Shown: positions 1 through 64,000 of the stretch, piece after piece | Position numbering within the stretch: position 1 is the stretch's first letter | Layout of the letters: each line of letters starts with the position of its first letter | Assembly: GCF_040499845.1 (NCBI RefSeq) | Contig: NZ_CP159342.1 | Coordinates: forward strand, 3,286,001-3,350,000 | Direction: 5' to 3' | Length of the DNA stretch: 64,000 bases | Origin: Micromonospora sp. CCTCC AA 2012012 | Lineage (GTDB): Bacteria > Actinomycetota > Actinomycetes > Mycobacteriales > Micromonosporaceae | Made by a program: the position numbers and the translations under genes | Notes under the pieces: model-generated | The model's input: the letters and a program-made list of their open reading frames with translations, nothing else | Database searches by the model: none | Told to the model about the DNA's origin: nothing

Positions 1-82
1 GTTTTCTGGTTGCCGGCGAAAGTTCACCAGCCGGTCATCCGGGCGTAAACCCCACCATCCCCCGCAGAAGTGAGGAACGGCA

Positions 83-1621
83 ATGACGCAGGACCGCACC
101 ACCGCACCGGACGCCACGCCGGCGAGCCCGGCACCCTGGCGCCCCTCGCGGACGGTGGCCGTGATCCTCGCGGGGGGCACCGGGACCCGGCTCGGACTGG
201 GCATCCCGAAGCAGCTGCTGAAGATCGCCGGTAAGCCGATCATCGAGCACACCCTGGCCGTCTTCGAGGCCGCGCCGGAGATCGACGAGATCATCGTGCT
301 GATGGCCACCGGGCACGTCCCCGACGCCCAGCAGATCGTCGCGAACGCCGGCTTCCGCAAGGTGACCCAGGTCATCGAAGGCGGGGACACCCGCAACGCC
401 ACCACCCGGATCGCGCTCGACGCGGTCGGCGAGGGCGACGTCAACATCCTCTTCCACGACGCGGTCCGCCCGCTGGTCAGCGCCCGCATCGTCCGCGAGT
501 GCGTCAACGCGCTCTGGTCCTACTCGGCGGTCGACGTGGCCATCCCGTCCGCCGACACGATCATCCAGGTCGACGCCGACGACTGCATCACCGACATCCC
601 GGTCCGCTCGACGCTGCGCCGCGGCCAGACCCCGCAGGCGTTCCGCTCCGGCACCATCCGGGAGGCGTACCGGCGGGCCGAGGGCGACCCCGACTTCGCC
701 GCCACCGACGACTGCGGCGTGGTGCTGCGCTACCTGCCCGGCACGCCGATCAAGGTGATCGACGGCTCCGACGAGAACATCAAGGTCACCCACCCGGTCG
801 ACGTGCACCTGGCGGACAAGCTCTTCCAGCTCGCCGCCGCGCAGGCGCCCCGGCTGACCAACCACGGCTACGCCGAGGAGCTGACCGGGCGGACCATCGT
901 GGTCTTCGGCGGCAGCTACGGCATCGGTCACGACCTCACCGAGCTGGCCCGCCGCCACGGCGCGCAGGTCTTCCCGTTCAGCCGCTCCACCACCGGCACC
1001 CACGTCGAGCGGGCCGAGGACGTGTCGGCCGCGCTGAAGACCGCCTTCGAGGCCACCGGCCGGATCGACCACGTGGTGGTCACCGCCGGGATCCTGGAGA
1101 AGGGCGCGCTGGCCGAGATGGACGAGGCCACCATGGACCGGCTCCTGCACGTCAACTTCGTCGGCCCGGTGACCATCGCCCGGCAGTCGCTGCCGTACCT
1201 CCAGCAGACCAAGGGTCAGCTGCTGCTCTACACGTCCAGCTCGTACACCCGGGGGCGGGCCCGCTACGCGCTCTATTCCGCCACCAAGGCCGCCCTGGTC
1301 AACCTGACCCAGGCGCTCGCCGACGAGTGGGCCGAGTTCGGCGTACGGGTCAACTGCGTCAACCCGGAGCGGACCGCCACCCCGATGCGGACCAGGGCGT
1401 TCGGCGAGGAGCCGGAGGGCACGCTGCTCTCCTCCGAGGCGGTGGCCCAGGCGTCCCTGGACGTGCTCATCTCCGACCTGACCGGCCAGGTGATCGACGT
1501 CCGCCGGGACCCCGGCGAGCAGGCCGCGCCGGTGCCCGCCGAGCCGGTCGCGCGGGTCGCGGCGGTGCCGGCCCAGCCCGGCGCGCCCGCGTCGGAGCTT
1601 CCCGCCGACGTGGACGCCTGA
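83..1621 (+). CDS. Bifunctional cytidylyltransferase / SDR oxidoreductase (TarI-TarJ / Bcs1-like fusion)
   Basis: Predicted 512-residue cytoplasmic protein with two domains. Residues about 25-255 are an IspD/TarI-type nucleotidyltransferase, with the signature AGGTGTRLG followed by PKQLL. From about residue 270 a classical short-chain dehydrogenase begins, with the nucleotide motif GGSYGIG and the catalytic YSATK near residue 397. In the Bcs1 and TarI/TarJ families this pairing reduces ribulose 5-phosphate to ribitol 5-phosphate and activates it as CDP-ribitol. The next gene is a TagF-like polymerase, so a role in polyol-phosphate wall polymer synthesis fits. The substrate polyol is inferred. 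IspD of the isoprenoid pathway is less likely because of the SDR fusion and the neighbour. The ATG follows GAGGAACGGCA, an adequate ribosome binding site. The C-terminal 40 residues are Ala/Pro-rich. Confidence 0.85.
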   Translation: MTQDRTTAPDATPASPAPWRPSRTVAVILAGGTGTRLGLGIPKQLLKIAGKPIIEHTLAVFEAAPEIDEIIVLMATGHVPDAQQIVANAGFRKVTQVIEGGDTRNATTRIALDAVGEGDVNILFHDAVRPLVSARIVRECVNALWSYSAVDVAIPSADTIIQVDADDCITDIPVRSTLRRGQTPQAFRSGTIREAYRRAEGDPDFAATDDCGVVLRYLPGTPIKVIDGSDENIKVTHPVDVHLADKLFQLAAAQAPRLTNHGYAEELTGRTIVVFGGSYGIGHDLTELARRHGAQVFPFSRSTTGTHVERAEDVSAALKTAFEATGRIDHVVVTAGILEKGALAEMDEATMDRLLHVNFVGPVTIARQSLPYLQQTKGQLLLYTSSSYTRGRARYALYSATKAALVNLTQALADEWAEFGVRVNCVNPERTATPMRTRAFGEEPEGTLLSSEAVAQASLDVLISDLTGQVIDVRRDPGEQAAPVPAEPVARVAAVPAQPGAPASELPADVDA

Positions 1622-1649
1622 CCACCCGAGCCCGGAACGGACGACCGAC

Positions 1650-3356
1650 ATGCGTGGTGACCTGGTCCGGAAACTGCTCGCCCGGGTGCTGACCACCGGG
1701 CTGGCGGTGCTGGCGTTCCTCGTGCTGGCCCTCACCGGGGCGACCGGCTGGGGGCTGGCGATCGCGGTGGCCGCGCTCGCCTCGGCGGCCGTGGAACGCC
1801 GGATCCGGCCGGGCGCCGACGGCGTCGCCGAGTCCGTCCTGGTCGCCGCTGCCATCCTGGTCGGCTACGCCCGCCGGCTCGACGACGGCTTCGACCCGGC
1901 GCTGGCCGCCACCGCGCTGGTGCTGCTCGGCCTCGTCCTGCTGGTCGGGCCGCTACGCCAGGCGGGCGCGCTGGAGCTGCGCGCCGCCAACCTGCCGGTC
2001 CGCACCTGGACCCCGCTGGTCGCCGAGCGGCTCGGCGACGCGCTGCTGGTGCTGCTGGGTCTCGTCGCGGTCGCCGCAGCCCTGGTCCTGCCCGCCTGGG
2101 TCGCGCTGGTGGCCGCCCTGCTGGTCGGGGCCGGCTGCGCGGCGGTCGGGCTGGACCTGGCCCGGCGGCGGTTCCGCCCACCGGCCGGCGGCGGCCCGGT
2201 GGGTCGCGCGCTGCGCCGCCACCAGCCCGAGTTCGTGCTCTACTTCTCCGCCCCGCCCGGGTCGGAATACCAGATCACCATGTGGCTGCCCTACCTGGAG
2301 CGGCTCGGTCGGCCGTTCCTGGTGCTGCTGCGGGAGCCGGAGTTCCTGCCGACGATCGCCGCCGCCACCAGCGCCCCGGTGGTCTTCTGCCCCACCATCA
2401 AGACCCTCGACGAGGTGCTGGTGCCGAGCCTCCGGGTGGCGTTCTACGTCAACCACGGCGCGAAGAACAGCCACTGCGTCCGCTTCGCCCAGCTCACCCA
2501 CGTGCAGCTGCACCACGGTGACAGCGACAAGGCCCCCAGCGCCAACCCGGTCTCCGCGATCTTCGACCGGATCTTCGTGGCCGGACCGGCCGCCATCGAG
2601 CGGTACGCCCGCGCCGGCGTGGAGATCCCCGCCGAGAAGTTCGTCGTGGTCGGCCGCCCCCAGGTGGAGTCGATCGAGGTACGCCGGGAGCCGACCACCG
2701 GGCTGGCCCAGCCGACGGTGCTCTACACCCCCACCTGGACCGGGCACCACGCCGACGCCAACTACTGCTCCCTGCCGGTGGCCGAGACGGTGATCCGGCG
2801 GCTGCTGGCGCGCGGCGCCACGGTGATCCTGCGGGCCCACCCGTACACGTCGCAGAACCCGACCTCGGCGCGGCAGCTGGCCCGGCTCACCGAGCTGCTC
2901 GCCGCGGACCGGGCGAAGACCGGGCGGGCGCACCTGTGGGGCGCGGCGGCCGCCCGGGAGCTGACGCTGACCGACTGCGTGAACCGCTCCGACGCGCTGA
3001 TCTCCGACGTGTCGGGCGTCATCTCCGACTACCTCTACTCGGGCAAGCCGTACGCGGTGACCGACATGGGGGTGGACGGGGACGACTTCGTGGCCCGGTT
3101 CCCCCTGGCCGGCTCCGGCTACGTGCTGCGGCGGGACATGTCGAACGTCGACGACGTGCTGGGGCGGCTGCTGGACACCGACCCGCTGGCGGCGGCCCGG
3201 TGGGAGACCCGCCGGCGCTACCTGGGCGACTTCCCGGCCGACTCGTACGCCGACGGGTTCCTCGACGCGGCCCGGCGGGAGCTGGAGCCGGGGTGGGACC
3301 CGCCGGCGCCGCGCACCCCGGGCGGTGCCGAGCGGAACCTCTCCGCCGGCGTCTGA
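1650..3356 (+). CDS. CDP-glycerol glycerophosphotransferase-family (TagF-like) membrane protein
   Basis: A 568-residue protein. The first 170 residues contain several hydrophobic segments (for example around residues 10-50, 65-95 and 115-160). The C-terminal 380 residues match the TagF/TarL polymerase family: VNHGAKNSH, VQLHHGDSDKA, TPTWTGHH, ILRAHPYTS and SDVSGVISDYLYSGKPYAV. These proteins transfer polyol-phosphate units from CDP-polyols to teichoic-acid chains at the membrane. It starts 28 bp after the fusion cytidylyltransferase stop and is probably co-transcribed with it. Family members with an N-terminal membrane domain are common in actinobacteria, whereas Bacillus TagF is peripheral. 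The exact polymer is not determinable here. Confidence 0.85.
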   Translation: MRGDLVRKLLARVLTTGLAVLAFLVLALTGATGWGLAIAVAALASAAVERRIRPGADGVAESVLVAAAILVGYARRLDDGFDPALAATALVLLGLVLLVGPLRQAGALELRAANLPVRTWTPLVAERLGDALLVLLGLVAVAAALVLPAWVALVAALLVGAGCAAVGLDLARRRFRPPAGGGPVGRALRRHQPEFVLYFSAPPGSEYQITMWLPYLERLGRPFLVLLREPEFLPTIAAATSAPVVFCPTIKTLDEVLVPSLRVAFYVNHGAKNSHCVRFAQLTHVQLHHGDSDKAPSANPVSAIFDRIFVAGPAAIERYARAGVEIPAEKFVVVGRPQVESIEVRREPTTGLAQPTVLYTPTWTGHHADANYCSLPVAETVIRRLLARGATVILRAHPYTSQNPTSARQLARLTELLAADRAKTGRAHLWGAAAARELTLTDCVNRSDALISDVSGVISDYLYSGKPYAVTDMGVDGDDFVARFPLAGSGYVLRRDMSNVDDVLGRLLDTDPLAAARWETRRRYLGDFPADSYADGFLDAARRELEPGWDPPAPRTPGGAERNLSAGV

Positions 3357-3360
3357 GGCG

Positions 3361-4113
3361 TCAACGGTAGGCGTCGAGCAGGTCGAGGACGGCCGCCGGA
3401 TCCTCGACGTGGGCGTTGTGGCCGAGGCCGGGCAGGGTGGCCACCGGGACGCCGTACTCCTTGAGCTGGGCGTCGGTGACCATCGGGTCGTGCTCGCCGC
3501 GGGCCAGCAGCACCGGCACGTCGGTCGCCGCGAGCAGCGTCGGCAGGCACGGCTCACCGACGGCGAACGCCGCCGGGTCCATCGCCAGCCGCCAGCGGCC
3601 GTCCTCGCGGCGCAGCCCGGCGTCGACCGCCGGGTGGTCCGGCGCGAAGAGCCCGGTCAGCCCGGCGACCCGCAGGTAGCGGCGGGCCGCCTCGTCCCGG
3701 GTGCCGAACCAGGTCACCGGACGGGCCGCCAGCTCCGCGGCCTTCGCCAGCTCGGCGGACGACCAGACCGCCTTGATGCCGAGCCCGACCACCGCGTCGA
3801 CCGGCAGGCCGACGCTCCGCGCGGCCAGCGCGAGCCCCACCACCCCACCGAGCGAGTGCCCGAGCACCACCAGCCGATCGTGCGGGCCGAGCCGCTCCGC
3901 GACCGGTCGCAGGTCCGTCACCACCCGTCGGGCGAGGCCGGTGAAGGAGTACGCGGGCAGCGGCGGCGACCAGCCGTGGCCGGCCAGGTCCGGGGCGAGC
4001 CAGCGTCCCGCCCAGCGGTGCTCCAGCAGCGGTGCCCAGGGCAGCCACACCTCACCGGTGGCGCCCAACCCGTGCAGCAGCAGCAGATGCCGGTTGCTCG
4101 TCTCGTCGCCCAT
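3361..4113 (-). CDS. Alpha/beta-fold hydrolase
   Basis: A 250-residue single-domain hydrolase with no signal peptide. It shows LLLHGLGATGEVW (oxyanion-hole HG), the nucleophile elbow GHSLGG, the acid region ARGEHDPMV and a catalytic His in GLGHNAHVEDP. The frame stays open about 100 codons further upstream, but that part is low-complexity Arg/Pro/Thr. The ATG at 4113 gives a start directly before the first beta strand, as in related hydrolases, so I chose it. Its 3' end lies only 4 bp from the convergent TagF-like gene. Substrate unknown; esterase, lactonase or epoxide-hydrolase-type activities are all possible. Confidence 0.85.
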   Translation of the reverse strand: MGDETSNRHLLLLHGLGATGEVWLPWAPLLEHRWAGRWLAPDLAGHGWSPPLPAYSFTGLARRVVTDLRPVAERLGPHDRLVVLGHSLGGVVGLALAARSVGLPVDAVVGLGIKAVWSSAELAKAAELAARPVTWFGTRDEAARRYLRVAGLTGLFAPDHPAVDAGLRREDGRWRLAMDPAAFAVGEPCLPTLLAATDVPVLLARGEHDPMVTDAQLKEYGVPVATLPGLGHNAHVEDPAAVLDLLDAYR

Positions 4114-4219
4114 GGGGCGCAGTGTGCCACCGGTCGGACACGATGCGCGAGAGCGGACGGCGGAGACGACATCGGGCGCCGGCTCCAAGAGCCGACGCCC
4201 GACGGGTGAACGGGGTTGA

Positions 4220-5071
4220 TCAGGCGGAGTAGCCGCGGGTGGCCATCCAGTTCGCCAGGTCGGCGGCGCTGATCCAGTACGCCGGCAGCGACGGGTCCGC
4301 CGAGTCGGCGATCCGCAGGGTCCGGCCGTCGTTGGAGTAGCCCACCACGGCGATGTAGTGGCCGCCCGGGAAGGAGTGCCAGCCGCCGTCGGTGTCGGTG
4401 GCGTCACCGGCGACGTTGGCCACCACGCCCCGCCCGTTGCTGATCGCCTTGACCACGTCGGTCCGGAGCCGCTCGGTCTCCGCGGCGCTCGGCACGCCGT
4501 CGATCATCCGGGTCCGGTACGGGTCGCCCTTGACCTGCTGGTTGAGCACCCGGGTGGTGTCCTCGGCCGAGTTGGTGCCCATCTCGGTGGTGCCCAGCGC
4601 GACGGCCAGCTCGTCCTGGGTCCGCTCGATGCCGGTGGCGCTGAGCGCGTTGCGCACCGCCGCCGGGCCGCAGTTGTAGTAGGTGGTCTGCGCCTCGTAG
4701 GTGTAGTCGAGGACCTTCTTCGACGGCGGCTTCGGTGCCGCCTTGCGGGTGGTGTCCGGGTCCGGCTTGGCCGTGGTCGGCTTCGCGCTCGGCTTCGGCG
4801 AGAGCGAGGCGCTGGCCGACGGCGACGCGCTGGGCGAAACCGACGGGACGGCGGCGATCCGGGCCTGGGTGCCGGCCGCGACGTCGCTGAGCCGCGGGGC
4901 CAGTTCGGCCACGGCGGCGGTGTTCTCCTGGCGGACGGGCGCGTCGTCACCGTGTGCCAGCAGGGCACCGGTGCCGGAGGCCAGCACCAGGGCGGCGGCC
5001 GAGCCGGCGACGACCTGGTAGCGACGTTCGGTGGCGAGACGGCGCAGCTGCCGCTTGAGGGTGTGCTTCAC
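4220..5071 (-). CDS. Secreted C39-like (papain-fold) cysteine peptidase
   Basis: Predicted 283-residue exported protein. After a charged N terminus (KHTLKRQLRRLATERR) comes a hydrophobic stretch (VVAGSAAALVLASGTGALLA), then a Ser/Pro/Lys-rich linker of about 75 residues. The C-terminal peptidase_C39_2-like domain has a putative catalytic Cys in YYNCGPAAVRNAL and a His in GGHYIAVVGY, followed by an Asp in RIADSADP. The GTG at 5071 was chosen because GGAGGA lies six bases upstream; an extension to 5131 has no such site. A c-di-AMP riboswitch lies in its 5' leader, which fits the known association of that riboswitch with wall-remodelling exoproteins in actinobacteria. Target substrate is unknown. 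Confidence 0.85.
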   Translation of the reverse strand: MKHTLKRQLRRLATERRYQVVAGSAAALVLASGTGALLAHGDDAPVRQENTAAVAELAPRLSDVAAGTQARIAAVPSVSPSASPSASASLSPKPSAKPTTAKPDPDTTRKAAPKPPSKKVLDYTYEAQTTYYNCGPAAVRNALSATGIERTQDELAVALGTTEMGTNSAEDTTRVLNQQVKGDPYRTRMIDGVPSAAETERLRTDVVKAISNGRGVVANVAGDATDTDGGWHSFPGGHYIAVVGYSNDGRTLRIADSADPSLPAYWISAADLANWMATRGYSA

Positions 5072-5178
5072 GAGGTTTCCTCCACGGGGGCGGGGGCGGC
5101 ACACGCCGGCCCGGCGCGCGGAGCTGTTCACGCGCGACGGAACGGATCCGTGGGCGGGGTGGACCGCGGGGAAGGGGT

Positions 5179-5198
5179 GCGCCCGGTCAGTCGGGCGC
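5179..5198 (-). terminator. Leader hairpin between riboswitch and peptidase gene
   Basis: GCGCCCG (5179-5185) and CGGGCGC (5192-5198) form a perfect 7-bp stem with a 6-nt loop in the long leader, downstream of the c-di-AMP riboswitch. There is no U tract. It could be part of the expression platform or only a GC-rich hairpin. Confidence 0.35.
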
Positions 5199-5310
5199 GG
5201 GGGCGGATGCCGGTATCAGCTCGCGGAGAGGGCGAGCGACGGCACCGCGGCGCCGTGGAGGGGGTGTGGCCGAGGGGTGGCAGGGTGCTGCACGAAGACG
5301 GAACTCCTTC

Positions 5311-5450
5311 CGACACCGCCTACCGGGTTAGCTGACGGATTCGGGCGGGAAGATCGCCCTACCGCGGGCCGTGGCTCGCGGATTCACCCCGGACGTGCAT
5401 GGGTCCCCGGTTCGCAGAAGATCGCGATTGAGCGGGTCGGCGCGGCGTCG
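5311..5450 (-). promoter_or_regulatory. c-di-AMP riboswitch (ydaO-yuaA class)
   Basis: Read on the minus strand, the region carries conserved ydaO blocks in order: GCGAACCGGGGACCC, GGGGTGAATCCGCG, CCGCCCGAATCCGTCAGC and TAACCCGGTAGGCGG. The ends can form a 9-bp P1 helix: CGACGCCGC (5450-5442) pairs with GCGGTGTCG (5319-5311), with one G-U pair. This class binds c-di-AMP and usually turns genes off when ligand is high. It lies about 240 nt upstream of the C39-like peptidase gene. A TAGTGT -10-like box at 5490-5485 would place the transcript start just before P1. Confidence 0.93.
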
Positions 5451-5734
5451 CCTCTTGCGATCGGAAACCGCACCGGACGCGCCGACACTACCGGCGGGCA
5501 TGCGCCCTGCCAAGCGCTCCCACCTGCGCAAACGTCGAACACCCGGGCCCGACCGGAACAGACAGGTCACTGATGTCACTCAATGGGACGAGCACCCGAG
5601 AATGGAACGGGGGTCGATTACCGGACATCCGGTGAGCGGGTGACCGGGCAACCTGGGCCGGCCTGGACCGCCACGCCCCGGATGACCGTTTTCCGATTCC
5701 CGGGGCGACCGGGACGGCAGTTTCACATCACAAT

Positions 5735-6523
5735 TCAGCCAACCCGCGCCGGCCGCCACCGGGCGGTCCGGGAAACGGCGGCGGAGGCGCCGACCGGGGC
5801 GAGGGTCTGGGTCACCGCGTCCGGCCGATGCACCGGGACGACTCCCGGGCGCAGCCGCTCCGTCGCCGCGTACGCCTCCACGGCCAGGGCACGCGCCGCC
5901 TCGGCGGCCAGCTCGGCCTCCCGCCACGCCTGCTGCTCCCGCTCGGCGGCGGCCCGGTACCCGGCCAACCGGCCGTCCCGAACCGCCCGCGCCAGGACGA
6001 TCTCCTGCTCGGCCGGGTGCCGCCGGGGGTCCCACCCGTTGCGGTGGGCGAGCACGTCGGCGAGTTGCCGGGCGGTCAGCTCGCCCCGCCAGTGCGCCGC
6101 CATCGCGGCGTGGTGCAGCCAGCGCTCCCGGGCGGCGTACTCGGCGGGCGTGCGCGGGGTGTGCGGGGCGGGCAGCACGGCGGCACCGGCGAACCGCCGG
6201 GCGACCGCCTCCGCCTCGTCGTACGTCTGCCACGCCCGGTCCACCTCGTCCTGGGCGGCCAGCCACCGCTCCCGGCGCCGACGGGCGTTCTGGGCCGCTC
6301 CGGCGGCGGCGACGGCGACCTCCTCGGCGTACCGGCGCAGGTCGGCCAGGTGGGCCGCCTGTTCCGCCGCAGGGTCGACGGCCGGCTCGACGTCGGTGGG
6401 GGTGTCCCGCTCGGGGCGGGCGACGAGCACCGCGAGCAGGGTCAGGGCGAGCAGGAGCAGGGCCGACCAGATGGCGGCGGCCTCCGGGACCTCGATCAGG
6501 AACTGGTACAGAACGGTCTGCAT
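5735..6523 (-). CDS. Membrane-anchored coiled-coil protein of unknown function
   Basis: A 262-residue protein. The N terminus has one hydrophobic segment (about residues 15-37, rich in Leu/Ala), followed by an acidic linker and a long Ala/Glu/Arg-rich helical region with heptad-like character. It carries many E-A-A and R-R-R-E-R-W motifs, for example QNARRRRERWLAAQ. No family is recognised. The start ATG follows GAGGTGCGACC, a reasonable ribosome binding site. About 280 bp separate its stop from the riboswitch promoter of the divergent-looking upstream transcript; I see no gene in that gap. The strong codon bias supports a real gene. Confidence 0.7.
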   Translation of the reverse strand: MQTVLYQFLIEVPEAAAIWSALLLLALTLLAVLVARPERDTPTDVEPAVDPAAEQAAHLADLRRYAEEVAVAAAGAAQNARRRRERWLAAQDEVDRAWQTYDEAEAVARRFAGAAVLPAPHTPRTPAEYAARERWLHHAAMAAHWRGELTARQLADVLAHRNGWDPRRHPAEQEIVLARAVRDGRLAGYRAAAEREQQAWREAELAAEAARALAVEAYAATERLRPGVVPVHRPDAVTQTLAPVGASAAVSRTARWRPARVG

Positions 6524-6679
6524 GGTCGCACCTCACGGGGAGCGGGCGTGGTGTGGCGAGATCCGCAGGACCCGACGGGGCGGGGCGCGACCGGAACGGG
6601 CGCCGCCGAGCCGCCGTCGGGCGGATGCGGGGGGTGAGGTCGGGTGGTACGTGCTGGCGGGCCACCGCCCGCGCGGAGG

Positions 6680-7237
6680 TCAGCGGGTCGGCGGGGCGCG
6701 GGAGCCGAGGGCCGCCGGGGCCCACCCGATCGCGACGCGCTGCCGGCCGGCCGGCACGACCGACGCCGCCACCGTGGCGAGCACCACCGGGGCCGGCGCG
6801 ACCGCGACACCGACCAGGTCGGACCCGGTCGAGGGGCTGACCTCGCGACGCGAGCCGGAGGCGCCGATGACCGTCCGCGTGGAGCCGGTTGCGCCGACGA
6901 CGGCACGGTCGACGCCGGACGTGGGGCTGACCGCGTCGCCGGAGCGGGCTCCGGCGGCGACGGTGTGGCCCGCGCGGGCCGTGGGAATGACCGCGTGAGC
7001 GGAGCCGACGGTGGGCGTGGCCCGCAGCCAGCGGGTCGGCAACGGTGGGTCGGACCAGTCGTCGGCGGCGGAGGCGAGGGAGTCGCCCACCGGGGGCGCC
7101 CAGGTCGGCGCGGCCACCTCGACGGGGAGTGTCGTCGCCCCGAGGGAGAAGGCGAGCGTCACGGCCAGACTGGTGAGCATGCGAACGGTCCAGCGCGCCA
7201 GCCACCACACGGGACTGGTGAGCGCGACCGGAAGCAC
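6680..7237 (-). CDS. Small exported or membrane hypothetical protein, Ala/Val/Thr-rich
   Basis: A 185-residue protein with a hydrophobic N terminus (WWLARWTVRMLTSLAVTLAF) that could be a signal or anchor segment. The rest is low-complexity and Ala/Val/Ser/Thr/Gly-rich, with weak internal repetition around AVVGATGSTRTVIGASGSR. No family recognised. The GTG start lies six bases after a TAGCGT -10 box, so the mRNA is probably leaderless. It lies 156 bp upstream of the coiled-coil membrane gene on the same strand. Third codon positions are strongly G/C, which supports coding on this strand rather than on the overlapping plus-strand frames. Confidence 0.55.
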   Translation of the reverse strand: MLPVALTSPVWWLARWTVRMLTSLAVTLAFSLGATTLPVEVAAPTWAPPVGDSLASAADDWSDPPLPTRWLRATPTVGSAHAVIPTARAGHTVAAGARSGDAVSPTSGVDRAVVGATGSTRTVIGASGSRREVSPSTGSDLVGVAVAPAPVVLATVAASVVPAGRQRVAIGWAPAALGSRAPPTR

Positions 7238-7243
7238 GGCCCC

Positions 7244-7249
7244 ACGCTA
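7244..7249 (-). promoter_or_regulatory. -10 box (TAGCGT) of a leaderless transcript
   Basis: TAGCGT on the minus strand is followed by six bases and then the GTG at 7237. The transcript start would coincide with the start codon. Confidence 0.55.
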
Positions 7250-7500
7250 CCGCCGTTGCCGCCGCCCCGCATCGCCGCCGGGCGTGTCGTCCCGGCCCGA
7301 TCACGGTGCTGACCAGGGTGGACACCAGCCGCTGATTCATTTACGTCATCAGATCGGTGGCGGGCCGGCACCGCACACCACTCGTCGGTCCAGGCGACCA
7401 GCCCGGTCACAGCCCGGCCCGACCGGCACCACCACCACACCGACCCGGCGTCGATCACGACCGGCGACGCCCCAACTGCTCCGGGTGCGAGCGGAGCCGG

Positions 7501-7537
7501 GTCAGGCGGAGGTGGGTCAGGCGGAGGTGGGTCAGGC
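7501..7537. repeat. 15-bp tandem repeat, about 2.5 copies
   Basis: The unit GTCAGGCGGAGGTGG occurs at 7501-7515 and 7516-7530, and a partial third copy (GTCAGGC) overlaps the stop codon of the acyltransferase gene. The rest of the 7238-7531 gap shows nothing I can name. Confidence 0.8.
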
Positions 7538-8758
7538 CGGGTCGCGCCGGCCCGCGTACTCGATCTGCGGGGTCGCCGGGCCGGACGCCGCCCGCTGGGC
7601 CGGGACAGCCGGTTCGGACGGTGCCACCCGGGCCGGGACGGGCGGGCGTGCCTGGACCCGGAGCCGACGGGACGGGCCGAGCCGGCGCATCATCGGCGTC
7701 TCGACCCAGCGGTGCAGGGCCGCAGCGAGCGCCAGGTTCGCCAGCAGGAAGCCGAGCACCGCGAGCGGTCCCCGCCAGCCGGGCAGTCCGACACCCCAGT
7801 CCCCGGTCAGCCGCAGCACGGTCATCATCACGAAGACGTGCACCAGATAGAAGGCGAAGGAGACCTCACCGAGCCAGACCATCGGCCGGGACCGCCACGG
7901 CGTCCGCCGGCCCCGGACGTCCGCGTCGGCCGCGGCCGTGATGACCAGGAGGTACGCCACCGCCAGCAGCGCCGCCCACAGCTCGGCGCGGATCCACTGC
8001 GCGGCCGCCACCCAGGTGGTCAGGAAGAGCAGGCTGGCCACGGTCAGGTTCGGTCCCCGCCACCGGCCGCGTCGCATCAGCTCGGCGGCGGCCACGCCCA
8101 TCCAGAACTCCAGCGACCGCACCACCGGGAAGACCTGGGTGAACCACCAGCGGCTCTCCTCAGGCACGAGCCGCTGACCCGGCCAGAGCGCCACGATCAG
8201 CAGCGGCGCGGCCACCACCACCGCCCAGAGGGCCGCGGGTCGCAGCCGGCGCAGCACCGGCAGCGCGAAGGGCAGGCAGAGATAGAAGAACAGCTCGCAG
8301 GAGAGCGACCAGCTCACCGTGTTCACGCTGTAGAAGTAGCCGGGCGTGGGGTTCCAGGCCTGGAGCAGGAGCAGGTTGCCGCCCGCCGCCCAGAGGTTGA
8401 CCGGGTCGGCGAACCAGAGGCCGACGAGGAGCACCACGGCCCACATCAACAGGTGGTTCGGATAGATCTTGGCCAGCCGTCGGCGCAGGAACGTGCGCCG
8501 ACGCTCCCCCGGACGGTACGACCAGACCAGCACGAATCCACTGAGGATGAAGAAGAACTCGACGCCGGAGAGACCGAGGGCGAACGCCTTGTCCACCACC
8601 GCCTTGAAGTCCGGCTCGGCGACGATCCGCATGGTGGCGACGTGGAAGCCGAAGACCAGCAGCGCGGCGATCCAGCGCAGCCCGGTCAGGGACGGCAGCC
8701 GGGCCGGTGGCGGGGCCGCCGGAGGCGCGACGGCCGGGGCGGTCGGGGCGCTGGTCAT
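7532..8758 (-). CDS. Acyltransferase 3 family membrane protein (OafA/YrhL-like)
   Basis: A 408-residue integral membrane protein with about ten hydrophobic segments. It has the family signature near the N terminus, SLTGLRWIAALLVFGFH, whose His is typically catalytic, and then FFILSGFVLVWSYRPG and RLAKIYPNHL. This family moves acetyl or succinyl groups from the cytoplasm onto exported sugars, lipids or polymers. I chose the ATG at 8758, with a weak GGTAGGG upstream; a GTG three codons earlier (8767) is also possible. The C-terminal 60 residues are Pro/Ala/Arg-rich and probably disordered. No substrate can be assigned from context. Confidence 0.88.
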   Translation of the reverse strand: MTSAPTAPAVAPPAAPPPARLPSLTGLRWIAALLVFGFHVATMRIVAEPDFKAVVDKAFALGLSGVEFFFILSGFVLVWSYRPGERRRTFLRRRLAKIYPNHLLMWAVVLLVGLWFADPVNLWAAGGNLLLLQAWNPTPGYFYSVNTVSWSLSCELFFYLCLPFALPVLRRLRPAALWAVVVAAPLLIVALWPGQRLVPEESRWWFTQVFPVVRSLEFWMGVAAAELMRRGRWRGPNLTVASLLFLTTWVAAAQWIRAELWAALLAVAYLLVITAAADADVRGRRTPWRSRPMVWLGEVSFAFYLVHVFVMMTVLRLTGDWGVGLPGWRGPLAVLGFLLANLALAAALHRWVETPMMRRLGPSRRLRVQARPPVPARVAPSEPAVPAQRAASGPATPQIEYAGRRDPA

Positions 8759-8840
8759 GCCGGGCACCCTACCGGCAGGTACGCCACGCCGGACGCACCG
8801 CCCGGCGGGGCGATCGTCGTACGCCTGTTCGAACGTCGGG

Positions 8841-8846
8841 TAGGAT
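8841..8846 (+). promoter_or_regulatory. -10 box (TAGGAT) of a leaderless transcript
   Basis: TAGGAT is followed by seven bases and then the GTG at 8854, with no ribosome binding site. No convincing -35 hexamer is visible. Confidence 0.6.
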
Positions 8847-8853
8847 CGGTGGC

Positions 8854-9489
8854 GTGTCCGACGCCGCCTACCAGCCCTCGATGCTGGACCTCACCGACGA
8901 CGGTCCCACCCTGGGTCCGCTCGCCGGCCGGGTGCGCCGGCACGAGCTGAGCCGGGGCGCCTGGGTGGACCATTTGCCCGGCTGGGTGCAGGGCTCCGAC
9001 GCGGTGCTCGACACCCTGCTGCACGAGGTGCCCTGGCGGGCCGAGCGCCGCACCATGTGGGACGCCGAGGTCGACGTCCCCCGCCTGCTCTGCTGGTACG
9101 GCGCCGGCCGGCCCCTGCCCCACCCGGTGCTCACCGCGGCCCGCAAGGCGCTGACCCGCCACTACGCGCCGGAACTCGGCGAGCCCTTCGTCACCGCCGG
9201 GATGTGCCTCTACCGCACCGGGCGGGACAGCGTCGCCTGGCACGGCGACACCCTGGGCCGCTCCGCGCACAGCGACACCATGGTCGCCATCGTCTCGTTC
9301 GGCTCACCGCGCCCGCTGCTGCTGCGCCCGCGCGGCGGCGGAGCCAGCCTGCGCTTCCCGCTCGGCCACGGCGACCTGGTGGTGATGGGCGGCTCCTGCC
9401 AACGCACCTGGGAACACACCATCCCCAAGACCGCCCGCCCGGTCGGTCCCCGGGTCAGCGTCCAGTTCCGCCCGGCCGGCGTCGCCTGA
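8854..9489 (+). CDS. AlkB-like Fe(II)/2-oxoglutarate-dependent dioxygenase
   Basis: A 211-residue protein, full length for a bacterial AlkB homologue. The iron triad is visible as His130 and Asp132 in AWHGDTLG and His188 in TWEHTIPK. The 2-oxoglutarate-binding arginines are in RVSVQFRP (Arg200, Arg206). The family removes alkyl groups from DNA or RNA bases by oxidative dealkylation. I chose the GTG at 8854 rather than longer in-frame starts because the preceding sequence looks like a promoter with a -10 box only seven bases upstream. The gene stands alone, convergent to nothing and 80 bp before the nucleobase permease. Confidence 0.88.
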   Translation: MSDAAYQPSMLDLTDDGPTLGPLAGRVRRHELSRGAWVDHLPGWVQGSDAVLDTLLHEVPWRAERRTMWDAEVDVPRLLCWYGAGRPLPHPVLTAARKALTRHYAPELGEPFVTAGMCLYRTGRDSVAWHGDTLGRSAHSDTMVAIVSFGSPRPLLLRPRGGGASLRFPLGHGDLVVMGGSCQRTWEHTIPKTARPVGPRVSVQFRPAGVA

Positions 9490-9569
9490 CCCCCACCGCC
9501 CGGGGCGTGCTAGAAACAACTCTCAGGGTCGACCACGCCCCCGTCACCTGACGACGCGAAGGGCACCCG

Positions 9570-10916
9570 ATGACCCAGTCCCCCACCGAGCCGCGTTCCG
9601 GCTGGTCCCCCTGGACGGTGCACGGCGACGGCCGCTCGATCCGGCCGGGCGACGTGGTGCACCCCGCCGAACGGCTCTCCTGGCCGCGTACGGTCGGCGT
9701 CGGCGTGCAGCACGTGGTGGCGATGTTCGGCGCCACCTTCACCGTGCCGCTGATCACCGGCTTCCCGCCGGCCACCACCCTCTTCTTCTCCGGGCTGGGC
9801 ACCCTGCTCTTCCTGCTGATCACCGGCAACCGGCTGCCGTCGTACCTCGGCTCGTCGTTCGCCTTCATCGCGCCGGTGCTGGCCGCGAAGGCCGGCGGCG
9901 ACATCGGCCCGGCGCTCGGTGGCATCGTGGTGGCCGGCGCGGTGCTGGCCCTGGTCGGCGTCGCGGTGCAGCTCGCCGGGGCGCGCTGGATCGACGCGCT
10001 GATGCCCCCGGTGGTGACCGGCGCGATCGTCGCCCTGATCGGCCTCAACCTCGCACCGGTCGCCTGGGACGGCGGCGGCAGCGGCACCGGGGTCAAGGCG
10101 CAGCCGCTGATCGCGGTGGTCACCCTGGCGGCGATCCTGCTCACCACGGTCTTCTTCCGGGGCTTCCTGGCGCGGCTGTCCATCCTGCTCGGCGTGGTGG
10201 TCGGCTGGCTGCTCGCCGCGCTCCTCGGCGACCTGGACCCGAAGGCGGTCACCGGGCTGAAGCAGGCCGCCTGGGTCGGACTGCCCGAGTTCCACGCACC
10301 CAGCTTCAGCCTCCGCGCGGTGGTGCTGGTCATCCCGGTGATCCTGGTGCTGGTCGCGGAGAACGCCGGACACGTCAAGGCGGTGGCCGCGATGACCGGC
10401 CGCAACCTGGACCGGCAGCTGGGCCGGGCGTTCCTCGGCGACGGCGTCGCCACCGTGCTCGCCGGCTCCGGCGGCGGCTCCGGCACCACCACGTACGCGG
10501 AGAACATCGGCGTGATGGCGGCGACCCGGGTCTATTCCACGGCCGCGTACTGGGTGGCGGGGGTGGCCGCGGTGCTGCTCGGGCTCAGCCCGAAGTTCGG
10601 CGCGCTGATCCTCACCGTGCCCGCCGGGGTGCTGGGTGGCGCGACCACCGCGCTGTACGGCCTGATCGCCGTCCTGGGCGCCCGGATCTGGATCGAGAAC
10701 CGGGTCGACTTCCACGACCCGGTCAACCTGATGACCGCCGCCGTCGCGCTGATCATCGGCGCGGCGAACTACACGCTGACCGTCGGCGACCTCTCGTTCA
10801 ACGGCATCGCCCTCGGCACCGCCGCCGCCCTGGTGATCCACCACGGCATGCGCCTGGTGGCCCGCCTCCGCGGCACCACCCCCGACTCCCGCCGGGGCCC
10901 CGAGCCCGAACTCTGA
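9570..10916 (+). CDS. Uracil/xanthine permease (nucleobase:cation symporter-2 family)
   Basis: A 448-residue polytopic membrane protein with about 12-14 hydrophobic helices. Family motifs include QHVVAMFGATFTVPLITG near the N terminus, the central GLNLAPVAWDGGG, and the signature VLVAENAGHVKAVAAMTG with a conserved Glu-Asn, followed by SGGGSGTTTYAENIGVMAAT. It most likely imports uracil or a purine base with protons. Residue differences that separate uracil from xanthine carriers cannot be resolved by eye. The ATG follows GCGAAGGGCACCCG, giving a usable ribosome binding site. A strong hairpin terminator follows the stop. Confidence 0.9.
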   Translation: MTQSPTEPRSGWSPWTVHGDGRSIRPGDVVHPAERLSWPRTVGVGVQHVVAMFGATFTVPLITGFPPATTLFFSGLGTLLFLLITGNRLPSYLGSSFAFIAPVLAAKAGGDIGPALGGIVVAGAVLALVGVAVQLAGARWIDALMPPVVTGAIVALIGLNLAPVAWDGGGSGTGVKAQPLIAVVTLAAILLTTVFFRGFLARLSILLGVVVGWLLAALLGDLDPKAVTGLKQAAWVGLPEFHAPSFSLRAVVLVIPVILVLVAENAGHVKAVAAMTGRNLDRQLGRAFLGDGVATVLAGSGGGSGTTTYAENIGVMAATRVYSTAAYWVAGVAAVLLGLSPKFGALILTVPAGVLGGATTALYGLIAVLGARIWIENRVDFHDPVNLMTAAVALIIGAANYTLTVGDLSFNGIALGTAAALVIHHGMRLVARLRGTTPDSRRGPEPEL

Positions 10917-10921
10917 CCCCG

Positions 10922-10957
10922 CCGAGGGGCCGGCGGCGGGTGCCGGCGGCCCCTCGG
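10922..10957. terminator. Bidirectional hairpin terminator between permease and parC
   Basis: CCGAGGGGCC (10922-10931) and GGCCCCTCGG (10948-10957) form a perfect 10-bp stem, with further partial pairing in the loop. It lies between two convergent stops. Confidence 0.8.
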
Positions 10958-10967
10958 GGGCGGTGCG

Positions 10968-13457
10968 TCAGTCGCGTTCGACCTGGTGGCCGACGACGGT
11001 GGGGCCGAGCATGACGGCGAAGCCGGAGCCGTCGCGGCGGGGATCCGCCGGGGGCAGCTCCACCGGGTCGCCGGTGGCCGTGGCACCCACCGGGCGGGGA
11101 CCGATCCAGCCGACCGCCAGGTCCGTCTCGCCCTTGAGGAACCGCTGGGCGCGCACCCCGCCGGTCGCCCGCCCCTTCGCCGGGTACGACCCGAACGGCG
11201 TCACCTTCACCGTCGCCCCGGTCGAGGTGACCACCATCGGCTCACCGCGCCCGGGGTCGTCGGTGCGGATCGCGCCGAAGAAGACCACCCGGGCCCCGGC
11301 CGTCAGGTTGATGCCGGCCATTCCGCCACCCTTGACGCCCTGCGGGCGGACCAGGGACGCGGCGAAGCGCAGCAGCGCCGCCTCGGAGGAGATGAAGGCG
11401 AGGGTCTCGGTGCCGTCGGTGAGCCAGGTCGCCCCGACCACCTCGTCCCCCTCCCGCAGGGAGATCACCTCGAACTCGTCGGACCGGACCGGCCACTCCG
11501 GCGCGCAGACCTTCACCACACCCTGCCGGGTGCCGAGCGCCAGACCCGGCGAGCCCTCGGCCGAGGACCCGAGCGGCGCGAGGCCGACCACCGTCTCGCC
11601 CGGCTCCAGCGGCACCAGCTCGGCGGCGGACATGCCGCCGCGCAGCGACACGGTGCCGGACTGCTCGGGCAGCACCGGCAGCGGCAGCACGTCGATCTTG
11701 AACGCCCGGCCGGCGCTGGTCACCAGGAGCACCCGGCCGCGCGCCGTGGAGTGGACGAGCGCGCGTACGGCGTCGTGCTTGACCCGACCGCTGCGCCGCC
11801 GCCCCTCGGCGGCCTCCTCCGACTCGGCCGCGGTCCGGGCCACCAGCCCGGTCGCCGACAGCAGCACCTGGCACGGGTCGTCGGCGACCTCCAGCGGACC
11901 GGCCGGGACGGAGGCGGCGAGGACCTCCTTGAGGTCACCGTCGACCAGCGTGGTGCGGCGGGGTGCGGCGAACTGCTTGACCACGGCGGCCAGCTCGTCG
12001 GAGACCAGCTTCCGGAGCACCGTCGGGTCGTCGAGGATGGCGGAGAGTTCGGCGATCTCGCCGCGCAGCTTCTCCTGCTCGGCCTCCAGCTCGATCCGGT
12101 CGTACTTGGTGAGCCGGCGCAGCGGGGTGTCCAGGATGTAGGTGGCCTGGATGTCCGAGAGCTTGAACTTCTGCATCAGGCCGGTCTTGGCGTCCTGCGC
12201 GTCCTCGCTGGCCCGGATCAGCCGGACCACCTTGTCGATGTCGAGCAGGGCGATCAGCAGGCCGTCGACCAGGTGCAGCCGCTCCTGGCGCTTGCGACGG
12301 CGGTAGGAGGTGCGCCGGGTCACCACCTCGTAGCGGTGGGCGAGGAAGACCTCCAGCAGCGCCTTGAGCCCCAGGGTCTGCGGCTGGCCGTCGACCAGGA
12401 CCAGGTTGTTGACGCCGAAGGACTGCTCCAGCGGGGTCAGCCGGTAGAGGTCGGCCAGCAGCGCCTGCGGGTTGACCCCGACCTTGCACTCGACCACCAG
12501 CCGGGTGCCGTTCTCCCGGTCGGTGAGGTCCTTCACGTCGGCGATGCCGACCAGGCGCTTGGTCTTGTTGACCTCGTTGGTGATCGCCGCGATGACCTTC
12601 TCCGCGCCGACACCGTAGGGCAGTTCGGTGACGGTGATCGCCTGCCGACCGCGGCTGCCCTCCAGCGGGCCGATCTCGACCCGGCCGCGCATCCGCACCA
12701 CGCCGCGTCCCGTCTCGTACGCCCGGCGCACCTCGTCCAGGCCGAGCAGCAGCCCACCGGTGGGCAGGTCGGGGCCGGGGACGAACTCCATCAGCTTGTC
12801 CAGGTCGGCGTCCGGGTGGTTGATCAGCCAGCGGGCGGCCTGGACGACCTCGCCGAGGTTGTGCGGGATCATGTTGGTGGCCATCCCGACGGCGATCCCG
12901 GAGGCGCCGTTGACCAGCAGGTTGGGGAAGGCGGCCGGCAACACGGTGGGCTGGGTCAGCGAGCCGTCGTAGTTGGGCTCGACGTCGACCGTCTCCTCGC
13001 CCAGCTCGCCGACGAGCAGCATCGCCTCGCGGGACATCCGGGCCTCGGTGTAACGCGCCGCGGCCGGTCCGTCGTCGGGGCTGCCGAAGTTGCCGTGCCC
13101 GTCGATGAGCGGGGCGTTGAGCGAGAAGTCCTGGGCGAGCCGGACCATCGCGTCATAGATCGCCGCGTCGCCGTGCGGATGGTATTTACCCATCACGTCG
13201 CCGACGATCCGGGCGGACTTCACGTGGCCCCGGTCGGGTCGGTGGCCCTGCTCGTACATCGACCAGAGGATGCGCCGGTGCACCGGCTTGAGGCCGTCCC
13301 GGGCGTCGGGCAGGGCGCGGGAGTGGATGACCGAGAACGCGTATTCCAGGTAGGAGTCGGAGACCTCGGTGACCAGCGGGTTGTCGAAGACCCGGGCGCC
13401 GGCCTGGTCGAAGGCGGACAGGTCCGCCTTGGCGCGGTCTTCCTTACGGCGTGCCAT
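10968..13457 (-). CDS. parC: DNA topoisomerase IV subunit A (type IIA topoisomerase)
   Basis: An 829-residue GyrA/ParC-family protein. The N-terminal breakage-reunion domain has SYLEYAFSVIHSRALPDARD, DGLKPVHRRIL, GKYHPHGD and the catalytic Tyr136 in AAARYTEARMS. A C-terminal beta-pinwheel region follows, roughly from residue 500, with degenerate blades. The canonical GyrA box (QRRGGKG) is not seen, which favours topoisomerase IV over gyrase. It decatenates and relaxes daughter chromosomes together with ParE, whose gene lies 32 bp upstream on the same strand. Position 98, equivalent to E. coli GyrA Ser83, is Ala; Asp102 keeps the acidic residue of the quinolone pocket. Confidence 0.92.
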   Translation of the reverse strand: MARRKEDRAKADLSAFDQAGARVFDNPLVTEVSDSYLEYAFSVIHSRALPDARDGLKPVHRRILWSMYEQGHRPDRGHVKSARIVGDVMGKYHPHGDAAIYDAMVRLAQDFSLNAPLIDGHGNFGSPDDGPAAARYTEARMSREAMLLVGELGEETVDVEPNYDGSLTQPTVLPAAFPNLLVNGASGIAVGMATNMIPHNLGEVVQAARWLINHPDADLDKLMEFVPGPDLPTGGLLLGLDEVRRAYETGRGVVRMRGRVEIGPLEGSRGRQAITVTELPYGVGAEKVIAAITNEVNKTKRLVGIADVKDLTDRENGTRLVVECKVGVNPQALLADLYRLTPLEQSFGVNNLVLVDGQPQTLGLKALLEVFLAHRYEVVTRRTSYRRRKRQERLHLVDGLLIALLDIDKVVRLIRASEDAQDAKTGLMQKFKLSDIQATYILDTPLRRLTKYDRIELEAEQEKLRGEIAELSAILDDPTVLRKLVSDELAAVVKQFAAPRRTTLVDGDLKEVLAASVPAGPLEVADDPCQVLLSATGLVARTAAESEEAAEGRRRSGRVKHDAVRALVHSTARGRVLLVTSAGRAFKIDVLPLPVLPEQSGTVSLRGGMSAAELVPLEPGETVVGLAPLGSSAEGSPGLALGTRQGVVKVCAPEWPVRSDEFEVISLREGDEVVGATWLTDGTETLAFISSEAALLRFAASLVRPQGVKGGGMAGINLTAGARVVFFGAIRTDDPGRGEPMVVTSTGATVKVTPFGSYPAKGRATGGVRAQRFLKGETDLAVGWIGPRPVGATATGDPVELPPADPRRDGSGFAVMLGPTVVGHQVERD

Positions 13458-13489
13458 GACTCAGCTCTCCCCTCGAACGAACCCGGTGC

Positions 13490-15604
13490 TCATGCGTCGA
13501 TGGCGTCGCGGTCGACCCGGTCGGCCGAGTCGATCAGCCAGTTGCGGCGGGGCTCGACCTTCTCGCCCATCAGCAGTTCGAGGACCCGCTCGGCGTCCTC
13601 GACGTCGTCGAGGGTGATCCGGCGGACCGCCCGGGTGGCCGGGTTCATGGTGGTCTCCCAGAGCTCGTCGGCGTCCATCTCGCCGAGGCCCTTGAAGCGC
13701 GGGATCGGGGTGACGATCTGCTTGCCGGCCTTCTCCAGCTTGCGGACCGTCGCCTCCATCTCCGCCTGGGTGTAGGTGTAGATCGTCTGCGGGTTGCGCC
13801 CCCTGGTGGTGATCTTGTGCAGGGGCGGCATCGCGGCGTAGAGCCGGCCGGCCTCGATCAGCGGGCGCATGTAGCGGGCGAAGAGCGTGATCAGCAGCGT
13901 CCGGATGTGCGCGCCGTCGACGTCGGCGTCGGCCATGATCAGCACGCGGCCGTAGCGCAGGGACGACAGGTCGAAGGTGCGGCCGGAGCCGGCGCCGAGC
14001 ACCTGCACGATCGCCGCGCACTCGGCGTTGTCCAGCACCTGCTGGAGGTTCGCCTTCTGCACGTTGAGGATCTTGCCCCGGATCGGCAGCAGCGCCTGGT
14101 ATTCCGAGGAGCGGGCCATCCGGCTCGTCCCCAGTGCGCTGTCACCCTCCACGATGAACAGCTCGCTGCGGTCCACGCCGTTGGCGCGGCAGTCGACCAG
14201 CTTCGCCGGCATCGACGCGCCCTCCAGGGCGGTCTTGCGCCGGGCCGCGTCCTTCTGCTGCTTCTGGGTCAGCCGGACCCGGGCGGCGTCGACGATCTTC
14301 TGGAGCACGGTGCGCGCCTCGGCCTTGGTGCGCCGGTCCTCCAGCCACGCCTTCAGGTGCGCCTCGACGAGTCCCTGGATCACCTTGGTGATGCCGGCGG
14401 TGGAGAGCTCGTCCTTGGTCTGCGAGGTGAACTGCGGCTCCGGGATGCGGACGTGCACCACGGCCGTCATGCCCTCCAGGACGTCGTCTAGGGTGGGCGC
14501 GTCCTCCTTGGGCTTGAGCAGGCCACGGGTGTTGCGGGCCGCGTCGGCGAGGGTGCGGACCAGGGCCCGCTCGAAGCCCTTGCGGTGGGTGCCGCCGTGC
14601 GCGTTGCGGATGGTGTTGGTGAAGCACTCGACGGTGCGTTCGTAACCGGTGCCCCAGCGGAACGCCACCTCGACCTCGGCCCGGCGCTGCACGTTGGACT
14701 GCATGACGCCGTTGGCGTCGGCGGCGTTCTCCCGGTAGGTGCCTTCGCCGTCGACCAGCAGCATGCCGGAGACCGGCCGGTCACCGGCCGGGGCGAGGAA
14801 CTCGACCATGTCGGTGAGGCCGTTGGGGAAGTGGAACGACTCCTCGACGGCCTCCTCCCCCGTCTCGTCGCGCAGCCGGTAGGCGACGCCGGGGACGAGG
14901 AAGGCGGTGTTGCGCAGCTTGAGGCGGACCGCCTCGGTGTCCAGCCGCGCGCCGGTCTCGAAGTAGCGGGCGTCGTGCCACCACCGGATCGAGGTGCCGG
15001 TGCGCTGGCCGCGCTTCATCGCGCCGACGATCTGCAGCCCGGGACCGGGCGTGAAGGCCGCGTCGGGGCCGGGCCCGTCGAAGATCCCCGGTACGCCGTG
15101 CCGGAACGACATGGCGTGGACCTTGCCGGCGCGCCGGACCGTGACGTCGAACCGCCGGGACAGCGCGTTGACCGCGGAGGCGCCCACGCCGTGCAGGCCG
15201 CCGGAGGTCTTGTAGCCCGAGCCGCCGAACTTGCCGCCCGCGTGCAGGCGGGTCAGCACCAGCTCGACGCCGGAGATGCCGGACTTGGCGTGCACGTCGG
15301 TGGGGATGCCCCGGCCGTCGTCGTCGACCTGCACCGAGCCGTCGGCGTGCAGGATCACGTCGACCTTCGTCGCGTGGCCCGCGACGCCCTCGTCGGTGGC
15401 GTTGTCGAGGATCTCGTTGACGAGGTGACCCACGCCACGGCTGTCGGTGGAGCCGATGTACATGCCGGGGCGCTTCCGGACGGCGTCCAGGCCCTCCAGG
15501 TGCGTCAGGTCGTCGGCCCCGTACAGGGTCTCAGGCTGTGCGGTCAACTGGTCGTACTCCCAGGTCTCGGCGGTGTGGTGCCGCTCACCGTCTTGATCAA
15601 CCAC
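13490..15604 (-). CDS. parE: DNA topoisomerase IV subunit B (ATPase subunit)
   Basis: A 704-residue GyrB/ParE-family protein. The GHKL ATPase domain shows LEGLDAVRKRPGMYIGST, EILDNATDEG, DDGRGIP and GLHGVGASAVNALS. The TOPRIM domain shows FIVEGDSALGTSR, LLPIRGKILNV and LIMADADVDGAHIRTLL. The common EGDSAGGS motif is EGDSALGTS here. ATP-driven strand-passage partner of the ParC encoded just downstream, as a two-gene operon. The start is a GTG at 15604; no ATG lies before the first conserved motif. A canonical chromosomal gyrB-gyrA pair would be expected elsewhere in the genome. Confidence 0.92.
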   Translation of the reverse strand: MVDQDGERHHTAETWEYDQLTAQPETLYGADDLTHLEGLDAVRKRPGMYIGSTDSRGVGHLVNEILDNATDEGVAGHATKVDVILHADGSVQVDDDGRGIPTDVHAKSGISGVELVLTRLHAGGKFGGSGYKTSGGLHGVGASAVNALSRRFDVTVRRAGKVHAMSFRHGVPGIFDGPGPDAAFTPGPGLQIVGAMKRGQRTGTSIRWWHDARYFETGARLDTEAVRLKLRNTAFLVPGVAYRLRDETGEEAVEESFHFPNGLTDMVEFLAPAGDRPVSGMLLVDGEGTYRENAADANGVMQSNVQRRAEVEVAFRWGTGYERTVECFTNTIRNAHGGTHRKGFERALVRTLADAARNTRGLLKPKEDAPTLDDVLEGMTAVVHVRIPEPQFTSQTKDELSTAGITKVIQGLVEAHLKAWLEDRRTKAEARTVLQKIVDAARVRLTQKQQKDAARRKTALEGASMPAKLVDCRANGVDRSELFIVEGDSALGTSRMARSSEYQALLPIRGKILNVQKANLQQVLDNAECAAIVQVLGAGSGRTFDLSSLRYGRVLIMADADVDGAHIRTLLITLFARYMRPLIEAGRLYAAMPPLHKITTRGRNPQTIYTYTQAEMEATVRKLEKAGKQIVTPIPRFKGLGEMDADELWETTMNPATRAVRRITLDDVEDAERVLELLMGEKVEPRRNWLIDSADRVDRDAIDA

Positions 15605-15852
15605 ATGATCGCCACGCGCGGCGCGCCGCAGCGAAGCCTAGCCGGGCGCTGTGACAACGCCGTGGCACCCGGCGCGGTACGCCGTTTCGTGCCCTTTCCG
15701 CCGGGCTCTCCCCCACCGTGCTCCGGGCCGCCCGGACACGTCAACGACGCGGCCCGGTGACCTCTTCCCCGTCCCGGCCGGGTGGACGCGGGATCGCCTC
15801 GACGGACCCGGGTCGGGACGTTGACCGCCGTCACACCCCCGTGATCTGATCG

Positions 15853-15893
15853 CCATCCAGAGGATCTCTCATATTTCCATTCCTGGATGGAGG
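15853..15893 (+). promoter_or_regulatory. Hairpin overlapping the ribosome binding site of the SGNH hydrolase
   Basis: CCATCCAG (15853-15860) and CTGGATGG (15883-15890) form a perfect 8-bp stem with a 22-nt loop. The second arm runs into the ribosome binding site GGATGGAGG (15885-15893) of the gene starting at 15900. The structure could mask translation or be a repressor operator. Confidence 0.55.
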
Positions 15894-15899
15894 CCGCGT

Positions 15900-17156
15900 A
15901 TGTCCGTGCTCCGTCGTACCGCCCTGGCCGCAGCGCTCGCCGTCGCCTCGGCCGGGCTGTCGGCCGCCGTCGCGCCGCCCGGGCCGGCCGCCGCCGCCCT
16001 CCCCACCGCCGCCGTCGCGCTCGGCGACAGCTTCATCAGCGGCGAGGGCGCCGGCGCGTACGCCCCGGTGGTGGACGTCAACGGGGTGGCCCAGGGCTTC
16101 CCCGGCTGGTCCGCGCCGAACAGCAACGCCTACTTCTGCCACCGCTCCCCGAACGCCTCGCTCTTCGAGGCGGACCTGCCCGGCATCACCGATCGGTTCA
16201 ACCTGGCCTGCTCCGGCGGCCAGCCGTACGACATCGCCGGCGCCTCCGCCACCCGGACCAAGGGCCGCCAGGTGGCCGCCCAGCTCGACCAGCTCCGCGC
16301 GGTCGGCCAGACCCACGACATCGACCTGGTGCTGGTCGGCCTCGGCTCGAACAACAGCTCGTTCACCTTCGGCAGCGTGGCCGAGAAGTGCGCCAACCGG
16401 TTCATCGCCGACGCGTGGACCGGCTGGTGGGAGTTCTGGGCGTACCTGGGTGGACCGGTGGAGCAGAAGCCCTGCTCGGACGCCGACCTCGCCACGGCGG
16501 CCCAGTTCAGCGCCGCGACGGCGGAGACCACGGCGGCCGTACGCCAGATCCTCACCACCCTCGACCAGATCGACGCCGACGGCCAGCACCGGATCGTGTT
16601 CCAGGACTACACCAACCCGCTGCCGCCGGAACTCGCCCCGGTCTACTGGGACGAGGACGGCCGGGACGACACCCGGGACAAGTTCCGCGCCCTCGGCGCC
16701 GAGCGGTACGCGGCCGGCTGCCCGATCCACCGGGCCAGCCTCGCTCCCGGCCAGCGCTTCTCACAGGGCCTCGGCACGCTGGTCAGCTCGGTCCGGAACA
16801 ACCTCGCCGCCGAGTTCCCGAACGCCGACCTGGTCTATCTGAACGTGCAGCGGGCCTTCGACGGGGCCCGGCTCTGCGAGTCGGCCGGCAGCCCGGCCAA
16901 CGCGCTGGCCACCCCGATCCGGCTCCAGGACGGTCCGAGCGGCGTCTTCGTGACCAGCCTCTCCGGCTACGACAAGCTCGACATCCAGCGGATCGCGAAC
17001 ACCTGCGGGACGTACTTCCAGACCTGCCAGGAATCGTGGCACCCGAGCGCGGCCGGCCACCGGGTGCTCGGCCGCTGCCTGACCGGCGCCGCCGCGACGG
17101 CCGCCCGGACGGTCTCCTGCGTCCGGGCGCCGGACGGCTCGGTGAGCGTCGGCTGA
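15900..17156 (+). CDS. Secreted SGNH/GDSL-family hydrolase
   Basis: A 418-residue protein with a clear Sec signal peptide (SVLRRTALAAALAVASAGL, cleavage likely after the Ala-rich stretch near residue 35). Block I is VALGDSFISGEGAG with the catalytic Ser. The oxyanion block is GLGSNNSSF, carrying Asn but not the usual Gly-Gly-Asn-Asp. The C-terminal His lies in ESWHPSAAGHRVLG. These exported enzymes are usually esterases or lipases. It is longer than the typical 260-residue Streptomyces lipase, with a Cys-containing central region that may form disulfides. The ATG follows TGGAGGCCGCGT. Substrate unknown. Confidence 0.87.
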   Translation: MSVLRRTALAAALAVASAGLSAAVAPPGPAAAALPTAAVALGDSFISGEGAGAYAPVVDVNGVAQGFPGWSAPNSNAYFCHRSPNASLFEADLPGITDRFNLACSGGQPYDIAGASATRTKGRQVAAQLDQLRAVGQTHDIDLVLVGLGSNNSSFTFGSVAEKCANRFIADAWTGWWEFWAYLGGPVEQKPCSDADLATAAQFSAATAETTAAVRQILTTLDQIDADGQHRIVFQDYTNPLPPELAPVYWDEDGRDDTRDKFRALGAERYAAGCPIHRASLAPGQRFSQGLGTLVSSVRNNLAAEFPNADLVYLNVQRAFDGARLCESAGSPANALATPIRLQDGPSGVFVTSLSGYDKLDIQRIANTCGTYFQTCQESWHPSAAGHRVLGRCLTGAAATAARTVSCVRAPDGSVSVG

Positions 17157-17165
17157 CCCCGGTGG

Positions 17166-17206
17166 CGGTGGGGCGGTTCCGGCCGGTCGCCGGGACCGCC
17201 CCACCG
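17166..17206. terminator. Hairpin terminator after the SGNH hydrolase
   Basis: CGGTGGGGCGGT (17166-17177) and ACCGCCCCACCG (17195-17206) make a perfect 12-bp stem with a 17-nt loop, 10 bp after the stop codon. Confidence 0.75.
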
Positions 17207-17288
17207 GCGTCAGTCCCGGCCGGTCGCCGGTACCGCCCCACCGGCGTCAGTTCCGGCCGGTCGCCGCCACCGTCTCCACCGGCCTCAG
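17177..17288. repeat. 37-bp tandem repeat, three copies
   Basis: Three near-identical units run at 17177-17213, 17214-17250 and 17251-17288 (the last has one extra base and several changes). Each unit begins TYCCGGCCGGTCGCCG and ends CACCGGCNTCAG. The array fills the gap between two convergent genes, and the third copy contains the stop codon of nsrR. Confidence 0.85.
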
Positions 17289-17722
17289 TTCCGGACGGCC
17301 GGGGTGGCCAGGCCGAGCAGGACGGGACCGGCCGGGTCGTCCACCAGGTCGCCGAGGCGGGTCCCGTCCAGGACGGCCAGGAAGGCGGCCTGGGCACGCC
17401 GCAGCTGACCCCGCAGCCGGCAGCCGGCGATCAGCGGGCAGACCGGCTGCTCGCAGGCGACCACCTCGTCGTCCCCCTCGAAGGCGCGGACGACCTGCCC
17501 GACGGTCAGCTCACCGGCGTGCTCGGCGAAGGCCACCCCGCCGGAGCGTCCCCGGATGGTCACCAGCACGCCGAGGTGCTGGAGCCGCTGGACCACCTTC
17601 GCGACGTGACTGCGGGGCAGCGCGAGCCGGGTGGCCAGCTCGTCCACCGTGGTGCGCGCCGGGGAGGCGGCGGTGACCATGGCGATGCGCAGCGCCATGT
17701 CGGTCGACCGGTTGAGCTTCAC
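17285..17722 (-). CDS. nsrR: Rrf2-family nitric-oxide-sensing repressor, NsrR type
   Basis: A 145-residue Rrf2 protein. The winged helix-turn-helix covers residues 1-80 (TVDELATRLALPRSHVAKVVQRLQ, then the wing GRSGG). Three cysteines follow in the NsrR spacing: Cys90, Cys95 and Cys101 (C-x4-C-x5-C), expected to hold an iron-sulphur cluster that reacts with NO. It is divergent from the flavohemoglobin gene, the standard NsrR target. I chose the GTG at 17722, which begins KLNRSTD like other NsrR proteins and has a -10 box seven bases upstream. The longer open frame upstream runs through the hmp promoter and is not credible. Confidence 0.9.
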   Translation of the reverse strand: MKLNRSTDMALRIAMVTAASPARTTVDELATRLALPRSHVAKVVQRLQHLGVLVTIRGRSGGVAFAEHAGELTVGQVVRAFEGDDEVVACEQPVCPLIAGCRLRGQLRRAQAAFLAVLDGTRLGDLVDDPAGPVLLGLATPAVRN

Positions 17723-17729
17723 AGGAGTG

Positions 17730-17735
17730 ACCCTA
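17730..17735 (-). promoter_or_regulatory. -10 box (TAGGGT) of leaderless nsrR
   Basis: TAGGGT on the minus strand lies seven bases before the GTG at 17722, with no ribosome binding site between them. Confidence 0.6.
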
Positions 17736-17826
17736 ACCAGCGCGAACGCCCCGCGACACCGGCCAGGAGGCCCGGGGTCGGTGTGATCCGGAGGACCCCC
17801 GGACCCGGGACCTTCGGCCTGGAAGT

Positions 17827-17871
17827 GGAGTTCAAGACTCCTGTTAAGTGGGGTTCGACCCACCGAACCCC
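17827..17871 (+). promoter_or_regulatory. hmp upstream palindromes (possible NsrR site and 5' hairpin)
   Basis: Two inverted repeats precede hmp. GGAGT-N5-ACTCC lies at 17827-17841. GGGGTTCG (17850-17857) and CGAACCCC (17864-17871) form a perfect 8-bp stem with a 6-nt loop that ends directly before the GAGGAG ribosome binding site. The first is a candidate operator; the second may be an mRNA hairpin. Neither clearly matches a known NsrR box. Confidence 0.45.
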
Positions 17872-17882
17872 GAGGAGTAGTC

Positions 17883-19103
17883 GTGCTCTCTGAATCATCC
17901 GCAGCCGTGGTGAAGGCGACCCTGCCCGTCGTGCAGGCCCACGGAGAGGCGATCACCGGTTGCTTCTACCCGCGCATGTTCGCGGCGCACCCCGAACTGC
18001 TCAACGTCTTCAACCGGGGCAACCAGGCCAACGGGGCGCAGAAGGCGGCGCTCGCCGCGTCCGTGGTGGCGTACGCCGAGCACCTCCTCAGCGGCAACGA
18101 CGCGTCCTGGGCGCCCATCCTCGAGCGGATCGCCCAGAAGCACGTCTCGCTCGGCATCCGCGCCCCGCAGTACACGATCGTCGGGCGGCACCTGATGGGC
18201 GCGATCGGCGAGGTGCTCGGCGAGGCCGTCACCCCCGAGGTGGCCGCCGCCTGGGACGAGGTCTACTGGCTCTTCGCCTGTGAGCTGATCGCCCGGGAGG
18301 CCCGCCTCTACACCGATGCCGGCATCGCCGAGGGCGCGTCGATCTGGCGGGAGTGGCGGGTCGCGAACCGGATCGAGGAGACCCGCGAGGTCGTCTCGTT
18401 CACCCTGGTCCCGGCCGACGGCGGCGAGCTGCCCACCTTCACCCCCGGGCAGTACGTCTCCGTCGCGGTGGACCTCGACGGCGACCGTGGCCAGCAGATC
18501 CGGCAGTACAGCCTCTGCGGCCCCCCGGACGCCGACCACTGGCGGATCACCGTGAAGCGGGTACGCGGCATCGACGGCACGCCCGACGGCGTCGTCTCCA
18601 CCTTCCTGCACGAGCAGGTCCGGGTCGGTGACACGCTCCGGCTCAGCCCGCCCTGCGGGGAGGTCAGCGCGGTGGCCGGTGAGGGCCCGCTGCTGCTGGT
18701 CAGCGCCGGCATCGGGCTCACCCCGGCGATGGCGGCGCTGGAGCACCTGGCGGTCACCGAGCCCGACCGTCCGGTGGTGCTGGTGCACGCCGACCGGGCG
18801 GGGGCCGCGCACGCGATGCGCAACGAGCTGCCCCGGCTCCAGGAGCGGCTGCCCAACCTGCGGATGCGCCTCTGGTACGAGGACGCCACGGACGGGGAGC
18901 TGAGCGGGCTGAAGGCGGAGGTCGCCAGCGGTCTGGTCGACCCGGAGCTGATCCCGGTGAGCCCCGACGCGCACGTGCACCTGTGTGGTCCGGTGCCGTT
19001 CATGACCACGGTCCGGGGCGGCCTGCTGCGTCGCGGTGTGCCGACCGAGCGGATCGCGTACGAGGTGTTCGGGCCGGGCATGCTCCAGGACGCCCGGGTC
19101 TGA
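17883..19103 (+). CDS. hmp: Flavohemoglobin, nitric oxide dioxygenase
   Basis: A 406-residue full-length flavohemoglobin that oxidises NO to nitrate using O2 and NAD(P)H. The globin domain (about 1-140) has TyrB10 at residue 29, GlnE7 at 53 and the proximal HisF8 at 87 in QKHVSLGI. The FAD domain has RQYSLCGPP, and the NAD domain has VSAGIGLTP and CGPVPFM. The GTG start at 17883 follows GAGGAG at good spacing. The gene is divergent from nsrR across 160 bp, which predicts induction by NO. A hairpin terminator follows the stop. Confidence 0.95.
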   Translation: MLSESSAAVVKATLPVVQAHGEAITGCFYPRMFAAHPELLNVFNRGNQANGAQKAALAASVVAYAEHLLSGNDASWAPILERIAQKHVSLGIRAPQYTIVGRHLMGAIGEVLGEAVTPEVAAAWDEVYWLFACELIAREARLYTDAGIAEGASIWREWRVANRIEETREVVSFTLVPADGGELPTFTPGQYVSVAVDLDGDRGQQIRQYSLCGPPDADHWRITVKRVRGIDGTPDGVVSTFLHEQVRVGDTLRLSPPCGEVSAVAGEGPLLLVSAGIGLTPAMAALEHLAVTEPDRPVVLVHADRAGAAHAMRNELPRLQERLPNLRMRLWYEDATDGELSGLKAEVASGLVDPELIPVSPDAHVHLCGPVPFMTTVRGGLLRRGVPTERIAYEVFGPGMLQDARV

Positions 19104-19114
19104 CCCGCGCCCGG

Positions 19115-19144
19115 CGGCTGCCCGGGCCCGAGCCTGGGCAGCCG
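19115..19144. terminator. Hairpin terminator after hmp
   Basis: CGGCTGCCC (19115-19123) and GGGCAGCCG (19136-19144) form a perfect 9-bp stem just after the hmp stop codon. Confidence 0.7.
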
Positions 19145-19196
19145 TTGAGTGACGCAGGGTGACATCACACCCGGCCGGCGACGTGACCCGCGCCCC

Positions 19197-19269
19197 CGCT
19201 TTGCTCTGCAGCCATCGGCGCATCGGTCACCTTCCGTTGCTGCTGCGTCCGTGGCTGCAGAGCAAAGCG
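19197..19269. repeat. Perfect 18-bp inverted repeat with 37-nt loop
   Basis: The arm CGCTTTGCTCTGCAGCCA (19197-19214) is exactly the reverse complement of 19252-19269. It lies in the 367-bp gap between hmp and the cupin gene, beyond the hmp terminator. There is no transposase, no target duplication and no U tract. The rest of the gap shows no gene. Confidence 0.9.
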
Positions 19270-19470
19270 CGCGGCGGGTGGCAGGCGGGAGGGAAGGGGG
19301 TGCGAGGAAAACGCCTGCTCAGCGCGGCACAACGGCGGGCCTCACCACACGGAACAGTTGCGGCACCACCGAGACCGGTGACGCAGAGCGAAAACGCGGC
19401 CGGACGCCCGAGGTGACGTTGAGTCAGCCGAGAGGCGGATCGCACCCGGTCCGGACGGGTCGGGCCCGTC

Positions 19471-19800
19471 TCAGCCCAGGGCGACCGTGAGCAGCACCGC
19501 CGAATCCTCGTCGGCGTGCAGGGCGTGCCGGGCGTCCGGGATCGGCAGCAGGTCACCGGTCACCCCGGTCCAGGACCGGTCGTCGGCGGTCAGCCGGACC
19601 CGGCCGCGCAGCACCTGGAGGGTCGCCTCACCGGGGCTGGCGTGCTCCTCCAGCGCGTGCCCGGCGACCAGCGCGAGCAGCGTCTGGCGCAGCGGGCGGC
19701 CCGGGTCGCCGTACACGGTGCGGGCGCTGCGGCCGCTGTCGGTGGCGTGGGCCAGGGTGAGTTGCTCCTCGATCAGCTCGGAGAGCGAGGACGGGGACAC
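19471..19800 (-). CDS. Cupin-domain protein
   Basis: A small single-domain beta-barrel protein, 109 residues. Cupin features are visible in the core: GHALEEHASPGEATLQVLRGRVRL (metal-site His and Glu, then the gly-rich turn) and DLLPIPDARHALHADEDSAVLLT (second motif with Pro and His). I chose the GTG at 19800 because GGGAGG lies five bases upstream; a GTG ten codons earlier (19830) keeps the frame open but has no such site. It stands alone and ends about 200 bp from the inverted repeat. Function unknown; similar small cupins bind metals or act as sensors. Confidence 0.8.
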   Translation of the reverse strand: MSPSSLSELIEEQLTLAHATDSGRSARTVYGDPGRPLRQTLLALVAGHALEEHASPGEATLQVLRGRVRLTADDRSWTGVTGDLLPIPDARHALHADEDSAVLLTVALG

Positions 19801-20022
19801 GGGCACCTCCCGGGGGTTCAGTTTCGGCACGGGTGGCCGGCCGCCTCAGAACGGGAGCCACCGTTACCTCTTTGTCCCAGCTTGATGGCATGAAGGGCGT
19901 CTGAACAGGGGCGCTGGTCCCTGGACAGCGCCGCCCGGCGATCTCCACACCCGACGGTGACCATCGCCGGAGAAGTCGATGATCTACAGGTTAGGGAGCG
20001 GACGCCAGGGTACGGACCTCCC

Positions 20023-21675
20023 ATGCGCGTCCTTGGAATCAACGCGATCTTCCACGACCCCGCCGCCGCCCTGGTGGTCGACGGGACGGTGGTGGCCGCC
20101 GCCGAAGAGGAGCGGTTCAGCCGCCGCAAGCACGGCAAGCGACCCGTGCCGTTCTCCGCCTGGGAACTGCCCGAGCTGTCCGCCGCGTGGTGTCTGACCA
20201 GCGCGGGAATCGACGTCGACAGCCTCGACGCGGTCGCGTACTCGTTCGATCCCGGGCTCTGCCGGGACGCCGGCAGCCTCGGCCTGGCCGACCCGTGGGA
20301 CTGGCTGCGCGTCGACTACGCCCGCCGGGCTCCGCAGTTCCTGGCCGCCGCGCTGCCCGGGCTCGACCCGGAGAAGGTGCGGTTCGTGCCGCACCACGTC
20401 GCGCACGCCGCCTCCGCCGGGCTGGCCGCCCCGCCGGCCGGCGACGACACCGCGGTGCTGGTGCTGGACGGGCGCGGCGAGGTGGCCAGCCACCTGGCCG
20501 GCGTCTACCGGGACGGAGAGCTGTCCGCGCTGCACTCGCAGGAGCTGCCGCACTCGCTCGGCCTGCTCTACGAGGACCTGACCCGGCACCTGGGCTTCCT
20601 GCACTCCAGCGACGAGTACAAGGTGATGGCGCTGGCCTCGTACGGCGAGCCGAAGCACCTCGGGCTGCTGCGCGAGCTGATCCGGGTCACGCCCGAGGGC
20701 GGCTTCCACGTCGACCGGATCGACTGGGCCAGCATGGCCAAGGCGGTCGCTGCCGGCGGCGAGCTGACCGCCGAGCACGCCGACCTGGCGTCCAGCGTGC
20801 AGACCCGGCTGGAGGAGGTCGTCCTCGACCTGTCCCGCTGGCTGTACGACGCCTCCGGCGGCGCGTCCACCCTGGCCCTGGCCGGCGGGGTGGCGCTGAA
20901 CTGCGTGGCGAACGCCCGGCTGGCGGCCGAGGGGCCGTACCGGGACGTGTGGGTGCAGCCGGCGGCGGGCGACTCGGGGACGGCGCTCGGCGCGGCCCTG
21001 CACGTGGCCGGCACGCTCGGCGACCGGTCCACCCCGATGACCGGGGCCGACCTGGGGCGCGGCTGGTCGGACGAGGAGCTGGAGGCGGAGCTGCGCCGGG
21101 CCGCGCTGCCGTACACCCGGCCCGCGTCGATCGCGGCCGAGGCGGCCCGGGTGCTCGCCGACAACGGCATCGTCGCCTGGTACCAGGGGCGCAGCGAGTA
21201 CGGCCCCCGCGCGCTGGGCCACCGGTCGCTGCTCGCCCACCCCGGCGACCCGGACACCACCCGCCGGATGAACGACGTCAAGGGCCGGGAGCAGTTCCGC
21301 CCGATCGCCCCGATGGTCCGCGCGGAACGCTTCGCGGAGCTCTTCGACGGGGTCTACCCCAGCCCGTACATGCTCTTCGTGCACCGGGTGAGGCAGGAGT
21401 GGCGGGACCGCATCCCGGCCGTCACGCACGTCGACGGCACCGCCCGGGTGCAGACCGTGCACCCCGACACCGAGCCGGTGGTGGCGGAGCTGCTGGCCGA
21501 GTTCGAGCGGCTGACCGGGCTGCCGGTGGTGGTGAACACCTCGCTGAACACCGCGGGCCGACCGATGGTGGACACCCCGCGCGAGGCGATGGAGCTGTTC
21601 GGCTCGGCGCCGGTGGACCTGCTCGCCCTCGGCCCGTTCGCGGTGCACCGCCGGGCGCTCGGCGGTGACCGGTGA
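20023..21675 (+). CDS. O-carbamoyltransferase (NodU/TobZ/WapO family)
   Basis: A 550-residue protein of the carbamoyltransferase family. The N-terminal ASKHA domain begins GINAIFHDPAAALVVDG and contains EEERFSRRKHGKRP, the metal-binding HHVAHAASAG, and LAGGVALNCVANARL. The C-terminal YrdC-like domain has GRSEYGPRALGHRSLL and NTSLNTAGRPMV. It makes carbamoyl-adenylate from carbamoyl phosphate and transfers the carbamoyl group to a sugar hydroxyl. As first gene of an operon with heptose-synthesis genes, it probably decorates a heptose-containing glycan. In Pseudomonas aeruginosa a related enzyme (WapO) carbamoylates core heptose. I chose ATG 20023, since it begins the family's first strand; an earlier in-frame ATG adds 22 atypical residues. 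Confidence 0.9.
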   Translation: MRVLGINAIFHDPAAALVVDGTVVAAAEEERFSRRKHGKRPVPFSAWELPELSAAWCLTSAGIDVDSLDAVAYSFDPGLCRDAGSLGLADPWDWLRVDYARRAPQFLAAALPGLDPEKVRFVPHHVAHAASAGLAAPPAGDDTAVLVLDGRGEVASHLAGVYRDGELSALHSQELPHSLGLLYEDLTRHLGFLHSSDEYKVMALASYGEPKHLGLLRELIRVTPEGGFHVDRIDWASMAKAVAAGGELTAEHADLASSVQTRLEEVVLDLSRWLYDASGGASTLALAGGVALNCVANARLAAEGPYRDVWVQPAAGDSGTALGAALHVAGTLGDRSTPMTGADLGRGWSDEELEAELRRAALPYTRPASIAAEAARVLADNGIVAWYQGRSEYGPRALGHRSLLAHPGDPDTTRRMNDVKGREQFRPIAPMVRAERFAELFDGVYPSPYMLFVHRVRQEWRDRIPAVTHVDGTARVQTVHPDTEPVVAELLAEFERLTGLPVVVNTSLNTAGRPMVDTPREAMELFGSAPVDLLALGPFAVHRRALGGDR

Positions 21676-22745
21676 TCAGCGTGGTGGTGCCGACACTCGG
21701 CCGGCCGAGCCTGGCGGCACTGCTGGACGTGCTCGCCGGCCAGCTCGGCGAGCTGCCGGAGGTGGAGCTGCTGCTGGTCGACGACCGGCACGACGACGCC
21801 GGCGACCGGCGTCACGACGGCGGTGACCGGCCCGACGACAGCGGCGAGCTGGCGGTGCCGGGGGCGCTGGCGGCGTACACGAAGGTGCTGACCGGTCGGG
21901 GCGCGGGCCCGGCGGCGGCCCGCAACCTGGGCTGGCGGGCGGCCCGCGGGTCGTGGGTGGTCTTCCTGGACGACGACGTGCGGCCCGCGCCGGACTGGTG
22001 CCGACGGCTGCGCGACGACCTGGCGGTGGCCGACGCGGTCGGCGGCGTGCAGGGCCGGGTCGAGGTGCCGCTGCCGACGGACCGCCACCCCACCGACTGG
22101 GAGCGGGTCACCGCCGGCCTCGCCGACGGCGACTGGATCACCGCGGACATGGCCTACCGGCGGGCCGCGCTGGCCGCCGTGGGCGGCTTCGACGAACGCT
22201 TCCCCCGGGCCTACCGGGAGGACGCCGAGCTGGCGCACCGGGTGCGGCGCGCCGGCTGGCGGCTGGTCCGCGGCGGGCGGCGGGTCACCCATCCGGTACG
22301 CCCGGAGAGCCGCTGGGTCAGCCTGCGCACCCAGCGCGGCAACGCCGACGACGCGCTGCTGCGCCGGCTGTACGGCCCGACCTGGCGCGCCGACCTGGAC
22401 CTGCCCCCGGGGCGGCGACCCCGGCACGTGGCGGTCACCGCCGCCGGCACGGTGGCGCTGGCCGCCGCCGCGGCGTGGGCCGGCACCCGCCGCTCCCCCG
22501 CCGGTCGGGCGCTCGGGGTGACCGCCGCGGTCGCCGCGCTCGGCTGGGCGGCCGGCACCGCCGAGTTCGCCCGGGCCCGGATCACGCCCGGCCCGCGCAC
22601 CCGCGACGAGGTCGTCACCATGCTGCTGACCAGCGCGGCGATCCCCCCGCTCGCGGTCACCCACTGGGTACGCGGCTGGTGGCGCAGCCGGGCGGTGCCC
22701 GCCGGGGCGGTCGCGTCGGCGACCGGGGCGAAGGCGGCCGGATGA
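21672..22745 (+). CDS. Family 2 glycosyltransferase with C-terminal membrane segments
   Basis: A 357-residue protein. The GT-A domain starts ISVVVPTLGRPSL, has GRGAGPAAARNLGW and the metal-binding DDD of VVFLDDDVRP, and ends with an ED-type motif in YREDAELAHRVRRAGW. Residues about 255-345 contain hydrophobic stretches that could anchor it in the membrane. An Asp/Arg/His-rich insertion (DDRHDDAGDRRHDGGDRPDD, about residues 37-56) replaces the usual loop after the second strand. The GTG start overlaps the carbamoyltransferase stop by four bases, indicating translational coupling. It probably adds a sugar to the operon's glycan. Confidence 0.85.
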   Translation: MISVVVPTLGRPSLAALLDVLAGQLGELPEVELLLVDDRHDDAGDRRHDGGDRPDDSGELAVPGALAAYTKVLTGRGAGPAAARNLGWRAARGSWVVFLDDDVRPAPDWCRRLRDDLAVADAVGGVQGRVEVPLPTDRHPTDWERVTAGLADGDWITADMAYRRAALAAVGGFDERFPRAYREDAELAHRVRRAGWRLVRGGRRVTHPVRPESRWVSLRTQRGNADDALLRRLYGPTWRADLDLPPGRRPRHVAVTAAGTVALAAAAAWAGTRRSPAGRALGVTAAVAALGWAAGTAEFARARITPGPRTRDEVVTMLLTSAAIPPLAVTHWVRGWWRSRAVPAGAVASATGAKAAG

Positions 22746-24358
22746 TGTTTACCGCCCCTGGTCAGGGCAACTGGTCCGACATGGATCACCCGGCCCTCTT
22801 CGACGCGGTGCTGCTCGACCGGGACGGCACGCTGGTCGAGGACGTGCCCTACAACGGTGACCCGGAGAAGGTCCGCCCGCTGCCCGGCGCCCGGGAGGCC
22901 CTGGACCGGCTGCGGGCGGCCGGGCTGCGGCTGGCCGTGGTGACCAACCAGTCCGGACTGGCCCGGGGCTTCTTCACCGCCGAGCAGATGCGCGCGGTGC
23001 ACGAGCGGATCGAGGAGCTGCTCGGCCCCTTCGACAGCTGGCAGATCTGCCCGCACGACGACACCGACGGCTGCGCCTGCCGCAAGCCGGCACCCGGCCT
23101 GGTGCACGCCGCCGCCGACGCGCTCGGCACCACGCCCCGGCGCTGCGTGCTGGTCGGCGACATCGGTCGGGACATGACCGCCGCGCTCGCCGCCGGCGCG
23201 ACCAGCATCCTGGTGCCCACCCCGGTCACCCGGCCCGAGGAGGTCTCGGCCGCGCCCGCCGTGGCGCGGGACCTGCCGGCGGCGGTGGACGAGATCCTGC
23301 GCCGGCAGCGGGCCGTCCGGCCGGCCGTGCCCCGCGCCGGGCGGGCCGGGACCGTGCTGGTGGTCCGCAGCGACTCCGCCGGGGACGTGCTGGTCACCGG
23401 CCCCGGCATCCGCGCCGTCGCCGCCGGAGCCGACCGCGTCGTGCTGCTCTGCGGCCCCCGCGGCCGCGCCGCCGCCGAACTCCTCCCCGGCATCGACCAG
23501 ATCATCGAATGGCCGCTGCCCTGGATCGACGGCGACCCCGCACCCGTCGACCCGACCGACATCCGCCACCTCACCGACCGCCTCACCGCCGTCCACGCCG
23601 ACGAAGCCGTCGTCTTCACCAGCTACCACCAGTCCCCACTACCCCTGGCCCTGCTCCTGCGCCTGGCCGGAGTGCCCCGGATCAGCGCCATCAGCGACGA
23701 CTACCCCGGCAGCCTCCTCGACGTCCGCCACCGCGTCCCCGTCGGCGTACCCGAACCCGAACGGGCCCTGTCGCTGGCCGCCGCCGCCGGATTCGCCCTG
23801 GCGGGCGACGACGAGCCCGCCCTGCGGCTGCGCGCCGACCTCGGCCCGGCCCCGGCGGGCCTCCCCGACGGCCCGTACGTGGTGGTGCACCCCGGCTCGT
23901 CGGTGCCGGCCCGGGCCTGCCCCGCCGAGCGCTGCGCCGACATCGTCGCCGCCCTGGCCGCCGACGGGCACCGGGTGCTGGTCACCGGCGGAGCGGGCGA
24001 GCGGGACCTGACCGCCCGGGTCGCCGCGGCCGGCGGGGTCGACCTGGGCGGCCGGACCGGGCTCGCCGAGCTGGCCGCCGTGATCGCCGGCGCCGACGCG
24101 CTGGTGGTCGGCAACACCGGACCCGCCCACCTCGCCGCCGCCGTCGGTACGCCCGTGGTCAGCCTCTTCGCCCCGACCGTCCCCTACGGACAGTGGGGCC
24201 CCTACCGGGTGCCCGCCGTCCGGCTCGGCGACGCCGAAGCGGCCTGCCGGGACACCCGGGCGGCGATCTGCCCGGTCGCCGGGCACCCCTGCCTGACCGG
24301 TGTCGACCCGGCCGAGGTCGTCGCCGCCGTCCGTCTCCTCGCCCGCCCACCCACCTGA
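22742..24358 (+). CDS. GmhB-like heptose bisphosphate phosphatase fused to a GT9 heptosyltransferase-like domain
   Basis: A 538-residue two-domain protein. Residues about 20-190 form a HAD-IIIA phosphatase with nucleophile Asp26 and acid Asp28 in LLDRDGTLVED, TNQSGLARGFF, a zinc loop of Cys103, His105, Cys111 and Cys113, RKPAPG, and VGDIGRDM. This matches GmhB, which removes the 7-phosphate from heptose 1,7-bisphosphate. From about residue 205 a GT9 (ADP-heptose:glycan heptosyltransferase) fold starts, with VVRSDSAGDVLVTGP, VVHPGSSVPARACP and GNTGPAHLAAAVGTPVVSLF. The fusion puts precursor maturation and transfer in one protein. The ATG overlaps the previous stop (ATGA). The cysteines fix the phosphatase call; GT9 acceptor unknown. 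Confidence 0.88.
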   Translation: MMFTAPGQGNWSDMDHPALFDAVLLDRDGTLVEDVPYNGDPEKVRPLPGAREALDRLRAAGLRLAVVTNQSGLARGFFTAEQMRAVHERIEELLGPFDSWQICPHDDTDGCACRKPAPGLVHAAADALGTTPRRCVLVGDIGRDMTAALAAGATSILVPTPVTRPEEVSAAPAVARDLPAAVDEILRRQRAVRPAVPRAGRAGTVLVVRSDSAGDVLVTGPGIRAVAAGADRVVLLCGPRGRAAAELLPGIDQIIEWPLPWIDGDPAPVDPTDIRHLTDRLTAVHADEAVVFTSYHQSPLPLALLLRLAGVPRISAISDDYPGSLLDVRHRVPVGVPEPERALSLAAAAGFALAGDDEPALRLRADLGPAPAGLPDGPYVVVHPGSSVPARACPAERCADIVAALAADGHRVLVTGGAGERDLTARVAAAGGVDLGGRTGLAELAAVIAGADALVVGNTGPAHLAAAVGTPVVSLFAPTVPYGQWGPYRVPAVRLGDAEAACRDTRAAICPVAGHPCLTGVDPAEVVAAVRLLARPPT

Positions 24359-24405
24359 CCACCCCTGTCCACCCCGTCCCCCGACCAGTCGCGAGGAGAG
24401 GCATG

Positions 24406-25389
24406 AACGTTCTGCTCTGGCACGTGCACGGCTCCTGGACCACGTCCTTCGTGCACGGGCGACACCGCTACCTGGTCCCGGTCACCCCGGACCGGGGCCC
24501 GTACGGCCTCGGTCGGGCACGGACCTATCCGTGGCCCGACAGTGCGGTCGAGGTGACGCCGGAGCAGCTCGGCCGGGCCGAGGTGGACGTGGTGATCCTG
24601 CAACGCCCGGAGGAGCTGGAGCTGGCGGAGCAGTGGCTGGGTCGCCGACCCGGCCGGGACGTCCCGGCGATCTACGTCGAGCACAACACCCCCAAGGGCG
24701 ACGTGCCGAACACCCGCCACCCGATGGCCGACCGGGACGACCTGCTGCTCACCCACGTCACGCACTTCAACGAGCTGTTCTGGGACAACGGCGGCACCCG
24801 CACCGCCGTCGTCGAACACGGCATCGTCCCGCCCCGGGTGGAGTGGACCGGCGACCTCGACCACCTCGCCGTGGTCACCAACGAGCCGGTACGCCGCTGG
24901 CGGGTCACCGGCACCGACCTGATGCCCCGGTTCGCCGCCGTCGCCCCGCTGGACGTCTTCGGCATGGGGGTGGCCGGGCTGTCGGAGGCGCTCACCGCGC
25001 GCGCCGGGGTGCTGCCCCACCCGGTCACCGGCTTCGACGACCTGCCGCAGGAACGGATGCACGCGGAGGTGGCGCGGCGGCGGGCGTACCTGCACCTGTG
25101 CCGGTGGACGTCGCTCGGGCTGAGCCTGGTCGAGGCGATGACCATCGGGATGCCGGTCGTGGCGCTCGCCACCACCGAGGCCGTGGACGCCGTACCGCCC
25201 GACGCCGGGGTGCTCTCCACCCGGGTGGACACGCTGGTGGAGGCGGCCCGCTGGCTCGCCGAGGACCGCGACGCGGCGTACCGGCTGGGGGCGCGGGCGC
25301 GTGAGGTGACGAAGGAACGCTTCGGGCTCGACCGGTTCCTCGCTGACTGGGACCGACTGATGGAGGAGGAAACATGCGCATCGCGATGA
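24406..25389 (+). CDS. Glycosyltransferase, GT4-like
   Basis: A 327-residue GT-B-type glycosyltransferase. It opens MNVLLWHVHGSWTTSFVHG and shows a mid-protein IYVEHNTPKGDVPNTRHP. The family motif near the C terminus, TSLGLSLVEAMTIGMPVVAL, carries the Glu pair typical of retaining GT4 enzymes. The start follows GAGGAGAGGC at ideal spacing. It sits between the GmhB-GT9 gene and another glycosyltransferase, with a 16-bp overlap to the latter. Sugar donor and acceptor are not determinable; by context it extends the same glycan. Hydrophobic segments are absent, so it is cytoplasmic or peripheral. Confidence 0.87.
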   Translation, partial: NVLLWHVHGSWTTSFVHGRHRYLVPVTPDRGPYGLGRARTYPWPDSAVEVTPEQLGRAEVDVVILQRPEELELAEQWLGRRPGRDVPAIYVEHNTPKGDVPNTRHPMADRDDLLLTHVTHFNELFWDNGGTRTAVVEHGIVPPRVEWTGDLDHLAVVTNEPVRRWRVTGTDLMPRFAAVAPLDVFGMGVAGLSEALTARAGVLPHPVTGFDDLPQERMHAEVARRRAYLHLCRWTSLGLSLVEAMTIGMPVVALATTEAVDAVPPDAGVLSTRVDTLVEAARWLAEDRDAAYRLGARAREVTKERFGLDRFLADWDRLMEEETCASR

Positions 25390-26591
25390 TCTCGGAGCAC
25401 GCCAGCCCACTCGCCGTCCTCGGCGAGGAGGACGCCGGCGGCCAGAACACCCACGTGGCGGAACTCGCGTCCGCGCTGGTCGGCGAGGGACACGACGTCC
25501 GGGTCTACACCCGCCGCGACTCCGCCCGGCTCGCCGAGTCGGTGGCCACCGCCGACGGCTACCAGGTGTGGCACGTGCCGGCCGGCCCGGCGCAGCGGGT
25601 GCCGAAGGACGAACTGCTGCCGTACATGGGTGAGTTCGGCAACTGGCTGGCCGACCGGTGGCGGCACGGCGACTGGACGCCCGACGTGGCGCACGCGCAC
25701 TTCTGGATGAGCGGACTGGCCACCGTGCACGCCGGGCGGCGGGCCGGGGTGCCGACGGTGCTGACGTACCACGCGCTGGGCGCGGTGAAGCGGCGCCACC
25801 AGGGCGCCCGGGACACCAGCCCACCAGGACGGGTCGGCTACGAGCGGGCGCTCGGCCGGGCCGTGGACCGGGTCATCGTGCAGTGCGAGGACGAGGTGGG
25901 TGAGCTGGTCCGGCTGGGCGTGCCCCGGTCCCGGATGGCGCTGGTCCCCTCCGGCGTCAACCAGGAGGTGTTCCGCCCCGACGGTCCCGTCGCCCCGCGC
26001 GACCCGGCCCGCCCGCGGATCCTCACCGTCGGCCGGATGGTGGAGCGCAAGGGCTTCCTGGAGGTCGTCCGGTCGTTGCCGGCCGTCCCCGAGGCCGAGT
26101 GCGTGGTCGTCGGCGGCCCACCGGCGGAGCTGCTGCCCGCCGACTCGTTCGCCCGCCGGCTGCGCGCCATCGCCGAGTCCTGCGGCGTCGCCGACCGGGT
26201 GAAGCTGGTCGGTGCGGTGCCCCGCGAGGAGATGGGCGCCTGGTACCGCTCGGCCGACGTGCTGGTCGCCGCCCCCTGGTACGAGCCGTTCGGGCTCACT
26301 CCGCTGGAGGGCATGGCGTGCGGGGTGCCGGTGATCGGCACGAACGTCGGCGGGATCGCCGACACCGTGGTCGACGGGCTCACCGGCGACCTGGTGCCGC
26401 CGCGCGACCCCCGCGCGCTGGGCACCGCGATCCGCCGGCTGCTCGCCGACAAGGTGCGCCGCTTCGCGTACGCCACGGCGGCGCTGGACCGGATCCGCAG
26501 CCGTTACTCCTGGAAGCGCTGCGCCCAGCAGCTCGGCGCGGTCTACGCCTCGGTGAGCACCGTCGCCCGACCGGCCACGGCGGTGGCCTGA
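25374..26591 (+). CDS. Glycosyltransferase family 4
   Basis: A 405-residue GT-B enzyme. The N-terminal domain begins RIAMISEHASPLAVLGEEDAGGQNTHV, the donor-pocket loop typical of GT4 sucrose-phosphate-synthase-like and mannosyltransferase members. The C-terminal domain has VGRMVERKGFLEVV and the EX7E motif EPFGLTPLEGMACGVPV. The start codon lies inside the end of the previous gene (16-bp overlap), with AGGAGGAAAC as ribosome binding site, so translation is coupled. Donor likely a nucleotide sugar such as GDP-mannose or UDP-sugar; this is inference from family only. Confidence 0.9.
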   Translation: MRIAMISEHASPLAVLGEEDAGGQNTHVAELASALVGEGHDVRVYTRRDSARLAESVATADGYQVWHVPAGPAQRVPKDELLPYMGEFGNWLADRWRHGDWTPDVAHAHFWMSGLATVHAGRRAGVPTVLTYHALGAVKRRHQGARDTSPPGRVGYERALGRAVDRVIVQCEDEVGELVRLGVPRSRMALVPSGVNQEVFRPDGPVAPRDPARPRILTVGRMVERKGFLEVVRSLPAVPEAECVVVGGPPAELLPADSFARRLRAIAESCGVADRVKLVGAVPREEMGAWYRSADVLVAAPWYEPFGLTPLEGMACGVPVIGTNVGGIADTVVDGLTGDLVPPRDPRALGTAIRRLLADKVRRFAYATAALDRIRSRYSWKRCAQQLGAVYASVSTVARPATAVA

Positions 26592-27529
26592 TGACCCACC
26601 TCGACACCCTCGACGCGCACCTGTCCGGGCTGGCTGCGGCGCTGCTGCCGTACCGGCGGGAGGCCGAGCGGCTGGCCGACTGGGGCACCGAGCTGGCCTG
26701 GACCCTGGCCCGGGGCGGTCGGCTGCTGGTGGCCGGCAACGGCGGCAGCGCCGCCGAAGCCCAACACCTCACCGCCGAACTCGTCGGGAAACTCCGCGAC
26801 GACCGCGAACCCCTGTCCGCCATCGCCCTGCACGCCGAAACCTCCGCCATGACCGCCATCGGCAACGACTACGGCTACGACGAGGTCTTCGCCCGCCAGG
26901 TCCGCGCCCACGGCCGACCCCACGACATCCTCCTGCTCCTGTCCACCAGCGGCACCAGCACCAACCTCCTCACCGCCGCCCAGGCCGGACACGACACCGG
27001 ACTGCGCTGCTGGGCATTCACCGGCCCCACCCCCAACCCCCTCGCCGACGCCTGCCACGACGTGCTGGCCGTGCCGTCGCCGGACAGTCAGGTGGTGCAG
27101 GAGCTGCACCTGGTCTCCAGCCACCTGCTCTGCGAGTACGTCGACCAGGCCCTGCCGCTGGTCCGGCAGCTCCCGACGGTGTCCGCCCCGGCACCCCGGA
27201 CACCGGCCTTCGCCCCGTGGGGCGGGCGCACCGGCGCGGAGCGCGGCGGGCGGGACGGCCGGGTCCTGGCCGGCGTCGGCCTGCCCACCCACGGCCTCAA
27301 CGGCCACGGCACGAACGGCCACGGCGCGAACGGGCACGGCGCGAACGGGCACGGCGCGAAGCGGCACGGATCCGCCGAGCACGGGATCGACGGACACCGG
27401 ATCGACGGGCACGGGATCGGCGGGCAGAGCGCCGACGGGCACCTGTCGAACGGCCACGCCCGCAACGGGCACGACGGATCCGGCCGCAACGGGCACGGGT
27501 CCACCGGCACCGGGTGGGTGGAGTCGTGA
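26591..27529 (+). CDS. gmhA: Sedoheptulose 7-phosphate isomerase (GmhA-like SIS protein) with His-rich tail
   Basis: A 312-residue protein. Residues 1-195 are a single SIS domain close to GmhA, with AGNGGSAAEAQHLTAELVGK, GNDYGYDEVFARQV, LLLSTSGTSTN and QVVQELHLVSSHLLCEYVD. GmhA turns sedoheptulose 7-phosphate into D-glycero-D-manno-heptose 7-phosphate, the first ADP-heptose step. Residues about 197-312 are an unusual tail rich in Asn-Gly-His-Gly repeats, with about 20 histidines, encoded partly by 15-bp DNA repeats. The tail is absent from typical GmhA proteins of about 195 residues. The ATG shares one base with the previous stop, and the stop overlaps the next GTG. Confidence 0.87.
   Translation: MTHLDTLDAHLSGLAAALLPYRREAERLADWGTELAWTLARGGRLLVAGNGGSAAEAQHLTAELVGKLRDDREPLSAIALHAETSAMTAIGNDYGYDEVFARQVRAHGRPHDILLLLSTSGTSTNLLTAAQAGHDTGLRCWAFTGPTPNPLADACHDVLAVPSPDSQVVQELHLVSSHLLCEYVDQALPLVRQLPTVSAPAPRTPAFAPWGGRTGAERGGRDGRVLAGVGLPTHGLNGHGTNGHGANGHGANGHGAKRHGSAEHGIDGHRIDGHGIGGQSADGHLSNGHARNGHDGSGRNGHGSTGTGWVES
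27301..27360 (+). repeat. 15-bp tandem repeat inside the gmhA-like gene, four copies
   Basis: Four units CGGSCACGGCRCGAA at 27301-27315, 27316-27330, 27331-27345 and 27346-27360 encode the Asn-Gly-His-Gly-Thr/Ala tail. More degenerate copies continue to about 27510. Confidence 0.9.
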
Positions 27530-28929
27530 GCGGGCCGCTCGTCGTCGTCGGCGACGCGCTGCTCGACCGGGACGTGGCCGGCGCGGTCAGCCGGGTCTGC
27601 CCGGACGCCCCCGTGCCGGTGCTGGACGAGCGTTCCGCCACCGACCGGCCCGGCGGCGCCGGCCTGGCCGCCCTGCTCGCGGCGGCCCAGGACACCGAGG
27701 TCGCCCTGGTCACCGCGCTCGCCGACGACGCCGGCGGCGCGCGGCTGGCCGAACTCCTCGCCGACGCCGGAGTCGAGGTGTACCCGATGCACCTGCCCGG
27801 TGCGACCGCCGAGAAGATCCGGCTCCGGTCCGGCGGGCAGACCCTGCTCCGGCTGGACCGGGGCGGCGACCCGCAGTCGCCGGGTGAGCCCTCCGCCGCG
27901 ACGCTGGAGCTGCTCTCCCGTGCCCGGGCCATCCTGGTCAGCGACTACGGTCGCGGACTGGTCCGGCAGCCCACGCTGCGGGCGGCGCTCGCCGAGGCGT
28001 CCGCCCCGGTGGTGTGGGACCCGCACCCGCGCGGCCCCGCCGCCGTGACCGGCGTCCGGCTGACCACCCCCAACCTCGCCGAACTGCGGCAGCTGACCGG
28101 CGACGCCGGGGCCGGTTCCGCGCTCTCCACCGCCACCCGCGCCGGGCACGAGCTGCGGACCCGCTGGCGGGTCGGGGCGGTCGCGGTGACGATGGGCCCG
28201 GACGGCGCGGTGCTCTGCCACTCCGGCAGCACCCCGCTGGTCGTCCCACCACCGTCCACCGTGGACCGGGTCGAGGACACCTGCGGGGCGGGTGACCGGT
28301 TCGCCGCGACCGCCGCGCTGGCCCTCGGCGACGGGGCGCCGGTCGCCGAGGCGGTCGGCGCGGCCGTCGCCGCCGCGTCCGCGTACGTGGCGGCGGGCGG
28401 GGCCGCCGGGCTGCACCGGGAGCGGGGGCGACGCCCCGTCCTGGCGGCGGCCCGCAGCGCCGAGGAGCTGGTGGCGAAGGTACGCGCCGACGGCGGCACC
28501 GTGGTCGCCACCGGCGGCTGCTTCGACATCCTGCACGCCGGGCACGTCGCCACCCTCCAGGCGGCCCGCCGACTCGGCGACTGCCTGGTGGTCTGCCTCA
28601 ACTCCGACCGCAGCGTCCGGGGCCTGAAGGGTCCCGAGCGCCCGGTCAACCCGGAGAGCGACCGGGCCCAGCTGCTGGCCGCGCTGGACTGCGTGGACGG
28701 CGTCGTCGTCTTCGACGAGGCCACCCCGCACCAGGTGCTGGCCCGGCTGCGCCCCGACATCTGGGTCAAGGGCGGCGACTACGGCGAGGCCGAGCTGCCC
28801 GAGGCCGAACTGGTCCACCGGTGGGGCGGGAAGGTCGTCACCGTCCCCTACCTGGCCGGCCGGTCCACCACCGGCACCATCTCCGCCGCGCGCCAGCGCG
28901 GCCTCCACCTCGTCAAGGGAGCGGTATGA
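27526..28929 (+). CDS. hldE: Bifunctional heptose 7-phosphate kinase / heptose 1-phosphate adenylyltransferase (HldE-like)
   Basis: A 467-residue protein with both HldE halves. The N-terminal PfkB kinase (about 1-310) has VVGDALLDRDVAG, ILVSDYGRGLV and the catalytic DTCGAGDRFAAT. The C-terminal cytidylyltransferase-fold domain (about 325-467) has ATGGCFDILHAGHVATLQAA with the HxGH motif, and AGRSTTGTI. It phosphorylates heptose 7-phosphate at C1 and, after GmhB action, attaches AMP to give ADP-heptose. Both substrate-side partners are in the same operon. The GTG overlaps the gmhA-like stop by four bases. Full length relative to Gram-negative HldE. Confidence 0.9.
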   Translation: MSGPLVVVGDALLDRDVAGAVSRVCPDAPVPVLDERSATDRPGGAGLAALLAAAQDTEVALVTALADDAGGARLAELLADAGVEVYPMHLPGATAEKIRLRSGGQTLLRLDRGGDPQSPGEPSAATLELLSRARAILVSDYGRGLVRQPTLRAALAEASAPVVWDPHPRGPAAVTGVRLTTPNLAELRQLTGDAGAGSALSTATRAGHELRTRWRVGAVAVTMGPDGAVLCHSGSTPLVVPPPSTVDRVEDTCGAGDRFAATAALALGDGAPVAEAVGAAVAAASAYVAAGGAAGLHRERGRRPVLAAARSAEELVAKVRADGGTVVATGGCFDILHAGHVATLQAARRLGDCLVVCLNSDRSVRGLKGPERPVNPESDRAQLLAALDCVDGVVVFDEATPHQVLARLRPDIWVKGGDYGEAELPEAELVHRWGGKVVTVPYLAGRSTTGTISAARQRGLHLVKGAV

Positions 28930-29009
28930 GCGAGCGCCAGCGAGCGAATCATCGACACAGCGCAATGGTGCCTCAGGACGGCACGGAGCGAAGCGGAGTG
29001 CCGGCATGA
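28926..29009 (+). CDS. 27-residue linking ORF, doubtful
   Basis: ATG at 28926 overlaps the hldE stop (ATGA), and its own stop at 29007-29009 overlaps the ATG of the next gene in the same way. The predicted peptide begins MSERQRANHRHS and resembles nothing I know. The DNA carries CGGCAC (28979-28984) facing GTGCCG (28998-29003) and a GAGCG-rich stretch that looks like a mobile intergenic repeat. It may serve only to couple translation across an inserted repeat, or may not be translated. Confidence 0.3.
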   Translation: MSERQRANHRHSAMVPQDGTERSGVPA

Positions 29010-29701
29010 GCAGGGATTTGAGTGGGGCGGCGGTTCTCGTCACGGGCGGGTCGAGCGGGCTCGGCGCGGCGGTCGTCGCCGCGGTGGCGAAGGCCGGCGG
29101 ACGGCCGTACGTGCTGGACCGGCAGGCGCCGGCCGACGGGGTGCCGTGGGTCGAGTGCGACCTGGCCGACGCGCGGGCCGCCGAGGCGGCCACCCGGCAG
29201 CTCGCCGAGCAGGCCGGTGACCTGGCCGGCGTGGTGACGGCCGCCGGGATGGACGTGCCCGGCCGGCTCGTCGACGTCCCGGGCGAGACCTGGGACCGGA
29301 TCGTGGCGATCAACCTGCTCGGCACCGCCGCGGTGGTCCGGGCCGCCCTGCCGCACCTGGAGCGCGCGCACGGCACGGTGGTGACCGTGGCGTCGACGCT
29401 GGGCGTCAAGGCGGTCAGCGACGCCACCGCGTACTGCGCGGCGAAGTTCGGGGTGGTCGGCTTCACCCGGGCGCTCGCCGCCGAAGTCGCCGGGAAGGTC
29501 GGGGTGACGCTGCTGATCCCGGGCGGGATGCGGACGGCGTTCTTCGACGACCGGGACGAGCAGTACAAGCCCGGCCCGGACGCCATCCTGAACGACCCGG
29601 CCGACACCGCCGAGGCGGTCATGTTCGCCCTGTCCCAGCCGCCCGGCTGCGCGGTACGCGAACTCGTGGTCTGCGCCGAGCAGGAGTCGTCGTACCCGTG
29701 A
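29006..29701 (+). CDS. Classical short-chain dehydrogenase/reductase
   Basis: A 231-residue SDR. It has VLVTGGSSGLGAAVV (cofactor Gly motif), the NAG-like TAAGMDVPG, an active-site Ser in VTVASTLG and YCAAKFG, the YxxxK pair. It is short and of the classical type, so it is not HldD, the extended-SDR epimerase that converts D,D- to L,D-heptose. It could oxidise or epimerise a sugar or polyol intermediate of the operon's glycan. It ends with a GTGA overlap to the last glycosyltransferase. No ribosome binding site of quality is seen before the ATG, so coupled translation from the upstream short frame is plausible. Confidence 0.85.
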   Translation: MSRDLSGAAVLVTGGSSGLGAAVVAAVAKAGGRPYVLDRQAPADGVPWVECDLADARAAEAATRQLAEQAGDLAGVVTAAGMDVPGRLVDVPGETWDRIVAINLLGTAAVVRAALPHLERAHGTVVTVASTLGVKAVSDATAYCAAKFGVVGFTRALAAEVAGKVGVTLLIPGGMRTAFFDDRDEQYKPGPDAILNDPADTAEAVMFALSQPPGCAVRELVVCAEQESSYP

Positions 29702-30675
29702 TCCTGGTCCTTCGGGCGCTCGGCGTCGGCGACCTCGCGACCGGGGTGCCGGCGCTGCGCGCGTTACGCGCCGCGTACCCCGGTGCGGAGCTGGCGCTGG
29801 TCGCGCCGCGCTGGTCGACGCCGCTGGTCGAGCTGACCGGCGCGGTGGACCGGCTGGTCGAGGCGGACGGGCTGGGCCACCTGGCGTGGCCCGGCCCGCC
29901 GCCGGACCTGGCGGTCAACCTGCACGGCCGGGGCCCGCAGTCGCACCGGATGCTGGCCGCCGCCCGGCCGCACCGGCTGCTCGCCTTCGCCAACGCCGAG
30001 GCCGGGCACCGGGACGGCCCACGGTGGCGGGCCGAGGAGCACGAGGTCGACCGCTGGTGCCGGCTGCTGGCCTGGTACGGCATTCCCGCCGACCGCACCG
30101 ACCTGGCGCTGCGCCGCCCGACGCCCGGACCGCTGCCGACCGGGGTGAGCATCGTGCACCCGGGCGCCAAGGCGACCCAGCGGCGGTGGCCGCCGGACCG
30201 GTTCGCGGCGGTGGCCCGGGAGCTGACCGACCGGGGTCACCGGGTGGTGGTCACCGGCACCCCCGGCGAGCGGGGCATCGCCGAGGCGGTGGCGCGGGCG
30301 GCCGGGCTGCCCGCCGACGCGGTGCTGGCCGGGTCGACCGACGTCGGGGAGCTGGCCGCGCTGGTGGCGCACGCCCGGCTGGTGGTCAGCGGCGACACCG
30401 GGATCGGGCACCTGGCGACCGGCTACGGCACCCCGTCGGTGCTGCTCTTCGGTCCGGTGCCGCCGGCACAGTGGGGGCCGCCGCCGGACCGGCCGTGGCA
30501 CGAGGCGCTCTGGGTGGGGCCGCGGCTCCCGGCCGACGACGGTGGCCTGCATCCGGCGCTGGCCGAGCTGGACGTGCCGACGGTGCTGGCCGCCGTGGAC
30601 CGGGTGCTGGGAGCGGCGGCCGGGCGAGGCGTTCCGGTCCCCCGGCGACGGACCCCCGTGGCTACCGGCCAGTAG
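29698..30675 (+). CDS. GT9 heptosyltransferase-family glycosyltransferase
   Basis: A 325-residue GT-B protein of family GT9. It has the N-terminal LVLRALGVGDLATGVPALRA, VNLHGRGPQSHRM, the central VHPGAKATQRRWPPDRF and the donor-site SGDTGIGHLATGYGTPSVLLFGP, which is the ADP-heptose-binding signature of WaaC/WaaF-like enzymes. It is the second GT9 domain in the operon, after the GmhB fusion, suggesting at least two heptose (or related) transfers. The GTG overlaps the SDR stop by four bases. The next gene has its own leaderless promoter, so this is probably the operon's last gene. Confidence 0.88.
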   Translation: MILVLRALGVGDLATGVPALRALRAAYPGAELALVAPRWSTPLVELTGAVDRLVEADGLGHLAWPGPPPDLAVNLHGRGPQSHRMLAAARPHRLLAFANAEAGHRDGPRWRAEEHEVDRWCRLLAWYGIPADRTDLALRRPTPGPLPTGVSIVHPGAKATQRRWPPDRFAAVARELTDRGHRVVVTGTPGERGIAEAVARAAGLPADAVLAGSTDVGELAALVAHARLVVSGDTGIGHLATGYGTPSVLLFGPVPPAQWGPPPDRPWHEALWVGPRLPADDGGLHPALAELDVPTVLAAVDRVLGAAAGRGVPVPRRRTPVATGQ

Positions 30676-30685
30676 GGTACGGCCG

Positions 30686-30691
30686 TAGGCT
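30686..30691 (+). promoter_or_regulatory. -10 box (TAGGCT) of a leaderless transcript
   Basis: TAGGCT lies six bases before the GTG at 30698. It marks an independent transcript after the glycan operon. Confidence 0.6.
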
Positions 30692-30697
30692 GGGCCG

Positions 30698-31561
30698 GTG
30701 AGCGGGGAGCCGGAGTACACGCAGGAGTTCATCGACGTCGACGGCGCCCGGATCGGGGTGCAGACGTACCCGGACCCGGACGGCGTGCCGGACGCGCCGG
30801 TGGTGGTGATCTGGCCCGCGATGGGCGTCCGGGCCCGCTACTACCGCCCCTTCGCCGCCGCCCTGCGCGCCGCCGGCCTCGGCGTCGTCGTGGCCGACCT
30901 GCGCGGCACCGGCGAGAGCACCCCCGCCCCCAGCCGCTCCTGCCGGTACGGCTACGCCGAGCTGGCCGGCGACGTCGAGGCGGTGCTGGCCGCCCTCAAG
31001 CCCCGGTTGGACGGCCGCACCCGACTGCTGCTCGGGCACTCCCTCGGCGGGCAGGTGGCGGTGCTGCACCAGGCCCTCCACGACGCCGACGCCGTCGACG
31101 GGCTCGCCCTGGTCGCGGTCGGGGTGCCGTGGTGGCGCGGTTACCCGGGCCTGCGCGGGTGGGGGGTGCTGCCGTACACCCAGGGGATCGCGGCCACCGC
31201 CCGGCTGCTCGGCGTCTGGCCGGGGTGGGGGTTCGGTGGGCGGCAGGCGCGCGGGGTGATCCGGGACTGGGCGTACACCGCCCGGACGGGCCGCTTCCCC
31301 CGGCTCGACGGGGTGGACGCCGAGGCCGCCCTGCGCACGGTCCGTACGCCGGTGCTGGCGGTCAGCGTGGACGACGACCAGTACACCCCGCACCCCACCC
31401 TGGACCACCTCTGCGGCAAGCTGACCGCCGCCCCGGTGACCCGGCACCGCTACACGGTGGCGGAGGCCGGTGCCCCGCTGGACCACTTCACCTGGGTCCG
31501 TGCGGCGACGCCGCTGGCCGCCCGGGTGGCCGACTTCGCCGCCGGCCTGCCCCGCCGCTGA
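30698..31561 (+). CDS. Alpha/beta hydrolase
   Basis: A 287-residue cytoplasmic hydrolase. It has VVIWPAMGVRARYY (oxyanion region), DLRGTGES, the nucleophile elbow LLGHSLGGQVAV and VSVDDDQYTP with a candidate acid Asp. The expected catalytic His lies near GAPLDHFTWVR. The overall pattern resembles serine aminopeptidase S33-like proteins often annotated as predicted alpha/beta hydrolases. The start is a GTG with a -10 box six bases upstream. Convergent with the PP2C gene, 29 bp apart. Substrate unknown. Confidence 0.85.
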   Translation: MSGEPEYTQEFIDVDGARIGVQTYPDPDGVPDAPVVVIWPAMGVRARYYRPFAAALRAAGLGVVVADLRGTGESTPAPSRSCRYGYAELAGDVEAVLAALKPRLDGRTRLLLGHSLGGQVAVLHQALHDADAVDGLALVAVGVPWWRGYPGLRGWGVLPYTQGIAATARLLGVWPGWGFGGRQARGVIRDWAYTARTGRFPRLDGVDAEAALRTVRTPVLAVSVDDDQYTPHPTLDHLCGKLTAAPVTRHRYTVAEAGAPLDHFTWVRAATPLAARVADFAAGLPRR

Positions 31562-31590
31562 CCGCACCCGCGCGGAAACCGGGCCGCCGG

Positions 31591-33390
31591 TCAGCCGGCG
31601 ACCCGCACCACGAGCAGGGCGATGTCGTCGCTCGGCACGTCGACCAGCTCGGCCAGCAGGGCGTCGCAGAACTCCTCCACCGGCACCCCGGCCAGCCGGC
31701 CGGCGGCGCTGCGCAGCCGCTCCAGCCCCTGGTCCAGCGGGTCCTCCCGCCGCTCGACCAGGCCGTCGGTGTAGAACACCAGGGTCGAGCCGGGGTCGAG
31801 GGGAAGCTCGTGGTTGCGCCGCGGCCGGACCGGCCGCACCCCCAGCAGCGGATGCGGGTCGGTGGCGAGCAGCCGGGCCGTGCCGTCCGGGGTGACCAGC
31901 ACCGGCGGCGGATGACCGGCGTTGCACCAGCGCAGCCTGGCCCGCCCCGGGTCACCGGAGGGCGGCCCGCCGGGCTGACCGGGCGTCCAGACGTGGGCCA
32001 CCACCGCCGAGGCCAGGGTCGACACCCGCAGGCCGGTCAGCACCCGTTCCAGGCCGGCCAGGATCTCCGCCGGGGACGCCGCCAGGACGTACGCGAGACC
32101 GCGCAGTGTGCTGCGGATCTCCGCCATCTCGGCGAGGGCCCGCCGGTCGTGCCCGGTCACGTCGCCGATCACCAGGGTGGTGGCGCCGTCGGCGGCCGGG
32201 AAGGCGTCGTACCAGTCACCGCCGACCTGCTCGTGCTCGGCGGCCGGGTGATAGCGCACCGCGACGGAGAGTCCGTGCCTCTGCACCGGCTCGGTGAGCA
32301 GGCTGCGTTGCAGCGTCTCGGAGGTCTGCCGCTGGGCCTGGTGGATCCGGATCCGGTCCAGGGTCTGCGCGCACTGGGCCGCGAATGCCGCCAGCAGGTC
32401 GACCTCGTGTCGGGGGAAGGGTTGGGGCGCGCGCCAGCCCACGGTGAGCGAGCCGAGCAGCCGGTCACCGACCCGCAGGGGCAGCGCCGCCCAGCGGGAC
32501 AGGCCGGTGTCCGCCAGCACGTCGGCCATCGCGTCGGCCCAGGCGAGCGAGGTGTCCCGGTCGGGCAGCAGGACGGTCTCGTCGCGCAGCGCGGCGACGG
32601 AGGCGGGGAGCGGACCGCGCAGCGGCAGGTCCGCGTACCGCTGCCGGTCCAGGCCGGCGAGGCTGTCGGTGAGGGTGAGGTGCAGGTCGTCGTCGCCGTG
32701 CCGGACCGCGACCGCTCCCCCGTCCGCGCCCAGCGCGGCCAGTCCCCGGTCGATCACCACCTCGGTCAGTTCGGCCACGGTCTCGCAGCCGGCGAGCTGA
32801 CCGGCGAGGTCGGCCAGCGTGGTCAGCTGGCGGGTGGCCAGTGCCTCCGCCGCGAGCGCGCTCCGCAGCTCCTGCGCCCGCGCGAACAGGTCGACCTCGA
32901 CGCTCTCCACCCGGTGCCGGAGCTCCTCGTCCCGGGCCCGCTCGGCCTCGACGCGTGCCCGCTCCTCGACGACCTCGGTGACCTCGGCGGTGCGGTGCAG
33001 CAGGAGCGCCGTCCGGCCGCGCTCGTCGAGGACGGGGACGTTCACCACGCTCCACCAGCGGGCGACGAAGCCGCCGTCGGGGTCGGGGAGGTCGTAGCGC
33101 TGCAGGGGCATGGCGTCGGGACGACCGGTGTCGCGGGCCCGGATCAGCGAGGCGCGCAGGTTGGTCTCCCCGGTCGGGTCGGGCGCGTCGGCGGGGACCG
33201 GGAAGAGTGCGAAGATGTCCCGACCGACGAGTTCCTCCCGAATACGACCGGTCGCCGCCAGGAGGGCGTCGTTGACGTCGACCACGACCAGGTCGGGCGT
33301 GAGGACGGCGTACGGGGTCGGGGTGGCGCGGAAGAGCCGGACGTAGTCCGTCGGCGGTTCCGCCCCGGCTGCACCGTGCGTACCGCTCAT
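31591..33390 (-). CDS. PAS-GAF-PP2C (SpoIIE/RsbU-type) serine/threonine phosphatase
   Basis: A 599-residue sensor phosphatase. Residues about 15-140 form a PAS domain (TPYAVLTPDLVVVDVNDALL). A short coiled coil (about 145-195) links it to a GAF domain (about 200-350). The C-terminal PP2C domain has VGGDWYDAFPAADG, VIGDVTGHDRRA, WCNAGHPPP, VFYTDGLVERR and SDDIALLVVRV, with the metal-binding Asp residues in place. Such proteins dephosphorylate STAS anti-anti-sigma factors in partner-switching pathways. The ATG at 33390 is preceded by GGGAGAG; a GTG six codons upstream is an alternative. No cognate sigma factor is adjacent. Confidence 0.92.
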   Translation of the reverse strand: MSGTHGAAGAEPPTDYVRLFRATPTPYAVLTPDLVVVDVNDALLAATGRIREELVGRDIFALFPVPADAPDPTGETNLRASLIRARDTGRPDAMPLQRYDLPDPDGGFVARWWSVVNVPVLDERGRTALLLHRTAEVTEVVEERARVEAERARDEELRHRVESVEVDLFARAQELRSALAAEALATRQLTTLADLAGQLAGCETVAELTEVVIDRGLAALGADGGAVAVRHGDDDLHLTLTDSLAGLDRQRYADLPLRGPLPASVAALRDETVLLPDRDTSLAWADAMADVLADTGLSRWAALPLRVGDRLLGSLTVGWRAPQPFPRHEVDLLAAFAAQCAQTLDRIRIHQAQRQTSETLQRSLLTEPVQRHGLSVAVRYHPAAEHEQVGGDWYDAFPAADGATTLVIGDVTGHDRRALAEMAEIRSTLRGLAYVLAASPAEILAGLERVLTGLRVSTLASAVVAHVWTPGQPGGPPSGDPGRARLRWCNAGHPPPVLVTPDGTARLLATDPHPLLGVRPVRPRRNHELPLDPGSTLVFYTDGLVERREDPLDQGLERLRSAAGRLAGVPVEEFCDALLAELVDVPSDDIALLVVRVAG

Positions 33391-33526
33391 CGCTCTCCCG
33401 TCGCTCACCCGTGCGATCCTTCCCCATCCCCGTTCCGGCGAATCCCACGCCACCGGGAGCAGGGGGCGTAGCGGCGCCGATGGCGGGTAAGCGGCACCGC
33501 CCGAACACGGTGGAGGGGGATCACAG

Positions 33527-34156
33527 ATGTCCGAACGGCACACCGCACTGCGCTCGATGCACGACCTGGGCCTGGCGGCCTGGTTCGGTGGCTCGCTGAT
33601 GGGAGCGCTCGGCGTCAACGGCGCGGCGGCACGGATCAACGACTCGACGCAGCGGCTCCCGGTCGCCTCGGCCGGCTGGGCCCGGTGGACCCCGGTCAAC
33701 GCGGCGGCCATCGGGGCCCACCTCGCCGGCGCGGTGGGCGAACTGGTGACCGAGAGTCCCCGGGTCGCCTCACAGGCGGGCGTGGCGAAGATGAGCGCGG
33801 TGAAGACCGCGCTGACCGTCGGCGCGCTCGCGGTGACCGGGTACAGCCGGTTGCTCGGCATGCGGTTGCAGAAGGCGGGCAACCCGCCCGTCGAGGGCAC
33901 CACCGAGCCCAGCTACCAGACGCCGGCGAACGTGGCGGCCAGCCAGCGGCAGATGAAGCTGCTCCAGTGGGCGATCCCGGCGATGACGGGTGCGCTGGTG
34001 GTGGTGACGGCGTACATGAGCGAGCAGCAGAAGCCGTCCCAGGTGTTCCGCGGCATGCTCGGCCGGGCCGGTGGCCTGATCACCGCGCCGAAGACGATCG
34101 GCAAGGTGGCCGCGATGGGCGCCGCCAAGCGGCACATGGCGATGTCGCACAACTGA
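33527..34156 (+). CDS. Membrane protein of unknown function
   Basis: A 209-residue protein with about three hydrophobic stretches: LGLAAWFGGSLMGALGV near the N terminus, LTVGALAVTGYSRLLG in the middle and AIPAMTGALVVVTAYM toward the C terminus. The final 40 residues are basic. Conserved proteins of this size are common in actinobacteria, but I know of no assigned function. The start ATG follows GGAGGGGGATCACAG, a strong ribosome binding site. It is divergent from the PP2C phosphatase gene across about 135 bp, which would hold both promoters. Confidence 0.75.
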   Translation: MSERHTALRSMHDLGLAAWFGGSLMGALGVNGAAARINDSTQRLPVASAGWARWTPVNAAAIGAHLAGAVGELVTESPRVASQAGVAKMSAVKTALTVGALAVTGYSRLLGMRLQKAGNPPVEGTTEPSYQTPANVAASQRQMKLLQWAIPAMTGALVVVTAYMSEQQKPSQVFRGMLGRAGGLITAPKTIGKVAAMGAAKRHMAMSHN

Positions 34157-34335
34157 CCGCGCCGACGCGCTGGGCGGCCGGGATCCCACGACGAGGTGGG
34201 GTCCCGGCCGCGCGGCGCCCGGCCGCCCGCCGACCGGTCCCGGTGCGCCCGGGACCGTCCGGCGGGCGCCGGCATGACGGCGGCGGTCCCGGGCAATCAG
34301 CGCCGGCACCGCAGGAGCGACCAGCGAGGTGGGCG

Positions 34336-34731
34336 ATGAGCAGGAAGAACAGGCCGGGCAGGGAGGGCGACGGGCGCGGGCCGGAGGCGGCCGCCCCGTG
34401 GGGCACCACCGACGGGTTCGACGCCGATCCGCCGTGGGGCGCCGGGGAGGACTCGCCGATGGACGCCGGTAGCGAGGAGACCGCCGTGTCGGACGGCCGA
34501 CGCGTGGACCGACGGGCCGGCGCGGCCGGCACCGGGGGCCCGGCGGCCGGGCGGCACGGGTTGGGGTCGGTCGAGCCGACCCGGACCACCGAGGCCGGGC
34601 CGGGGGCGCCACCCGACCCGGCACCGGCGCGGCGGACGTTCCCGGACGACAGCGCCGGGGGCGACCTGCCGGACAACGCGCTGGAGGAGGCGACCGGGAT
34701 GCACCCGGAGGGAGTGAGCCGGCGCGGCTGA
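34336..34731 (+). CDS. Small acidic, probably disordered hypothetical protein
   Basis: A 131-residue protein, Gly/Pro/Ala/Asp-rich, with no hydrophobic core and no recognised domain. It starts MSRKNRPGREGDGRG and ends EEATGMHPEGVSRRG, a tail style frequent in small actinobacterial proteins of unknown role. GAGGTGGGCG before the ATG is a plausible ribosome binding site. A strong terminator hairpin follows. The 180-bp gap before it has no other gene. Coding is supported by codon bias and signals rather than by homology. Confidence 0.5.
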   Translation: MSRKNRPGREGDGRGPEAAAPWGTTDGFDADPPWGAGEDSPMDAGSEETAVSDGRRVDRRAGAAGTGGPAAGRHGLGSVEPTRTTEAGPGAPPDPAPARRTFPDDSAGGDLPDNALEEATGMHPEGVSRRG

Positions 34732-34762
34732 GCGGCCGACCGACCGGTAACCCCTGAACCGC

Positions 34763-34794
34763 CGACGGCGGCCCGGATCACCGGGCCGCCGTCG
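34763..34794. terminator. Strong hairpin terminator
   Basis: CGACGGCGGCCCGG (34763-34776) and CCGGGCCGCCGTCG (34781-34794) make a perfect 14-bp stem with a 4-nt loop, 31 bp after the stop codon. Confidence 0.85.
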
Positions 34795-34965
34795 CATGCT
34801 GTCGGGGGCTTTCCGCGTACGCCTGACGGGCTGCGGAAACCCGACCAAAAGCATTGATAATCGTCTATTAACCCCGTACGGGCAAGCCCGGGAGATCAAA
34901 TTTCCGCCGGGTGCCGAATGCGGCTCCGGCAATGTTACCAGCGAGTAGACGACGTGTTACGAAGT

Positions 34966-34987
34966 GACCTCCAACACATCGGAGGTC
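34966..34987 (+). promoter_or_regulatory. Hairpin that sequesters the ribosome binding site of the lipase-like gene
   Basis: GACCTCC (34966-34972) pairs perfectly with GGAGGTC (34981-34987) across an 8-nt loop. The second arm contains the Shine-Dalgarno GGAGG of the gene starting at 34992. The upstream 34840-34900 stretch is relatively AT-rich and likely holds the promoter. Confidence 0.6.
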
Positions 34988-34991
34988 CTGA

Positions 34992-35786
34992 ATGCCCCGT
35001 CGCCTGCTCGCCACCCTCGGCAGCCTCACCGCCGGACTCCTGCTCACCCTCGGCCTCGCCACCCCCGCCTCCGCCGCCGGCACCGACTACGCCGCCCTCG
35101 GCGACTCCTACTCCTCCGGCGTCGGCACCAACAACTACGACGGCGTCAGCGGGTCCTGCCTGCGCAGCCCGCAGTCGTACCCGCGGCTCTGGGTGAGCGG
35201 CCACGCCGTGGCCAGCTTCCAGTTCGTCGCCTGCTCCGGGGCCACCACCCGGGAGGTGCTGAACAACCAGCTCGGCGCGTTGAACTCCGGCACCGACCTG
35301 GTGACCATCTCCATCGGCGGCAACGACGCCGGCTTCGCGGACGTGGTGACCACCTGCCGGCTGGGCAGCGACAGCAGCTGCCTGAGCGCGGTGAACACCG
35401 CCAAGGCGTACATCAGCAACACCCTGCCGGGGCGGCTGGACGAGACGTACCGGGCGATCCGGAGTCGGGCGCCGGGCGCCCGGGTGGTGGTGCTGGGCTA
35501 CCCGCGCCTGTTCGAGCTGGGCTCGTGCGGCTTCGGCAGCATCAGCGAGTACAAGCGGAGCCTGCTCAACGGCGGCTCGGACACCATGTCCGGCGTGATC
35601 TCCGCCCGGGCCGGCGCCGCCGGGTTCAGCTACGTCGACGTCCGCGGCCGGTTCGCCGGGCACGGGGTCTGCGCGTCCAGCCCGTGGATCAACGGGACCA
35701 CCTTCCCGATCGTCGAGTCGTACCACCCGAAGGCGGCCGGCTACTCCGGCGGCTACCTGCCGGCGCTCACCGCCGTCACCGGCTGA
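34992..35786 (+). CDS. Secreted SGNH hydrolase, lipase-like
   Basis: A 264-residue exported protein close in length and motifs to the Streptomyces SGNH lipase/esterase family. Signal peptide: RRLLATLGSLTAGLLLTLGL, then ATPASAA for cleavage near residue 28. Block I YAALGDSYSSGVG carries the catalytic Ser, SIGGNDAGF the oxyanion Asn, and YHPKAAGY the catalytic His. Six cysteines (in SCLRS, VACSG, TTCR, SSCLS, GSCGF and GVCAS) match the three disulfides of that family. It probably cleaves lipid or other ester bonds outside the cell. The ribosome binding site lies in a hairpin; a perfect terminator follows. Confidence 0.92.
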   Translation: MPRRLLATLGSLTAGLLLTLGLATPASAAGTDYAALGDSYSSGVGTNNYDGVSGSCLRSPQSYPRLWVSGHAVASFQFVACSGATTREVLNNQLGALNSGTDLVTISIGGNDAGFADVVTTCRLGSDSSCLSAVNTAKAYISNTLPGRLDETYRAIRSRAPGARVVVLGYPRLFELGSCGFGSISEYKRSLLNGGSDTMSGVISARAGAAGFSYVDVRGRFAGHGVCASSPWINGTTFPIVESYHPKAAGYSGGYLPALTAVTG

Positions 35787-35800
35787 CCTCCGCCGAACGC

Positions 35801-35836
35801 CGAACGGCCCGACCGCGTGCGCGGTCGGGCCGTTCG
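35801..35836. terminator. Bidirectional hairpin terminator
   Basis: CGAACGGCCCGACCGC (35801-35816) and its exact complement (35821-35836) form a 16-bp stem with a GTGC loop, between convergent stops. Confidence 0.9.
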
Positions 35837-35849
35837 TCGGTGGGCCGGG

Positions 35850-37370
35850 TCAGCGGTGGCCGGCGGGGGTCCAGTGCGGGCGCTCCGGCTCCGGCGGCGC
35901 CGGGTGCAGGCCCGGCTCGTGCAGGCCCTCCTCCGCGACGCGACCGATCCGGGCGTACGCCTCGGGCCGGATCGACTTCAGCGCGAAGCCCCAGACCAGG
36001 CCGATCACCGCGGCGGCCACCGGGATCACCGGCAGCAGCCACTTCAGGTACGCGGCGGTGTCCGGCGCCAGCAGCGCGTCGAAGTTGACCAGCATCACGA
36101 CGAGCACGGTGCCCAGCAGCAGCGTGCCGAGGACCGGGGCGATGAGCCGCTGCCACAGCGACTCCGGCCCGGAGCGACCCCGGAAGAAGCCGACCACGGC
36201 CGCCGAGGTCAGCGTCATCAGCAGCACCACGCCGACCGCGGCCGAGCCGGAGAGCCAGGTGAACAGGTCGAGCAGCGGGTCCCGACCGGCGACGGCGAAC
36301 GCCATGAAGACGACGACCGCCAGCACGCTCTGCACGATCGAGCCGGCCACCGGGGCGCCGGACCGGTTCGAGGTGGCGCCGAGGAAGCGCGGCAGCACGT
36401 TCTCCCGGCCGAGCGCGAACAGGTAGCGGGCCACACCGTTGTGGAACGACAGCAGGGCGGCCAGCACCGAGGTGACGAAGAGGACGTTCGCGATGTCCGC
36501 GACGGCGCTGCCGGCGTACTGGGCGAGGGCGCCGAAGATCACGCCCGGGCCCGCCTCGGCGGACGCCTTGGCGACGTTCTCCGGGCCGGTGAGGACCGAC
36601 AGGGACCAGGCGGAGAAGGCGTAGAAGAGACCGGTGAAGGCGACCGCGATGTAGGTGGCCCGGGCCACGGTGCGCCGCGGGTCCTTGACCTCCTCGCTGT
36701 AGATGGCGCCGCTCTCGAAGCCGGTGAAGGCGGCGATGCCGAGGGCGAAGACCGCGCCGAAGCCGGCGGTGAAGAGGTTGCCGGGCATGATGCCGTCGAA
36801 GCTGACCGTGCCGCCGGCCGGGTGGCCGAAGGAGATCACGTCGAAGATGAGCACGACGACGCACTCCAGGCCGAGCAGGACGGCCAGCACGGTGGCGTTC
36901 AGGTCGATCCGCAGGACGCCGAGGAGACCGACGATCACCCAGGCGAGCAGGGCCCAGACCCACCAGGCCAGGTCGATGTCGAACTTGCTGGCCATGAAGT
37001 CCTTGAGGATGTAGCCGAGCAGGCCGTACAGGCCGATCTGGATGGCGTTGTACGCGGCCAGCGCGACAGCGGAGCCGGCCACGCCCCCCGCGCGACCGAG
37101 ACCGTTGGCGATGTACGCGTAGAAGGCGCCGGCGTTGGCGACGTAGCGGCTCATCGCCGCGTAGCCGACGGCGAAGACGGCGAGCACGGCGGCGAGCAGC
37201 ACGAAGCTGACCGCGGTCCCGACGTTGCCGGTGACGGCGTACGTCGTGGTGACGCCACCGCCGAGCACGGTCAGCGGGGCCGAGGCGGCGACGGTGAAGA
37301 ACACCAGATGGGCGGTGCCGAGCCGACCGCGGCGCAGGCCGCTGTCGGCGAAGAACGGATCGGCGGACAA
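35850..37370 (-). CDS. APC-family amino-acid permease
   Basis: A 506-residue protein with about 12 transmembrane helices. It has the APC-superfamily start LGTAHLVFFTVAASAPLTVLGGG, then NAGAFYAYIANGLGR, and a helix-6 motif ALGIAAFTGFESGAIYSEEVKDPRRTVARATY. It probably takes up an amino acid or polyamine with protons; the substrate is not clear. The start is a TTG at 37370, chosen because GGAG lies six bases upstream and no ATG or GTG precedes the first conserved residues. The C-terminal tail of about 50 residues is Pro/Glu-rich and cytoplasmic. Divergent from the GPP34 gene across about 200 bp of fairly AT-rich DNA. Confidence 0.9.
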   Translation of the reverse strand: MSADPFFADSGLRRGRLGTAHLVFFTVAASAPLTVLGGGVTTTYAVTGNVGTAVSFVLLAAVLAVFAVGYAAMSRYVANAGAFYAYIANGLGRAGGVAGSAVALAAYNAIQIGLYGLLGYILKDFMASKFDIDLAWWVWALLAWVIVGLLGVLRIDLNATVLAVLLGLECVVVLIFDVISFGHPAGGTVSFDGIMPGNLFTAGFGAVFALGIAAFTGFESGAIYSEEVKDPRRTVARATYIAVAFTGLFYAFSAWSLSVLTGPENVAKASAEAGPGVIFGALAQYAGSAVADIANVLFVTSVLAALLSFHNGVARYLFALGRENVLPRFLGATSNRSGAPVAGSIVQSVLAVVVFMAFAVAGRDPLLDLFTWLSGSAAVGVVLLMTLTSAAVVGFFRGRSGPESLWQRLIAPVLGTLLLGTVLVVMLVNFDALLAPDTAAYLKWLLPVIPVAAAVIGLVWGFALKSIRPEAYARIGRVAEEGLHEPGLHPAPPEPERPHWTPAGHR

Positions 37371-37573
37371 GTGGTACTCCAGGGGGCGTGAGGGGTTGAG
37401 GGGATGGAACGATCAGGGATCCTGGGGCAGAGTATTGGTGATCACGATCCGTCACAAGTCCACTTCGGATAACTATTTACAACGTTCGGCTGTCTGTCCG
37501 AATTGAACTGTGAGTGTTCATGCCGTACCGTGCCGTGTCGATGCTCACGGCCGCCCCCCGCTGAGGGATTCCG

Positions 37574-38227
37574 ATGACTTACCACAGTGCACATTCCGTC
37601 TACCGGCTCGCCGACGCCCTGTTCCTGATCGGCCATGACGAGTTCTCCGGAAAGCCACACGGAGCCCTCGACCGGCTCAACTGCGCCCTGGCCGGCGCGG
37701 CGCTGGCCGAACTGATCTTCGAGCGTCGGGTCACCATCGAGAACGGCGGGGTGATCGCCGTCGACCGCCGGCTCTGGCAGGAGCCGCTCACCGACCTGCT
37801 GGTGACCGAGATCATGGGCCGTGACGGCGTGCACCCGACCCGGTTGTGGATCCGCTACCTGCGCGACCACCTGAACATCCAGGAGCGGGTCGGCACCCGG
37901 TTGGCGACCGCCGGGGTGGTCCGGCGCGAGCAGGGCCGCGCCCTGCGCCGGTCGGTCCGGTGGCCCGCGGTCGACCCCAACCAGGCGGCCTCACCCCGGG
38001 TCCGGCTCACCGCCCTGCTGATGCGTCAGCAGCGCACCGACCTGGACGCCGAGACGCTGCTGCTGGCGGCGCTGACCGGCGCGGTCGGCCTCGGCTCGAA
38101 CGTCTTCGACGAGCAGGTGAGCGCGCGGATGCGGGACTGCCGCAAATACCTGCCGCCGCCGCTGGACGGGCTGCTCGGGGCGGTCGTCGCCGCCCTCGAC
38201 GCCGCCACCGTCTCGGTACGGCGCTGA
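37574..38227 (+). CDS. GPP34-family (GOLPH3/Vps74-like) protein
   Basis: A 217-residue protein with the GPP34 pattern: an N-terminal YRLADALFLIGHDEFSGK, the core LNCALAGAALAELIFERRVTIENG, LWIRYLRDHLNIQERVGTRLATAGVV, and a C-terminal LLLAALTGAVGLG. The eukaryotic relatives bind phosphatidylinositol 4-phosphate at the Golgi; bacterial members in actinomycetes have no settled function. It has no signal peptide or transmembrane segment. The ATG at 37574 follows TGAGGGATTCCG. It sits alone in its direction, ending at a terminator convergent with the GNAT gene. Confidence 0.85.
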   Translation: MTYHSAHSVYRLADALFLIGHDEFSGKPHGALDRLNCALAGAALAELIFERRVTIENGGVIAVDRRLWQEPLTDLLVTEIMGRDGVHPTRLWIRYLRDHLNIQERVGTRLATAGVVRREQGRALRRSVRWPAVDPNQAASPRVRLTALLMRQQRTDLDAETLLLAALTGAVGLGSNVFDEQVSARMRDCRKYLPPPLDGLLGAVVAALDAATVSVRR

Positions 38228-38230
38228 CCG

Positions 38231-38261
38231 CCGCCCGCCCCACCGACGGCAGGGCGGGCGG
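38231..38261. terminator. Bidirectional hairpin terminator
   Basis: CCGCCCGCCC (38231-38240) and GGGCGGGCGG (38252-38261) form a perfect 10-bp stem with an 11-nt loop between convergent genes. Confidence 0.75.
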
Positions 38262-38267
38262 GCCGGA

Positions 38268-38870
38268 TCAGGCCGGGTCGCGCCACATCGGATAGAGGCT
38301 CGGGCCGTCGGGCAGGTCGAGGGTGACCTCCCGGCGGCCGAAGCCGTGCCGCTCGTAGAGGGCCGCGTTCCGCGGCGAGCTGGCCTCCAGGTAGGCGGCC
38401 GAGCCCATCTCGTCGAGCCGGGTGAGCTGGTGCCGCAGCAGCGCCGAGCCGACGCCCCGACCGTGGTGGTCGGGGTGCACGGCGATGAACGGCAGATACC
38501 AGTGCGGCTGCTCCGGGTGGTTCGCGGTCATCAGCTCGTCCAGCACGCTGAAGCGCTTCGCCGCCTCGGGGCCGATGGTCGGCTCCAGCGCCGCGAGGAG
38601 ATCCGGCTCCTCCCCACCGGCCTCGCTGCCGTCGACCGGCAGCCACAGGGTGGCACCGGCCCCGTCGCCGGCCAGGTGCACCTCGCCGGCCTCCAGCGCC
38701 AGCGCCACGAACTCCCCGAAGAAGGCGGGGTGGGACTGCGCCCGGTGCGCCTCGTCGGGAAAGATCCACCCGCTCACCGGGTCCCGCATGAACGCTTCCG
38801 CCAGGATCACGGTGACCACCTGCGCGTCGTCGCGCGACGCCCGCCGGACCTCGCCCTGCCAATCTGACAC
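38268..38870 (-). CDS. GNAT-family N-acetyltransferase
   Basis: A 200-residue GNAT protein. The acetyl-CoA-binding motif A is clear in LPFIAVHPDHHGRGVGSALLRHQL (Arg/Gln-x-x-Gly-x-Gly/Ala style HHGRGVG), and motif B in AYLEASSPRNAALYERHGF. The N-terminal part (AEAFMRDPVSGWIFPDE) resembles the puromycin-acetyltransferase-like subgroup. The GTG at 38870 follows GGGAGAAGAGCCA. An in-frame extension of more than 200 codons exists upstream, but it runs through the divergent promoter and the opposite gene. The small-molecule or protein substrate is unknown. Confidence 0.85.
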   Translation of the reverse strand: MSDWQGEVRRASRDDAQVVTVILAEAFMRDPVSGWIFPDEAHRAQSHPAFFGEFVALALEAGEVHLAGDGAGATLWLPVDGSEAGGEEPDLLAALEPTIGPEAAKRFSVLDELMTANHPEQPHWYLPFIAVHPDHHGRGVGSALLRHQLTRLDEMGSAAYLEASSPRNAALYERHGFGRREVTLDLPDGPSLYPMWRDPA

Positions 38871-39080
38871 TGGCTCTTCTCCCGAACCCTGGTCGCACCG
38901 ACCAGCACTGTGGACACGAACGCCCGGCACGCTACCAGCGTTCGGGGTGGACACTCGGCGCGGTCCGCCAGTCGCGATCGATGTGACACCAGCCCTTCCC
39001 TCAGCGGCACCTGCGGTAGCAGACTCGGCACGGAAACCGGGACCCGCAACGTCCCGGTGCGACAGATCGAAAGGGACGGT

Positions 39081-40697
39081 ATGAAGAGATTCGTGGCGAC
39101 CACCGCCACCGCCGGGTTGATCCTCGGCGGCGCGGTTGCCGGTCCCGCGCAGGCGGCACCCGGGCCCCGACCCGCGGCCGCCCAGGTGTCGTACACCCCG
39201 CCGCCCGTCGCGTGGGGCGCGTGCGAGAGCCCCGGCCTGCAGCGCCGGGGCGCCGAGTGCGGGTTCGTGCAGGTGCCGCTCGACTACGCCCACCCGCACG
39301 GCACGACGATCAAGCTGGCCGTGTCCCGGATCCGGCACAAGACCCCGGACGCGCAGTACCAGGGCGTGATGCTGGTCAACCCGGGTGGCCCGGGCGGCTC
39401 CGGACTCACCCTCTCGGTGCTCGGCGAGTACGTGCCGAACGGCGCCGGCGAGGCGTACGACTGGATCGGTTTCGACCCGCGCGGGGTCGGCTCCTCGCAG
39501 CCGTCGCTGTCCTGCGACGGCGACTACTTCGCCCACAACCGGCCGTTCTACGTGCCGGCCACGCCGAACCTGGAGAAGACCTGGCTGGCCCGCTCCAAGG
39601 GCTACGCGAAGGCGTGCGCGGCGGCCGGCGGCGACCTGCTGGACCACCTGAAGACCACCGACTCGGCCCGGGACATGGACAGCATCCGCAAGGTGCTAGG
39701 CCGGGACCAGATCAACTACTACGGCTTCTCGTACGGCACCTATCTCGGCCAGGTCTACGCGACGCTCTTCCCGCAGCGGGTCCGGCGGATGGTGCTGGAC
39801 GGCAACGTCGACCCGCGCAAGGTGTGGTACCAGGCCAACCTGGACCAGGACGTCGCCTTCGACCGGAACATCAAGCTCTACTTCGACTGGGTGGCGAAGC
39901 ACGACGACGTCTACCACCTGGGCCGCACCGGCCGGGCGGTCGAGCGGCTCTTCTACGCCCAGCAGCTCAAGCTGCTGAAGAAGCCCGCCGGTGGGGTGAT
40001 CGGGCCGGACGAGTGGTCGGACATCTTCCTCCAGGCCGGCTACTACGTCTTCGGCTGGGCCGACGTCGCCAAGGCGTTCGCCGGCTGGGTGCACGACGGT
40101 GACTGGCAGACCCTCCAGGCGCTCTACGACAGCTCCAACCCGCAGGGCCCGGGGACGGACAACGGCTTCGCCGTCTACCTCGGGGTGCAGTGCACCGACG
40201 TGCAGTGGCCGACGAACTGGAACCGGTGGCGGGCCGACAACTGGCGGACCTTCGCCAAGGCGCCCTTCGAGACGTGGGGCAACGCCTGGTTCAACGCCCC
40301 GTGCATCTGGTGGGACGGCCAGGTCGGCAAGCCGGTGAAGATCGACGGTCGCAAGGTCGGCGGCGTCCTCCTGATCAGCGAGACCCTGGACGCGGCGACG
40401 CCGTACTCGGGCTCGTTGGAGGTGCGCAGCCGGTTCCCGAAGGCGGTGCTGGTCGAGGGCGTGGGTGGCACCACGCACGCCGGCTCGCTGAACGGCGTGG
40501 CGTGCGTGGACGACACCATCGCGGCGTACCTGGCGACGGGCGCGCTGCCGCAGCGGGTCGGCGGCCGACGGTCGGACGTGCAGTGCGACCCGGTGCCGCA
40601 GCCGGACCCGGCGGCCTCCGCCCGGTCGGCGGCCCCGTCCCTCGCCCCGGCCGACACCGAGCGGAGCGAGCTGCGGCGGCTGATCGGCGTCCGCTGA
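39081..40697 (+). CDS. Secreted tripeptidyl aminopeptidase-like alpha/beta hydrolase
   Basis: A 538-residue exported protein. Signal peptide: KRFVATTATAGLILGGAVAG, cleavage after AQAA near residue 26. It has the TAP signature: the oxyanion region VNPGGPGGSG, FDPRGVGSSQP, the nucleophile motif YYGFSYGTYLGQVYATLFP, and a C-terminal TAP-like domain with ISETLDAATPYSGSLEV (Asp) and GGTTHAGSLNGVACVD (His). Streptomyces homologues cleave tripeptides from extracellular proteins or act as small-ester hydrolases. The ATG at 39081 follows AAGGGACGGT; longer in-frame starts would hide the signal peptide. A 17-bp terminator hairpin follows. Confidence 0.92.
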   Translation: MKRFVATTATAGLILGGAVAGPAQAAPGPRPAAAQVSYTPPPVAWGACESPGLQRRGAECGFVQVPLDYAHPHGTTIKLAVSRIRHKTPDAQYQGVMLVNPGGPGGSGLTLSVLGEYVPNGAGEAYDWIGFDPRGVGSSQPSLSCDGDYFAHNRPFYVPATPNLEKTWLARSKGYAKACAAAGGDLLDHLKTTDSARDMDSIRKVLGRDQINYYGFSYGTYLGQVYATLFPQRVRRMVLDGNVDPRKVWYQANLDQDVAFDRNIKLYFDWVAKHDDVYHLGRTGRAVERLFYAQQLKLLKKPAGGVIGPDEWSDIFLQAGYYVFGWADVAKAFAGWVHDGDWQTLQALYDSSNPQGPGTDNGFAVYLGVQCTDVQWPTNWNRWRADNWRTFAKAPFETWGNAWFNAPCIWWDGQVGKPVKIDGRKVGGVLLISETLDAATPYSGSLEVRSRFPKAVLVEGVGGTTHAGSLNGVACVDDTIAAYLATGALPQRVGGRRSDVQCDPVPQPDPAASARSAAPSLAPADTERSELRRLIGVR

Positions 40698-40706
40698 CGT
40701 GAACGA

Positions 40707-40747
40707 CGGGACGCCCGGGTCGGTGCACCACCGACCCGGGCGTCCCG
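40707..40747. terminator. Bidirectional hairpin terminator
   Basis: CGGGACGCCCGGGTCGG (40707-40723) and its exact complement (40731-40747) make a 17-bp stem with a 7-nt loop, between convergent genes. Confidence 0.9.
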
Positions 40748-40755
40748 CTGTCGGC

Positions 40756-40944
40756 TCAGGAGCCGGTGCCGTCCTCCCCCGGCGCGCCCATGACGGAGGG
40801 CTCCACCACCGGGTGACCGGTGTCGTCCACCAGGCCGGGGGCCATGCTGCCGCCGTGCGCCTCCTCGGCCTCCCGGGTCTGCTCGGGGTCCCGGTGCTCG
40901 GGCGCCCCGGCCGTCGCGTCGTCCCGCTTCTCGCGCTCGCTCAT
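40756..40944 (-). CDS. Small acidic hypothetical protein
   Basis: A 62-residue, highly charged and probably disordered protein (MSEREKRDDATAG at the start, MGAPGEDGTGS at the end). No domain recognised. The ATG follows GAGGGGAGCGG, a good ribosome binding site, and it is placed between a strong terminator and the DUF72 gene. The spacing to the upstream DUF72 stop is about 75 bp, so the two may share a transcript. The start, terminator and amino-acid style support a real gene; the role is unknown. Confidence 0.6.
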   Translation of the reverse strand: MSEREKRDDATAGAPEHRDPEQTREAEEAHGGSMAPGLVDDTGHPVVEPSVMGAPGEDGTGS

Positions 40945-41018
40945 CCGCTCCCCCTCGTCCGACGTCCTCGGCACCGCCGGTACCCGGCCGGGACCGGGGA
41001 AAACCTGACCGGCCCGGC

Positions 41019-41921
41019 TCAGCCGACGGCGGCGGGGCGGGGGCCGGGCGCGTCGACGCCGAGCAGCCCGGCGAGCCGCGCGGCGTCGCGCTGCGCCTGG
41101 TCGCCGCAGCAGTTGTTCATCAGCACGTGCAGCTCGGCGCACTCGTCGGCCAGCTCGGTCAGCAGCACCGACCAGCGGCGCAGTTCCTGCTCGCCGTAGG
41201 CGTACCGGAACTTCTCCTGCTTGTCGCCGCTCTCCCATGCGGTGCTGTGCCCGTGGAACCGGACCACGGCGAGGTCGGCGGTGGCGGTCAGGATCGGCGG
41301 CACCGAGGAGACGTGCCCCTGGGGCATGTCGACGCAGACGTAGGTGAGGTCGCGCTCGCGCAGGAAGGTCACCGTGTCGACCACCGCGTCCTCGGCGAAC
41401 CAGGAGGCGTGCCGCAGCTCCACGCTGACCCGCCAGGGCCGGCACCGCGCCGCCACGTCGGCGATCCGCCGCTTCGCCGCGTCGGTGCGGGCGAACCAGG
41501 GCGGGAACTGCAGCAGCACGGCACCGAGCCGGTCGGCCGCCGCGATCGGCGCCAGCACCGCGTGGAACCGGTCCCAGAGCTCGTCGTACGCCCCGGCGGA
41601 GAGGTCACGCCAGCGGATCCGGGTCGGGCCGCCGGTCGGGCGCAACTCCCGGGGCAGCATGCTGACCGGGGTGTGGTGGCCGGTGAAGAGGCTGAACGCC
41701 TTGACGTCGAAGGTGAAACCGGGCGGGGTGGCCGCCACCCAGCCGTCGGCCGTCTCCGGCAGCGGGATGGCGTAGTACGACGTGTCCACCTCGACCAGCC
41801 CGAACCGCTCGGCGTAGTGCCGGAGCCGACCGGCCGGAGTGTTGGCCGCGCGCGGGTACCAGCCGGAGCGGACCAGCATCTGATCCGCCCAGGACGACGT
41901 GCCCACCTTGATGACACCCAT
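41019..41921 (-). CDS. DUF72 (YecE-like) family protein
   Basis: A 300-residue TIM-barrel-like protein. The DUF72 hallmarks are present: KVGTSSWADQMLVRSGWYP at the N terminus, FGLVEVDTSYYAIPLPET, FTFDVKAFSLFTGH, LGAVLLQFPPWF, VSVELRHASWF, AVVRFHGHSTAWE and the C-terminal LHVLMNNCCGDQAQRDA. The biochemical role of the family is not settled. I chose the ATG at 41921, which starts just before the first barrel strand; an upstream in-frame start adds 12 residues. No strong ribosome binding site is visible. Confidence 0.88.
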   Translation of the reverse strand: MGVIKVGTSSWADQMLVRSGWYPRAANTPAGRLRHYAERFGLVEVDTSYYAIPLPETADGWVAATPPGFTFDVKAFSLFTGHHTPVSMLPRELRPTGGPTRIRWRDLSAGAYDELWDRFHAVLAPIAAADRLGAVLLQFPPWFARTDAAKRRIADVAARCRPWRVSVELRHASWFAEDAVVDTVTFLRERDLTYVCVDMPQGHVSSVPPILTATADLAVVRFHGHSTAWESGDKQEKFRYAYGEQELRRWSVLLTELADECAELHVLMNNCCGDQAQRDAARLAGLLGVDAPGPRPAAVG

Positions 41922-42046
41922 GTAATTCAGTTCACCCCCGTTCGTCCGGATCGGCAACCGGAGGCGGCGGTCCGGTGTGGAAGCCCCGGAACTGTCGGTG
42001 CGCGCTCCTATCCTGGCCTCCTTTCGTGACGCGAAGGGCGGACCGC

Positions 42047-42553
42047 ATGACCTCCACCGACCAGCACCGCAGCGGCGAACTGGCCGACCTGCTCAGCACC
42101 CTGCAACGACACCGGGGCTTCCTGCGGCAGACGGTGACCGGGCTCGACGACGAGCAGGCGGCACGCCGCAGCACGGTCAGCGAGCTCTGCCTCGGCGGCC
42201 TGATCAAGCACGTGGCGTCGATGGAGCTGCGTTGGGCGCGCTTCATGGTCGGCGGCGCCGTTGCGATGCGGAGCGAGCCGGTCGACTGGGTCGCGCAGTT
42301 CCGGATGCAGGAGGGTGAGACCCTCGCCGGGCTGCTCGACGAGTTCGACCGGGTGGCCGGGGAGTTCGACGCGCTGGTCGCCACCCTCGACCTCGACACC
42401 GCGCACCCGCTGCCGGAGGCGCCGTGGTTCGAGCCCGGGGCGACCTGGACGGTCCGCCGCGTGCTGCTGCACGTCCTCGCCGAGATCGCCCAGCACGCCG
42501 GGCACGCCGACATCCTCCGTGAGTCGATCGACGGGGCGAAGACGATGGGCTGA
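42047..42553 (+). CDS. DinB-superfamily (DUF664-like) protein
   Basis: A 168-residue four-helix-bundle protein of the DinB/YfiT type. It has LLSTLQRHRGFLRQTVTGLDDEQA, then LGGLIKHVASMELRWARFMV with the first metal-type His, and a C-terminal VLLHVLAEIAQHAGHADILRE carrying the paired His typical of DUF664. Such proteins bind a divalent metal; some are thiol transferases. I chose the ATG at 42047, which follows GCGAAGGGCGG; an ATG 24 codons earlier is preceded by no ribosome binding site. A TATCCT box at 42009-42014 may be the -10 element. A hairpin follows the stop. Confidence 0.85.
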   Translation: MTSTDQHRSGELADLLSTLQRHRGFLRQTVTGLDDEQAARRSTVSELCLGGLIKHVASMELRWARFMVGGAVAMRSEPVDWVAQFRMQEGETLAGLLDEFDRVAGEFDALVATLDLDTAHPLPEAPWFEPGATWTVRRVLLHVLAEIAQHAGHADILRESIDGAKTMG

Positions 42554-42577
42554 CCTGCGGGCGCGATCCGGTGACGC

Positions 42578-42602
42578 GGCGGTGGTGCCCCAATCCACCG
42601 CC
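42578..42602. terminator. Hairpin after the DinB-like gene
   Basis: GGCGGTGG (42578-42585) and CCACCGCC (42595-42602) form a perfect 8-bp stem with a 9-nt loop, 25 bp after the stop codon. Confidence 0.55.
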
Positions 42603-42669
42603 GTGCCCGTCGGCGTGCGCGGGGTTCCGATGTGACGTCGTGGCGGGTGGCGGCGCTGAGGGACACGAG

Positions 42670-43494
42670 ATGAACGCACACCGCATGGACTCCGAGACCG
42701 TCGAGCGACTGCTCGTCGGTCCCGTCGCCGACCCGCAGGACGGTCCGGAGGCGCTGGTCCGGATCCTCACCGCCGTCCGCGCCGCCCCCCACCCGAGTGA
42801 GCTGACGGGCGAGGGGGCCGCGCTGCGGGCGTACCGGATGGCCCGGGCCGGCTCGCTGCCGGTGCCGGCGGCGCCGCCCCGGCGGGTCCTGGCCGGCCTG
42901 CTCAGCGCGAAGCTCGCCCTCGCCGGTCTGCTGGTCGCCGCCACCGGTGGCGTGGCGCTCGCCGCCGCCACCGGCACGCTGCCCGGCCCGCTCCGCGGCG
43001 GCGGCGGCGACGAGGTGACGGCTCCGCCGCCGAGCGCCACCACCGACGCCCGGCCCTCGCCGAGCGGCGGCACCGACCCGTCGGCGGCGACACCGGGCGG
43101 CACCCCCACGGGGTCGGACGCCTCACCCGTCCTGCGCCGGCTCTGCACCACCTACCGCGAGCAGACGGGCGAGGAACGCCGTCGGGCGCTGGCGACCGCG
43201 CGCTTCGCGGAACTGGTCACCGCCGCCGGGGACCGGGACCGGGTGGCCGGCTACTGTGACCGGCTGCTCGACGGACGCGACCGGCAGGGCACTCCCGGCG
43301 CGAGCCAGACCGGCCGACCGGGCGCACCGCCGGCCAGCCGGGTGCCGAGCCGACCGGGGCGCACCCCCGCCATCCCGGGCACGCCGTCGAACCCGTCCAC
43401 CCCGGTCATCCCCGGCGCGCCGACCGTCACCACCCATCGCCCGGTCGGGCCGGCGGGTCAGGTGCAGACCCCCGAGGGGCCCGGCACCCACTGA
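42670..43494 (+). CDS. Single-pass membrane protein with Pro/Thr/Gly-rich exterior, unknown function
   Basis: A 274-residue protein. The first 75 residues are cytoplasmic in style (MDSETVERLLVGPVADPQDG), then one transmembrane helix (about 80-105, LLSAKLALAGLLVAATGGVALAA), then a Pro/Thr/Ser/Gly-rich region. The middle contains a short Arg/Glu-rich helix region (CTTYREQTGEERRRALATARFAELV). This arrangement resembles anti-sigma-factor-like membrane proteins, but no zinc-binding HxxxCxxC motif and no adjacent sigma factor are present, so I do not assign that role. The start ATG follows TGAGGGACACGAG. Confidence 0.7.
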   Translation: MNAHRMDSETVERLLVGPVADPQDGPEALVRILTAVRAAPHPSELTGEGAALRAYRMARAGSLPVPAAPPRRVLAGLLSAKLALAGLLVAATGGVALAAATGTLPGPLRGGGGDEVTAPPPSATTDARPSPSGGTDPSAATPGGTPTGSDASPVLRRLCTTYREQTGEERRRALATARFAELVTAAGDRDRVAGYCDRLLDGRDRQGTPGASQTGRPGAPPASRVPSRPGRTPAIPGTPSNPSTPVIPGAPTVTTHRPVGPAGQVQTPEGPGTH

Positions 43495-43566
43495 CCCGAC
43501 GTCGGCGCGGGAACCCCGAGGTGGGCCGCTCTGTCGGGGTCGTCGCGCCCGGGACCCGGAGCTGGG

Positions 43567-43572
43567 TAGCGT
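43567..43572 (+). promoter_or_regulatory. -10 box (TAGCGT) of a leaderless transcript
   Basis: TAGCGT lies six bases before the ATG at 43579, without a ribosome binding site. Confidence 0.6.
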
Positions 43573-43578
43573 GGCGGC

Positions 43579-44040
43579 ATGGAATCGGTTTGGGACTATC
43601 CCCGCCCGCCCCGGCTGGAGCGCACCGGCCGCCGGATCACCGTGCGGCACGCCGGGGTGACCGTGGTCGACAGCGACCGCTGCTGGCGGGTGCTGGAGAC
43701 CTCCCACCCGCCGGTCTACTACGTCCCCCGGGGCGAGGTGACCGGGGCGCGGCTGGAGCCGGACCCGCGACGTACCTGGTGCGAGTGGAAGGGCGAGGCG
43801 AGCTACTGGGACCTGGTGGTCGGCGACGTCCGGGTCCCCGAGGCCGCCTGGTCGTACGAACACCCGACCCCGGCGTACGCGGACCTGGCCGGGGCGGTCG
43901 CCTTCTATCCCGGGCGGGTCGACGAGTGCCGGGTCGACGGGGAGCGCGTGGAGGTGCAGCCCGGCGACTTCTACGGCGGGTGGATCACCAGCGACGTCAC
44001 CGGCCCGTTCAAGGGCGCCCCCGGCACCCTCGGTTGGTGA
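43579..44040 (+). CDS. DUF427-domain protein
   Basis: A 153-residue protein with the DUF427 core: ITVRHAGVTVVDSDRCWRVLETSHPPVYYVPRGEV, CEWKGEASYWDLVV, AWSYEHPTPAYADLAGAVAFYP and the C-terminal GGWITSDVTGPFKG. The family is a small beta-rich fold found widely in actinobacteria; no reaction is established. It starts leaderless and is followed 46 bp later by a Pr6Pr gene that has its own -10 box. Cytoplasmic; no signal or membrane segment. Confidence 0.9.
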   Translation: MESVWDYPRPPRLERTGRRITVRHAGVTVVDSDRCWRVLETSHPPVYYVPRGEVTGARLEPDPRRTWCEWKGEASYWDLVVGDVRVPEAAWSYEHPTPAYADLAGAVAFYPGRVDECRVDGERVEVQPGDFYGGWITSDVTGPFKGAPGTLGW

Positions 44041-44074
44041 GGCCGGGGCCGGTGACCGGCGCGCGGCGGCCTGA

Positions 44075-44080
44075 TAACTT
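44075..44080 (+). promoter_or_regulatory. -10 box (TAACTT) of a leaderless transcript
   Basis: TAACTT lies six bases before the ATG at 44087. Confidence 0.55.
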
Positions 44081-44086
44081 GCCCCG

Positions 44087-44845
44087 ATGACCCCGCGGCG
44101 TCGACGTCTGGCGGTCGCCTTCCGCCTGGCGATCGTGATCAGTGTGCTGGCCGGCATCGTGCTCACCGCGCTCGGCCCGGCCACGGTGACCGGACTGCTG
44201 CCGTACTTCACCATCCAGAGCAACGTCGCGGTGGGCCTCTTCGCCGGGTACGCCGGCTGGCGCGCCTGGCAGGACCGGCCCGACCCGCCGTCGGCGCTCA
44301 AGGGCGCGGTGACCCTCTACATCACCATCACCGGCGTGGTCTACCACCTGGTGCTGGCCAACCCGGCCAGCCCGTTCGCGATGGTCCAGCCGCACCGGGC
44401 GCTGGGCGAGGCGCTGGGCAACCAGTTCCTGCACACCGTCGTGCCGCTGCTGGCCGTCGCGGACTGGGCGCTGTTCGACCAGCGCGGCCGGCTGCGCCCC
44501 CGGTACGCGGCCTGGTGGCTGGCGTTCCCGCTGGCGTACCTGGGGTTCGCGCTGGTGCGCGGGCTGATCGTGCACCGCTACCCGTACCCGTTCATCGACG
44601 CCGGGCAGCTCGGCTACGACGGCGTCGGGGTCAGCTCGCTCTTCTTCGCGTTCGCGTTCTGGCTCCTCGGTCTGCTCTTCGTCGGCGTCGACCGCGGCCT
44701 GTCCCGGGGCGCCCGGCGGCGCGCGGCGACCGCCGGGCGGACCGCCCCGGACGGGGAGGTCACGCCCGGCGGGCAGGTCACGCCCGGCGGGTCGCTCGAC
44801 GCGGCCGGGCCCGATCGCGGCGCGGCTCAGTCGGCCCGGAAGTAG
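44087..44845 (+). CDS. Pr6Pr-family membrane protein
   Basis: A 252-residue protein with six predicted transmembrane segments. It has the Pr6Pr pattern: an early TVTGLLPYFTIQSNVAVGLF, LYITITGVVYHLVLANP, NQFLHTVVPLLAVADWALFD, AWWLAFPLAYLGFALVRG and YPFIDAGQLGYDGV. The family is of unknown function. The C-terminal 50 residues are cytoplasmic and contain a repeated VTPGGQVTPGGS motif. Its 3' end overlaps the convergent PII-like gene by 19 bp, so no terminator separates them. Confidence 0.88.
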   Translation: MTPRRRRLAVAFRLAIVISVLAGIVLTALGPATVTGLLPYFTIQSNVAVGLFAGYAGWRAWQDRPDPPSALKGAVTLYITITGVVYHLVLANPASPFAMVQPHRALGEALGNQFLHTVVPLLAVADWALFDQRGRLRPRYAAWWLAFPLAYLGFALVRGLIVHRYPYPFIDAGQLGYDGVGVSSLFFAFAFWLLGLLFVGVDRGLSRGARRRAATAGRTAPDGEVTPGGQVTPGGSLDAAGPDRGAAQSARK

Positions 44846-45156
44846 TCCGGCCGGCTGACCCAGGTCTCGCCGACGAACATCACCCCGGGACGCTGGTCCA
44901 GCAGCGTGCGCAGCCCGGTTACCACCGGCGCCGCCCGGTCCGGCGGCAGGACGGTGATCAGCAGCACCAGCCCGGCCCGCTCGTTGAACAGCAGCCGCCC
45001 CTCGTGGTTGCCGTGGTGGCCGAAGCCGGACACCCCGGAGAGGCTGGTCCAGCCGCTGACGCCGGCCGCGTGCAGCAGGTCCCGCACCGCCTCGACGTCG
45101 TCGCCGCGGACCACGATCTCCACCTTGACCATCCGGGTCAGACCCAGCTCGTTCAT
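44827..45156 (-). CDS. PII-like regulatory protein of the DAB locus
   Basis: A 109-residue protein with a PII/GlnB-like ferredoxin fold: it starts LTRMVKVEIVVRGDDVEAVRDLLHAAGVSGWTSL, continues with a glycine-rich T-loop region (GVSGFGHHGNHEGRLLF), and ends with LVLLITVLPPDRAAPVVTGL. The classical T-loop Tyr uridylylation site is not seen, so it is a PII-like rather than a GlnB/GlnK protein. Such genes often adjoin DabA/DabB or SbtA carbon transporters and sense adenine nucleotides or bicarbonate. It lies 38 bp downstream of the DabB-DabA fusion gene and is preceded by GGGAG. Role in gating that transporter is inferred. Confidence 0.85.
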   Translation of the reverse strand: MNELGLTRMVKVEIVVRGDDVEAVRDLLHAAGVSGWTSLSGVSGFGHHGNHEGRLLFNERAGLVLLITVLPPDRAAPVVTGLRTLLDQRPGVMFVGETWVSRPDYFRAD

Positions 45157-45194
45157 GACACGCTCCCAGTTTCGGTTGGACAGGACGGGACGAC

Positions 45195-48100
45195 TCAGCT
45201 CGACGGGACGAGGGTGGGACGGGCTTCCCCGGCCGGTACGACGGGCGCGGCCGGCACCGGGGTCGGCGGGAGTTCCCGCCAGCCACCGCGGGTCCGCTGC
45301 CACCAGCCGCCGTCGGTCGGGTCGAGGGCGATCAGGTGGAGCCAGCCGCCGTCGGTGAGGTCCCGCAGCGCCGGGTTGCGGTCCAGGACGGCGTCGACGA
45401 GCGGGCGGGGCGCCCGGACCAGGGCGAGCAGCCGCAGCGGCTCGTGCACCAGCTCCCGCCCGTCGCTCACGGACTGCCGGGGCAGGCCGGTACGCAGGTC
45501 GCCACCGGCGCCGGAGAGCACCCCGATGCCGTCGCCCAGCACGGTGTGCACCGTCTTGGTGCCCGCGCCGAACCGCTCGGGGTCGACGCTGGAGAAGTAG
45601 TACTGGAGGTTGATCCACTCGGCCACCACCAGGGGACCCGTCATGATCGTCTCCAGGGCCACGCCGGCCGGGTCGGCCGACCAGTCGTACGAGTGCAGGA
45701 AGGTCCGGCAGCCCAGGTCCCGGCCGACGGTGAGGTCCCGGGGCGCGGCGATGAACGCGGCGTTGCCGGCGAGCGCCCACTCCGGACGGACCTGCGCCCA
45801 GTCCACCGACCGCCCGCCGACCCGGTCGGTGGCGGGCCGGTCCGGCAGCCGCGCGGCCCGCTCGGCGCGCAGCCGCCGTCCCGCCTCGGCGAGGTGCCCG
45901 ACGAGCCGCCCGAGGGGCTCCGCGTGGCCGGCCGGCACCGGGTCGAGGATCCGCACCTCGTCGGTGACCGTGTCGTGCTCCCCGGCGACGAAGCGCGTCC
46001 CGGCGGGCACGTCGATGCCCCGCCCGGCCAGCCCCGCCCGGACCGCCGGGTCGTTCAGCAGCGCCGCGGCCAGCCGCGCGCTCACCCCGCCCCGGTTGCC
46101 GCCGCAGGCGCCGCAGTCCAGCGCGGCGGCGTACGGGTTGTTGGCGCTGGTCGCGCCGTGCCCGCAGAGCAGCACCAGCGGGGCGAAGCCGGCGGTGAGG
46201 CCCATCGTGCGCAGGGTCGCCTCCGCGTAGTAGACCCGCTCGTCGAGCTCCAACGCCTGATCCAGCTCGGGCGCACCGACCGCCGGGTCCTCCGGGCGAC
46301 CGGCCAGCCATCGGGGAGCGGCGGCGCGCAGCAGCAGCCCGGCGGCGGCCAGCACCCCGGCGACCTCGACGAAGACGAACGCGCCCACCGGATCACCCTT
46401 CGCCCCCGCGTACGCCCGGCGCCAGCCCTGCCGGGTGCGGCGCCGGTCGGCCCGGTCGCCGTCGGCCGGCTCGGCGACGGTGGCCACCGGGCGCATCAGC
46501 ACCGGGCAGCGGTCGCGGCCCTCGCTCGCGCCGTCCGCGACGGTGCGGACCGGCAGGCCGAAGAAGCCGGCGAAGCCGAGGGTCCGCACCGGCGCGACGG
46601 CCTCCAGGTGCCGGCGCAGCCCTTCGGAGCGCACGTCGATGCAGAAGACCGCCTGGGCCGTCGGCGCGGCCTCGACCGGTGCCGCCGTCGTCGGCCGGTC
46701 GAGCTGGTGGCGCAGCCCCCGACGGTAGGCGTGTTCGGCGGCGACCAGCCAGATCTCGGACTGCCGGTGCGGTGGCAGGGCGTCGAGGGCGGCCCGCAGG
46801 GCGGTCACCGACCCGGGCGGCAGCGCGTCGAGCCGGTCGGCGTCGAGATCGAGCAGCCGGGCCAGCCGGGCCAGCGGCACGGGGTCGACGAGCGGGGTCG
46901 CCCCGGCGCGGTACGCCGTGGCGGTCGCCGCCCGTACCGCGGGCAGCGTGCCCGGCACGTCGAGCCGGCGGGCCGCGACGGCCGCACCGAGCGCCAGCTC
47001 GTACGCGAGCCGGACGGCGAGCAGCTCCACCGGGGTGAGCGGGGGACGGTCGCCGGGGTGGGTGGCGCGCCAGCGGGCGTACCCGGCCCAACCGGGCAGC
47101 CGGGCGAACGACCGGCCCAGGTATTCCGCCCACTCGGACTCCGGCACGTCGAGGGCGCGCAGCAGGGCGGCCACGGCGCGTTCCGGCGCGGACGGCAGCG
47201 CGGCGACCAGGGTGGCGAAGCCGGCGACGCCGTGCCGTACCGGGCCGGGGTCGGTGCCGGCCACGTCCCGCCAGCGCGGCCAGCAGCCCGCCGCCGGGTC
47301 GCCGGGGGCCGGCCAGCGGGCCTGCGCCCGCCCGCAGTGCGCGGCCAGCCAGTCGGCCACCAGGTCGTCGACGGTCGCGGCGACCCGGGTGCCGAGTGCG
47401 TCGTCCAGCAGCTCGGCGAGGGTCCGCCCGTCGGCCGCGTCGGAGCGGGACTCGACCGGGCCGAGGCCCGCCGTCAGCGCGCGGGTGGCGGCGGCGAGCA
47501 GGGCCGGTCCGGGCACGGGTCCGTCGTGCGGGCCGTGCCGCAGCACCAGCCGGTGCAGCTCGGCCGGGTCCAGCAGCCGCTCCCCCAGCACCACCGCCGG
47601 CCCGGCGGGCAGCCCCGCGTCGGCCAGCGCGGCGGTCAGGTCGGCGTCGCTGATCGCGCCGGTCGCGTACCGGGCGCGGTAGTGCTCCGGCGGCAGGTGG
47701 GTGGTGGCGCCGGTGACGGCGCGCAGCCGGGTCGTGGCGGCCGGGAAGGGCTCCCGCTCCAGCCCGGCGAGGGGGTTGACCGCGACGAAGGTGTCCACCG
47801 GCCAGGCCGGTCCGACCAGGTCGGTCGCGGCGGCGACCGCGGCGGCGGCGCGTACCCCGTCGGCCCGGTCCACGACGGGCACCCGGGGCGTGGGCACCGA
47901 ACGGCGGGCGGGCCGGGGCGCGACGCCGTCCCGCCAGGCCCACCACCAGAGCCGGTCGATCCGGTGCCGGGGCGCCAGCCGGACCAGCAGCGCCACGCCC
48001 GCCAGCAGGACGGCGGTGACGGCGAGGCCGGCGGGGTGGACCGCGGCGTCCAGCCCGAGCCACCGGTCGGCCAGCGCGCCGAGCAGCAGGTATCCGCCGG

Positions 48101-49385
48101 CCAGCCCGGTCACCGCGGCGGTCAGCCCGAGCGCGGCGCGGACGGGGAGCGCCCGGTCGCGCAGCGCCGCGTCGAGCGCGGCCACCCCGGCGAGCGCGGC
48201 GAGCCCCGCCGCCAGCGGACTGCCGCCGACCGCGACCTCGACCAGGAGCACCGTGGCGACCAGGAGGGCCAGCGCCGGGAGCAGCCGGTGGGCCGGGCGG
48301 GGACCGACCGGCGGCGGGGCCTGGTCGGCGGCCACCCGGGCCTGCACCGCGCCCCCGGCGGAGAGGAAGGCGTACGCCTTGTAGACGCCGTGCCCGACCA
48401 GGTGCAGGGCGGCGAGACCGAAGGCGCCGAGGCCGACCTGGACGAGCATGAAGCCCATCTGCGCCATGGTGGAGCGGGCCAGGGCGCCCTTGACGTCGGT
48501 GCGCACGGCGGCGAAGAGGGTGCCGGCGGCGGCGGTGCCGAGCCCGACCAGCAGGATCGCGGCGGTCACCACGGGCACCGCGACGACCACCGGGGCGAGC
48601 CGGATCAGCAGGAAGCCGGCCACGTTGACCATGCCGGCGTGCAGGAAGGCGCTGACCGGGGTGGGTGCGTAGAGGGTGGTGGGCAGCCAGCGGTGGGCGG
48701 GCAGTTGGGCGGAGCGGACCACGCAGGCGACCAGCAGCAGCAGGCCGACGGTGACGAGCAGCGGGGTCGGCAGCCCGGCCGCGCCGGCCCGGACGGCGGC
48801 CAGGTCGGTGTCGCGCAGCGCGACGGCCAGCAGCGCCACCGCCGCGAGCAGGGCGAGGTCGGCGAGGGCGAAGAGCCGGCGTACGCGGCGGACCGCCGCC
48901 CGGACCCGGGGCTGCTCGCGGTGGTGGCCGATCAGCCCGACCAGGCACCAGCCCGCCAGGGTCCACCCGATCCAGAGCTGGACCAGGCCGGGTGCGGTGG
49001 CCATGACCAGGGTGGCCGCGGTGGCGGCGGCGACCCGGGCCTGGAAGGCGGCGGCGGCCGGCTCCCCGTCCAGGTAGCGGTGCGCGTACCCGGCGACGAC
49101 CGCCGCGATCCCGCAGACCAGCAGCACGAAGAGCGCGCCGAAGCGGTCCACGGTGACGCCCAGGCTGACCGGCACGCCGCCCGGGGTGAGCCGGGCGTAC
49201 GTCTGGTCGACGGCACCGCCGACGGCGACCAGGACGAAGAGCGCCAGGGCCCCGACGGCGGTCGCCGCGAGCAGTCGGGTCACGACGCGGCTGGAGCGCC
49301 GCTGGTCGGTGCCGGTCAGCGGGACGAGTGCGGCCACCGCCGGCAGGGCGAGGACCAACGGAACGAGTGGATCGGACAGGACCAT
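45195..49385 (-). CDS. DabB-DabA fusion: putative energy-coupled inorganic-carbon transporter
   Basis: A 1396-residue protein. Residues about 1-475 form a NuoL/MrpA-like (DabB) membrane part with some 12 helices, including LPAHRWLPTTLYAPTPVSAFLHAG and a conserved Lys region TDVKGALARSTMAQMG. After a basic linker, residues about 510-1396 match DabA (DUF2309/UPF0753), with FVAVNPLAGLE. Zinc ligands are Cys915 and Asp917 (CIDVRSEG), His1076 (CGHGATSANNPYAAALDCG) and Cys1091. The C-x-D pair and the 15-residue His-Cys spacing equal those of Halothiobacillus DabA. DabA/DabB normally are separate proteins that couple ion flow to CO2 hydration and bicarbonate accumulation. I chose ATG 49385, which follows GAGGAGGTGGTC; an ATG nine codons upstream is weaker. 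Confidence 0.9.
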   Translation of the reverse strand: MVLSDPLVPLVLALPAVAALVPLTGTDQRRSSRVVTRLLAATAVGALALFVLVAVGGAVDQTYARLTPGGVPVSLGVTVDRFGALFVLLVCGIAAVVAGYAHRYLDGEPAAAAFQARVAAATAATLVMATAPGLVQLWIGWTLAGWCLVGLIGHHREQPRVRAAVRRVRRLFALADLALLAAVALLAVALRDTDLAAVRAGAAGLPTPLLVTVGLLLLVACVVRSAQLPAHRWLPTTLYAPTPVSAFLHAGMVNVAGFLLIRLAPVVVAVPVVTAAILLVGLGTAAAGTLFAAVRTDVKGALARSTMAQMGFMLVQVGLGAFGLAALHLVGHGVYKAYAFLSAGGAVQARVAADQAPPPVGPRPAHRLLPALALLVATVLLVEVAVGGSPLAAGLAALAGVAALDAALRDRALPVRAALGLTAAVTGLAGGYLLLGALADRWLGLDAAVHPAGLAVTAVLLAGVALLVRLAPRHRIDRLWWWAWRDGVAPRPARRSVPTPRVPVVDRADGVRAAAAVAAATDLVGPAWPVDTFVAVNPLAGLEREPFPAATTRLRAVTGATTHLPPEHYRARYATGAISDADLTAALADAGLPAGPAVVLGERLLDPAELHRLVLRHGPHDGPVPGPALLAAATRALTAGLGPVESRSDAADGRTLAELLDDALGTRVAATVDDLVADWLAAHCGRAQARWPAPGDPAAGCWPRWRDVAGTDPGPVRHGVAGFATLVAALPSAPERAVAALLRALDVPESEWAEYLGRSFARLPGWAGYARWRATHPGDRPPLTPVELLAVRLAYELALGAAVAARRLDVPGTLPAVRAATATAYRAGATPLVDPVPLARLARLLDLDADRLDALPPGSVTALRAALDALPPHRQSEIWLVAAEHAYRRGLRHQLDRPTTAAPVEAAPTAQAVFCIDVRSEGLRRHLEAVAPVRTLGFAGFFGLPVRTVADGASEGRDRCPVLMRPVATVAEPADGDRADRRRTRQGWRRAYAGAKGDPVGAFVFVEVAGVLAAAGLLLRAAAPRWLAGRPEDPAVGAPELDQALELDERVYYAEATLRTMGLTAGFAPLVLLCGHGATSANNPYAAALDCGACGGNRGGVSARLAAALLNDPAVRAGLAGRGIDVPAGTRFVAGEHDTVTDEVRILDPVPAGHAEPLGRLVGHLAEAGRRLRAERAARLPDRPATDRVGGRSVDWAQVRPEWALAGNAAFIAAPRDLTVGRDLGCRTFLHSYDWSADPAGVALETIMTGPLVVAEWINLQYYFSSVDPERFGAGTKTVHTVLGDGIGVLSGAGGDLRTGLPRQSVSDGRELVHEPLRLLALVRAPRPLVDAVLDRNPALRDLTDGGWLHLIALDPTDGGWWQRTRGGWRELPPTPVPAAPVVPAGEARPTLVPSS

Positions 49386-49398
49386 GACCACCTCCTCT

Positions 49399-49452
49399 GT
49401 TGTACGAACCATAGAACACGTTTTTCATTTCGTGTATTGTGGCTCGCACAAC
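49399..49452. promoter_or_regulatory. Two-tier palindromic operator between the DAB fusion and the carbonic-anhydrase-like gene
   Basis: GTTGTACGAACC (49399-49410) is matched at 10 of 12 positions by the reverse complement of 49441-49452. Inside it, ACACG (49416-49420) pairs with CGTGT (49431-49435) about the same axis at 49425.5. Likely -10 boxes flank the axis: TATGGT (49413-49408, minus strand) for the DAB gene and TATTGT (49435-49440, plus strand) for the carbonic-anhydrase-like gene. A single dimeric or tetrameric regulator could control both. The centre is much richer in A/T than the surroundings. Confidence 0.65.
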
Positions 49453-49468
49453 AGTCGAGGAGGCGACA

Positions 49469-50014
49469 ATGCCGAACCCCGGAAACCCGTCGGACGGCCC
49501 ACTCCACCCGCCGCTGGCGGCGCTGGCCGCACTCCGGGCCGGTCACCGCCGTTACCTCGCCGGTACGGCGACCGGATCACCCGGCCCCGCACCCACCGTC
49601 GCCGTGTTCAGCTGCGCCGACCCGCAGCCGGCCGCCGAGACGCTCTTCCCGGGGGTGGATCTCTACGTGGTCCGCACCGCCGGGCTGGCCGTCGGCCCGA
49701 GCGTGCTGGGCAGCCTGGAGTACGCCGTCGACCGGCTCGGCGTACCCCTGGTGGTGGTGCTCGGACACGACCGCTGCGGCGCGGCGGCCGGTGCCGGCGA
49801 CGGCGCGGTACGACGGGCCGCCGCCCTGCTGCTGCAGCGCTCGACGCTGCTGGCGCGGGCCGTCACCGCCGGCCACTGCGCGGTGGTCGGCATGTCCTGG
49901 CGGGCCGAGCTGGGCCGGGTCCGGCCGGTCCCCCGGGTCGCCCCGGCCCCGGCGGCCCGGCTGCGCTCCCGGGCCCGCCCGCCCGCCGCCCGGCCGGCCG
50001 GTGCCCCCCGCTGA
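49469..50014 (+). CDS. Beta-carbonic-anhydrase homologue lacking the dyad arginine
   Basis: A 181-residue protein of the beta-carbonic-anhydrase fold. Zinc ligands are visible as Cys49 in VFSCADPQ and His100 and Cys103 in VLGHDRCGA. Asp51 of the catalytic Asp-Arg dyad is kept, but the Arg of the C-x-D-x-R motif is Gln53. The usual RNAGG loop reads RTAGL. The C-terminal 45 residues are Arg/Pro/Ala-rich and replace the end of the standard fold, which is normally near 200-220 residues. It is divergent from the DAB fusion gene across 83 bp. It may hydrate CO2 weakly or serve as a non-catalytic partner. The ATG follows GAGGAGGCGACA. Confidence 0.82.
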   Translation: MPNPGNPSDGPLHPPLAALAALRAGHRRYLAGTATGSPGPAPTVAVFSCADPQPAAETLFPGVDLYVVRTAGLAVGPSVLGSLEYAVDRLGVPLVVVLGHDRCGAAAGAGDGAVRRAAALLLQRSTLLARAVTAGHCAVVGMSWRAELGRVRPVPRVAPAPAARLRSRARPPAARPAGAPR

Positions 50015-50034
50015 CCCGGGCTCGGCGCCGGGTC
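50013..50034. terminator. Short hairpin between convergent genes
   Basis: GACCCGG (50013-50019) and CCGGGTC (50028-50034) form a 7-bp stem. It starts at the stop codon of the carbonic-anhydrase-like gene and faces the convergent debranching-enzyme gene. Confidence 0.5.
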
Positions 50035-50040
50035 GCCGCG

Positions 50041-52086
50041 TCAGCGGATCCGCGCGCCGGTGACCCGGTGCTCACGGCCGTAGGCGTCGGTCAGCCCCCA
50101 CCGGCCCGGGATGTCGAGCAGGTCCAACCACCCGAACCCGTCGGGCAGCGCCGGGCGCACCAGCAGGTTCTCGCCCACCGGATACAGCCCCAACGTGGTG
50201 GCGAGCAGCATCATCAGGGCCCCCGCCGCCCAGGACTGCGGGCGGCCCGCCGCCGGCAGCTGGACCGGGTACCGGGTGAGGTCGCGGGGATAGCCGGCGA
50301 TCACCTCGGGGACCGAGCCGCCGAGCGTCTCCGCCATGGCGAAGATGCCGGCCACGATCCGGGCCGCCTCCTCGTCGTGGCCGTAGCGGCGCAGCCCCGC
50401 CGCGATCAGCGCGTTGTCGGACGGCCAGACCCCGCCCAGGTGCGCGCCGACCGGGTTGTAGGGCAACTGCCCCTCGGCGAAGGTGCGCACCCCCCAGCCG
50501 GTGAACATCCGCGGCCCCAGCAGGTGCCCGGCGATCTGCGCCGACCGCTCCGGCGGGACGATCCCGCTCCACAGCAGATGGCCGATGTTGGAGGTGAGCG
50601 CGTCGACCGGTCGACCGTCCGGCCCCAACGCGAACGCGTAGTAGCCGCGCTGCGGCAACCAGAAGTCCCGGTTGAACCGTTCCTTCAGGGCCGCCGCCTC
50701 GCGCCTGAGGCGGTCGGCGTACCCGGGATCGTCCCAGATGTCGCGGGCGAGCCGCGCGCCCCGCATCTTCGCGTCGTAGGCGTAGCCCTGAAGCTCGCAG
50801 GTGGCCCGGGGGAAGGCGGGCTGCCGGCCGTACTGGTCCACCACCGCGTCCGGTGAGTTCTTCCAGCACTGGTTGAGCAGCCCGCGCGAACCACGCCGCC
50901 GGTAGCGCAGGTAGCCGTCGCCGGTGCTGTCGCCGTACTCGTCGAGCCAGTCCAGCGCCATCCGGGCCGGGTGCCGCAGCTCCCGCACCAGCTCCACGTC
51001 GCCGGACCAGCGCTCGTACTCGTCGAGCAGGATCACGAAGAGCGGCGTGGTGTCGGCCGCCCCGTAGTAGAGCGAGGTGGGCTGCTCGCCGAAGGCGGCC
51101 GACTCGCCGTACCGCGTCTCGGCCAGGATCTTGCCGGGCTCCTCGTCGTGGTCGTCGTCCAGCCGGCCCCCCTGGCCGTTGGCGAGCAGCCGCAGTGTCG
51201 GCGCCGCCAGCTCGGGGGTGAACGCCAGGGTCTCCAGGCAGGTGATCAGGCTGTCCCGGCCGTAGAGGGCCATCGCCCACGGCATCCCACCCACCGGCAC
51301 CCGGTCGGTGTACGCCAGCGGCGCGTACCGCAGCGCGGCGAGGTCGGTCAGCGCCGCGAGGTCCGCGTCGGTCAGCGGCTGCCGCTCGGCGACCAGCGTC
51401 GGCGCCCGCTCCAGCCACTGCCGCAGGTCCTCCCGCATGTCGTCGCGGACCTGCCGCTGGTGCGACTCCAGGCTGGCCCGCAGGTCCCGGGCCCCCTCGC
51501 CACGGATGGTCATCGCCACGTGCAGGTTGGTCGTCCAGGTCCCGCGCGGCGCCACGGTGATCCGGAACGTCATGCCGCCCGGGTCGACCTGCGCCGCGAC
51601 GGTGCTGGAGACGATGGCCTCCCGGGTGAACCGCTCCCGCTCGTGGCAGAGCCGGAGCCGGTTCTCCTCGACCCGCGCGGCGACCCGGCGCGGGCGCGGG
51701 CCCTTGATCTCGGAGGTGTCGGCGAAGTCGCTGCCGATCTCCATCCGGACGGTGAACTCGACGGCCTCGGCCGAGTGGTTGAGCAGGGTGATCCGCTCGT
51801 TGAAGCTGTCGTCGATCGAGCGGTGGCGGATCACCGAGACGTCGGCGTCGATGTAGTGGCTGGCGGTGCCGGGCACCAGGAAGAAGCGGGTCTCGAAGTA
51901 GGTCATGTCGTCCCGGGACAGCGGACTCAGCGGCTGCCCGTCGATCGTCAGGACCCAGTGGGACAGGAACCGGGTGTCGAAGGAGAAGAGACCCATCGGT
52001 GCGTGCGGGTCCGGTCGCATGTCGCCGGTCGCGTCGCTCACCGCGAACGTGTTGCCCGCCATGACATGGACCCGTTCCTGCTTCAT
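50041..52086 (-). CDS. Glycogen-debranching-type (amylo-alpha-1,6-glucosidase-like) protein
   Basis: A 681-residue protein. The N-terminal GDE_N domain has GNTFAVSDATGDM, GLFSFDTRFLSHW and FNERITLLNHSAEAVEFTV. A catalytic (alpha/alpha)6 barrel follows from about residue 290, with AMALYGRDSLITCLE, EPGKILAETRYGE, NQCWKNSPDAV, FWLPQRGYYAFAL and HLGGVWPSDNALIAAG. Homologues are commonly annotated as debranching enzymes, though some may trim other alpha-glucans. The start at 52086 overlaps the stop of the upstream SCP2 gene by one base; a later ATG at MAGNTF is possible. No signal peptide, so it is cytoplasmic. Confidence 0.88.
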   Translation of the reverse strand: MKQERVHVMAGNTFAVSDATGDMRPDPHAPMGLFSFDTRFLSHWVLTIDGQPLSPLSRDDMTYFETRFFLVPGTASHYIDADVSVIRHRSIDDSFNERITLLNHSAEAVEFTVRMEIGSDFADTSEIKGPRPRRVAARVEENRLRLCHERERFTREAIVSSTVAAQVDPGGMTFRITVAPRGTWTTNLHVAMTIRGEGARDLRASLESHQRQVRDDMREDLRQWLERAPTLVAERQPLTDADLAALTDLAALRYAPLAYTDRVPVGGMPWAMALYGRDSLITCLETLAFTPELAAPTLRLLANGQGGRLDDDHDEEPGKILAETRYGESAAFGEQPTSLYYGAADTTPLFVILLDEYERWSGDVELVRELRHPARMALDWLDEYGDSTGDGYLRYRRRGSRGLLNQCWKNSPDAVVDQYGRQPAFPRATCELQGYAYDAKMRGARLARDIWDDPGYADRLRREAAALKERFNRDFWLPQRGYYAFALGPDGRPVDALTSNIGHLLWSGIVPPERSAQIAGHLLGPRMFTGWGVRTFAEGQLPYNPVGAHLGGVWPSDNALIAAGLRRYGHDEEAARIVAGIFAMAETLGGSVPEVIAGYPRDLTRYPVQLPAAGRPQSWAAGALMMLLATTLGLYPVGENLLVRPALPDGFGWLDLLDIPGRWGLTDAYGREHRVTGARIR

Positions 52087-52460
52087 CAGCGCCCGTCCGA
52101 GGAGTCGGTGACGTCCCTGGGGTGCCGCGCCCCGGGCCGGCCGGGGAAGATCCGGCGCAGGGTCATCAGCAGCTTGATGTCGCCCTGCACCGTCACGTCG
52201 TTGCGCAGCAGCGCCGTACCGATGTGGCTCTCCCCGGCGGCGAGCCGGTCGAAGACCTCCCGGTCGGCGCGGACCACCAGGTCGGCGTGCTCGGCGGAGC
52301 GGCTCACCTCGACGTGCTGCCGGTCGAGGGTGAGATACCAGTGCTCGGTCCGGCCGTCCTCGCTGATGTCCAACCGCAGCGTGCCCGAGGTGGTCTCCGG
52401 CAGGTCCGGGTGCCGACCGGCCACCGACCGCTCCAGGTAGCGTCCCGCTGACGTGACCAT
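52086..52460 (-). CDS. SCP2-sterol-transfer-domain protein
   Basis: A 124-residue protein with a single SCP2-like fold: GTLRLDISEDGRTEHWYLTLD, VSRSAEHADLVVRADREVFDRLAAGE, and the closing VTVQGDIKLLMTLRRIFPGR. Members bind hydrophobic ligands; ligand unknown. It is directly upstream of, and coupled to, the debranching-enzyme gene (stop and start share a base), and GAGGTGGG precedes the ATG. I chose ATG 52460; a GTG 22 codons earlier extends into low-complexity sequence. Confidence 0.8.
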   Translation of the reverse strand: MVTSAGRYLERSVAGRHPDLPETTSGTLRLDISEDGRTEHWYLTLDRQHVEVSRSAEHADLVVRADREVFDRLAAGESHIGTALLRNDVTVQGDIKLLMTLRRIFPGRPGARHPRDVTDSSDGR

Positions 52461-52552
52461 CCCACCTCGTCCCCCCACGCGTGGCTGCCGCCCGGTCCGG
52501 GTTCCCGCAAAAGGGGTGATCACCACTCACCCGATCCGGGTGAGCGGCACGG

Positions 52553-53395
52553 TCAGGGGTTGCAGCGGGGGCACTCGGCCGGGTCGGCGGTGTCGGCCGG
52601 GGCCGCGGTGACGCGGTGGTCGCAGAGCGGGCAGCCGTGGATCAGCTCGCCGACCCGTTCGGTGGCCGTGCCGCAGGCCCGGCAGGGCAGGCCCGGGCGG
52701 GTGCCGACCACACCCCAGCCGGGGCCGGCGCAGGCCGGGCAGCGGGTGGCCAGCCGCCGGGCCAGCCGCCGACCGGCCTCAGCGATCACCCGCATCCGGC
52801 GCGGGTTGTGGTGGGCGCGCAGGTCGGCGGCGACCCGGGCGCGGCCGTCACGGCTCGCCGCCGCCGCGTCGGTCACCGCCGCGAGCAGCGCCGGCAGCCG
52901 GACGATCCCCTTCACCATCGGGTACGTCCCGTCCGGCGGCACCGCCGGCAGCACGGTGAGCGCGTGCCCGGGCAGCCCGACCCGCCGGGCGAAGGCGAGC
53001 AGTCCGGCCCGGTCGTCGCCGTCGGTGAACAGTTCGGCGTGGTTGGTGTCGGTGCTGGCCGCCCGCTCGACCAGGACCAGCCCGATCCGGTCGTCGACCA
53101 GGGCGACGTGTTCGACGTCGAGGGGGCACCACGGGGCGGCCGGGTGCGGGCCGAAGCTGCCCTCGCTGGCCACCCCGACGGGGCAGCCGGCGGCGGCGGC
53201 GCCGAGCCGGGCCTTGGTGACCACGAGCCGGTCGGCGGGCGCGGTCCGGGGCACCTCGCCGGTGAAGGTGCCGAGCGCGTCGGTGTCGACGTCGGGCACC
53301 CGCAGCCGTAGCCCGACCGCACGGCGCAGCGGGGCGGCGAGGGCGGCCCGCTTGCCGTGCCGGGTGGCGAGCGCCCCGACCACGTTCCGGTACAC
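52553..53395 (-). CDS. DUF6671-family protein with zinc-ribbon cysteines
   Basis: A 280-residue protein. It begins YRNVVGALATRHGKRAALAAPLRRAVGL and has the family-typical DVDTDALGTFTGEVPR, VASEGSFGPHPAAPW, ERAASTDTNHAELF and a C-terminal cysteine-rich region with four CxxC-type pairs (RCPACAG, PCRACG, GCPLCDH, ECPRCN), probably two zinc ribbons. DUF6671 has no assigned function. The GTG lies six bases after a TACAAT box, so it is likely leaderless; this agrees with the lack of a ribosome binding site. It is divergent from the GH88/105-like gene across 59 bp, so their promoters overlap. Confidence 0.85.
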   Translation of the reverse strand: MYRNVVGALATRHGKRAALAAPLRRAVGLRLRVPDVDTDALGTFTGEVPRTAPADRLVVTKARLGAAAAGCPVGVASEGSFGPHPAAPWCPLDVEHVALVDDRIGLVLVERAASTDTNHAELFTDGDDRAGLLAFARRVGLPGHALTVLPAVPPDGTYPMVKGIVRLPALLAAVTDAAAASRDGRARVAADLRAHHNPRRMRVIAEAGRRLARRLATRCPACAGPGWGVVGTRPGLPCRACGTATERVGELIHGCPLCDHRVTAAPADTADPAECPRCNP

Positions 53396-53401
53396 GTACG
53401 A

Positions 53402-53407
53402 ATTGTA
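53402..53407 (-). promoter_or_regulatory. -10 box (TACAAT) of a leaderless transcript
   Basis: TACAAT on the minus strand lies six bases before the GTG at 53395. Confidence 0.65.
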
Positions 53408-53454
53408 GTTCGTGTGTCTGGGTGAAGCCGGCCGGAACAGGGTAGAGCGAGGAG

Positions 53455-54444
53455 ATGATCGGCGGAGCTGACGACACCACCGGGCGGGTGCTGCGCGCGC
53501 TGCTGGCGATGCAGCGGCAGTCCTGGGAGCAGGGGGTGACCGCGCACGCGCTGCTCGACCTGGGCCAGCACGAGCTGGTCGTGCTGCTGGCCGACGCGGC
53601 GGTCACCCGCCAGCACCCGGACGGCCGGCTCGGTGACGTCTCCGGGGAGGTGGGGGCGGTCAACGGCGCGGCCTGCGGCGAGGCGGTCCGGTACGCCGCC
53701 CGCCACGACCCCGACCCGCGCTGGACCGCCGCGCTGGACGCCCAGCTCGACTGGCTCGTCTCCCGGGCCGCCCGGGCCGCCGACGGCACCCTGTTCCACC
53801 TGCTCGACAACCGGCAGGTCTGGGCCGACACGGTCTATCTGGTGGTGCCGCTGCTGGCCCTGACCGGCCGCACCGACCTGGCCGTCGCGCAGCTCGCCGG
53901 CCACCGCCGTCGGTTGCACGACCCGCACACCGGCCTCTACGCCGCCCGTTGGGACGAGGACCGCCGGGAACTCGACCGGCCCGAGCACTGGGGCACCGGC
54001 AACGGCTGGGTGGTGGCCGGCATCGCCCGGGCACTGCGGCACGCGCCGTCCTGGCCGGCCGGGGCGCGCGAGGAGTGGGCCGGGCACGCCCGCGCGGTGC
54101 TCGACGCCTGCCTGGCGCACCGCCGCGAGGACGGGCTCTTCTCCGACGTGCTCGACGACCCGGGCACCTTCCGGGAGGCGAACACCGCGCAGATGCTGGC
54201 GTACGCGGCCCTGACCGGGGTGGCCGACGGGTGGCTGCCCGGGTCGTACGCCGGGACCGGCGCGCAGCTGCTGGCCGCCGCCAGCCGGCGGGTCGACCGG
54301 TACGGCCGGGTGACCGGGGTGAGCGGCGCGCCGGACTTCGCCCGCCCGGGCACCTCGCCGGAGGCGCAGGCGTTCCACCTGCTCGCCCACGCCGCCCTGA
54401 CCCGGGCGACGGGTCAGTCCCGCACGACGAGCCCGCGCACGTAG
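53455..54444 (+). CDS. GH88/GH105-like unsaturated-glycoside hydrolase
   Basis: A 329-residue (alpha/alpha)6-barrel protein. It has LLAMQRQSWEQGVTAHALLDLG, DGTLFHLLDNRQVWADTVYLVVPLL and RPEHWGTGNGWVVAGIARAL, the WADT and WGxGNGW motifs typical of unsaturated rhamnogalacturonyl/glucuronyl hydrolases. No signal peptide, so it would act on imported disaccharides. No polysaccharide lyase or sugar importer is nearby, so the substrate is open. The ATG follows GAGCGAGGAG. Its 3' end overlaps the convergent DinB gene by 31 bp. Confidence 0.82.
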   Translation: MIGGADDTTGRVLRALLAMQRQSWEQGVTAHALLDLGQHELVVLLADAAVTRQHPDGRLGDVSGEVGAVNGAACGEAVRYAARHDPDPRWTAALDAQLDWLVSRAARAADGTLFHLLDNRQVWADTVYLVVPLLALTGRTDLAVAQLAGHRRRLHDPHTGLYAARWDEDRRELDRPEHWGTGNGWVVAGIARALRHAPSWPAGAREEWAGHARAVLDACLAHRREDGLFSDVLDDPGTFREANTAQMLAYAALTGVADGWLPGSYAGTGAQLLAAASRRVDRYGRVTGVSGAPDFARPGTSPEAQAFHLLAHAALTRATGQSRTTSPRT

Positions 54445-54923
54445 GCGGCCTGCCCGGCGTGCTGGAGGTCGTCCTCCAGCACGCTGACCAGCCGGACGCC
54501 GAGGGTCACCGGCGGGTCCCAGTTCTCGTCCACCACCCGGTCCAGGTCGGCCGGGCCCAGCCCGCGCAGGTACGCCCCGGTCCGCTCGGCCACCGCCCGG
54601 TGGTAGTCGACCAGCACCTGCGCGTTCCGTGGCCGGACGGCGGCGATCTGCTCCGGGGTGTGTCCGAACCCGGTGTCGTCCGGGTCGGGGGCCAGCCCGA
54701 ACCGCCCCGCCCAGTCCCCGGAGATCCAGACCTGTTCCTCGCCGAGCAGGTCGGCGACGTGGTGGTCCTGGATCCGGGTCAGGTGCCAGACCAGCCAGCC
54801 CACCGGGTTCGCCCCCGGTCCCGGGGCCTGCCGCAGCTGCTCCGGGTCCAGCCCGTCCACCGCCGCCGCCACCAGCCCGGGCACCCGGTCGTACGCCTCG
54901 GTCAACAGCTCCTTCGCGTCCAT
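54414..54923 (-). CDS. DinB-superfamily protein
   Basis: A 169-residue four-helix-bundle protein. It has KELLTEAYDRVPGLVAAAVDGLDPEQL, PVGWLVWHLTRIQDHHVADLL with metal-type His residues, and a C-terminal SVLEDDLQHAGQAAYVRGL with the His expected of the family. Second DinB-type gene in the window, after the one at 42.0 kb, but from a different subgroup. A GTG three codons upstream (54932) has GGAGG close to it, so the true start is uncertain. No product assigned beyond the family. Confidence 0.85.
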   Translation of the reverse strand: MDAKELLTEAYDRVPGLVAAAVDGLDPEQLRQAPGPGANPVGWLVWHLTRIQDHHVADLLGEEQVWISGDWAGRFGLAPDPDDTGFGHTPEQIAAVRPRNAQVLVDYHRAVAERTGAYLRGLGPADLDRVVDENWDPPVTLGVRLVSVLEDDLQHAGQAAYVRGLVVRD

Positions 54924-54996
54924 CCGGACCACACCCCTCCACCGTCGCCGCCGGGGTTGGCTGTACCGCGTAGGCCGCCCGGCAAACCTGGACCGC

Positions 54997-55002
54997 TACG
55001 GT
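54997..55002 (+). promoter_or_regulatory. -10 box (TACGGT) of a leaderless transcript
   Basis: TACGGT lies six bases before the GTG at 55009. Confidence 0.55.
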
Positions 55003-55008
55003 GATCAT

Positions 55009-55524
55009 GTGGTGGCGGCGCTGGAGCTGTATCTCGACACCCGGGCCACCCGGCGGATCCGGGTGCTCTGGGACGCGCTGGAGTCCGAGGGCGTGCAGAG
55101 CATGCGCTCACTGCTGGAACAGCGGCACCGGCCGCACGTCTCGCTCGCCGTCGCCGACCGCTTCGACCCGGACCGGGTCGCCGAGGCGCTCAGCGGCCTG
55201 GTGGTGGCCGCCCCGCTGCGGCTGGAGTTCCAGCACGCCGGGCAGTTCGTCGGCCGGGTGCTCTGGCTCGGCCCCACGCCGAGCGCCGAGCTGCTGGCCC
55301 ACCACGCCCAGGTGCACCAGCGGCTGGCCCGGGCCGGCATCACGCTGGTCGAGCACTACCAGCCGGGCCGCTGGGTGCCGCACTGCACGCTCTCCATGCG
55401 GGTGCCGAACGCGCTCATGGCAGCGGCGGTACGCCGGTGCCTGGAGGTGCTGCCGCTGACCGCGACGGTGGTCGGCGCGGCCATCACCGACCACGCCCGG
55501 GGCATCTCCCACCCGCTGCCCTGA
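55009..55524 (+). CDS. 2H phosphoesterase (2'-5' RNA ligase family)
   Basis: A 171-residue protein with the two HxS/T motifs of the 2H superfamily: His43-Ser45 in RPHVSLAV and His125-Thr127 in WVPHCTLSM. Such enzymes hydrolyse cyclic phosphates or join RNA ends; the bacterial physiological substrate is often unknown. Two GTG codons in a row start the frame; I chose the first, which has a -10 box six bases upstream. Divergent from the DinB gene across 85 bp and convergent with the PP2C gene, 19 bp away. Confidence 0.85.
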   Translation: MVAALELYLDTRATRRIRVLWDALESEGVQSMRSLLEQRHRPHVSLAVADRFDPDRVAEALSGLVVAAPLRLEFQHAGQFVGRVLWLGPTPSAELLAHHAQVHQRLARAGITLVEHYQPGRWVPHCTLSMRVPNALMAAAVRRCLEVLPLTATVVGAAITDHARGISHPLP

Positions 55525-55543
55525 CCCACCCGTGGGCCCGCGC

Positions 55544-57340
55544 TCAGCGGCCGTCCGGCGGGCCGCAGCAGCGCATCACCAGCAGGGCGATGTCGTCCTC
55601 GTGGCCGGTCGGCGCCACCTCCAGCAGCAGGTCGCAGACCCGCTCGGGATCCAGGTCGCCGACCTGCTCCAACCGCAGGGTGAGCTCGGCGATGCCCTGG
55701 TCGAGCACGTCGTCCCGGCGCTCCACCAGGCCGTCGGTGTAGAGGACCAGGGTGCTGCCGGGAAGCAGCTCCAGACCCTGCTCGCGCCGCGGGCCGCCCG
55801 GGTGCACCCCGAGCATCAGGCCGTGCTCGGCGAGCTGCCGCACCCCGCCCCACGGGCCGCGCAGCAGGGCCGGCGGATGCCCGGCGTTGGACCAGCGCAG
55901 CCACCAGCCCTGCGGGGTCGGCTCGATCCGGGCCAGCACCGCCGTGGCCAGGGCCCGGACCTGGAGTCCGCGCAGCGCGCGGTCGAGCCGGCCGAGCAGC
56001 GCCGCCGGCCCGTCGGCACTGTCGTACGCCAGTCCGCGCAGCACGTTGCGCAGCTGCCCCATCGCGGCCACCGCGTCCCGGTCGTGGCCGGTGACGTCGC
56101 CGACGACGAGCACGGTGCCCCCGTCGGCGGTGCCGAAGGCGTCGTACCAGTCACCGCCGACGTGCGCGCCGTCCGCCGCCGGCTGGTAGCGGACCGCGAT
56201 GTCGAGCGCGCCGGCGGTCGGCGGGGAGGTGAGCAGGCTGTGCTGCAACGCCTCGGAGAGGCGCTGGGCGGCGAGCGCGCTGGCCCGCTGGGCGGTGAGC
56301 TGCTGGATCCGGTCGAGCGCCTGCGCGCACTGCGCGGCGAACGCCTCCAGCATGGTGATCTCGTCGGGGCGGAACCGCCGCTCGTCGACCCAGGAGACGG
56401 CGAGCGAGCCGAGCAGCCGGGTGCCGACCCGCAGCGGCAGGAAGGCCCAGGCGGACCGGCCGGTGCTCTCGTACACCTCGATCATCTCGGCGGCGAACGC
56501 GACGCCGGCGGGGCGGCTCGGCAGCAGCACCAGCTCCCCGTGCCGGGCCACCCAGCAGCCGGGCAGCGGGCTGTCGAACGGCAGATCCCGGTAGGCGGCC
56601 TGCACCTCGGGGCCGAGTCGCTGCCCGACCACGACCCGCAGCCGGTCGCCGCCCTCCCGGACGACCACCGCGCCGCCGTCGGCGCCGAGCACCGGCACCG
56701 CCCGGTCCACCATGATGTCGACCAGGTCCTCCACGGTCTCGGCGCTGAGCAGGTCCAACGCCACCAGCACCATCCGGTGCAGCCGCTCGTCGGCGCGCTG
56801 CACGGCGCCCGCCTCCCGCTGGTGGGCCGCGGCGACCTGGCGCAGCGCGTCGGCCTCGACCTCGGCCTGATCGGCCCGCGCCCGCTGGGCCGCCATCGCG
56901 TCGGTCACGTCCAGCCCGGTCGCCACCAGGTACGGCTGGTCGCCGTCCCGGACCGGCGTGAGCACCAGGTCGACCATCCGCCGGCTGCCGTCGCCGAGGA
57001 AGAAGTGGCTCACGGTGCGGAACGGCTCGCCGGTGCGCACCGCCTCCTCGCACCAGTCCCGCAGCCGGGAGCTGAGCTGCGGATCGGGAGCCCACCAGCC
57101 GCCCTCCCAGTACGGCCGGCCGAGGGTGCCGGCCCGGTCCAGACCGCACCCCTCGACCGAGGCGCGGTTGGCGTCGAGCAGCCGGCCCCGCCCGTCGAGG
57201 ATCCCGGAGAAGATCAGCGGCGTCTCATAGAGGGCCGTGAACCAGTGGTCGGTCAGCGAACCGGTCAGCCGGGGGGTGAGCTGCCGGGTCCAGTCCGGTA
57301 CGCGCGGCGCCGACGACCGCTCCGCGTGACCTCCGCGCAC
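55544..57340 (-). CDS. PAS-GAF-PP2C (SpoIIE/RsbU-type) serine/threonine phosphatase
   Basis: A 598-residue protein with the same order of domains as the phosphatase at 31.6 kb. A PAS domain lies at about residues 30-150 (TPLIFSGILDGRGRLLDANRASVEG), then a coiled coil, then a GAF domain at about 195-355. A PP2C domain follows with VGGDWYDAFGTADGG, VVGDVTGHDRDA, WSNAGHPPALL, VLYTDGLVERRDD and HEDDIALLVMRC, holding the metal-binding aspartates. It would dephosphorylate STAS proteins. A MEDS-STAS protein is encoded 1.5 kb away. The GTG start follows GGAGGGACCGG. A convergent 2H phosphoesterase gene precedes it with no clear terminator. Confidence 0.92.
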   Translation of the reverse strand: MRGGHAERSSAPRVPDWTRQLTPRLTGSLTDHWFTALYETPLIFSGILDGRGRLLDANRASVEGCGLDRAGTLGRPYWEGGWWAPDPQLSSRLRDWCEEAVRTGEPFRTVSHFFLGDGSRRMVDLVLTPVRDGDQPYLVATGLDVTDAMAAQRARADQAEVEADALRQVAAAHQREAGAVQRADERLHRMVLVALDLLSAETVEDLVDIMVDRAVPVLGADGGAVVVREGGDRLRVVVGQRLGPEVQAAYRDLPFDSPLPGCWVARHGELVLLPSRPAGVAFAAEMIEVYESTGRSAWAFLPLRVGTRLLGSLAVSWVDERRFRPDEITMLEAFAAQCAQALDRIQQLTAQRASALAAQRLSEALQHSLLTSPPTAGALDIAVRYQPAADGAHVGGDWYDAFGTADGGTVLVVGDVTGHDRDAVAAMGQLRNVLRGLAYDSADGPAALLGRLDRALRGLQVRALATAVLARIEPTPQGWWLRWSNAGHPPALLRGPWGGVRQLAEHGLMLGVHPGGPRREQGLELLPGSTLVLYTDGLVERRDDVLDQGIAELTLRLEQVGDLDPERVCDLLLEVAPTGHEDDIALLVMRCCGPPDGR

Positions 57341-57564
57341 CCGGTCCCTCCCTCCGCCGCCATCCGTCCATGGTCACGGACAGCACAGCACACGGGCCCC
57401 CGGTGACCGCCACCACGTCCGGTCGCGGCCCGGTTTTGCGCCATCTGGTCAGGTGATGGCCCCGTGACGGTACGCGAGAAGGCTGACGGACAAGCAGGTC
57501 AGGGCGTTCCACGCCACCCAGGAGGGGCGGCTGGCGACCCTGGATCACCTATCGGAGGCACGCC

Positions 57565-58668
57565 ATGGCCGCTCCCGTCATCCGTTCCGTCAGCGCGACA
57601 CCCTCGGTGCTGCTGCCCGGACAGTCCACCACCGTCGTCATCGACGCCTATCATCCCGACTCCCGCCTGCTCACCTTCCCGGGGCGGGTGAGCGACCCGA
57701 CCGGGGCCGCCTGGGACACCTCCGTCCGGGTGGATCTGGCGGTGCCGCTGACCTGGCAGCTCACCACCACCGCGACCGGGGTGACCATCACCCCGAGCGG
57801 CACCGACCCGACGCGCTTCACGGTCACCGTGCTCGCCGGCCGGGGCACGGTGCCGCTGACCGCCGTGGTCCGGGACGCGGCGGGTCACACCACCACCGCC
57901 ACCACCACCGTCACCGTGCCGCTGCTGGTGGGGATGAGCGCCGAGAAGGGCGCCCGGACCCAGCGGATCGTGGCCGAATACCCGGACATCCGGTACATGC
58001 GGGACTTCGGCACGGACGGTCCCGACGCGGACGTCCTGCCCGAGTTGCCGGCGCTGAACGCCGGGAAGTTCGTCGACGCGCCGTCGGCGGTGATGCACGT
58101 CTCCTGGAAGGACGACGTCGAGCAGCTCACCTCGTGGCTGGACGGGCTGAGCCGGCCGATCTACCTGACCTGGTACCACGAGCCGATGGGGGACGTCGCG
58201 CCGGCGACGTACCGGACCACGGCGACGCGGGTGTCGCAGATCGTGGCCGCGCACCCGAAGAAGCGCTGGGTCCTCGGGCACGGGCCGATCGTCACCCGGT
58301 ACTGGCTGGACGAGGGGGGCGGCAACCCCACCGACTGGGGCTACCCGGGGATGACCCACTACGGGATCGACTGCTACTCCCGGGACACCGCGACGTACTG
58401 GACGGCGTCGCGCATGTTCGGGGTGTCCTTCGGCAAGGTCCGGGCGGCGTACCCGGGGATCCGGCTGCTGGTCCCCGAGTACGGCCTGACCCGGACCACC
58501 GCCGACACCACCGGGGCGGGCCGGGCGCAGACGTTGAAGGACCACGTCACCTGGCTGCGTCAGCAGGCGGACGTGGACGCGGTCGCCTACTGGAACAACT
58601 GGGCGGAGTTCGAGCTGGGCGACCCGCCGCTGGAGTCGACCGCCTGGCGCAACCTGCAACTCGGCTGA
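57565..58668 (+). CDS. Putative glycoside hydrolase, TIM-barrel type, with N-terminal beta-domain
   Basis: A 367-residue protein. Residues 1-115 look like an Ig-like beta domain (SVSATPSVLLPGQSTTVVIDA, then Thr-rich strands). From about 120 a barrel starts with LVGMSAEKGARTQ. Candidate catalytic glutamates are in LTWYHEPMGDV (acid/base) and LLVPEYGLTRTT (nucleophile), as in clan-A endoglycanases such as GH26. There is no signal peptide, which is unusual for a polysaccharide hydrolase. The ATG follows GGAGGCACGCC. The 224-bp gap to the divergent PP2C gene holds the promoters. Family assignment is only by motif. Confidence 0.65.
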   Translation: MAAPVIRSVSATPSVLLPGQSTTVVIDAYHPDSRLLTFPGRVSDPTGAAWDTSVRVDLAVPLTWQLTTTATGVTITPSGTDPTRFTVTVLAGRGTVPLTAVVRDAAGHTTTATTTVTVPLLVGMSAEKGARTQRIVAEYPDIRYMRDFGTDGPDADVLPELPALNAGKFVDAPSAVMHVSWKDDVEQLTSWLDGLSRPIYLTWYHEPMGDVAPATYRTTATRVSQIVAAHPKKRWVLGHGPIVTRYWLDEGGGNPTDWGYPGMTHYGIDCYSRDTATYWTASRMFGVSFGKVRAAYPGIRLLVPEYGLTRTTADTTGAGRAQTLKDHVTWLRQQADVDAVAYWNNWAEFELGDPPLESTAWRNLQLG

Positions 58669-58672
58669 CCCC

Positions 58673-58700
58673 GGGCCGGACCACGACTCCGGTCCGGCCC
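58673..58700. terminator. Hairpin terminator after the glycosidase
   Basis: GGGCCGGACC (58673-58682) and GGTCCGGCCC (58691-58700) form a perfect 10-bp stem with an 8-nt loop. Confidence 0.75.
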
Positions 58701-58777
58701 CGCCGGGCCGGAGTCCCCCGACCGGCCCGGCGCGGCCCCGCCGCGAAGGGTGAACTGGTCGATTCCACGGATCGGCA

Positions 58778-58783
58778 TAGACT
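58778..58783 (+). promoter_or_regulatory. -10 box (TAGACT) preceding a leaderless leader peptide
   Basis: TAGACT lies six bases before the ATG at 58790, which opens a five-codon frame rather than the main gene. Confidence 0.55.
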
Positions 58784-58789
58784 GACGCC

Positions 58790-58807
58790 ATGAGGCATCC
58801 CGCGTGA
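58790..58807 (+). CDS. Five-residue leader peptide (MRHPA), putative
   Basis: ATG AGG CAT CCC GCG TGA: the stop overlaps the GTG start of the MEDS-STAS gene by four bases. A leaderless ribosome would translate it first and could reinitiate on the main gene, which itself lacks a ribosome binding site. Confidence 0.5.
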   Translation: MRHPA

Positions 58808-59631
58808 CCAGCGACGTCACGCCGTCAGGCGGGTCCGGGCACATCTGCTGGGCATACGACGACACGGCGGAACTCGACCGCCGCGCGGTGGCGTTTCTGG
58901 CCGCCGGGCTCGCCGCCGGTGAGCGCGTGTGGCTGATCGCGGACGGCACGCCGGAGGCGCTGACCCGCCGACTGGAGCCGCTGCCCGGCCTCCCCGACGC
59001 GCTGCGACACGGTGCCGTCAGCATCGTCCCGATCAGGGACGCCTACCGCGACGACCACGTGGTCGACCCCGAGTCCCAGGTCCGGGCGTACGCCGCGGCG
59101 ACGGATGCGGCGCTGGCCGCCGGCCACACCGGGCTGCGGGTGGTCGCCGAGGCCACCTCGCTGGTCCGGACGCCCCCGCAGCGCCAGGCGTTCCTCCGTT
59201 ACGAGCACCTGATCGACCGCTACATGCAGCGTCGCCCGATGTCGGCGATCTGCGCCTACGACCGGCGTGAACTCAGCGAGCAGGCCGTCGCCGAACTGGC
59301 CTGCCTGCACGCCGAGGAGAACACCGACGGGCTGTTCCAACTGCACGCCGGTGGCCCGGACGACGGCGCCTTCGCCCTCGCCGGCGAGCTGGACCCGTCC
59401 AACCACACGCTCTTCGCCGAGGTGCTGGCGCAGACCCACCCCGAGCCGGTCGACGGCCGGCTGACGATCGACGCGCGGCACCTGCGCTACATCGACCACC
59501 GAAGCCTGCTCCACCTGCGCGACCACGCCCGCCGGCAGGGCGCCACCGCCGTCCTGCGCACGTCCCGGTCCACCGCCGCCCGCCTGGTCGAACTCCTCGA
59601 CCTCGCCGAGGTGCGGGTGGAGGCCGCGTGA
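58804..59631 (+). CDS. MEDS-domain / STAS-domain protein (putative anti-anti-sigma or signal relay)
   Basis: A 275-residue protein. Residues about 15-170 form a MEDS (methanogen/methylotroph DcmR sensory) domain, SGHICWAYDDTAELDRRAVA through ISAICAYDRRELSEQAVAEL-like sequence. Residues about 180-275 form a STAS domain (AFALAGELDPSNHTLFAEVL, LTIDARHLRYIDHRSLLHL). The usual phosphoacceptor motif D-S-S-G of STAS antagonists reads D-H-R-S, so canonical phosphorylation may be lost. The start GTG overlaps the MRHPA leader stop; the next gene starts within one base of this stop, so both form one operon. DcmR-like sensing of a small molecule is inferred from family. Confidence 0.82.
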   Translation: MTSDVTPSGGSGHICWAYDDTAELDRRAVAFLAAGLAAGERVWLIADGTPEALTRRLEPLPGLPDALRHGAVSIVPIRDAYRDDHVVDPESQVRAYAAATDAALAAGHTGLRVVAEATSLVRTPPQRQAFLRYEHLIDRYMQRRPMSAICAYDRRELSEQAVAELACLHAEENTDGLFQLHAGGPDDGAFALAGELDPSNHTLFAEVLAQTHPEPVDGRLTIDARHLRYIDHRSLLHLRDHARRQGATAVLRTSRSTAARLVELLDLAEVRVEAA

Positions 59632-60593
59632 TGCGCACCGGTGCCGCCGCCGGGCACGCCGGCTACTTCCACGAGGCGATCTTCTTCGACTCCGAGGAGC
59701 ACCTGCTCGCCGTCGTGCTGCCCTTCCTGCTCGACGGCGTGGCGAACGGCGAACCCACCCTGGTGGGCTTCGGCGAACGCAACACCGACCTGGTCCGCCG
59801 GGCCCTGCCGGCCGGCTCGCCGGTGACGTTCCTGCCCGGCGGCGACGTGTACGCCCGGCCCACCGGCGCGATCCGCTCCTACCGGCAGCTGCTCTCCGCG
59901 TACGTCGCCGAGGGGGCGCAGCAGATCCGGATCGTCGGCGAACTGTCGCCCGCCTCCTTCGGCTCCACCTGGGACTGGTGGGCCCGCTACGAGTCGGCCA
60001 TCAACCACGCGTACGACGACTTCCCGCTCTGGAGCATGTGCGCGTACGACACCCGGATCGCCCCGGCGGGGGTGCTGCACGACGTGGCCCGTACCCATCC
60101 CCGGGAGGCCCGCCCGGACGGCAGCCACGTGCCGACCGGCGTCTACACCGAACCGCGCCGCTACCTGAGCGAGCCGCGACCGATGCTGCTGGACCCGGTG
60201 CAGCACGACCCGCCCGTGGTCGAGCTGACCGACCCCACCCCCGCGGAGGCCCGCGCCGCCGTCTACGCCGCCGACAAGGGACAGCTCCCCGTCGACGACG
60301 TCGAGGACCTGGTCGTCGCGGTCAGCGAGACGGTGACCAACGCGCTGCGGCACGGCAGGCCGCAGGTGCGGATGACGCTGTGGAGCGCCGAGGACCGGAT
60401 CGTGGTGAGCGTCCGCGACGCCGGCCCCGGCCCCGACGACCCGTTCGCCGGGCTGCTCCCGGCGACCACCGGCACAGCGGGTGGCCTGGGGCTCTGGATC
60501 AGCTACCAGTCCTGCAACCACGTGGCCCTGCAACGCGACCCGGACGGCTTCACGCTGCGGCTCACCGCGGGCAATCCGCACTTCCCGGTCTGA
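59631..60593 (+). CDS. MEDS-domain / HATPase (RsbW-like anti-sigma or histidine-kinase-type) protein
   Basis: A 320-residue protein with an N-terminal MEDS domain (about 8-175, GYFHEAIFFDSEEHLLAVVLPFL). A C-terminal GHKL ATPase lies at about 195-320 with N-box LVVAVSETVTNALRHG, G1 box VSVRDAGPGPDD and G2 GTAGGLGLWISYQ. No histidine phosphoacceptor domain is seen, so it resembles RsbW-type anti-sigma kinases rather than sensor kinases. The ATG at 59631 shares a base with the preceding stop. The pair could form a partner-switching module sharing the same kind of sensor. No sigma factor is in this window. Confidence 0.85.
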   Translation: MRTGAAAGHAGYFHEAIFFDSEEHLLAVVLPFLLDGVANGEPTLVGFGERNTDLVRRALPAGSPVTFLPGGDVYARPTGAIRSYRQLLSAYVAEGAQQIRIVGELSPASFGSTWDWWARYESAINHAYDDFPLWSMCAYDTRIAPAGVLHDVARTHPREARPDGSHVPTGVYTEPRRYLSEPRPMLLDPVQHDPPVVELTDPTPAEARAAVYAADKGQLPVDDVEDLVVAVSETVTNALRHGRPQVRMTLWSAEDRIVVSVRDAGPGPDDPFAGLLPATTGTAGGLGLWISYQSCNHVALQRDPDGFTLRLTAGNPHFPV

Positions 60594-60615
60594 CCGGTCG
60601 GCCCCTGGACCGGGC

Positions 60616-60640
60616 CCCTCGACCGCCCTACGGTCGAGGG
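60616..60640. terminator. Hairpin terminator after the MEDS pair
   Basis: CCCTCGACCG (60616-60625) and CGGTCGAGGG (60631-60640) form a perfect 10-bp stem with a 5-nt loop. Confidence 0.75.
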
Positions 60641-60750
60641 CCGGGGTGGTCCGGACGCCGCGCACCGACGGCGGTACCGTTGCGCCTCATCATGCCCTGC
60701 GGGGCGGTCATCCGCCGGCCTGGCGCTGGCGAACCGACGGAGGATGGCGC

Positions 60751-62226
60751 ATGTCCACTGGCGAGGACCCGTTCGCGAACCACGACGACGTCACCGCGCG
60801 GCCGCACTTCGCGCTCGCCGTACGCGGCTACGACAAGCGGCAGGTGGACCGCCACGTCGAGCACCTGGACGCCGAACTGGCGCGGGTGACGCTCGACCGG
60901 GACCGGGCGTACGGGCAGGTGCGGGAGCTGACGGTGCAGATGCAGGGGCTGCAGACCGAGGTGACCGAGCTGCGGGAGCGTCCGGCGCAGGTGGACCGGG
61001 CGTCCTTCCGGGACCTGGGCCCGATGGTCGACCAGATCCTCGCGCTGGCCGAGAAGCAGGCCGCCGCGATCACCGACGGCGCGACGCAGCACGCCACCGA
61101 CGTGCGGGAGCAGGCCGAGCAGACGCTCGTCGCCGCGCAGGAGCAGGCCACCCGGACGCTGCGGGAGCTGGACGAGGAGCTGTCCGCCCGGCGTACCGAG
61201 CACGACCGGGCGCACGAGGAGCAGCGGGCCGCCGCGCAGGCCGAGCTGACCGGCATCCGGGAGCTGGCGGAGAAGCTGCGAGCCGACGGCCAGGCCGCGC
61301 ACGAGCGCGCCCAGCAGGAGGCGAAGCGGATCGCCGAGCAGAGCACCCAGCAGGTCGAGCAGGCCCGGTCCGCGTCGGAGGCGCTGGTGAAGGCCGCGCG
61401 GACGCAGATCCAGCAGGAGGTCCAGGCCACCCGCGCCAAGGCCCAGCAGGAGCTGGCCCAGTGGCAGACGGCGATGGCCCGCGAGCTGGAGGAGCGGCGG
61501 GCCGCCGCCGAGCAGGAACTGGCCGAGCGGGCCACGGGCGCGGAGCGGGACATCGCCGCGCTGGTGGCCGAGGCCCAGCAGTACGCGACCGAGGTGCGCG
61601 AGCGGGCCGACGAGCAGACCGCCGCGCACACCGAGCAGCTCACCGCGCTCCAGCAGGAGATCCGGGAGCGGCAGGAGGCGCTGGCCGAGCTGCGTACCGA
61701 GCTGGAGACGGCCGGCCAGCAGCTCGCCCGGCTCCAGCAGGACGCCGCCGCCGTGGAGCAGGAGGGCGCCGAGCTGGAGCAGCGGCTGCTCCAGGTACGC
61801 CGGGACCTGGCCGCCGAGACGAACCGGTTGGAGGAGGCCCGCCGGGCCGGTGACTCCGCCGAGCAGCACGCCAAGGAGGTCCGGGCGCGGGTGCAGCGGG
61901 AGGCGAAGCGGGTGGCCGACCTGGCTGCCGCGGCCGTCATGGCGGCTGCCGCCGGCGGTGTCGAGACGGCCGAGTACCCGCAGGTCGCCAACCGACCGGC
62001 CGGGGACCGGCCGCGCCCGGGCACGCCCGAGCCGGAGCGTCCGGCCGCCGAGCCGGCCGCGGTCGAGCCGGCCGGCATCGAGCCCGCCGCCGCCGCACCC
62101 GCGCCCGTCAGCGCGCCGCCCGCCCCGGAGCGGTACGAGCGGCCCGCGCTGGACCGGCCCTTCGTCCGCCGGACGGCGGCGGAGGTCGTCGAGGCGTCCC
62201 CCTCGGAGGTCCCCGCCTCCGCCTGA
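60751..62226 (+). CDS. DivIVA/Scy-FilP-like coiled-coil protein
   Basis: A 491-residue protein. It begins with a DivIVA-type N terminus (FALAVRGYDKRQVDRHVEHLDAELA). From about residue 50 to 410 there is an almost unbroken coiled coil rich in Glu/Gln/Ala/Arg, with repeats such as ERAQQEAKRIAEQ and QEAKRVADLAA. The final 80 residues are Pro/Ala-rich and disordered. The style is that of polar-growth scaffold proteins (Scy and FilP in Streptomyces) that organise apical growth with DivIVA. The ATG follows GGAGGATGGCGC. Role is inferred from composition and domain order; it is not DivIVA itself, which is shorter. Confidence 0.85.
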   Translation: MSTGEDPFANHDDVTARPHFALAVRGYDKRQVDRHVEHLDAELARVTLDRDRAYGQVRELTVQMQGLQTEVTELRERPAQVDRASFRDLGPMVDQILALAEKQAAAITDGATQHATDVREQAEQTLVAAQEQATRTLRELDEELSARRTEHDRAHEEQRAAAQAELTGIRELAEKLRADGQAAHERAQQEAKRIAEQSTQQVEQARSASEALVKAARTQIQQEVQATRAKAQQELAQWQTAMARELEERRAAAEQELAERATGAERDIAALVAEAQQYATEVRERADEQTAAHTEQLTALQQEIRERQEALAELRTELETAGQQLARLQQDAAAVEQEGAELEQRLLQVRRDLAAETNRLEEARRAGDSAEQHAKEVRARVQREAKRVADLAAAAVMAAAAGGVETAEYPQVANRPAGDRPRPGTPEPERPAAEPAAVEPAGIEPAAAAPAPVSAPPAPERYERPALDRPFVRRTAAEVVEASPSEVPASA

Positions 62227-62344
62227 CCCGCGGGGCGGCCGGTGCGGGCCGGGTCACGGACCTTGGACCCTGTGCCGCGGGACCTGCCGCGCGACATGCT
62301 CCCCTCGACGGTGACGGTCACCTGTCGACGACGGTCGGAGTGTC

Positions 62345-63577
62345 ATGCGCGCGGTGTCGGAAACCCGGTTGGCGGAGATCCTCGGACGGCTGCCCGGCGA
62401 GCCCCGGGTGGTGGCCAGCGGCAACCACGTCGCGCCGCTGCACACGCTCGCCGTGCTGGACCGGTCGGTGGCCGAGTACCGGCTGTTCATGCTGAACGCG
62501 CCGCGCGGCATCCCGGACCGGGAGGGCGTCCACTACGAGACGGCGTTCGTCGGCGCCGGGATGCGCTGGCACCCACGCCTGTCGTACCTGCCCAGCCGGT
62601 TGTCGCTGGTGCCGGCGCTGCTGCACGACCGGCTGCCGCCCGACGTGGTCGTGCTGCACACCAGCCGCCCGTCCGGCGGCGCGGTCAGCCTCGGCGTGGA
62701 GGTGAACATCCTGCCGGCCGCGGTGGAGGCGGTCCGGGCCCGCGGGGGTCTGGTGATCGCGCAGGCCAACCGGCAGATGCCGGTCACCCACGGCGACGCG
62801 GTGCTGCCGCTGGACGCCGTCGACCACCTGCTGGAGGTCGACGAGCCGCTGCCGGCGACCGCCCCGGCCGAGCCGGACGAGGTGGCCGCCGCGATCGGCG
62901 CGCGGGTCGCCGCCCTGGTGCCGCCGGGGGCCACCCTGCAGACCGGCATCGGCGGCATCCCGGACGCCACGCTCTCCGCGTTGGCCGACCGGCAGGGGCT
63001 GCGGATCTGGTCGGAGATGTTCAGCGACGGGGTGCTCGCCCTGGAGAAGGCCGGCTGCCTGGACCGCGAGGTGCCGGTGACCGCCTCGTTCTGCTTCGGT
63101 TCGGACGAGCTCTACGACTGGGTGGACGGCAACCCCCGGGTCCGCATGCTGCGTACCGAGAAGACCAACGACCCGGCGCTGATCGCCCGGCACCCGCACC
63201 TGGTGTCGGTTAACAGCGCCCTGGAGGTGGACCTCTTCGCGCAGGCCAACGCCAGCCGGATCGGCACCCGGGTGCACTCGGGTTTCGGTGGGCAGACCGA
63301 CTTCATCGTGGGTGCCCTGCACTCCCCCGGTGGGCAGGCGGTCATCGCGCTGCGCTCCTGGCACCCGAGGGCCGACGTGTCGACGGTCGTGCCGCTGCTC
63401 TCCGGGCCGGTGACCTCGTTCCAGCACAGCGCGATCGTCACCGAGCAGGGCTGCGCGTCGGTGTGGGGCCGGGACGCCGTCGAGCAGGCGCAGCAACTGG
63501 TGGACCACGCCGCCCACCCGGACGCCCGGGACGGGCTGCGCGCGGCCGGCCGCCGGATGGGCCTGCCGCTGCGCTGA
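62345..63577 (+). CDS. Acetyl-CoA hydrolase/transferase family (4-hydroxybutyrate CoA-transferase-like)
   Basis: A 410-residue family I-type CoA-transferase. It has VASGNHVAPLHTL near the start, GVEVNILPAAVEAVRARGGLVIAQANRQMP in the first half, the family signature TLQTGIGGIPDATL and RIWSEMFSDGVLAL, whose Glu is the expected covalent CoA carrier. VHSGFGGQTDFIVGA and the C-terminal STVVPLLSGPVTSFQ are also typical. It probably moves CoA between acetate and another acid; the acid is unknown. The ATG at 62345 has no clear ribosome binding site. It stands alone between the Scy-like gene and the HIT gene. Confidence 0.88.
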   Translation: MRAVSETRLAEILGRLPGEPRVVASGNHVAPLHTLAVLDRSVAEYRLFMLNAPRGIPDREGVHYETAFVGAGMRWHPRLSYLPSRLSLVPALLHDRLPPDVVVLHTSRPSGGAVSLGVEVNILPAAVEAVRARGGLVIAQANRQMPVTHGDAVLPLDAVDHLLEVDEPLPATAPAEPDEVAAAIGARVAALVPPGATLQTGIGGIPDATLSALADRQGLRIWSEMFSDGVLALEKAGCLDREVPVTASFCFGSDELYDWVDGNPRVRMLRTEKTNDPALIARHPHLVSVNSALEVDLFAQANASRIGTRVHSGFGGQTDFIVGALHSPGGQAVIALRSWHPRADVSTVVPLLSGPVTSFQHSAIVTEQGCASVWGRDAVEQAQQLVDHAAHPDARDGLRAAGRRMGLPLR

Positions 63578-63624
63578 CCACCCGGGGTACGCGCCCGGCC
63601 CCCGCCTACCGGATGATGTCCCCC

Positions 63625-64000
63625 ATGATCGATTGGCGACAGGACCGGATCGGGTCGGCGCTGCGCGGCGAGAACCCCACCGTGCTGGCCACCCTGCCGG
63701 GCGGGTTCGCGGTGCTCGGGGACGTGCAGTGGCTGCCCGGCTACTGCGTCCTGCTCGCCGACGACCCGACCGTGGAACGGCTCAGCGACCTGCCGAGGGC
63801 GCGGCGGCTGGCGTACCTGGAGAGCATGGACCGGCTCGCCGGGGCGGTGGAACGGGCCTGCAAGGCGGCGGACCCGGCCTTCCGCCGGGTGAACATCGAG
63901 ATCCTCGGCAACACCGACCCCTTCCTGCACGCGCACGTCTGGCCCCGCTACGACTGGGAGCCGCCGGAGATCGTCGGGAAGCCGGTCTGGCTCTATCCGG
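63625..64000 (+). CDS. HIT-family protein, 3' end outside the window
   Basis: 125 residues of a longer frame that runs off the window. It shows the HIT histidine motif as NTDPFLHAHVWPRY (His-x-His at the C-terminal part of the visible protein), with earlier DWRQDRIGSALRGENPTVLATL. HIT proteins hydrolyse nucleotide phosphoesters. Three in-frame ATGs lie at 63613, 63616 and 63625; I chose the last because it is closest to the usual start, but any is possible. The missing C terminus should be short. Confidence 0.75.
   Translation, partial: MIDWRQDRIGSALRGENPTVLATLPGGFAVLGDVQWLPGYCVLLADDPTVERLSDLPRARRLAYLESMDRLAGAVERACKAADPAFRRVNIEILGNTDPFLHAHVWPRYDWEPPEIVGKPVWLYP

Follow-up and report, generated by a model that had tools for sequence, protein, structure and literature searches.

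In both genera examined, a gene for a beta-carbonic-anhydrase-like (CA-like) protein was found only in genomes that carry a DAB inorganic-carbon pump, and in the 64,000-nucleotide stretch of Micromonospora sp. CCTCC AA 2012012 analysed here (the window) this gene stands beside a DAB gene that is predicted to encode the whole pump as a single chain. What appears new here is the partner genes around DAB; the single-chain DAB itself is already known. We found no description of this partner-gene pattern in the open-access literature searched, and among the matches listed for DabA together with actinomycete names, none was on the subject by its title. A carbonic anhydrase relative that mostly lacks its dyad arginine and is found only with DAB offers a testable answer to the puzzle of a heterotroph that has both a bicarbonate pump and a carbonic anhydrase.

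A predicted single-chain DAB

The DAB gene lies on the reverse strand in one open frame (45195-49412), which encodes 1405 residues from an upstream ATG and 1396 residues from the ATG at 49385 (gene 45195..49385), ahead of which sits a GAGGAGG. Pfam matches to Proton_antipo_N (residues 77-123) and Proton_antipo_M (residues 141-405, both in the numbering of the 1405-residue form) mark a NuoL-like DabB half at 48198..49184 on the reverse strand, and a full-length DabA domain (45339..47834, same strand) follows it, where residues 527-1358 of the 1405-residue form cover positions 2-747 of the 747 in the DabA model PF10070 with 805 bits. The single frame and the full DabA model bear out the original prediction of a 1396-residue fusion of a NuoL-like DabB half and a DabA half. 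The genome (one contig of 6.73 Mb) has no second DabA match, and the named proteins nearest to the window protein are from Micromonospora.

For the residue map we used the positions named for DAB2 of Halothiobacillus neapolitanus (9RD0) in the excerpted text of PMC13144422, which describes DAB2 as a vectorial carbonic anhydrase driven by the proton motive force and reports impaired growth after alanine exchange of its zinc ligands or dyad. Among solved chains, DabA2 of 9rd0 was nearest to the window protein (449 bits), and DabB2 of 9rd0 ranked third (132 bits), on a par with NuoL-type subunits; identity to DAB2 was 49% over 477 aligned positions for DabA and 35% over 335 aligned positions for DabB. 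Both halves, the zinc site, the dyad, the finger Glu, and the proton path are common to DAB2 and the window protein. Sixteen of the 18 DabA2 positions were identical. The zinc ligands C351, H524, and C539 of DAB2 correspond to C924, H1085, and C1100 (3/3 kept) and the dyad D353-R355 to D926-R928 (1405 numbering), so the zinc site, across which a failure to align had been named as fatal to the fusion claim, is identical at 5/5 ligand and dyad positions, and the predicted C915, D917, H1076, and C1091 (1396 numbering; aligned with C351, D353, H524, and C539) proved exact. Leu658 of DAB2, the substitute for the transition-state Gln, and the gates R653, W656, and L629 were identical as well (4/4), as were six of the eight tunnel residues (F375, A376, F378, H684, V696, I700, A703, and P704), with V696 replaced by Ala and A703 by Gly. 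The finger Glu444 corresponds to E1016 in 1405 numbering, or E1007 in 1396 numbering, which lies within a hydrophobic segment (1000-1018, 1396 numbering). In the DabB half, the DAB2 proton path S256, H260, K310, S316, H339, H343, and K347 is kept at 7/7 positions (S254, H258, K308, S314, H337, H341, and K345 in 1405 numbering), and the DAB2 ion-pair positions I151, R182, D185, and K235 are T151, A182, D185, and R233 in the window protein (1/4 identical). An AlphaFold2 model covering residues 500-1405 (1405 numbering) had a mean pLDDT of 87.7 for the DabA half. When the DabA half was searched by fold against the PDB (library to 8 April 2026), the top match was the beta-carbonic anhydrase CsoSCA (probability 0.98, E 0.014, TM 0.22 by query), no match was found at E 0.001, the matches below CsoSCA resembled chance, and 9RD0 was absent from the hits.

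Judged by these residues, the 1396-residue protein is very probably a single-chain DAB, that is, a one-way carbonic anhydrase driven by the membrane potential. Following the DAB2 work, protons moving down the membrane potential via DabB and then the finger helix would give access to the buried zinc site; there CO2 would be hydrated and HCO3- let out to the cytoplasm, and this HCO3- would serve biosynthetic carboxylases in the Micromonospora host. The host, originally described as heterotrophic-looking, indeed shows no hit in its genome to PF00016, the model for the RuBisCO large subunit, and two full beta-carbonic anhydrases are encoded elsewhere in it (contig positions 4785760-4786206 and 204791-205234); the pump therefore most likely feeds ordinary carboxylases. 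It is quite unlikely that the single chain is a Na+/HCO3- symporter in place of a proton-driven CO2 hydrase. This view is on record for MpsAB of Staphylococcus (excerpted text of PMC13144422), a homologous two-part DIC uptake system that likewise occurs in a heterotroph and for which sodium coupling is argued; MpsAB is two proteins, whereas the window DAB is a single chain. The change of three of the four DAB2 ion-pair positions would agree with symport, but by comparison with DAB2 the window protein retains the zinc site, the dyad, the gate residues, and the finger Glu, which would be superfluous for a plain symporter, and this disfavours it.

Distribution of the DabB-DabA fusion

Both halves lie whole in one open frame in 13 of the 15 DabA-bearing Micromonospora genomes; in a fourteenth (G993) the halves share one frame, with a contig end cutting inside DabA, and in G050 the DAB gene is spread over three frames. 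A frameshift or assembly artefact, which would have undone the original prediction, has nothing in its favour within the window and only the broken frame of this one relative outside it, and the frame shared in 14/15 genomes rules it out to a practically negligible probability.

The statement that known DABs are two separate subunits did not hold, for a natural fusion from Acidimicrobium ferrooxidans is in print (PMC13144422), and the fusion as a novelty is therefore rejected; what stood of the earlier interpretation is the fused DAB, its zinc site, its neighbours, and a host without a RuBisCO match. According to excerpts of the same paper (after Schmid 2021), an engineered DabB-DabA fusion of DAB2 mirrors the natural single-subunit system of A. 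ferrooxidans, and its growth yield was not significantly affected. DAB2 is two proteins, which needed fusing to hold the complex together for cryo-EM, whereas the window DAB is one natural chain and, given this forced fusion, may be a handy construct. The genome taken as A. ferrooxidans (G558) carries a fused DAB. Its single-subunit DAC has the DabB-DabA order in one chain as in the window, with a DabA half that is 36% identical to that of the window and belongs to a separate clade of the DabA tree, and its 19.5-kb locus (L086) yielded no PII, CA-like, or DUF6671 gene. Neither ‘fused’ nor ‘PII’ occurs as a word in the DIC toolkit review (PMC10880623).

Natural fusions, which the original prediction proposed to list, were found in Micromonospora, A. 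ferrooxidans, two Alphaproteobacteria (rows of the DabA tree), and others; database homologues include fused proteins whose names point to actinomycetes, Acidimicrobiales, Woeseiaceae, and other groups. In a draw of 394 genomes from the class, DabA was present in 31; of the 30 with a locus, 12 carry the fusion and the other 18 were scored as split, including one with no DabB in its stretch. A draw from the phylum gave DabA in 23/396 genomes, with 2 fused and 21 scored as split, fragments among the latter. Among the best 80 of at least 567 confirmed named DabA loci, four were fused (Jiella mangrovi, Sphingomonas psychrolutea, Svornostia abyssi, and Micromonospora mirobrigensis), and none of the 30 loci was fused in the mycobacterial genus of G067, where 32 genomes have DabA. 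A FastTree of 130 DabA rows (20 fused, 110 split) gave at least six changes of fusion state, a rough number from a tree that has two long rows and in which six ‘split’ rows (L032, L107, L120, L134, L138, and L156) have no DabB in their stretch, so that some could be cut fusions. Ten partial rows (G050 included) and 14 duplicates of loci that were represented already were left out of this tree, and eight Micromonospora genomes found later are absent from it. With at least six changes, a single origin of the fusion is disfavoured. The fusion looks recurrent and, since it is also in print, the Micromonospora protein is a further case.

The carbonic-anhydrase-like gene and its link with DAB

The CA-like gene (181 aa; 49469..50014, forward strand; PF00484, E 6e-15) is divergent from DAB, and it and the PII-like gene (PF00543, E 2e-18) are both present as neighbours, as had been predicted. 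The canonical motif of beta-carbonic anhydrases is C-x-D-x-R. The CA-like protein of the window keeps the zinc ligands (C49, H100, and C103) and has Gln in place of the dyad Arg, an exchange seen in all 15 Micromonospora copies. Across 51 DAB-linked CA-like rows (36 mycobacterial or related and 15 Micromonospora), the Arg is present in four, versus 43/43 canonical rows from the genome loci; all three zinc ligands are kept in 46/51 rows and zinc ligands are lost in 5/51, and most rows are still acidic where the canonical motif has Asp. Five Arg-bearing mycobacterial copies are known from our set, namely these four and a copy on a plasmid of M. aubagnense (outside the 51); the rule that all DAB-linked CA-likes are Arg-less, true for the first 16 copies, was dropped on this larger set. 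Of 68 more distant database homologues (P0131-P0198), taken irrespective of their genomic setting, 67 have the Arg; the sole Arg-less one (P0155) is on a 69,974-base contig, and the PII-like P0278 is likewise on a 69,974-base contig. The AlphaFold2 model of the CA-like protein (pLDDT 87.5) had its best PDB match in Rv3588c (TM 0.67-0.70 by query, rmsd 4.1-4.6), a beta-carbonic anhydrase (2a5v, 1ym3) that is the closest solved relative in both sequence and fold. Compared with Rv3588c, the CA-like protein has not only the exchange of Arg for Gln but also lacks an internal stretch; this stretch, absent from the Micromonospora copies, may touch the dimer interface. The loss of the Arg, the tracking of DAB by the CA-like gene across genomes, and the DUF6671 gene were all absent from the original prediction.

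DabA is patchy in Micromonospora (15/160 genomes). The CA-like gene, scored at 128 bits or above (against a top score of 75 in genomes that lack DAB), was present in 15/15 DAB-positive and 0/145 DAB-negative genomes, with a Fisher p of 2e-21 that assumes independent genomes, which they are not; one DAB-positive genome (G017) has a second copy at 106 bits. In the genus of G067, which we call mycobacterial for its place among Mycobacterium and Mycolicibacterium on the DabA tree, DabA was present in 32/148 genomes and the CA-like gene in 30/32 DAB-positive and 0/116 DAB-negative genomes (at least 239 bits, next best 198, with at least three of the sequences, G067, G308, and G391, in the query alignment). 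As for the two exceptions, the contig of G964 ends 150 bases past the DabA match, and in G907 DabA is in pieces, with no CA-like gene found in the genome and PII missing from the 20-kb stretch. All 30 of the mycobacterial loci with a CA-like gene have PII, and 29 have DabA, within the stretch compared, and here the CA-like gene is behind PII on the same strand. The DAB gene set is also found on a 23.7-kb mobilizable plasmid of M. aubagnense.

In a quick IQ-TREE run on 90 rows, the CA-likes of Micromonospora (support 100) group with Micromonospora canonical carbonic anhydrases and two database proteins (support 93, not starred), and the mycobacterial CA-likes (support 99) are placed elsewhere. 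One clade of both was rejected (AU p 0.032, quick tree), which disfavours a single origin of the CA-like family. The tree suggests that a CA-like gene was recruited twice beside DAB, and the Micromonospora one appears to be derived from the genus's own carbonic anhydrase. Between the window and G050, the CA-like gene had a dN/dS of 0.43, the glycogen-debranching-like gene next to it 0.37, a canonical carbonic anhydrase 0.17, and PII 0.08; the CA-like value was below 1 in 10/10 pairs (0.13-0.64 in the nine further pairs), all of them rough Nei-Gojobori estimates on high-GC genes, with the frames of locus pairs read stop to stop. A decaying relic is disfavoured by these values, and because they are below 1 the CA-like gene seems retained, if under looser constraint than either PII or the canonical carbonic anhydrase. 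The 83-base gap between DAB and the CA-like gene contains a putative divergent promoter region (49388..49463, with no strand assigned) with a 33-nt imperfect inverted repeat (76%). A core resembling ACACGATT-n(3-4)-AATTCGTGTATCGTG is recognisable in 15/15 Micromonospora rows, altered on one side in the window and L254 and on the other in L257, L261, and L264; its presence in all 15 suggests joint control of DAB and the CA-like gene in Micromonospora.

Possible roles of the partner genes

The PII-like gene (109 aa; 44827..45156, reverse strand) follows DAB on the same strand, 38 bases past its stop, PII having been scored as a neighbour within loci. Its closest solved chains are 5d4n and 5d4l, and 5d4n (CPII) matches residues 1-107 of the 109 (E 1e-19). 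CPII, the closest solved relative, presumably responds to the level of nucleotide or bicarbonate, and the PII-like protein would tune the pump by the same signals. We take 5d4l and 5d4n to be the CPII entries of Wheatley 2016.

A carbonic anhydrase beside a bicarbonate pump has been argued to make little sense, as transported bicarbonate becomes escaping CO2 (excerpted text of PMC8552792). Our best guess among the alternatives for the CA-like protein, a tentative one well short of an even chance, is that it restrains the resident carbonic anhydrase. The Arg-less protein would act, for example, as an inactive partner in the dimer of the true enzyme, so that pumped HCO3- would not revert to escaping CO2. 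Co-occurrence and the shared promoter region are equally compatible with an inhibitor, a sensor, or a pump subunit. A CO2/HCO3- sensor or regulatory subunit that binds the pump, and is no inhibitor of the resident enzyme, has slightly less than an even chance: besides its co-occurrence with DAB and the shared promoter region, zinc ligands kept in 46/51 rows with the dyad Arg mostly lost and a place behind PII on the same strand in mycobacterial loci would suit such a role, but the Micromonospora copy comes apparently from the genus's own carbonic anhydrase (support 93, not starred), and a role directed at carbonic anhydrase fits this at least equally. A still working carbonic anhydrase, to which the zinc ligands and the acidic residue kept in most rows and the Arg of some mycobacterial copies would point, is unlikely given the loss of the Arg in 47/51 linked rows and 15/15 Micromonospora copies versus 0/43 canonical ones, the growth impairment by zinc-ligand and dyad exchanges in DAB2 (PMC13144422, in excerpt), and the two complete carbonic anhydrases already in the genome. 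That the CA-like and DUF6671 genes are role-less hitchhikers on a moving DAB cassette is very unlikely: the patchiness of DAB in Micromonospora and the gene set on the M. aubagnense plasmid favour it, and against it are the CA-like dN/dS of 0.13-0.64 in 10 pairs, the apparently two CA-like origins beside DAB, the occurrence of DUF6671 close to DabA or SbtA across several phyla, and the case of G907, whose fragmented DabA goes with an absence of CA-like and PII over the ranges given above.

Returning to the restraint of the resident carbonic anhydrase, the wider reading that builds on it is possible, if doubtful as a whole. Actinobacterial DABs would on two independent occasions have acquired a dedicated Arg-less beta-carbonic-anhydrase pseudoenzyme, probably from the host's carbonic anhydrase lineage; during pumping it would switch off or monitor the resident enzyme and so end a futile HCO3-/CO2 cycle, and DUF6671 would be an unrecognised accessory common to the unrelated DAB and SbtA systems of bicarbonate supply.

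The DUF6671 gene of the window (PF20376; 52553..53395, reverse strand) scored 115.9 bits against a Pfam gathering cut-off of 23.8. DUF6671 is named in no paper of the open-access literature searched and would here gain its first functional setting. It was present in 10/160 Micromonospora genomes, all 10 of them DAB-positive, directly behind the CA-like gene in eight and with two other genes between in the window and G050. In the best 80 named loci (flanks of varying length), DUF6671 was near DabA in 16, distributed over Pseudomonadota (6), Actinomycetota (6), and Nitrospirota, Bacillota, Cyanobacteriota, and Melainabacteria (1 each). Ten of 12 plasmid records with DUF6671 have it near DabA or SbtA: DabA is within a few kilobases in seven (H1, H2, H3, H5, H7, H8, and H11, with H3 and H7 judged from match coordinates), and an SbtA-type bicarbonate transporter adjoins it in three, two of which are from one Arthrobacter strain. 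The other two have neither DabA nor SbtA within 7-8 kb by an incomplete gene table, and pyrC adjoins DUF6671 there. Plasmid records with DabA number 123, most of them outside these 12. Near its end, DUF6671 has eight Cys that are each shared by 90% or more of 36 rows, in a zinc-ribbon-like arrangement.

Gene set on a mobilizable plasmid

The 23.7-kb mobilizable plasmid NZ_CP122998.1 of M. aubagnense carries dabB, dabA, a PII-size gene annotated as 'transcriptional regulator', a β-carbonic-anhydrase-like (CA-like) gene and a divergently oriented DUF6671 gene, and is itself mobilizable, which makes this set of genes, the PII-size one included, able to move.

Canonical and CA-like copies

In four mycobacterial loci (L076, L311, L312 and L313), a canonical carbonic anhydrase gene was found within ∼5 kb of DAB, on the dabB side, and the CA-like copy may have arisen from it. 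One of these loci, L313 from genome G865, carries two CA-like genes in tandem followed by DUF6671 (9558-12381); the second tandem copy has lost one zinc Cys and has the Arg. The Micromonospora genome G017 has a second CA-like/DUF6671 pair (C5; L304 7237-8882), and no DAB match was found in the 20-kb stretch around it.

DAB locus of the nearest relative

In the nearest relative, Micromonospora G050, three reading frames are needed to cover the DAB gene (L072 9801-14092), and DUF6671 is likewise split over two frames, whereas the PII and CA-like genes have open frames. The broken DAB gene could reflect either decay or assembly errors.

Surroundings of DUF6671

In the window (50041-52526), as in G050, the CA-like and DUF6671 genes are separated by glycogen-debranching-like and SCP2 genes, which do not intervene between the two in five other Micromonospora loci. 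On the plasmids of Methylocystis rosea (L315) and Pseudomonas hygromyciniae (L319), DUF6671 adjoins the dihydroorotase gene pyrC. Of the ten plasmid regions inspected, four have TerC-family genes close to DUF6671.
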